From a virus: a DNA stretch of 24,701 nt. The stretch is taken from the IMG/VR virus record IMGVR_UViG_3300032116_001254, positions 1-24,701 of that record. The stretch is one strand, 5' to 3'. The first letter of the stretch is position 1. Each line of letters starts with the position of its first letter. Shown piece after piece: positions 1-24,701 of the stretch. A program made the position numbers and the translations under genes. The notes under the pieces were generated by a model. It did not search any database and was not told the DNA's origin. It saw nothing but the letters and a program-made list of their open reading frames with translations.

Positions 1-209
1 CTTTACCAAGACCAAACTTTATTGCCATAGACGAAGGATTGGGTGTAATGGATCCAACAATAATGGCAAACTTCTCTCTGTTCATGGAGTATTTGAAAAC
101 ACAATTTGAGTTTGTAATACTTATATCGCACATAGATAGTGTTCGGGATATGGTAGATAATCATATTGAGATTAAAAAAGAAAACGGATTTTCTAAAATA
201 GAGAGCTAG
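1..209 (+). CDS. gp46/Rad50/SbcC-like recombination ATPase, C-terminal fragment
   Basis: Only the last 68 codons are in the window (reading frame begins at base 3) and the 5' part lies outside. The translation shows a Walker B strand FIAIDEG, followed by a D-loop-like GVMD and then the H-loop ILISHID about 38 residues later. This is the order at the C-terminal ATPase lobe of SMC-like nucleases such as T4 gp46, SbcC and Rad50. In T4, gp46 pairs with gp47 to resect DNA ends for recombination-dependent replication and host DNA breakdown. The stop codon is one base before the start of the first fibre gene, so a replication gene and a virion gene appear co-transcribed. Family assignment is fairly firm; calling it gp46 rather than another SbcC-like protein is inference from the phage context. 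Confidence 0.8.
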   Translation, partial: LPRPNFIAIDEGLGVMDPTIMANFSLFMEYLKTQFEFVILISHIDSVRDMVDNHIEIKKENGFSKIES

Positions 210-210
210 G

Positions 211-3200
211 ATGGTAGAATATAAAAGACTTAAACGGGATTTATTAAATACTAATACAAGGTTTCTAGATACCTCAACGTTATCTACTAACTTTTTTAAT
301 ATAACATCTATTCCAAGTTATTTTTCTGCCGGAAAAAATGGTTTCAAAATAAAACCAAATTTCAATAATCTTTCACAAAATTATCCAATATACATTGAAG
401 TTCTTGATAGAAACGGTTATAGTATATTTAGTCATGTAACAACTGCTGAAGAAAATGATGGAACGCAAATAATTGCAGTTTATGTATATTCTTCAGCGGC
501 TCTTGGTCCATCTACAATAACTTTTGTTGGAACGTCAAATGTTGATTTATCATTAAATAGATTGGCATTAAATGATATAAAACAAAATAATATAAAATTT
601 GTTTACAAGATTACATTGGATAAGTTCAAACCGAATGATAATGATATTCTTTTTGAAAAAAATCCAAGTATAAACATAACAGAGCGCAAGTATTCTCTGA
701 TAGAAGACAAATTTACAACTCAAACTAAAAAAACAACAACATCAATTTTTGGTAGATACGAATTAGACAATGGAACTCCAAAAATAATATCAACTGGTCA
801 AACATTTGAATCCAGTTATTTGAATGGTCAAATAACCACTTCAACATTATCCCCTACAATTCAACCAATAATCGGCTATCAAACCCAATCTCTATCCTAT
901 ACATCGTCTATATCTTTTGTTGATAGAAATGTAATTACATTAAACGATAGATTACGGGTATTAGGAAATGATGGTCAGAATACTGATATACTTTATGCTG
1001 AAAATCAAAGTTTCACTTTGTCATATAATCAATCTCCTTCTGCTAAAAACATTACCCAAAATGTTAAAAATTATGCAAAAATAGAATTAAATGAAATAGA
1101 TCCAACAGTTGGTGAAGTTACTCGTATAAAAGTATTGGCAAAGAGTAAACAAGATCCTTCTGCCGATTTCAAAACTATTTACGATGGAAAAATAGAAACT
1201 AAAAATATATTAGTAGATGAAAATTCTATTGATATTGATACCGAAATTGGAAAATTTTCATATAGTATTCCGTATAGAAGTGCTGGAACAAACACAACAC
1301 GCATAATATCTTCTGTAAATTATTGGGATGTAACTCCTATAAATGTAACAGTTGATCCAACTGCAAGTTTGTTTAATTCACCAAAATTTACAGGTATAGA
1401 TGTTGTTCTTAACTCTGGAGAAGAAATAACAAATCAAAGCGGTGCTATAAAAATATCGCAATCAACTGATGTTCAAACATACTATTACAAAGATACCGTT
1501 TATGAATTATCTTTTGATGGATTTACATATTTTAGCAGATTCGATAAAAGACAACCGTCTTTGAATGTTTATATCTCTGGAAGTTCTTTCATACCGGACA
1601 GTGAACATGGAAAATTTTTGAAAACTGTATCAGTTCCTTCCACCAAAGAAATCAGTTTTAAGGAAAAAATTCCAATAGTAGTTGATAATAATGGTTATGG
1701 AAATCTTGCTTTTGTAACAAATCCTGGAGTTGTTTTACAAAATATAAGAGTAACAGAACTTGTTGAACCTGGATTTACTCCAAAGAGAACAAAACTTTAT
1801 GTTCCGATAGAACAAAATCATAAATTAGAACACTTGGATATAAAATTTCAGTATTTCAATGATACTTTACGTGAATCAAATGTTGAAACGGTAAGTGAAG
1901 ATGTATTTTTTGTTGGTGGTAATCATTACATATATGGTGATGATAATATGATAACAGGATCTGCATTTTTATCCCAAACAACTTCAAGTGGTATGCAACT
2001 TTATGCCAATTTTCAACAAGGTGTTGGACAAACAACATCTGGTTCAGCAATAAACCCATACCAATATCAAGGTGTTCAGAATGCAATATCAAATCCAAAT
2101 AATCCATCAAGTTTTGGTTGGGGATTAACAACCGGAAATCCATATAATTTACAACCAGGAACATTTTCCCAAAATAGTATAAACATGATAAATGAATGTG
2201 GTTCAACATTCAATTTTGGATCCACACCTTCAAGTTTTGATTTATTTATATTGGGTTCAAGTTCAGAATTTCTTTTGGGTTGGAGTGGATCATACAATCC
2301 AATTTTTGGCACTAGTGGAACATCCGGTGGAGGTTCTTGTAGTAATGGAACTTGTGGTGAGTCTTATATCAAATGGGACGGATGTGTTGTAACTATACAG
2401 AACGCCATCATCAATGGCGGAACATTCGGTAGTGGTGGAACCGGTGGAGCTGGAACTTCTGGAACAAGTGGCACATCTGGTACATCGGGAACAGCTGGTA
2501 CATCTGGTGCAAATGGAGCAACCGGAGCAACTGGTCCTGCGGGTGCAACTGGATCAGGAGGAACATCTGGAACATCTGGACAAACATACGGAACGAGTGG
2601 AACTAGTGGAACCTCTGGTGCTCCTGGAACATCTGGAACATCTGGTGCAAATGGTGATAAGTATTCAACAACATCTACAACTTCAAATTCAATAGGAACC
2701 GGAACAAAAACATTCACGGTTGATATTGGTCTTGCATATATTACTGCACAGTCTATAATTGCGGCTTACGATTTAACCAACTATATGTCAGGAGTTGTAA
2801 CTTCATATACATCAGGAACCGGTGAGTTAGTCATAAATGTTACATCTGCATTTGGTAGTGGGACATATGCAGTTTGGAAAATTGGTCTATCTGGAGATGA
2901 TGGAGCGGATGGAACATCTGGAACATCTGGAAATAATGGAACAAGTGGAACTTCTGGCACAACTGGAACAAGTGGAACTTCTGGCACAACTGGAACATCT
3001 GGAACTGCAGGAACTGCTGGTACAAGTGGGTATACATATGGAACATCTGGAACTGCGGGAACTTCTGGTGCCAATGGTAGTTCTGGATCATCAGGAACTT
3101 CTGGCACAACTGGAACAAGTGGAACTTCTGGCACAACTGGAACAAGTGGAATTTCTGGCACAACTGGAACAAGTGGAACATCTGGAAACACAGGATCGAG

Positions 3201-4086
3201 TGGAACATCGGGAACATCTGGTGCAAATGGCGATAAGTATTCAACATCATCTACAACATCGAATACAATAGGAACTGGTTCAAAGACATTTACAGTTGAT
3301 ATAGGTTTGGCATATATTACTGGACAAGATGTTGTTGCTGTTTATGATATTGCAAATAAAATGTATGGAGTTATTACATCATACAATTCTGGAACTGGAG
3401 AATTGATAATAAGTTTTACTGATTTTGAGGGAAGTGGAACTTATAGTCTATGGAAAATATCATTGTCATCGATAGCCGGTAGTTCTGGAACATCTGGTTC
3501 AAACGGGACATCAGGAACAAGCGGAACGTCTGGAACAAGTGGAACTTCTGGTGCTAATGGTAGTTCTGGAACAAGTGGTACATCTGGAACGTCTGGATTT
3601 AATGGGTTAGCTGGATCATCAGGAACAACCGGAACATCTGGTACATCTGGAACTGCGGGAACAAGTGGAACCAGTGGGACAACCGGAACATCCGGAACAT
3701 CTGGTGCAGATGGTGCATTTGGTATTCCCGGTTCTTCTGGAACTTCCGGTGAAAACGGAACATCAGGAACATCAGGTCAGACATATGGAACAAGTGGTAC
3801 AAGTGGAAATAATGGAACATCTGGAACTAGTGGAACGAGTGTTGGTAAATACACATCACAATTTGGAAATGGATTGAATCAAACATTTACATTTACACAT
3901 AATCTTGGAACTCAAAATGTAATGGTATTCATCCGAGAAAATGCCACCGGCCAACTATTTGCTCCAAATGCGGCACCAAATAATAATCAACTGTATACTG
4001 CAAATGCTGATAATAGTAATGATGTAACGCTTTTCTTTACTGCTGCCCCAACTATGTTACAACATACCGTAATTATTATGTCATAA
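211..4086 (+). CDS. Giant collagen-like tail fibre / virion structural protein
   Basis: This 1291-residue protein is probably a fibre or other surface appendage of the virion. Residues 1 to about 700 are beta-rich, Ser/Thr/Asn-rich and not recognised. A short Cys-containing patch (CSNGTC near residue 710, then WDGC) follows. Three collagen-like blocks of Gly-Thr-Ser triplets (about 743-814, 895-1006 and 1088-1210) alternate with two homologous 80-residue beta domains starting GDKYST (815 and 1007). A C-terminal domain from about 1212 may be the tip or trimerisation unit. Glycine-X-Y repeats normally form triple-helical shafts in phage fibres. ATG at 211 is preceded by GAGAGCTAGG and lies one base after the previous stop. 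The Ser/Thr-rich shaft is a plausible substrate for the glycosyltransferases downstream, which is an inference. The exact position in the virion is unknown. Confidence 0.8.
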   Translation: MVEYKRLKRDLLNTNTRFLDTSTLSTNFFNITSIPSYFSAGKNGFKIKPNFNNLSQNYPIYIEVLDRNGYSIFSHVTTAEENDGTQIIAVYVYSSAALGPSTITFVGTSNVDLSLNRLALNDIKQNNIKFVYKITLDKFKPNDNDILFEKNPSINITERKYSLIEDKFTTQTKKTTTSIFGRYELDNGTPKIISTGQTFESSYLNGQITTSTLSPTIQPIIGYQTQSLSYTSSISFVDRNVITLNDRLRVLGNDGQNTDILYAENQSFTLSYNQSPSAKNITQNVKNYAKIELNEIDPTVGEVTRIKVLAKSKQDPSADFKTIYDGKIETKNILVDENSIDIDTEIGKFSYSIPYRSAGTNTTRIISSVNYWDVTPINVTVDPTASLFNSPKFTGIDVVLNSGEEITNQSGAIKISQSTDVQTYYYKDTVYELSFDGFTYFSRFDKRQPSLNVYISGSSFIPDSEHGKFLKTVSVPSTKEISFKEKIPIVVDNNGYGNLAFVTNPGVVLQNIRVTELVEPGFTPKRTKLYVPIEQNHKLEHLDIKFQYFNDTLRESNVETVSEDVFFVGGNHYIYGDDNMITGSAFLSQTTSSGMQLYANFQQGVGQTTSGSAINPYQYQGVQNAISNPNNPSSFGWGLTTGNPYNLQPGTFSQNSINMINECGSTFNFGSTPSSFDLFILGSSSEFLLGWSGSYNPIFGTSGTSGGGSCSNGTCGESYIKWDGCVVTIQNAIINGGTFGSGGTGGAGTSGTSGTSGTSGTAGTSGANGATGATGPAGATGSGGTSGTSGQTYGTSGTSGTSGAPGTSGTSGANGDKYSTTSTTSNSIGTGTKTFTVDIGLAYITAQSIIAAYDLTNYMSGVVTSYTSGTGELVINVTSAFGSGTYAVWKIGLSGDDGADGTSGTSGNNGTSGTSGTTGTSGTSGTTGTSGTAGTAGTSGYTYGTSGTAGTSGANGSSGSSGTSGTTGTSGTSGTTGTSGISGTTGTSGTSGNTGSSGTSGTSGANGDKYSTSSTTSNTIGTGSKTFTVDIGLAYITGQDVVAVYDIANKMYGVITSYNSGTGELIISFTDFEGSGTYSLWKISLSSIAGSSGTSGSNGTSGTSGTSGTSGTSGANGSSGTSGTSGTSGFNGLAGSSGTTGTSGTSGTAGTSGTSGTTGTSGTSGADGAFGIPGSSGTSGENGTSGTSGQTYGTSGTSGNNGTSGTSGTSVGKYTSQFGNGLNQTFTFTHNLGTQNVMVFIRENATGQLFAPNAAPNNNQLYTANADNSNDVTLFFTAAPTMLQHTVIIMS
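2437..2652 (+). repeat. Collagen-like Gly-Thr-Ser coding repeat, block 1
   Basis: Tandem GGA-ACA-TCT-like triplets encode Gly-Thr-Ser units, with a true Gly-Ala-Thr/Gly-Pro-Ala collagen-like stretch in the middle (GATGATGPAGATG). The block is in frame within the giant fibre gene. Confidence 0.9.
2653..2892 (+). repeat. Beta-domain copy A inside fibre
   Basis: About 80 residues beginning GDKYST and ending WKIGLSG. It is clearly homologous to the domain at 3229-3471. Shared landmarks are KTFTVDIGLAYIT, the GTGEL turn and a closing SGTY-xx-WKI. It is a duplicated knob interrupting the collagen-like shaft. Confidence 0.9.
2893..3228 (+). repeat. Collagen-like Gly-Thr-Ser coding repeat, block 2
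   Basis: Gly-Thr-Ser triplets, including near-perfect 27-base units encoding GTSGTSGTT repeated around 2940-3000 and again around 3095-3180. Near identity at the DNA level points to recent slippage or recombination. Confidence 0.88.
3229..3471 (+). repeat. Beta-domain copy B inside fibre
   Basis: Second copy of the 80-residue knob domain (residues about 1007-1087), beginning GDKYSTSSTT and ending WKISLSS. It differs from copy A at many positions but keeps length and landmarks, so the duplication is older than the triplet expansions around it. Confidence 0.9.
3472..3843 (+). repeat. Collagen-like Gly-Thr-Ser coding repeat, block 3
   Basis: Third Gly-X-Y block of the giant fibre, again dominated by Gly-Thr-Ser with occasional Gly-Ala-Asn, Gly-Ser-Ser and QTYG interruptions. 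It runs into the C-terminal domain that starts near VGKYTS. Confidence 0.88.
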
Positions 4087-4097
4087 AAAATCTTTTC

Positions 4098-4106
4098 CAT
4101 ATTTAT
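4098..4106 (+). promoter_or_regulatory. Candidate phage late-type promoter motif CATATTTAT
   Basis: CATATTTAT lies in the 63-base gap before the second fibre gene, 43 bases before its TTG start. A near copy, CATATTTAA, lies at 4118-4126, 23 bases before the start. The same 9-mer recurs at other gene junctions. Role as a promoter is inferred from position and recurrence. Confidence 0.45.
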
Positions 4107-4109
4107 AGT

Positions 4110-4130
4110 AGAATTATCATATTTAATTCT
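4110..4130. repeat. Short AT-rich inverted repeat
   Basis: AGAATTA and TAATTCT form a perfect 7-base inverted repeat around a 7-base loop that holds part of the variant motif CATATTTAA. It has no GC and no following T-run, so it is unlikely to be a standard terminator. It could be a weak operator or chance. Confidence 0.3.
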
Positions 4131-4149
4131 ATCTAATGAGAGAGAATAA

Positions 4150-5634
4150 TTGCCAAGTACACAAAGAGACTTAACCAATCTATTTGTTTCCGAATCTTAT
4201 TATAGATTGCTTCAAACCGATCCCGTTGATGATTCAACACTTCTTGACGGAACTGGATCTCTTGTTACATTATTGGCTGTGTCTGGAACGGTAGATGCTT
4301 ATTACTTCAAAGGAGATGGTTCACAATTAACCAATCTTTCACCTGCATCTATGCCTTCTGGAACTGTGTCATCATCCACACAGACACTTTCACATCTTTC
4401 GGGAACAAATATAATATCAAGTTCTGCACAAAGAAGCGTGTTAGGACTTGCAACCACAGACTCACCAACATTTAACAACCTTACTCTGACTGGTGATTTA
4501 ACTGCTAGACAATTGATAATATCATCATCGGTGATAAATGTAACCCAATCATTTAGTAGTGGTTCAAATATATTCGGTAACGATATATTAGACACACATC
4601 AATTTACAGGTTCAGTTTATGTATCTGGATCAGTATATGGAACATTTGTTGGTGATGGTAGTGGTCTTACCAACCTTGTTGCTGCTGGAACTATATCATC
4701 TTCGCAACAAATACAGAATTTTGGATTCATTACTTCTTCCGATTGGAATAACATTGTAAATAAGCCAAGTGGTATCGTATCTAGCTCTATCCAAGTATTA
4801 GGTGGAACTGGAATAATATCATCTTCGAGTCAGAGAAGTTCTATTGGATTGGGAACAACCGATAATGTTGTATTTGGTAATATATCCGGTAGTAACTTAA
4901 CAATAGATGGAAATGCTTTTATAGATGGAACACTCACGGCTAGAACCTATGTTGTATCATCTTCTATCGTTGATATACAGTCAATAAAAGCATCGGGTTC
5001 AACACAATTCGGCGATACCGTAGATGATACTCACCAATTTACTGGTTCATTGTTTTTAAGTGGATCATTAACATCACAAGGAACGATAACTGCTCCACTT
5101 TTTAGTGGTGTATTTTCTGGTGTAATTTCATCATCACAACAAATTCAAGATTTAGGATTTGTAACTGATGGTGAATTGAGTGGTAGTGTTTATTGGGATA
5201 ACATTTTAAGTAAACCAAGTGGTATAGTATCAAGTTCAACACAGACAATTACACATCTATTTGGAACAAACATAATATCAGGATCTGGTCAAAGAGGTGT
5301 ATTGGGATTGGCAGAAACAGATTCACCAAGATTTAATACTCTGTATGCAACCAATGCAAACTTTGACGGAAATCTTTTGGTTGGTGGAACAATAACCGCT
5401 AGAACTTATGTGGTTTCTTCTTCGGTAGTAAATTATCAAACACTACTTGTATCTGGATCATCTCGTTTTGGTGATACATTAGATGATACACACCAAGTAA
5501 CTGGATCAATGACAATAACAGGTAGTCTTTCTATTGATGGAAAATTGATACTACCAACAACAAATGAATTACCAATGATTGATTCAACAGGTAGTTTAGT
5601 AATTTCGGGAAGTAATCTATATTTATTCATATAA
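4150..5634 (+). CDS. Virion structural protein with three tandem ~145-residue repeats
   Basis: The 494-residue product is Ser/Gly/Thr-rich and made largely of three tandem repeats starting near residues 72, 208 and 358. Each repeat opens with a VSSS-x-Q and GTxIIS-x-S-x-QR-x-x-x-GL motif. It then carries a TARxxxxSSS strand, a FGxxxxDTHQxTGS strand and, in the first two, an SSSQQIQ-x-x-GF motif ending in NKPSG or SKPSG. The N-terminus has the GDGSxLTNL motif common in large environmental phage fibre proteins. A fibrous, probably trimeric, tail appendage is likely. The start is TTG at 4150, preceded by GAGAGAGAA, and no in-frame ATG lies near it. No catalytic motif is visible. It could serve as a short or long fibre segment; which one cannot be decided. 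Confidence 0.75.
   Translation: MPSTQRDLTNLFVSESYYRLLQTDPVDDSTLLDGTGSLVTLLAVSGTVDAYYFKGDGSQLTNLSPASMPSGTVSSSTQTLSHLSGTNIISSSAQRSVLGLATTDSPTFNNLTLTGDLTARQLIISSSVINVTQSFSSGSNIFGNDILDTHQFTGSVYVSGSVYGTFVGDGSGLTNLVAAGTISSSQQIQNFGFITSSDWNNIVNKPSGIVSSSIQVLGGTGIISSSSQRSSIGLGTTDNVVFGNISGSNLTIDGNAFIDGTLTARTYVVSSSIVDIQSIKASGSTQFGDTVDDTHQFTGSLFLSGSLTSQGTITAPLFSGVFSGVISSSQQIQDLGFVTDGELSGSVYWDNILSKPSGIVSSSTQTITHLFGTNIISGSGQRGVLGLAETDSPRFNTLYATNANFDGNLLVGGTITARTYVVSSSVVNYQTLLVSGSSRFGDTLDDTHQVTGSMTITGSLSIDGKLILPTTNELPMIDSTGSLVISGSNLYLFI
4366..5590 (+). repeat. Three tandem protein-coding repeats
   Basis: Units of roughly 135-150 codons begin near 4366, 4771 and 5221. They share the SSSxQ, GTxIIS, DTHQxTGS and KPSG landmarks, and the last unit is shorter. 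Divergence at the DNA level suggests an older duplication than the Gly-Thr-Ser expansions. Confidence 0.8.
5618..5626 (+). promoter_or_regulatory. Candidate late-type promoter motif TATATTTAT
   Basis: TATATTTAT overlaps the last codons of the preceding gene and ends 31 bases before the ATG at 5658. This is almost the same spacing as the copies before 12006 and 20401. Function is inferred. Confidence 0.4.
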
Positions 5635-5657
5635 ACAACTCAATTTTGGAGAATTAA

Positions 5658-6965
5658 ATGGCAACGTGGAAAAAACTTATAGTATCGGGTAGTGTAGCCG
5701 AACTTGCATCGGTGAGTGCATCGGTTGGAGTATTAGTCGGTACTAATCAACAAATTCAACCAACACAAGCAGATACCCGATTGACTGGTTCTTTCACAGG
5801 TTCCTTTGCCGGTGATGGTAGTAATTTAATAGGTGTAACAGCAACACCTACATTTCCAACAACTGTGCTAACTGATATAACAGATAGTGTAAATACAAAA
5901 TTTTTCATAAATGATGATTCTGGTAATGCAACCAGTGGTAATAAACAAATAAGTTGGTCTAATTTGCTAACTGATATTGCTGGTGGTGGATTGGTAGTTG
6001 ATTCATCAGATAGTATTGCTGTTAATTCCGGATCATTACAGACATTTTTTACATCTGCATCGTATGCTGGTGTAAGTGGTGATATTCTTATCAATGCATC
6101 AACTGGTGTTGCAACTATACAAGCTAATTCTGTTGCTCTTGGAACAGATACAACTGGTAATTATGTTGCTACTGTCTCTGGTTCTGGTGCTCTTGTTTCA
6201 AGTGCAACAACTGGTGAAGGAAGCACACCCGAAATTACTTTGAATACATCATCAACAACATTTACAAGTGGTGTTGTTTCTGCTCTTCCTGCTGGAACAG
6301 TTAGTGGTTCTTCATTTAGTTCACCATCACAAGGCACAGTTCGTGCAGTAATCAATGGTGTTCAAACCGATGTTGATACTGGTCTTCAAACAGGTGATAG
6401 TCCACAATTCGTTGATGTAACTTTAACAGGCGATATTACCGTTGGTGGTAATGATGTTAAAATGTCTGGTGGAACAACTGCATTAACATTTAGTGGAACT
6501 GGTGATGTTGCTGTTGCTGGTGATTTGAAAGTAGGTGGTAATGATATTAAGGCAAGTGATAATACTACTGCAATCACTTTGAATGGTGCAAATGTAACTA
6601 TTGCAGGTGATTTGGTTGTAAATGGAACAACAACTAATGTCAATACAACAACACTTACAGTTGAGGATCAATGGGCATTGTTTGCATCTGGATCAGATGG
6701 AAACACGGATGGTGGTATTGTAGTTCAACAAGGTGCAACAACAGGATATGCTTTGGGTATTGATGCCAGTGCAGATCGTTGGGCACTTCAAAACAATCTT
6801 GATGGAACACAGAATACACCAACATCAATTACTCCTGATGCATTTATGGGTGTGATACAAGAAGGAACTTCAAATCCTGCATCAACTCCAGTTTACGGTG
6901 GTGCAAGTGGATTTGGAACAATTTTTGTTGATAGTAATACAGGAAACATTTGGATATATTCTTAA
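5658..6965 (+). CDS. Fibre-like virion structural protein with WKKL-VSGS N-terminus
   Basis: The protein has 435 residues and is Gly/Ser/Thr/Val-rich with no membrane segment. Its N-terminus (ATWKKLIVSGSVAELASV) closely matches that of the adhesin-like protein starting at 12006, which suggests a shared virion attachment module. A GDGSNL motif follows near residue 53. The centre contains short beta repeats of the VGGNDxKxSxxTTAxTxxG type, then IAGDLVVNGTTT and a VEDQWALFASGS segment. The C-terminal part (ADRWALQ, then GTIFVDSNTGNIWIYS) resembles fibre proteins of marine T4-like phages as I know them. ATG is preceded by TTTTGGAGAATTAA, a good Shine-Dalgarno match. The host-type promoter for the next genes begins inside its final codons. 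Specific location in the tail is not resolved. Confidence 0.75.
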   Translation: MATWKKLIVSGSVAELASVSASVGVLVGTNQQIQPTQADTRLTGSFTGSFAGDGSNLIGVTATPTFPTTVLTDITDSVNTKFFINDDSGNATSGNKQISWSNLLTDIAGGGLVVDSSDSIAVNSGSLQTFFTSASYAGVSGDILINASTGVATIQANSVALGTDTTGNYVATVSGSGALVSSATTGEGSTPEITLNTSSTTFTSGVVSALPAGTVSGSSFSSPSQGTVRAVINGVQTDVDTGLQTGDSPQFVDVTLTGDITVGGNDVKMSGGTTALTFSGTGDVAVAGDLKVGGNDIKASDNTTAITLNGANVTIAGDLVVNGTTTNVNTTTLTVEDQWALFASGSDGNTDGGIVVQQGATTGYALGIDASADRWALQNNLDGTQNTPTSITPDAFMGVIQEGTSNPASTPVYGGASGFGTIFVDSNTGNIWIYS

Positions 6966-6980
6966 AATTTTGTATATTTG
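6949..6980 (+). promoter_or_regulatory. Bacteroidota sigma-70-type promoter before glycosyltransferase cassette 1
   Basis: TTTG (6949-6952) and TATATTTG (6973-6980) are separated by 20 bases, matching the Bacteroidota -33/-7 consensus. The surrounding 19-mer AAATTTTGTATATTTGTTA is identical to that of the promoter before 18569. Transcription would start about 6-8 bases after the -7 element, so translation most likely begins at 7007 rather than at the ATG at 6983. Confidence 0.7.
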
Positions 6981-7006
6981 TTATGAGAAAAATAATAGGT
7001 TTTATC

Positions 7007-7183
7007 ATGGGTTTAGTTAAAAAAGAAAATAATGAAAATAGTCAGATACCTCCAATTCCTCCTTTTTCCAAGGAGGAGTTGGAGTTTTTATTGAAATTAG
7101 TATCTGATTGCACATTCAAGGGCAAAGAAGTTCAAGTTGTATATGATCTTGTTTACAAACTTCAGCAATTATATCTAAAATAA
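7007..7183 (+). CDS. Small hypothetical phage protein (58 residues)
   Basis: A 58-residue protein with a polar, Pro-containing N-terminus (QIPPIPPFSKEE) and an amphipathic, probably helical C-terminal half (EELEFLLKLV, EVQVVYDLVYKLQ). Small phage proteins with an FSKEELEFLL/TFKGxEV/KLQ pattern are familiar to me from Bacteroidota and environmental phages, but no function is known. The frame stays open upstream to 6950, overlapping the fibre gene. I chose ATG 7007 because the promoter -7 element ends at 6980 and AGG sits exactly 7 bases before this ATG, as at 18569 and 21610. It is the first gene after the promoter and leads into the giant glycosyltransferase genes. A structural or regulatory helper role is possible but unsupported. 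Confidence 0.6.
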   Translation: MGLVKKENNENSQIPPIPPFSKEELEFLLKLVSDCTFKGKEVQVVYDLVYKLQQLYLK

Positions 7184-7216
7184 ATTTGAAAAATATCTAA
7201 CCTATAAAGGTGTTTC

Positions 7217-9874
7217 GTGAAAAAAGTTTTGTTTATTGTGCCACATCTTTCCACAGGTGGCCTACCTCAATATACACTATCACTAATAAAAAAAATAATG
7301 AATGACGTTGATGTGTATTGTATTGAATATAGAATGATAGCTGATATTTTTGTTGTTCAAAGAAAACAAATTGTAAACCTTTTAGGTGATAAATTTTATT
7401 CTTTGAAAAATGGGGATATTGAATTACAATCAATCATAGATAACATTGAACCAGACATAATACATTTACAAGAAATTCCAGAATTGTTTATGGATTACAA
7501 TGATACTGTTAAGTTATATGATATTGATAGAAAATATGTAATAATTGAAACTTCACACGATTCATCATTTAAGGCATCTAGTAAAGAATTTTTTCCCGAT
7601 AAGGTTGCCTTGATTTCAGAATACCAAAGACAAGAATTTTCTAAATTGAAAATACCAATATCTATAATAGAATCTGATATAGAATATAAAGAAAGACAAA
7701 ACAGAGACGAAGCTTTAATACAACTTGGACTGGATCCAAATATAAAACACATACTTAATGTTGGACTTTTTACCCCAAGAAAAAATCAATCAGAAATTTT
7801 TGATTATGCAAAATCTATGGTTGATTATCCTATTCAATTTCATTTTATTGGAAATCAAGCTAGTAATTTTCAAAATTATTGGAAACCTTTACTTGAAAAT
7901 TGTCCGCCTAATGTTAAGATTTGGGGAGAGCGTGGTGATGTTGATAATTTCTATTCTTGTATGGATTTGTTTTTATTTACATCAAGAGGAAATTCAAATG
8001 ACAAAGAAACTAGCCCACTTGTTATACGAGAGGCGATAGGTTATGGTATACCGTCATTGATATACAATCTTCCAGTTTATATGAATATGTATGACAAATA
8101 CAATACAATAAAATATCTAAATTTTGAAGATTTGGAATTTAACAAAGAATTGATATGTTCAGAACTTGGTCTTAAATATGAAAGAAAATATATTCACGAA
8201 AAAATGTTCAAATTAAAATTCATAGATGATGATAATAAAATAGAAATATCATATGATAAAGAAAAAAGATTTGATGCAAAAATATCAATAAAGGATATTG
8301 ATTCAAATGTTCCGATATATTGGTTTGAAGCAGTTTTCCATGATAAAAATACATATTGGACAATACCAAGCCCAAAACACGTTTATGATTTTATGAAAGA
8401 TGATACATTTAGAGGGTTTAATGTTGAAATATATTCTTCTGATAATTCATTAGTAGAATCACATGAGTTGATTATCAAAGATGTTGATAAAAAAAGGAAT
8501 GTTGTATTGAATGTTGATAACCCATTTGATTGTATATTTTTTAATTACAATGAAATGTTTGTTAATGGTCAATATGATTGCTATAACATTGAAAATTTAG
8601 ATACTGTTTTTGATATTGGTGCTAATAATGGTTTGTTTACATTGTATCTATTGAATAAAGGTTGTAAAAAAGTTTACGCGTTTGAACCAAATAATAAAAC
8701 TGAAAAAAATATAAAATCAATTTTGAAAGATTATGACAATTACGAATTGATTAAAAAGGCGGTTTACACACACGATGACGGTATAACATTTTATACATCA
8801 GAAAACAATTCCACAATTGGATCTATTAACAGAAGCCATGTTCTTGCACAAGGATATGCTGCTGAAAATACTGTTGAATCTATATCATTAAATACATTTA
8901 TACAAGAGAATGGTATAACAAAAATAGATTTGATTAAAATGGATGTAGAAGGTGCTGAATATGATGTTATAGAAAATCTTGAAGATTACATATTTGATAT
9001 TACAGATTCCTTTTTGATAGAATATCACAGTAATCAAAATGGTGTTGCTAAAAAAATGGTAGAAAAAATACTATCACACGGTTTTGTCATTTCTCAAATC
9101 CGTGACCAAAGTAGTCATACGAATGATGATATAACTCAAACATACGAGGATAGTGATGCTGGAACTATTCATTTTGTAAAAAAAAATAAAAAAAAAATTA
9201 AAGCGGTTCAATTTTTATTAAATATAGAATCTGATAAACAATCAAAATCCATAGAAAACATATCTCAAATTGAATCTATTGGAATAAATTATGTAAAACA
9301 TTTCAACGAGTTGTATACAGATTTACCTCCCGTTTCAAAATGCAATAGACCAAATGATGTTAGTTTGGAATTAAAATCAAATTCATTAACACCAGCACAT
9401 TATGGTTGCTACGAATCATTTAAGAATGTAATTTTATCAGAATTTGATTCTGATTTAGATGCACTTATAGTTTTTGAAGGTGATGCAAAAATAAATGACA
9501 TTACAACTTTCAATGAAATAATGAATCATGCTATAAATCTTTTCGAGAGAAACATAATAGATTTTGTTTCATTTGGTGGACCATATGATCTAGAAAATGG
9601 TATACTACAATCAGTCACAAGAAAAGAAGTTTCTAAACATATTTTCATTTCAGATAAAGTAATTGGTTGCCAATGTATTGTCATAGGAAAACATTTTAAG
9701 AACAAAATTAAAAATTTACTACTGACTGAAAAATGGGATGCATTAGATTTGTATTTAACAAACATTTCAAATAAAAATGATATAAATGTTGGAATAACAT
9801 ATAAAACAATAGTAACTCAATTTGACGGAAAATCTGATATAGATGGTTATGATAAAAAATTTAAGGTGTTTTGA
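7217..9874 (+). CDS. Three-domain enzyme: GT4-like glycosyltransferase, FkbM-type methyltransferase, GT25-like glycosyltransferase
   Basis: The 885-residue protein joins three recognisable units. Residues 1 to about 330 look like a GT-B glycosyltransferase of family GT4: N-terminal KVLFIVPHLSTGG, a VGLFTPRKN strand near 182, and an E-x7-E motif (E264, E272) that normally contacts the donor sugar nucleotide. Residues about 460-655 are an FkbM-type SAM methyltransferase with DTVFDIGANNG (462-472), an acidic AFEPN and KMDVEGAE (574-581), which would O-methylate a sugar. From about 660 to the end the fold resembles GT25: LTPAHYGCYESF near 724 and a DxD-like EGD at 754-756. About 130 residues between GT4 and FkbM are not assigned. 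Start is GTG, six bases after AAAGG. It overlaps the next gene's upstream region and likely acts with it. A role in decorating phage proteins or host glycans is inferred. Confidence 0.8.
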   Translation: MKKVLFIVPHLSTGGLPQYTLSLIKKIMNDVDVYCIEYRMIADIFVVQRKQIVNLLGDKFYSLKNGDIELQSIIDNIEPDIIHLQEIPELFMDYNDTVKLYDIDRKYVIIETSHDSSFKASSKEFFPDKVALISEYQRQEFSKLKIPISIIESDIEYKERQNRDEALIQLGLDPNIKHILNVGLFTPRKNQSEIFDYAKSMVDYPIQFHFIGNQASNFQNYWKPLLENCPPNVKIWGERGDVDNFYSCMDLFLFTSRGNSNDKETSPLVIREAIGYGIPSLIYNLPVYMNMYDKYNTIKYLNFEDLEFNKELICSELGLKYERKYIHEKMFKLKFIDDDNKIEISYDKEKRFDAKISIKDIDSNVPIYWFEAVFHDKNTYWTIPSPKHVYDFMKDDTFRGFNVEIYSSDNSLVESHELIIKDVDKKRNVVLNVDNPFDCIFFNYNEMFVNGQYDCYNIENLDTVFDIGANNGLFTLYLLNKGCKKVYAFEPNNKTEKNIKSILKDYDNYELIKKAVYTHDDGITFYTSENNSTIGSINRSHVLAQGYAAENTVESISLNTFIQENGITKIDLIKMDVEGAEYDVIENLEDYIFDITDSFLIEYHSNQNGVAKKMVEKILSHGFVISQIRDQSSHTNDDITQTYEDSDAGTIHFVKKNKKKIKAVQFLLNIESDKQSKSIENISQIESIGINYVKHFNELYTDLPPVSKCNRPNDVSLELKSNSLTPAHYGCYESFKNVILSEFDSDLDALIVFEGDAKINDITTFNEIMNHAINLFERNIIDFVSFGGPYDLENGILQSVTRKEVSKHIFISDKVIGCQCIVIGKHFKNKIKNLLLTEKWDALDLYLTNISNKNDINVGITYKTIVTQFDGKSDIDGYDKKFKVF

Positions 9875-9876
9875 TT

Positions 9877-11961
9877 ATGAGAATTGTGCAAATAAATCCA
9901 GGTCACATGGAAATACCTCCAAAAAATTGGGGTGCAGTTGAAAAAATAATTTGGTATTATAGTTTAGAATTGAAAAAATTAGGACATGAAGTAGACATAA
10001 AGTATTTGAATGAAATCAATCCAGGTGAATATGACATAGTTCATGTTCATATGTGGAATCAAGCATTACATTTATATGAAAACGGTATTCCGTATGTTTA
10101 CACATTTCATGATCATAATGCATATCTTCAAGGAAATAATACATCTTTGTATTTGAATAATTTGCTTGCAATGAAACTCGCGGATATTTCAATAGTTCCT
10201 GCAAAATTTTTAATAGATTATTTTGAGGGTATTCCAATTTATTTGGAACACGGTATATCTTTGGACGAGTATTATCCCGGCGGTAATAAAAATGGAAAAT
10301 TGTTGTGTGTTGGAAATAACGGTGTGAGTGCAAATCCAACATTCGATAGAAAAGGATTTCGATATGCAATCAGAGCTGCGGAAAAATTAAATTTAGACAT
10401 TACTATTGTTGGTCCAACAGACAGTAACTTAAACTTTTTTAACAAAAATAAAAATCTTCTTCTACCAAACGTTAATGTTATTTACGATGCAACTTCCGAT
10501 GAATTAAAGGAAATTTATAGAAATCACAGTATGTTAATTCATGCAACTAGTATTGAAGCTGGACACCCACCTTTAACTATTTTAGAAGCCGCTGCTTCTG
10601 GATTGCCAGTAATTACAACTGATTGTTCTGGAGATTTGTATACTCTTAATGCTGATAGAGATTACAATGAAATATCTGAGAAAATAAATCATGTGTTGTC
10701 CAATTATGATTCGGAACAACAAAAAACATTAGAAAGTGTGCAAAAATATGATTGGAAAAATGTTGTATTCAAATTAGAAAATCTATACAAAGACATATCA
10801 AAAAGTGATATGAAAAATAAATCATTGAATATGTATAAATCTATTAAAAAAATAAATCATAGAAACTTGATAAAAATTACTTTCAATGATGGTGCAAAAG
10901 TAAATATAAGTGGACAAAAACCAGAAAAATATGAAATAAAATTTATAGATGCAAATAAGAATGAACTTGTATACTCCAGTTCAGTATCAACAAATTCTTG
11001 GGCAAAAACAAATAAAAAGTATTATTCAAATTGGAAAGTTATAGTAACTGATTCAAAAAATAATGTAATTGAACACGATTTTGATCTAAAAGATAAAAAA
11101 GTTTTGATACTTTTGGATTCAAAATCATTGGGAGATACTATAGCATGGATTCCATATGTAGATGAATTTAGAAAAAAACATGGATGTAAAACATATGTAA
11201 CTGCTTTCAACTCTTATTTGTTTGAAAGTGTTTATCCTGAATTAAAATTTGTTCATACATTTGATGAAATTCCCGACTGTTATGCAACCTATAAAATAGG
11301 TTGGTTTTACGATTCAAATGGATATAACAGAAATATGAATCCAAATGATCCAAATAAAATGTCTCTACAAGAAACAATTACTGATATACTTGGATTAGAA
11401 TATAAAGAAATTAAACCAAGAATAATAGAATTGCCAAAATATGAGGCAGAAAGGCCATATGTTTGTATTGCAACACACTCTACTGCTCAGGCAAAATACT
11501 GGAATAATCCAACCGGCTGGCAAGAATTGGTTGATTATTTTAACTCTATTGGTATTGATGTTTACCTAATTTCCAGCGAAGAAGATGGTTATATGGGGAA
11601 TAAACAACCAATCGGTGTTAAAAAAATAAATAAAAAATCTTTGGATGAAATTGGATCAATACTGTTGGGTTCTAAAATGTTTATAGGTCTTGGTAGTGGA
11701 TTGACTTGGTATGCTTGGGCACTTAATGTTCCAACTGTATTGATAAGTGGTTTTTCTGAACCATATCAAGAAATGAAATCAGATGTTGTTCGTATAATAA
11801 ATACTGATGTTTGTCATGGTTGTTTTGCTAAACACCTGTTTGACAGAGGAGATTGGAATTGGTGTCCGGAACATAAAGGAACTGAAAGACAGTTTGAATG
11901 TACAAAATCTATTACATTTGACATGGTAAAACCTCACATAGAAAATCTGTTGAAACTATAA
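9877..11961 (+). CDS. GT4-like glycosyltransferase fused to autotransporter-type (TibC/AAH-like) O-heptosyltransferase
   Basis: The 694-residue protein begins with a GT-B domain (about 1-310) carrying WGAVEKI, DIVHVHMW and a PPLTILEAAASGLPV donor-site region. From about 325 it matches the bacterial autotransporter heptosyltransferase family as I know it. A beta domain (NISGQKPEKYEIKFID, then WKVIVTDS) leads into VLILLDSKSLGDTIAWIPYV. STAQAKYWNNPTGWQ and GLGSGLTWYAWAL follow, and the end is a Cys cluster, C646-x2-C649-x13-C663-x11-C675, containing GDWNWCPEHKGT. In TibC, such cysteines bind iron and the enzyme adds heptose to serines of repeated adhesin strands. ATG 9877 is preferred over TTG 9871, because AAGG then lies 10 rather than 4 bases away. 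Acceptors could be this phage's Ser/Thr-rich fibres; that is inference. Confidence 0.85.
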   Translation: MRIVQINPGHMEIPPKNWGAVEKIIWYYSLELKKLGHEVDIKYLNEINPGEYDIVHVHMWNQALHLYENGIPYVYTFHDHNAYLQGNNTSLYLNNLLAMKLADISIVPAKFLIDYFEGIPIYLEHGISLDEYYPGGNKNGKLLCVGNNGVSANPTFDRKGFRYAIRAAEKLNLDITIVGPTDSNLNFFNKNKNLLLPNVNVIYDATSDELKEIYRNHSMLIHATSIEAGHPPLTILEAAASGLPVITTDCSGDLYTLNADRDYNEISEKINHVLSNYDSEQQKTLESVQKYDWKNVVFKLENLYKDISKSDMKNKSLNMYKSIKKINHRNLIKITFNDGAKVNISGQKPEKYEIKFIDANKNELVYSSSVSTNSWAKTNKKYYSNWKVIVTDSKNNVIEHDFDLKDKKVLILLDSKSLGDTIAWIPYVDEFRKKHGCKTYVTAFNSYLFESVYPELKFVHTFDEIPDCYATYKIGWFYDSNGYNRNMNPNDPNKMSLQETITDILGLEYKEIKPRIIELPKYEAERPYVCIATHSTAQAKYWNNPTGWQELVDYFNSIGIDVYLISSEEDGYMGNKQPIGVKKINKKSLDEIGSILLGSKMFIGLGSGLTWYAWALNVPTVLISGFSEPYQEMKSDVVRIINTDVCHGCFAKHLFDRGDWNWCPEHKGTERQFECTKSITFDMVKPHIENLLKL

Positions 11962-11966
11962 ATCAA

Positions 11967-11975
11967 CATATTTAT
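11967..11975 (+). promoter_or_regulatory. Candidate late-type promoter motif CATATTTAT
   Basis: CATATTTAT lies in the 44-base gap before the adhesin-like gene and ends 30 bases before its TTG start. It continues as TGGTAT, giving the extended form ATATTTATNNGTAT that also occurs at 20363 and 23650. Function is inferred from recurrence at junctions. Confidence 0.5.
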
Positions 11976-12005
11976 TGGTATTGATATAAACTGTGGAGTT
12001 CTATT

Positions 12006-14636
12006 TTGTCTAATTGGAAAAAACTTGTAGTAAGTGGTAGTCAGGCACATCTTGCATCTGTAACTGCTTCTAATGGTGTTGTAATAACTGGATCACTGAT
12101 TACAACTGGATCAAATACACTTATTGGTAGAACAAATTTAACTGGCAGTTTATTCATCACTGGTAGTGAAGATATAACTGGTTATCTGGGATTACAGTCG
12201 GTTTCAGAATTGACAATACCAACAGACAAGTCTGCTTCATATATCTACACAAGTGGTTCAACCAATGATTTGTATTTTACACAATACAGCGGACCATATA
12301 CAAATACTGTTCGTCTTCGTTGGTTAGAGGGAAATTTATACACTGGTATTCTTTATGGTGGAATCGTTAGTGGTTCTGTTGGTGGAACAACTTTTAGTGT
12401 AAGTTCTGGTTCGGGTATAATAGTCGATATGAATGCAACTCAATATGATGAACCATATCCAACCATACAATATGTTTCTTGGCCGAATTTTACCAATCAA
12501 TCAATAACAAATTTAGCAAACGCAGATACAACTTGGCTTACAGTAAACTCTTCTGGAAGTTTGATACAATCCATGACTGCACCAACAAATGGCGATTTTG
12601 ATACTATCATTCAAATTGGATCGGTTGTTCACCCCAATAGAACTAATATAAATCAAGTAAGAACATTCACAGTGCCTTCATATGCTATCGCACAACAAAC
12701 CTATGAATTTATCCGTTCATTTGGTCCAATAAAAATTGGAGGTCATACATTATCTGCAAGTGGATCATCATTATCAGTAAATAGATCATCTGGTACGGCA
12801 TTTGCATTAGGTAGGAACTATGCAAACGATCCAAATAAACCATCGTATGTTGAAGACGATGCCAGAAATGCACCAACATTGTTTAGATACTATAAATCTG
12901 GATCATCATTTGTAACCCAAACTGGAACAAATGTTCTTGATGTTGGTAATTACAATACACCAGCTACACCAACTGGATTATCTTCTGTTCCTGGTGGTTC
13001 ATATACTGTTCAACGGGCATTTTATTTTCCTGGTTCAACTGGTTCACTTGGTGTATATTACGGTAGAGAACTTTACAATTCTATTGCAACTGCTCTTCAA
13101 AATTATGCATTTGAAGAATTTGAAGAAATACAAAATACATTGACACAGGCAATTTTTCTTGGATATATTATTGTTAAGGGTAATGCAACTGATTTATCTA
13201 ATACAAATGATGCAAAATTTATTCAAGCCGGAACATTTAGAAATACAACATCTGCCGGTGGCGGTGGTGCTGCTTTACAAAATTTAGATGATTTGGCAAA
13301 TGTTGTTGTTCCTGCACCATTAACTGGTGATTTGTTATATTATGACGGTTCTAATTGGATAAATTCTAAACAATTAAATGCGTCATACGGTGTTACTGGA
13401 TCCATTCAAGCAACATCATTCACTGGTTCACTTCAAGGAACTGCTTCCAATGCCATTAGTTCATCGTATGCAGTAACATCATCTTTTGCATCAAGTTCAC
13501 CCGCCGTATATGACTTTGGTTCATTTGCAACACCAACTGATGTTGGTGGTGGTGGAAACTTTGGTATAGTAACCGATGGTGATAAGGGTGACATTACCGT
13601 AACAAGTTCTGGAAGTATTTGGACGATTGATAATGATGCTGTAACATACGCTAAAATACAAAATGTAACCACATCATCAGTATTACTCGGCCGTGCAACT
13701 ACCGGTGCAGGAAACATTGAAGAAATTGCACTTGGAAGTGGACTAACACTGTCTGGAACTACATTGTCTGCTGATGGTGGTTCTGGTGGTGTCACATATC
13801 AAGTAGATGTAATATCTGGTTCACAATCGTGGACCAAACCAGCATTTGCTAAGAAAGTAAGTGTATATTTACTTCCAGGTGGCGGTGGTGGCGGAAGTGG
13901 AGCAAGAAGAGCAACAACATCCAATAGATGTGGTGGTGCAGGTGGTAGTTCATGTGGATATACAAGTGCGGCATTTGATGCAACTTACTTATCGTCATCT
14001 ATTTCCGTAACTATTGGTGCAGGTGGAGCAACCGGTAGTTCCGTTACAACTGACGATACAAATGGAAATCCTGGTGGTAATGGTGGATTGAGTTCTTTTG
14101 GAAGTTATCTTGCAACCGGTATAAATGGATATGGGAATGGTGGTGGGACATCAACATCTGTAACTGCAACGCCACCGTTTGGTGCAGCTGGATTTTTGGT
14201 TGTAACAACAACATTCGAAGGCCGTTCAGGAACTACAACAACTGGTACATCATTTCTTTCGTCTGGCTTAGGGTTTAATACTATGTTGGGCGGCGGCGGA
14301 GGTGCAGGTGCTGCTGCTAATATAACTACAACCACAAATGGTGGTCAAGTTACTTCAAGTAATTGGACAACTATTATTCCTACAATAACATTTGGAACTC
14401 CTGGAACCAATGGTGGTAATGGTGGAAACGGTAGTAACAATCAAATCGGAAATTATTTATACCTAAACACTGGCGGTGGTGGTGGATCATATAAAACAGG
14501 ACAAGCAACAGGAAATGGTGGTAACGGTGGATATGGTGCCGGTGGCGGCGGTGGTGCCGCTTCCGATAATGGATTTGCTTCTGGTGCTGGTGGAAAAGGT
14601 GGTGATGGTTTATGTATAGTTATATCGGAAGGATAA
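12006..14636 (+). CDS. Adhesin-like tail fibre with glycine-rich C-terminal tip
   Basis: The 876-residue protein begins SNWKKLVVSGSQAHLASV, nearly the same module as the protein at 5658. The middle (about 60-420) is a long beta-rich region without a recognised family. It is followed by fibre-type motifs (LTGDLLYYDGSNW, then repeated SxxATSFTGS and SSYAVTSS-type strands) near 440-500. From about 600 the sequence VDVISGSQSWTKP leads to a strongly glycine-rich tip with GGGGGGSG, GNGGNGG and GAGGGGGA runs that ends in LCIVISEG. Such glycine-rich tips form polyglycine II bundles in the S16/T2-type gp38 adhesins that bind the host receptor, so this is a likely receptor-binding fibre. Start is TTG with GGAG 8 bases upstream. 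No in-frame ATG lies nearby, and the TTG start keeps the WKKL module intact. Confidence 0.78.
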   Translation: MSNWKKLVVSGSQAHLASVTASNGVVITGSLITTGSNTLIGRTNLTGSLFITGSEDITGYLGLQSVSELTIPTDKSASYIYTSGSTNDLYFTQYSGPYTNTVRLRWLEGNLYTGILYGGIVSGSVGGTTFSVSSGSGIIVDMNATQYDEPYPTIQYVSWPNFTNQSITNLANADTTWLTVNSSGSLIQSMTAPTNGDFDTIIQIGSVVHPNRTNINQVRTFTVPSYAIAQQTYEFIRSFGPIKIGGHTLSASGSSLSVNRSSGTAFALGRNYANDPNKPSYVEDDARNAPTLFRYYKSGSSFVTQTGTNVLDVGNYNTPATPTGLSSVPGGSYTVQRAFYFPGSTGSLGVYYGRELYNSIATALQNYAFEEFEEIQNTLTQAIFLGYIIVKGNATDLSNTNDAKFIQAGTFRNTTSAGGGGAALQNLDDLANVVVPAPLTGDLLYYDGSNWINSKQLNASYGVTGSIQATSFTGSLQGTASNAISSSYAVTSSFASSSPAVYDFGSFATPTDVGGGGNFGIVTDGDKGDITVTSSGSIWTIDNDAVTYAKIQNVTTSSVLLGRATTGAGNIEEIALGSGLTLSGTTLSADGGSGGVTYQVDVISGSQSWTKPAFAKKVSVYLLPGGGGGGSGARRATTSNRCGGAGGSSCGYTSAAFDATYLSSSISVTIGAGGATGSSVTTDDTNGNPGGNGGLSSFGSYLATGINGYGNGGGTSTSVTATPPFGAAGFLVVTTTFEGRSGTTTTGTSFLSSGLGFNTMLGGGGGAGAAANITTTTNGGQVTSSNWTTIIPTITFGTPGTNGGNGGNGSNNQIGNYLYLNTGGGGGSYKTGQATGNGGNGGYGAGGGGGAASDNGFASGAGGKGGDGLCIVISEG

Positions 14637-14639
14637 AAT

Positions 14640-14873
14640 ATGAGATATGCATTGATAGATGAAAATGGTTCTGTAACGAATATAGTTATATGGGATGGTA
14701 TTTCAGATGTCCAATGGCCAGATGGTTGCACTGCTGTTCTTGCTACACCGGAACATGAAAGTGAATGGAACTCGAAATATGTATCGTCTCAATCAAATCA
14801 AACACCATTGACTGATGAAGAAACTGAGTTGCTTAGAAGTTTGCTTAATAGAATAAATGCAAATGGTAACTAA
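14640..14873 (+). CDS. Small fibre-accessory protein
   Basis: A 77-residue soluble protein starting MRYALIDENGSVTNIVIWDG with a WPDGC turn near 28-32 and a polar C-terminus. Short proteins with this MxYALIxxxGxVxNIVxWDG pattern are common immediately after tail-fibre genes and within fibre-assembly proteins. The N-terminus also resembles that of the chaperone-like gene at 20401 (MKYALVEDGLV). I infer an assembly or accessory role for the adhesin-like fibre just upstream, three bases away. ATG is preceded by GGAAGGATAAAAT. No catalytic motif is present, and function is unproven. Confidence 0.65.
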   Translation: MRYALIDENGSVTNIVIWDGISDVQWPDGCTAVLATPEHESEWNSKYVSSQSNQTPLTDEETELLRSLLNRINANGN

Positions 14874-14906
14874 AATGATTTATATTGAATTTACACGAGT
14901 ATTTTA

Positions 14907-16322
14907 ATGCCACTACGATTAAGACGCGGAACGGAAGCTGATAGAACAAGTATAACACCTGTTCAAGGTGAACCCATATACACAACAGATACCAAGAAGT
15001 TTTACATAGGTGACGGTGTAACCGCTGGTGGTGTTGAATTTGGTGTTGCTGGAACATCTGGTACATCTGGCGCAAACGGAACATCTGGAACTTCTGGAGC
15101 AAATGGAAGTAGTGGGACTTCTGGTGCCAATGGAACAAGTGGTTCATCGGGAACTTCTGGTTCTTCCGGAACATCTGGAACTTCTGGTTCTTCCGGAACA
15201 TCTGGAAATTCTGGTTCTTCCGGAACATCTGGAAATTCTGGCTCATCCGGAACTTCCGGAACTTCTGGAAATTCAGGTTCATCAGGAACATCTGGTTCAT
15301 CAGGAACATCTGGTTCTTCCGGAACATCTGGTGCCAACGGTTCTTCCGGAACATCTGGAGCCAATGGTAGTTCTGGTTCAAGTGGAACATCTGGAGCCAA
15401 TGGCTCTTCTGGAACATCTGGTTCTTCTGGAACATCGGGTCAAAATGGTAGTAGTGGAACTTCTGGTTCAAGTGGAACATCTGGAGCCAATGGCTCTTCT
15501 GGAACATCTGGTTCTTCTGGAACATCGGGTCAAAATGGTAGTAGTGGAACTTCTGGTAATTCTGGTTCATCCGGGACTTCTGGAGTTAGTGGTGCTGCTG
15601 GTTCATCCGGAACATCTGGTTTAGGATTCACTATTAGTGGTCCAACGGATGATATACTTGATTATCCAGAACTGAGCACACATTATTTATTGGTATACAA
15701 TGGTGTTGATAACAATATCACGGGATCACATTTGGTAACAATAAATCGTAATAATGAAACCGTTGATATGCAAATTGGTATAGAGTTTTTTAATGATGCA
15801 GGAATAACAACTGGTGGAAGTATTTCCGCAAATTCTGGATTTTATATTGGTGCTAACGGATGGACTGGAACTAACATATCAGCAACTGCATCATATGCAG
15901 CAACTGCATCTCGTGTTAGCACACTCAATCAAAATGTAACCGTATCTGGCTCAGTTTTTCTATCAGGTTCACTGCATACTCCAGTATTTGTAGATTATGA
16001 AGAAAAATATACAACAATAAATCATTCTTCTGCTGGTTCTATAACATATGACCTTTCACTTGGAAATATATTTTATGTAAATCAAACTGCAAACATAACT
16101 CTATCTACAATTACAAATCCACCAACTGCTACTAATCTTGGTAGTTTTACGGTAATACTTGATAGTGATGCAACATATACTGTTGCATGGGCGGCGTCTG
16201 TAAAATGGCCATCTGGAATTGCTCCTGATTTGGATAACGGTCCTGCTGTAAACATTGTTAGTTTTATTACGCCGAATGGTGGAACCGATTGGTATGGATT
16301 TGTTGGTGGTCTTGCATATTAA
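14907..16322 (+). CDS. Collagen-like tail fibre with Mtd_N-like N-terminus
   Basis: The 471-residue fibre has three parts. Residues 1-48 (LRLRRGTEADR, GEPIYTTDTKKFYIGDG, VTAGG) resemble the N-terminal domain of the Bordetella phage major tropism determinant and related fibres, which attaches the protein to the virion. Residues 49-238 are an almost unbroken Gly-Thr-Ser/Gly-Ser-Ser/Gly-Ala-Asn triplet shaft of about 63 triplets. Residues 239-471 are a beta-rich C-terminal region with VSGSVFLSGSL and a terminal half ending DWYGFVGGLAY that resembles fibre tips of marine phages. ATG 14907 is preceded by ACGAGTATTTTA. The shaft contains a perfect 90-base tandem duplication. The shaft's high Ser/Thr content makes it another candidate glycosylation acceptor. 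Mtd_N assignment is by pattern recognition only. Confidence 0.8.
   Translation: MPLRLRRGTEADRTSITPVQGEPIYTTDTKKFYIGDGVTAGGVEFGVAGTSGTSGANGTSGTSGANGSSGTSGANGTSGSSGTSGSSGTSGTSGSSGTSGNSGSSGTSGNSGSSGTSGTSGNSGSSGTSGSSGTSGSSGTSGANGSSGTSGANGSSGSSGTSGANGSSGTSGSSGTSGQNGSSGTSGSSGTSGANGSSGTSGSSGTSGQNGSSGTSGNSGSSGTSGVSGAAGSSGTSGLGFTISGPTDDILDYPELSTHYLLVYNGVDNNITGSHLVTINRNNETVDMQIGIEFFNDAGITTGGSISANSGFYIGANGWTGTNISATASYAATASRVSTLNQNVTVSGSVFLSGSLHTPVFVDYEEKYTTINHSSAGSITYDLSLGNIFYVNQTANITLSTITNPPTATNLGSFTVILDSDATYTVAWAASVKWPSGIAPDLDNGPAVNIVSFITPNGGTDWYGFVGGLAY
15051..15620 (+). repeat. Collagen-like Gly-Thr-Ser/Gly-Ser-Ser coding repeat
   Basis: About 570 bases of in-frame 9-base and longer units (GGA-ACA-TCT, GGT-TCT-TCC, GGT-GCC-AAT) encode residues 49-238 of the fibre. 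The opposite strand is an open frame rich in Pro and Val, which is a by-product of the repeat and not a gene. Confidence 0.92.
15371..15557 (+). repeat. Perfect 97-base direct repeat with 90-base period
   Basis: Bases 15371-15467 are identical to 15461-15557. The repeat keeps the frame and adds 30 codons (GSSGTSGANG and GTSGQNGSSG units). Identity at every synonymous position implies a recent duplication. Confidence 0.9.
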
Positions 16323-16337
16323 AATTAAGGGTTAATT

Positions 16338-18503
16338 ATGATAAAAGATGTAATAGTAGCTGCACAAAAAACACCACCTGCTCCACCAGTTTATTTCAAT
16401 GAAGTGTGGACTGCGGGACAAGATATAAATGGTGAATTAGGACAAAATACCTCTGGTTTTGGTATTGGACGTTCTTCTCCCGTACAAGTTGGAACAGATA
16501 CAAATTGGAGTAACATATCTGCTTTTGCCAATCTTACACATGCAATTAAAACAGATGGTACACTTTGGGCTTGGGGAAATAATCAAAACGGTCAAATAGG
16601 CGATAATACTACAATAAGTAGATCATTACCCGTTCAAATTGGAACAGATACAAATTGGAAATTTGTAATATCACCATTAGGATTAAAAACAAACGGAACA
16701 CTATGGTCTTGGGGTAGAAATTTAGGTGGAGAACTTGGTCAAAATGACACCATAAGTAGATCCTCACCAACACAAATTGGAACAGGTACTGATTGGGCGT
16801 ATGTTAATACATTTGCATTAGGTGGTACACCTGTTGCTATAAAAAGTAATGGTACACTTTGGGTTTGGGGTGCATCGGATCAGGCTGGACTTTCCAGAGA
16901 CAGTAGACTACCCGAATTAGTTTATGAAGACATGGATTACACACAAATACGAAGTTACTCTAATTTTTCCATGGGTGCATATATGGGTTATGGTATAGGA
17001 TTTGATGGTAAACTTTGGGGTTGGGGTGCTAATACATCACGGATATTAGGTGATGGTACTAATGTTAATAAGACTCTTCCTGTTCAAATTGGAATTGATA
17101 CAAACTGGTCAAAAATATATGCTGGTGTAGATTCAAGTGGCAATAGTCATAATTTTTCTATAAAAACAGATGATACACTATGGACTTGGGGTACAAATAC
17201 AGTTGGTCAACTAGGATTATTAGATACAACTTTTAGATCAATTCCAGTTCAAGTTGGACCTGATACAAATTGGAAAACAGTTTCACAAGGTGAATCATTT
17301 ACCATTGCATTAAAAACTAATGGAACAATGTGGGCATGGGGAAGGAATACAAGTGGAAATTTGGCACAAAGTAATACTATGGCATTGACTGCAACACGAT
17401 CATCTCCAGTACAAATCGGAACTCGTTCCGATTGGACACAAATTTCTTCGGGTGCATCTCACACTATTGCAATCAGATCAGATGGTACACTTTGGGCTTG
17501 GGGTAATGGTGGTAGTAGGCAATTAGGAATAACAACACCGTTTACTGGTAATAGATCATCACCAACACAAGTTGGGGTTCTATCTAATTGGTCACAAGTT
17601 GCAGCTGGTAGATTACACTCAATGGCCATTGCTTCTGACGGAACATTGTGGACATGGGGTGGTAACGCTTCTGGACAACTTGGTAGTGGATTAACCAATA
17701 CATTGTCTTCACCAACACAAGTGGGGACTCGTTCCGATTGGACACAAATTTCGGCAAGAAATGATAGTAGTTTTGGAATACGAACAGATGGAACTCTTTG
17801 GTCTTGGGGTTTGAACACATCTGGTCAATTAGGTTTAGGTGTATCATCAAATCGTTCTTCACCAACACAAGTAGGAACTCTAACAAATTGGGCATCTGCA
17901 TCTATGGGTACAGAACATGTTGCATTTATGAATCAATCCGGAGTATTATACACGGCCGGTGGATGGTCCACATCTACTTTCAATTCAAAATTGGGAATAG
18001 GTAGAGCGGTAGTAGATGAAACCTCTAGATCGAGTCCAATCCAAGTTGGAACCGATACAAATTGGGATAGATTATTGGGGCAGGATATGGCAGTAAAAAA
18101 AACAGATGGAACCAGCTGGGCATTTCTATACAGATCCAGTCCTATTCAGATTGGAACTGATACTGATTGGTCTATGATTTCCTGCGATGCTGGGGTTCCA
18201 AAATTTGGTATAAAGACAAACGGAACATTATGGCAATGGACTTCATCTGCATTGACATCGTATTCTCAATCATTTGGTACTTCTACTGATTGGAAAAATG
18301 TTTCATATAATAAGAATGGTCCTTATGCGATTTTTACCAAAACTGATGGTACACTTTGGTTTTGGGGAAACAATAGTAACGGACAAGGTGGACTTGGTGA
18401 TACAATATACAGATCATCTCCAATTCAAGTTGGTACTTTATCATCTTGGGTTTCTGCCTCAGCTGCAACCACACATATCGCTATAATAAAAAGATATACT
18501 TAA
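16338..18503 (+). CDS. RCC1-repeat beta-propeller protein, 14 repeats
   Basis: Nearly the whole 721-residue protein consists of about 50-residue repeats of the RCC1 type: IKTDGTLWAWGxNxxGQLG followed by RSSPxQVGTDTNWxxIS. I count 14 copies of the DTNW-like strand and 14 of the WxWG-like strand. The first is shortened (VWTAGQDINGELG) and three near the end are degenerate (LYTAGG, SWAFLYRSSP, LWQWTSS). RCC1 propellers have seven blades, so 14 repeats would fit two propellers in one chain. The short N-terminus (IKDVIVAAQKTPPAPPV) has no signal peptide. Placement directly after a collagen-like fibre gene suggests a virion surface or receptor-binding role rather than the guanine-exchange role of eukaryotic RCC1. 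ATG follows AAGGGTTAATT. Confidence 0.85.
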   Translation: MIKDVIVAAQKTPPAPPVYFNEVWTAGQDINGELGQNTSGFGIGRSSPVQVGTDTNWSNISAFANLTHAIKTDGTLWAWGNNQNGQIGDNTTISRSLPVQIGTDTNWKFVISPLGLKTNGTLWSWGRNLGGELGQNDTISRSSPTQIGTGTDWAYVNTFALGGTPVAIKSNGTLWVWGASDQAGLSRDSRLPELVYEDMDYTQIRSYSNFSMGAYMGYGIGFDGKLWGWGANTSRILGDGTNVNKTLPVQIGIDTNWSKIYAGVDSSGNSHNFSIKTDDTLWTWGTNTVGQLGLLDTTFRSIPVQVGPDTNWKTVSQGESFTIALKTNGTMWAWGRNTSGNLAQSNTMALTATRSSPVQIGTRSDWTQISSGASHTIAIRSDGTLWAWGNGGSRQLGITTPFTGNRSSPTQVGVLSNWSQVAAGRLHSMAIASDGTLWTWGGNASGQLGSGLTNTLSSPTQVGTRSDWTQISARNDSSFGIRTDGTLWSWGLNTSGQLGLGVSSNRSSPTQVGTLTNWASASMGTEHVAFMNQSGVLYTAGGWSTSTFNSKLGIGRAVVDETSRSSPIQVGTDTNWDRLLGQDMAVKKTDGTSWAFLYRSSPIQIGTDTDWSMISCDAGVPKFGIKTNGTLWQWTSSALTSYSQSFGTSTDWKNVSYNKNGPYAIFTKTDGTLWFWGNNSNGQGGLGDTIYRSSPIQVGTLSSWVSASAATTHIAIIKRYT

Positions 18504-18504
18504 A

Positions 18505-18536
18505 TTTGCTTATTATCGATAAATTTTGTATATTTG
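18505..18536 (+). promoter_or_regulatory. Bacteroidota sigma-70-type promoter before glycosyltransferase cassette 2
   Basis: TTTG (18505-18508), a 20-base spacer, and TATATTTG (18529-18536) lie in the 65-base gap after the RCC1 gene. Geometry and the AAATTTTGTATATTTGTTA core are identical to those at 6949-6980. Transcription should start around 18543 and the ATG at 18569 follows AAAAAGG-N7. Confidence 0.78.
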
Positions 18537-18568
18537 TTAGTTACATATAAAAATAAAAAGGTTTTGTT

Positions 18569-19576
18569 ATGTTTGAAAAAGAAATTCATCCATTAGATGT
18601 TGCATTAAGTCATGCAATAAATGGACAACCAGATATAAGTGAAAAAATTCTACGCGAACAATCCCAAGATGATTTGAGGGTTCTTTTTAATTTGGGATGG
18701 CATGAAATGCGTCATAGTAATATGATGAAGGCATTTGAACATCTAAATTATGGTAGATTCATTAACACATTTGGATTACCTGCACTTCCTGGAAAGATTT
18801 GGAAAGATGAACCACTTGAAAATAAAACACTTCTTTTTAGGTGTGAGGGTGGATTTGGTGATCAAATTCTAAATTTTCGTTTTGCTAAACGATTTCAAGA
18901 AATGGGTGCAAGAGTTTTGGTATCGTGTGCATCGGAATTAAAACCTTTATTTTCAAGACATGGATTTATTTGTGTTGATAATGAAGTTATCATGTGTGCT
19001 CATTATGATTATTGGGTTCCTGCAATGTCTGCTCCGTATGTTCTCGGAATGGAATATGGTGATTTGGATGGTTCTCCATTTATCTTTCCATCTGAACCAA
19101 GAAATTTGTTTTCAAAACCTGGAAATCTTAAAGTTGGTATTCGTTGGAGTGGTTCTCCAGAATTTGAAGATGAACAACACAGAAGATTTCCGCCGGAATT
19201 GATGATAGATCTTCACGATATTCCAAATACAACATTTTATTCATTGCAAAGAGACGAAAATCTTGTAGATGGATTACCTTTTGGTGATATGCGTGAACAA
19301 ATGAAATCTTGGGATGAAACTGCAAACATAATTGCTGGTTGTGATTTGATAATAACATCATGTACATCAGTTGCTCATCTATCCGGGGCTATTGGAAAAC
19401 CAACGTGGGTGGTTACGCCCATAATGCCATATTATACGTGGGTTGTTCCTGGAGATACTTCTAATTGGTATGATTCTGTCAAATTGTTTAGACAAGAAAA
19501 ATACGGTGAATGGGATGTTCCATTCATAAAAATTCGTGAAGAACTTACTAAATTAGCAGAAGGATATGTTAAATAA
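18569..19576 (+). CDS. GT9/TPR-type glycosyltransferase
   Basis: The 335-residue protein has a short helical, TPR-like N-terminus (about 8-60, with VLFNLGWHEMRHSN) and a GT-B catalytic region. CEGGFGDQILNFRF at 92-105 is the GxGD loop of the ADP-heptose:LPS heptosyltransferase (GT9) superfamily. A KVGIRWSGSPEF strand begins the C-terminal lobe, NTTFYSLQRDE follows, and CDLIITSCTSVAHLSGAIGKPTWVV (from C258) is the donor-binding end of the fold. Enzymes with this TPR-GT layout transfer sugars to proteins or lipid-linked glycans. Its own host-type promoter lies directly upstream and the next glycosyltransferase starts in its stop codon, so the two form an operon. Donor sugar and acceptor cannot be read from the sequence. 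Confidence 0.78.
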   Translation: MFEKEIHPLDVALSHAINGQPDISEKILREQSQDDLRVLFNLGWHEMRHSNMMKAFEHLNYGRFINTFGLPALPGKIWKDEPLENKTLLFRCEGGFGDQILNFRFAKRFQEMGARVLVSCASELKPLFSRHGFICVDNEVIMCAHYDYWVPAMSAPYVLGMEYGDLDGSPFIFPSEPRNLFSKPGNLKVGIRWSGSPEFEDEQHRRFPPELMIDLHDIPNTTFYSLQRDENLVDGLPFGDMREQMKSWDETANIIAGCDLIITSCTSVAHLSGAIGKPTWVVTPIMPYYTWVVPGDTSNWYDSVKLFRQEKYGEWDVPFIKIREELTKLAEGYVK

Positions 19577-20361
19577 TGAATACGAATAAATTGAGCATAG
19601 ATATTGTGTTGAGGACACATAGTTTTATAGATATTCATGCAAACCCAACCCCAAGATATTGTGGAGTTGATAAAACAACATTAGTTATCAAATGTGTAAA
19701 GTCATTAGTTCAGTCTGCCGAACAATATGACGGTAAAATACACTTCGTTTGGTATGACGATCATTCTTCGCAAAAGATGATAGATGTTTTACATGAAATT
19801 TTCAAAACATCAAGACACACTTATGAATTTAATCCATTAGAGTTACGAGGATGGAATGCTTCTGGTCATGCTCAATTTGATAGGGGTCGTTCATCTAATG
19901 CAGATTTAGTTTATTTTGTTGAAGATGATTACCTGCATTATCCAACTGCTATAGTTGAAATGGTTGATGCATATTCAACATTTAAGAAAAATTTAGGATC
20001 AGAAGTTGCAATTCATCCATACGATGATCCAGATAATTATATGGCAAAGTTTATAGATGAATCAAGAATTGTTCTTGGTAAAAATAGACATTGGAGAACA
20101 AACAAATATGCAACTTTCACTTTCATGTGTAATCCTGAAATTGTCCGTAAATTTTGGAGTAGATTTTACACGTGTGCAACAGAATATATGACCGAGTGGG
20201 GTGAAGCCAATGAAATTCAAGAAGGAACAACTATCAATCATATTTGGCGTTGGGAAGTAACTCTTTTTACCCCAATACCATCGCTAGCATTACATATGGG
20301 GTATGAGAGACAACTTGATCCGTATATTGATTGGAAAAAATTATGGGATTCGGTTGTGTAA
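19576..20361 (+). CDS. GT-A-type glycosyltransferase
   Basis: The 261-residue protein resembles a GT2-like GT-A enzyme. It starts SIDIVLRTHSF, a nucleotide-sugar-binding beta strand, has WYDDHSS near 54, and carries VEDDYLHYP at 115-123, whose EDD is the probable metal/donor DxD motif. The C-terminal half contains conserved-looking aromatic motifs (TNKYATFTFMCNP, EGTTINHIWR), and no membrane segment is seen. The ATG overlaps the last base of the preceding stop codon (TAATG), indicating translational coupling with the GT9-like enzyme. Glycosyltransferases with an IYFVEDDYLH-type motif occur in other large phages. It would act in the cytoplasm, and its target is unknown. Confidence 0.75.
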   Translation: MNTNKLSIDIVLRTHSFIDIHANPTPRYCGVDKTTLVIKCVKSLVQSAEQYDGKIHFVWYDDHSSQKMIDVLHEIFKTSRHTYEFNPLELRGWNASGHAQFDRGRSSNADLVYFVEDDYLHYPTAIVEMVDAYSTFKKNLGSEVAIHPYDDPDNYMAKFIDESRIVLGKNRHWRTNKYATFTFMCNPEIVRKFWSRFYTCATEYMTEWGEANEIQEGTTINHIWRWEVTLFTPIPSLALHMGYERQLDPYIDWKKLWDSVV

Positions 20362-20362
20362 T

Positions 20363-20371
20363 CATATTTAT
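20363..20371 (+). promoter_or_regulatory. Candidate late-type promoter motif CATATTTAT
   Basis: CATATTTAT follows the stop codon of the glycosyltransferase at once and ends 29 bases before the ATG at 20401. It continues as TTGTAT, matching the extended form seen at 11967. Function is inferred. Confidence 0.5.
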
Positions 20372-20400
20372 TTGTATGTAAATGAATTTAGGAATGTTTG

Positions 20401-20853
20401 ATGAAATATGCATTAGTAGAAGATGGTTTGGTAAAAGAAAGTAATAGAATGTTGCCAAGAAATTGGAAAAACATTTCAAATTTTTATTTATTAGATCAAG
20501 AAACATTGAAATCATATGGTTGGTTTCCATATAGATTTGAACCCGCATCTATTCCTGAAAATGGTATTTCTGACGGTAGTTATTATGAAATAACGGAACA
20601 AGAAGTTGTTGAAATACAAACATATAGAATAAAAACAGAATTAGAAATTGAAATTGAATTAGATAGTATGTGGTCTTTCATTCGAGAAAGACGAACTGTA
20701 AAATTAAAAGAATGCGATTGGACTCAATTATCAGATAGTCCATTAACTCCTGAAAAAAAAGAACAATGGCAAATATATCGTCAATCACTGCGAGACATAA
20801 CATTACAATCTGATCCTTACAATATAGTTTGGCCAGAAGAACCGGGAATATAA
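20401..20853 (+). CDS. Tail-assembly-chaperone-like protein (Phage_tail_APC type)
   Basis: The 150-residue protein ends in the signature of the phage tail assembly chaperone family. It has SMWSFIRERRTVKLKECDW (through W107), then a QLSDSPLTPEKKEQW segment, YRQSLRDIT, and DPYNIVWPEEPG. In that family the WxxIRxxRxxxLxxxDW helix and RQALRDI/VWP motifs are diagnostic. These proteins assist fibre or tail assembly and are usually encoded next to fibre genes. The N-terminus MKYALVEDGLVKES is like that of the 77-residue protein at 14640. I use ATG 20401 rather than the TTG three bases upstream, since TTTAGG is better placed for it. It stands first in a run of virion-related genes behind a candidate late motif. 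Confidence 0.75.
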   Translation: MKYALVEDGLVKESNRMLPRNWKNISNFYLLDQETLKSYGWFPYRFEPASIPENGISDGSYYEITEQEVVEIQTYRIKTELEIEIELDSMWSFIRERRTVKLKECDWTQLSDSPLTPEKKEQWQIYRQSLRDITLQSDPYNIVWPEEPGI

Positions 20854-20854
20854 G

Positions 20855-21598
20855 ATGAACAACAAAATTTTCAAATTGATAAAAGAAATGAACCTTTCCA
20901 TATTCAATGAAAATGAATTAGTGGACAAGGATATTGTTGTAATTTATCCTGGCAAATTTCAACCTATGGCAATTTATCATCGTGAAGAATATGAAAGAAT
21001 TTGCCGTAAATTTGATAAAGACAATGTAATAATTGTAACAAATGATATTACGGATCCAATAGAAAAACCATTAACCTATGATGAGAAGTTTGCAATAATG
21101 CGTCGTCATAATGTTAAACATATTCAAAAATCAAATACACCATTCCATGCAACAAATGTAATTGAACAATTTGATGGTGATTCTACGGTTGTAATTTACG
21201 CTGTTGATAAATCAGATGTTTCAAAATTAAAAGACTATAAAAGATTGATGAAATGGAATGGTAGTAGTCATTTAACTTACAAAGATATTCAGAATCCATA
21301 TGTTTATTATATGGTAGTAAATCATGTTCGATATGATATTCCATCGTTTGGCAAAATGGATTCAAAAACTATTTTTGCTGCACTATCAGACCGTACTGCT
21401 AAATTATCAGAATTGAAGTCTCGTTTCATTTCTATATTTGGTTGGTTTGATGTGGATATATTTAATATGATTGTTTCTAAATTCAATACCAAACGTGGTA
21501 AAATGAAAGAGATTAAAAAAGATAAAAATGGTTTAAGACCATTGCACATGATAACGAGAAAATTTTGGAATAAAGTTTACAAAGAAATAATAAAATAA
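20855..21598 (+). CDS. Nucleotidyltransferase-fold protein with degenerate HxGH motif
   Basis: The 247-residue protein has the Rossmann-like start of the cytidylyltransferase/NMN-adenylyltransferase superfamily. DIVVIYPGKFQPM (26-38) corresponds to the GRFQPxHxGH loop. Next come a NVIIVTND strand, PLTYDEKFAIMRRHNV and, later, a MDSKTIFAAL stretch resembling the ISxTxIR motif. The catalytic HxGH reads A39-I-Y-H42, so the first His and the Gly are lost and only the second His remains. Nucleotidyl transfer would normally need both histidines. Phage proteins of this fold occur among virion genes of large myoviruses, so a structural or binding role is possible. The C-terminal 60 residues are basic and unassigned. 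ATG is one base after the previous stop, with CCGGGA upstream. Confidence 0.65.
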   Translation: MNNKIFKLIKEMNLSIFNENELVDKDIVVIYPGKFQPMAIYHREEYERICRKFDKDNVIIVTNDITDPIEKPLTYDEKFAIMRRHNVKHIQKSNTPFHATNVIEQFDGDSTVVIYAVDKSDVSKLKDYKRLMKWNGSSHLTYKDIQNPYVYYMVVNHVRYDIPSFGKMDSKTIFAALSDRTAKLSELKSRFISIFGWFDVDIFNMIVSKFNTKRGKMKEIKKDKNGLRPLHMITRKFWNKVYKEIIK

Positions 21599-21609
21599 AA
21601 GGTTATGTT

Positions 21610-22233
21610 ATGGAATTAAAAATTGAAAGTCTTAATGATGTTAAAAAACTGCTTTCTGGAAAACATGAAATTCAGGAGAGAGTTCAAGTTGGCTATACCG
21701 AAGAAGACAAAGAAAAAAATCTTTCAAGGAAAATCGGTGATAAATGGTTTGATGAAGATGGAAATGAATGGGAGCAAAGAAATGGATATAAAATAAAACT
21801 TGGAAAAGAATGGCAACAAGAATTGCATGAATATCTAAATTCATTTCCAAATTGTCCCAAAGAAACTTGCACCTGTGGTATGCCAAAAAAACTTGATCAG
21901 AAAATGAAACGTATTCATGGAATGTGTTTTGATTGTGTTATTGATATGGAACATAAAATTCGTCTTGAAGGTAAATGGGATGAATATGAAAAGACAAAAG
22001 TAAAACAAAATGCACTTGCTTGGTTAAAAGAAGCTGAAAGGGATAAAAATGTTATTGCGAGTGAATTATCGCGACTTGAATTTACAAATGATTTTGGTGA
22101 TAATGAAAAATGGAAAACTCCTTTTAACAAAGAAGAAATTTTGGAAAAAATAGAAAAAGAATTTGTTGAATTTAGAAAAAATTTCATAGAACAACTAGAA
22201 AAGGATTTAGGAGAAAGGATTGAGGAAAGTTAA
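21610..22233 (+). CDS. Hypothetical phage protein with Cys-cluster
   Basis: The 207-residue protein is highly charged. Residues 42-66 read IGDKWFDEDGNEWEQRNGYK, a small beta unit, followed by a helical KLGKEWQQELHEYL. A Cys cluster then comprises C82, C87, C89, C106 and C109 with H103 (CPKETCTCG and HGMCFDC), a likely zinc-binding site. The remaining half is charged and probably coiled coil (KVKQNALAWLKEAERDK, EKIEKEFVEFRKNFIEQL). I recognise the pattern from proteins of large environmental T4-like phages but know of no function. ATG at 21610 lies exactly 7 bases after AGG. The holin-like gene starts within its 3' end. A zinc-stabilised scaffold or nucleic-acid-binding role is possible. Confidence 0.6.
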   Translation: MELKIESLNDVKKLLSGKHEIQERVQVGYTEEDKEKNLSRKIGDKWFDEDGNEWEQRNGYKIKLGKEWQQELHEYLNSFPNCPKETCTCGMPKKLDQKMKRIHGMCFDCVIDMEHKIRLEGKWDEYEKTKVKQNALAWLKEAERDKNVIASELSRLEFTNDFGDNEKWKTPFNKEEILEKIEKEFVEFRKNFIEQLEKDLGERIEES

Positions 22234-22531
22234 TCCAGTATCGGAAACTTTTAGAGGAATTGGTGGTAATATATCATCAAAGAGGATAATGATGTTCTTT
22301 TCTTTTCTTGTAATGATATTTATGGCAATACTTTCTACCTTTTACGATAAAAAAGTAGAACAATTTATATTCGATGGGTTCCTTTACATAGTAGTTGGCG
22401 GGTTGTTTTCAGTTGCTTCAGAACAATTTGCCGGTAAATTTAGAAAAATGGAACATCAAGATTATTACGAAGAAATAAATGATAATGATATTATAGATGA
22501 ACCACCAAGAAGAAAACGGAGAAATTTATGA
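22220..22531 (+). CDS. Holin-like small membrane protein
   Basis: The 103-residue protein has two hydrophobic segments: MMFFSFLVMIFMAILSTFY (about 24-42) and FIFDGFLYIVVGGLFSVAS (about 50-68). They are joined by a short charged loop (DKKVEQ). A soluble polar/basic tail follows, ending PPRRKRRNL. The SSKRxMxFxxFLxM...FxFDGxLYIVxGGL layout is like that of holins in Bacteroidota phages, which form lesions in the inner membrane at lysis. The start is TTG at 22220 with AGGAG 6 bases upstream, overlapping the previous gene by 14 bases. The next gene starts in its stop codon (ATGA). No endolysin is recognised nearby, so the holin call rests on topology and pattern. It could also be a structural membrane protein. 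Confidence 0.6.
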   Translation: MRKVNPVSETFRGIGGNISSKRIMMFFSFLVMIFMAILSTFYDKKVEQFIFDGFLYIVVGGLFSVASEQFAGKFRKMEHQDYYEEINDNDIIDEPPRRKRRNL

Positions 22532-23103
22532 AACAAGTAATTGTTGAGAGAGCAGTTCCAACAAACAAAAAACTTTACAATAGTATTAGGTCTAGAATTA
22601 AGAAAAAATATAAAGTATGGCCAAGTGCATATGCATCCGGTGCATTAGTAAAGGCGTACAAAGCTGCTGGTGGTGGTTATCGTAATGTAAAGGAAATTAT
22701 CACAAACCCAACTTACCAGTTAGAAAGTTATAGAACGAATGAATGTGGTAAAATAACTGAACTACATTTTGGTTTACAAGAAAGTGGTTTGAGTTCCGTC
22801 AATGAAGCTGAATATCGTGGAAGAAAAGTTTCTCTCGGTAAACCATTCAGAACACCAGGTGGTCCTAAAAAGTTTTCTGTTTATGTTAAAAAACCAAATG
22901 GAAATGTTGTAAAAGTAAACTTTGGACACAAGGGTGAGGGTGGCAAAAAAACAATGCGTATTAAAAAGAGTAATGCTGCTCGTAGAAAATCATTCCGTGC
23001 TCGTCATAATTGTCAGTCTCCTGGACCAAGACATAAAGCCAGATATTGGTCCTGCCGTTTTGGATGGCCAAGTTCTGGAAAAGGTGCAATAGATAAAACA
23101 TAA
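22528..23103 (+). CDS. Basic two-domain phage protein of unknown function
   Basis: This 191-residue protein is very basic. Residues about 16-52 contain KKKYKVWPSAYASGALVKAY, a pattern found in several large-phage proteins. After a linker (TYQLESYRTNE, VNEAEYRGRKVSLGKPFR), the C-terminal part has KKFSVYVKKPNGNVVKVNFG, then MRIKKSNAARRKSFRARHNC, and RHKARYWSCRFGWP. The latter matches a small domain of unknown function common in cyanophages and other T4-like phages (I recall the Pfam DUF5872 and DUF6321 names for such domains, unchecked). Two conserved cysteines flank basic residues, so nucleic-acid binding is plausible. In related phages the C-terminal domain is linked to head or core proteins. 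The ATGA overlap with the holin-like gene indicates coupling. Confidence 0.6.
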   Translation: MKQVIVERAVPTNKKLYNSIRSRIKKKYKVWPSAYASGALVKAYKAAGGGYRNVKEIITNPTYQLESYRTNECGKITELHFGLQESGLSSVNEAEYRGRKVSLGKPFRTPGGPKKFSVYVKKPNGNVVKVNFGHKGEGGKKTMRIKKSNAARRKSFRARHNCQSPGPRHKARYWSCRFGWPSSGKGAIDKT

Positions 23104-23106
23104 TAC

Positions 23107-23640
23107 ATGAATACTGGAATATACAAATCTGTTATGAAAGATTTGCTACAGTCTAATGCTGTTGCAGATAGAAAAGTTTTTGCTGAAATAATGGCAAAAG
23201 CATATGAGGTATCAACCGTTGGTTTTGCAGGAACTATTTTTGGTGCAAAATTGATAAGTGGTGATACCGCATTTTTAACTAGTTCTATAAACAATGCACT
23301 AGATGCTAATTTTGCAGATACAACTCGTGGTGTAAATCAATCCGCATATAATTTAATGGCTATTGGATTTATGGGCTATTGGGCATCTGCAAAGTTTACA
23401 CCAGTTCCATTTGCACCAGCTATGACCGCTACCGTAAAAGGTCCAGTGGTTACAGTTCCAGGTTCACCAACACCATTGGGTGGCAATTTATTTTATTCTT
23501 TTGTTTTAGGAAATGCAGAAGCTCATTTGAATGCAATTTGTATGTCATTGCTTGCATTTCAAAAAACAATAACTGGAACAATAAGTGGAACATCATCTAG
23601 TGGAACGGCAATATCATTGCCTTGGATTGGTATAATTTGA
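23107..23640 (+). CDS. Hypothetical hydrophobic-patch phage protein
   Basis: The 177-residue protein starts MNTGIYKSVMKDLLQSNAVADRK in a helical, charged segment. It then becomes Ala/Gly-rich with moderately hydrophobic stretches (VGFAGTIFGAKLI, LMAIGFMGYWAS and YSFVLGN). A Pro/Val/Thr-rich segment (VPFAPAMTATVKGPVV) lies in between. It ends in a Ser/Thr/Gly strand followed by ISLPWIGII. I do not recognise the family. The segments are too polar for confident membrane helices, and a virion structural protein is more likely than a membrane protein. ATG 23107 has no good Shine-Dalgarno at normal distance, and the nearest AGG-like sequence is about 20 bases away, so it may rely on coupling to the gene ending three bases upstream. 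Confidence 0.5.
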   Translation: MNTGIYKSVMKDLLQSNAVADRKVFAEIMAKAYEVSTVGFAGTIFGAKLISGDTAFLTSSINNALDANFADTTRGVNQSAYNLMAIGFMGYWASAKFTPVPFAPAMTATVKGPVVTVPGSPTPLGGNLFYSFVLGNAEAHLNAICMSLLAFQKTITGTISGTSSSGTAISLPWIGII

Positions 23641-23649
23641 TTGTTTGCA

Positions 23650-23658
23650 TATATTTAT
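23650..23658 (+). promoter_or_regulatory. Candidate late-type promoter motif TATATTTAT (unusual spacing)
   Basis: TATATTTAT followed by GTGTAT lies in the 22-base gap before the basic protein gene, but only 4 bases before its ATG. Promoter function for that gene would need an almost leaderless transcript, so this copy is weaker evidence. Confidence 0.3.
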
Positions 23659-23662
23659 GTGT

Positions 23663-24007
23663 ATGAATAAATGCACAGAAAATATAGTTAGAGAAATTAT
23701 TAGAGAATACTTCCGTTCAGTATTGATAGAAGGAAAAAAGCCGACCGGTGGCCTAACCGGCTGGTTTAGAGACCGTTGGGTTGATATTTCTCGTAAGAAA
23801 AAAGGTGGTGGACACCCACCTTGCGGTGCCTCTGCCGGTAGTAAATCAAGAAAAGGTGGAAAGAGGGCATATCCAAAATGTGTTCCCGCTACAAAAGCCG
23901 CTTCAATGTCATCAAAACAAAAAAGAAGTGCAATAACACGAAAGAGAAAGAAGGGTGCAACTGGTCGTGGTAAAGCAAAAATGGTTTCAACATATGCAAA
24001 GGATTAA
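23663..24007 (+). CDS. Small basic phage protein with WVDISRKKKGGG motif
   Basis: The 114-residue, very basic protein begins NKCTENIVREIIREYFRSVLIEG, an amphipathic helix, and continues to GLTGWFRDRWVDISRKKKGG. PPCGASAGSKSRKGG, YPKCVPATKAASM and SAITRKRKKG follow. The WVDI/PPCG/YPKCVP/SAxxRKR layout is widespread in cyanophages and other large myoviruses and has no assigned function that I know. Two cysteines in PPCG and YPKCVP may bind metal, and the Arg/Lys tail could bind DNA. The segment before KKPTG ends in LIEG, which fits the (L/I)xE rule of T4 prohead protease. I therefore consider a cleaved capsid-targeting peptide possible. ATG 23663 is preferred over TTG 23645 and ATG 23657 because it leaves the shortest extension before the conserved helix. 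Confidence 0.6.
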   Translation: MNKCTENIVREIIREYFRSVLIEGKKPTGGLTGWFRDRWVDISRKKKGGGHPPCGASAGSKSRKGGKRAYPKCVPATKAASMSSKQKRSAITRKRKKGATGRGKAKMVSTYAKD

Positions 24008-24010
24008 AAA

Positions 24011-24349
24011 ATGGAAGATGTTTTAGAAAAAAGAATTGGTAATTACATAAAAATTTTAGCTATATCCGTTCTTTCAATTTTGTTGATATACAATGTTTAT
24101 GAAAATTCACAATCAAAAGAACAGATAAAGGTTTCAACAAAAACAAAAGATAGTTTGGAAGCATTGATAAATAAATACCAATATGATTACATCGAATTGA
24201 AAAAAAAAGCCGATAGAATGGATTCTATATTGAATGTAAAAAAAGATAAATTGGAAGAAGTAAAAGGTTCTTTCAATAAAAGAAGAAAACCTACCATAAA
24301 AAATTCAAATGAAGCAATCAGGTATATCAATAAATTTTTAAGTGAGTAA
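24011..24349 (+). CDS. Membrane-anchored coiled-coil protein, possible inner-membrane spanin (Rz-like)
   Basis: The 112-residue protein has an N-terminal membrane anchor (YIKILAISVLSILLIYNVY, about 13-31). An extended charged coiled coil follows (KTKDSLEALINKYQYDYIELKKK, ADRMDSILNVKKDKL), ending EAIRYINKFLSE. With few positive residues before the anchor, the body would lie in the periplasm. This is the layout of Rz-type i-spanins, which help fuse the outer and inner membranes at the end of lysis in Gram-negative hosts. It starts three bases after the previous stop with AAAGGATTAAAAA upstream and is followed three bases later by a signal-peptide protein. A spanin pair is therefore suggested, not shown, because no lipoprotein Cys is seen in the partner. 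Confidence 0.55.
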   Translation: MEDVLEKRIGNYIKILAISVLSILLIYNVYENSQSKEQIKVSTKTKDSLEALINKYQYDYIELKKKADRMDSILNVKKDKLEEVKGSFNKRRKPTIKNSNEAIRYINKFLSE

Positions 24350-24352
24350 ATT

Positions 24353-24701
24353 ATGAAATATGTTTTGGCTTTAATCTTTTCAACAACGGCTTTATTTGCT
24401 ACTGAAAAAGATTCGGTTTACTGTTTTAATAAAAAAGAAATAACATTGCTTGCAAATAAAATACAGTTACTTCGTGATTCAATAGATTATCTTCAAACGG
24501 TAGTTGATGTTCAAGATACTGTTATAGATTTATACCAATCCAGATCAGATATGTTTTTGAAACAATTAAACAACCGAGATAATGTTATTGATGCTTGTCA
24601 AAAAAGAAGCAAAGAACTTGAAAAAATAAATGAAGAACTACAACCTCGTTGGTATGATAATAAATTTTTATGGTTCCTAACTGGAGCTGCTTCTGTTGTT
24701 G
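24353..24701 (+). CDS. Secreted coiled-coil protein with C-terminal membrane segment (truncated by window)
   Basis: The frame is open to the window edge with 116 codons visible. MKYVLALIFSTTALFA is a likely signal peptide with cleavage after FA. A coiled-coil region follows (KKEITLLANKIQLLRDSIDYL, VQDTVIDLYQSRSDMFLKQL, KRSKELEKINEELQ). PRWYDNKFLWFLTGAASVV then begins a probable C-terminal membrane helix cut by the window end. Proteins with a signal peptide, coiled coil and WYDNKxLWF-type anchor are familiar next to holins in Bacteroidota phages, but their role is unknown; a lysis or envelope function is likely. It lacks the lipobox Cys of an o-spanin. The start has AGTGAGTAAATT upstream, a weak Shine-Dalgarno. 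Confidence 0.6.
   Translation, partial: MKYVLALIFSTTALFATEKDSVYCFNKKEITLLANKIQLLRDSIDYLQTVVDVQDTVIDLYQSRSDMFLKQLNNRDNVIDACQKRSKELEKINEELQPRWYDNKFLWFLTGAASVV

Follow-up and report, generated by a model that had tools for sequence, protein, structure and literature searches.

RCC1 repeats in a fibre-gene neighbourhood

The window, by which we mean the whole 24,701-base viral fragment analysed (IMG/VR record IMGVR_UViG_3300032116_001254), contains a gene for a 721-residue RCC1-repeat protein. A gap of 15 bp separates it from the upstream fibre ORF, which has an Mtd_N domain and a collagen-like shaft, and it is followed by a GT9-like partner gene and a homologue of tail-fibre assembly proteins (Table 1). 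Between fibre genes, at 7217-11961, lies a sugar-modification island of two large ORFs carrying glycosyltransferase and FkbM methyltransferase domains; the second also matches TibC_1st and GT9. Searched as DNA against phage records, the window gave no matches.

Table 1. Features of the RCC1 locus, with positions in the window
Feature	Position	Strand	Basis
Fibre gene: Mtd_N domain, collagen-like shaft (65 GXX triplets), C-terminal tip domain like phrog_9017	14907..16322	+	Pfam, PHROG
RCC1-repeat protein, 721 aa, 14 repeats	16338..18503	+	Exact ORF bounds; profile and strand counts
N-terminal segment (residues 1-19, MIKDVIVAAQKTPPAPPVY), short predicted helix; candidate docking peptide	16338..16394	+	Sequence conservation, model
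N-terminal part of predicted outer split propeller (residues 20-199)	16395..16934	+	AlphaFold and VIA ranges; inferred topology
Predicted contiguous inner seven-bladed UVR8-like propeller (residues 200-573)	16935..18056	+	VIA match
Degenerate repeats 11-13 (residues 538-652; 12 and 13 truncated)	17949..18293	+	Strand and anchor inspection
C-terminal part of predicted outer propeller (residues 574-720)	18057..18497	+	AlphaFold and VIA ranges; inferred topology
Partner gene, 335 aa: TPR-like N terminus, GT9-like C terminus (weak Pfam matches only)	18569..19576	+	
Tail-fibre assembly protein homologue	20398..20853	+	phrog_4912, phrog_8716

The 721-residue protein matches the RCC1 family at levels far beyond chance (Pfam RCC1, E = 1.7e-83; WD40_RLD, E = 1.2e-92), with a PF00415 score of 275 bits over nine stretches against a cut-off of 21.7. 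WxWG-like strands occur 14 times (residues 24, 76, 122, 174, 226, 281, 332, 385, 437, 487, 538, 593, 631, and 673), as do DTNW-like strands (residues 57, 107, 153, 201, 257, 312, 366, 418, 468, 518, 576, 611, 652, and 704), the fourth of which is degenerate (DMDY). A cyclic-profile alignment traversed 13.9 repeats, confirming the counts of 14 and 14 in a preliminary description of this DNA. The seven repeats per closed propeller that characterize PF00415 are recognized here from sequence and structure prediction. The nearest solved structures by sequence are UVR8, HERC1, RPGR, HERC2, and RCC1 (PDB).

The preliminary description also held that three repeats near the C terminus have lost the WG core, and this is borne out for repeats 11 (YTAGG), 12 (SWAF), and 13 (LWQWT); the anchors are 35 residues apart in repeat 12 and 41 in repeat 13. 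Repeat 1 (WTAG) is non-canonical as well. Since repeat 14 is intact, the loss does not reach the end of the chain but stays inside the C-terminal third. Every member of the clade has a truncated repeat 12, and repeat 13 is still canonical in three of them (L013, L115, and L117), so that, judged from these sequences, the loss looks recent and stepwise within the lineage.

Fibre genes recur beside viral RCC1 genes. The tail-fibre family phrog_9017 was matched by 19 of 41 upstream genes scanned, and a collagen-like ORF lies upstream in 10 of the 66 viral RCC1 loci that have an upstream gene. An RCC1 propeller next to a collagen-like fibre, initially described as unusual, is thus uncommon, but it is not unique: the fibres of extracellular contractile injection systems (eCIS) have propeller lectins joined to collagen-like shafts (PMC12923769). 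The two resemble each other in combining a propeller with a collagen shaft on a tail-like particle, and differ in that eCIS fibres carry both in one protein, whereas the window encodes them in separate genes. At the N terminus of the RCC1 protein, a matching M-I/L-K/N-D/N-I start is present in 26 of 52 long relatives.

Repeat number and propeller topology

Repeat counts in full-length RCC1 ORFs from viral loci cluster at 7, 14, 21, 28, 35, 42, and 49, and ORF lengths rise in steps of about 355 residues. These counts rest on a column-based method and on ORF lengths, and the loci include near-duplicates, so that the following numbers are not fully independent: among 121 distinct full-length proteins, 102 deviate from a multiple of seven by no more than half a repeat, and in the subset of 34 that exceed nine repeats, 29 do so. 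A row-score count gave an exact multiple of seven for 52 of 87 clusters, but it inflates the number of repeats at N-terminal stretches, with many values of 8 and 15. In a second sample, picked by neighbour gene rather than by repeats, most complete arrays had about 7, 14, 21, 28, or 35 repeats, with a few exceptions. The longest count corresponds to a single ORF of 2,484 residues (L022, 738-8189), whose 49 repeats amount to seven propellers. In several loci (L018, L024, L028, and others), single-propeller genes adjoin one another in one frame with a single stop codon between them; this arrangement was not taken as evidence of readthrough, as the tblastn search favours same-frame neighbours.

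Such quantization argues for closed seven-bladed propellers rather than an open solenoid, and the 14 repeats of the 721-residue protein most likely fold as two of them. Two AlphaFold models, of modest confidence, were obtained from alignments of 15 sequences (run 1; mean pLDDT 70, pTM 0.51) and 21 sequences (run 2; mean pLDDT 75, pTM 0.53). Residues 200-573 of the run 2 model superpose on full-length UVR8 with a VIA Z score of about 49 and an rmsd of 1.7-2.1 Å over 350-355 residues; Photorhabdus PLL lectin propellers are also among the structural matches. The prediction therefore contains a closed UVR8-like ring. The degeneracy of repeats 11-13 makes closure uncertain in that region, and yet with this ring and the heptad steps up to 49 repeats we regard an open solenoid, or a single ring with some other number of blades, as highly improbable.

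The order of the blades is harder to settle. With a complete ring formed by the middle of the chain, the second propeller would need to be a split one, assembled from the N- and C-terminal repeats, and one single-propeller chain aligned with the run 1 model over 298 residues in the range 45-720 (Z = 13.8, 5.1 Å), as would fit an outer ring built from both ends. This nested arrangement is provisional and derives from the aligned residue ranges of the models. Of the tandem double propeller proposed initially, the two propellers stand, in line with the heptads and the structure prediction; the simple order of repeats 1-7 followed by 8-14 does not agree with the AlphaFold ring, which is made of middle blades. 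A sequential pair would also be compatible with the function proposed below, and we give it a little less than an even chance. Single-propeller relatives mostly run from the WG strand to the HxxAIK strand, so that their direct fusion would give 1-7 and 8-14, and in some relatives (L050, L057, and L076) linkers or broken hairpins fall exactly between repeats 7 and 8. Against this, the 7/8 hairpin of the 721-residue protein is canonical (IRSDGTLWAWG), and both models place one contiguous ring in mid-protein (approximately residues 200-573). Three further comparisons were not decisive: linker length at the 7/8 junction showed no excess, the hairpin score there was lower but not significantly so (P = 0.08), and irregular repeats seven apart, a potential sign of nesting, vary in position by clade. 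Similarity between repeats i and i+7 showed no excess either, and hence no sign of a recent whole-propeller duplication.

The GT9-like partner and divergence of the RCC1 gene

A search with the partner protein yielded 80 loci, of which 74 were analysed. The directly upstream ORF is an RCC1 array in all 67 loci with an upstream ORF; the other 7 have no ORF in the short upstream stretch. This strict linkage of RCC1 array and partner is the strongest pattern found and was absent from the preliminary description. Viewed from the RCC1 side, the partner family accounts for 36 of 59 non-identical downstream genes, some with only 30-38% identity. A Pfam scan of 36 downstream genes of RCC1 loci gave matches to sulfotransferase families in nine, to GT25 in two, and to APS kinase in one. 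Glyco_transf_9 is matched weakly by 12 of 17 members of the partner family (best E = 0.0074), and by the partner in the window at 11.7 bits, against a cut-off of 22. Among PDB sequences the partner protein has no relative, and its profile gave no significant match to the window's own glycosyltransferase ORF.

Compared with relatives L010, L011, and L012, the RCC1 gene has dN/dS values of 0.48, 0.30, and 0.33, respectively, against 0.07-0.09 for the GT9-like gene, 0.23-0.25 for the fibre-assembly gene, and 0.03-0.14 for other neighbours. In comparisons in which the GT9-like gene keeps 89-95% identity, the RCC1 proteins share only 51-68%. The variable columns lie mostly in predicted loops, and the W, G, P, and Q columns of the scaffold are conserved. 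As all the RCC1 values are below 1, the fast evolution could reflect relaxed constraint. Synonymous divergence of the RCC1 gene is also unlike that of its flank, being lower against L010 (dS of 0.10, compared with 0.24-0.70) and higher against L011 and L012 (0.8-1.0, compared with 0.25-0.70), a pattern that suggests allele exchange at the RCC1 gene.

Relatives in cultured phages and a putative role in host recognition

The module is common to the cultured cyanophages BUCT-ZZ01 and S-SRM01. In BUCT-ZZ01 (Kyanoviridae; host Synechococcus elongatus PCC 7942), a 14-repeat RCC1 gene is preceded by genes for a tail fibre and a fibre-assembly-like protein. S-SRM01 encodes the RCC1 protein gp335 immediately after gp334, the distal subunit of the long tail fibre, and a sulfotransferase gene adjoins gp344; the S-SRM01 paper makes no mention of mass spectrometry or RCC1. 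The phage represented by the window is probably related to T4-like cyanomyoviruses.

Phage proteins named "regulator of chromosome condensation" (phrog_7220 and phrog_4219; W70_237-239, GAP32 gp1, and the phAPEC6 set) belong to the same repeat family. Mass spectrometry found three RCC1 proteins in W70 virions (PMC11370258), which fall in the PHROG that the 721-residue protein also matches (phrog_4219), and the distant homologue gp1 in GAP32 virions (PMC5259590). These homologues, from E. coli and Cronobacter phages, are distant from the protein studied here, and their genes are not described as lying within fibre modules. At about 40-43 kDa, each W70 member has the size expected of a single propeller; the 721-residue chain would hold two and has a GT9-like partner. 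The fibre neighbourhood and these virion data on distant homologues suggest that the 721-residue protein is located in the virion.

One place for it there would be the interior, as a protein that organizes or condenses phage DNA. PHROG annotation points that way, as do the proposals of the W70 and phAPEC6 authors; in the accessible text of both reports, DNA organization is deduced from the name of eukaryotic RCC1 (PMC11370258, PMC7247149). The occurrence of homologues in virions and the calculated pI of 8.4 are in keeping with such a role, although the net charge is only about +2. Moreover, the gene sits in a fibre module beside sugar-modifying genes and diverges far faster than its flank, and we consider an internal DNA-organizing protein quite unlikely. 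Nor is Ran guanine nucleotide exchange or chromatin binding, as in eukaryotic RCC1, expected in a phage. The eukaryotic UVR8, RCC1, and HERC domains share the repeats and the seven-bladed fold, but have one propeller per domain, unlike the 14 repeats in a fibre module seen here.

Alternatively, the protein might stay outside the virion, as an intracellular or released lectin-like protein that would target the surface of the host or its sugars, for instance in superinfection exclusion. That RCC1 genes travel with glycosyltransferase-like and sulfotransferase genes would suit this role, and so would the structural matches to PLL lectins. We think it unlikely, since the protein has no obvious signal peptide (judged by eye), its gene adjoins fibre and fibre-assembly genes, and distant homologues are found in virions.

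Host recognition is favoured by the linkage to fibre genes, the partner enzymes, and the rapid evolution of the loops, and we consider it on balance probable that the protein forms two seven-bladed RCC1-like propellers and serves as the fibre-associated recognition head of a tailed phage. Receptor recognition, rather than DNA condensation, is our best reading of the locus. The preliminary description had suggested a receptor-binding or decoy head mimicking a common ligand-binding fold; for decoy or mimicry we found no support. In the proposed mechanism, the conserved W/G/SSPxQIG skeleton, evident in the alignments, would build the blades, and the fast-changing loops would present the binding surface. 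The RCC1 protein most likely docks on the fibre via its N-terminal segment, a suggestion drawn from sequence conservation.

Beta-propellers have been proposed as receptor-binding domains in phi11 (five blades) and phiKZ gp131 (seven blades) (PMC4901313). These are comparable as phage propellers, with no RCC1 relationship reported; the phi11 protein differs in being a homotrimer with the propeller inside one long chain. Another analogy is T4-type gp38, the receptor-binding tip of the long tail fibres in phage PP01 (PMC12892980). The order of the RCC1 gene behind the collagen-like fibre gene corresponds to that of gp38 behind gp37, both lying directly behind a distal fibre gene and both with an expected role at the fibre tip. 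No sequence relation was detected: the gp38 family is not among the significant Pfam and PHROG matches, and the model is an RCC1 propeller, not a polyglycine lectin fold. The 721-residue protein may therefore resemble gp38 in function while falling outside its family.

The GT9-like enzyme most likely glycosylates the propeller or the fibre, or alters a host glycan that the propeller reads. More speculatively, and with considerable doubt, the locus could exemplify a phage recognition-head cassette of fibre, RCC1 multi-propeller, and cognate group-transfer enzyme (GT9-like here, a sulfotransferase or GT25 elsewhere) that modifies the propeller or fibre during infection, with heads that would grow in whole-propeller steps, from 7 and 14 to as many as 49 repeats, and in some cases nest one propeller within another.

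DNA condensation is the function that annotations widely give to phage RCC1 proteins; the pattern at these loci speaks instead for a modular recognition head that evolves fast and is linked to the fibre. Its strict linkage to a glycosyltransferase-like gene raises the testable idea that phages encode the modification of their own adhesins, and a cultured relative with the same layout, growing on Synechococcus elongatus PCC 7942, puts that idea within reach of experiment.
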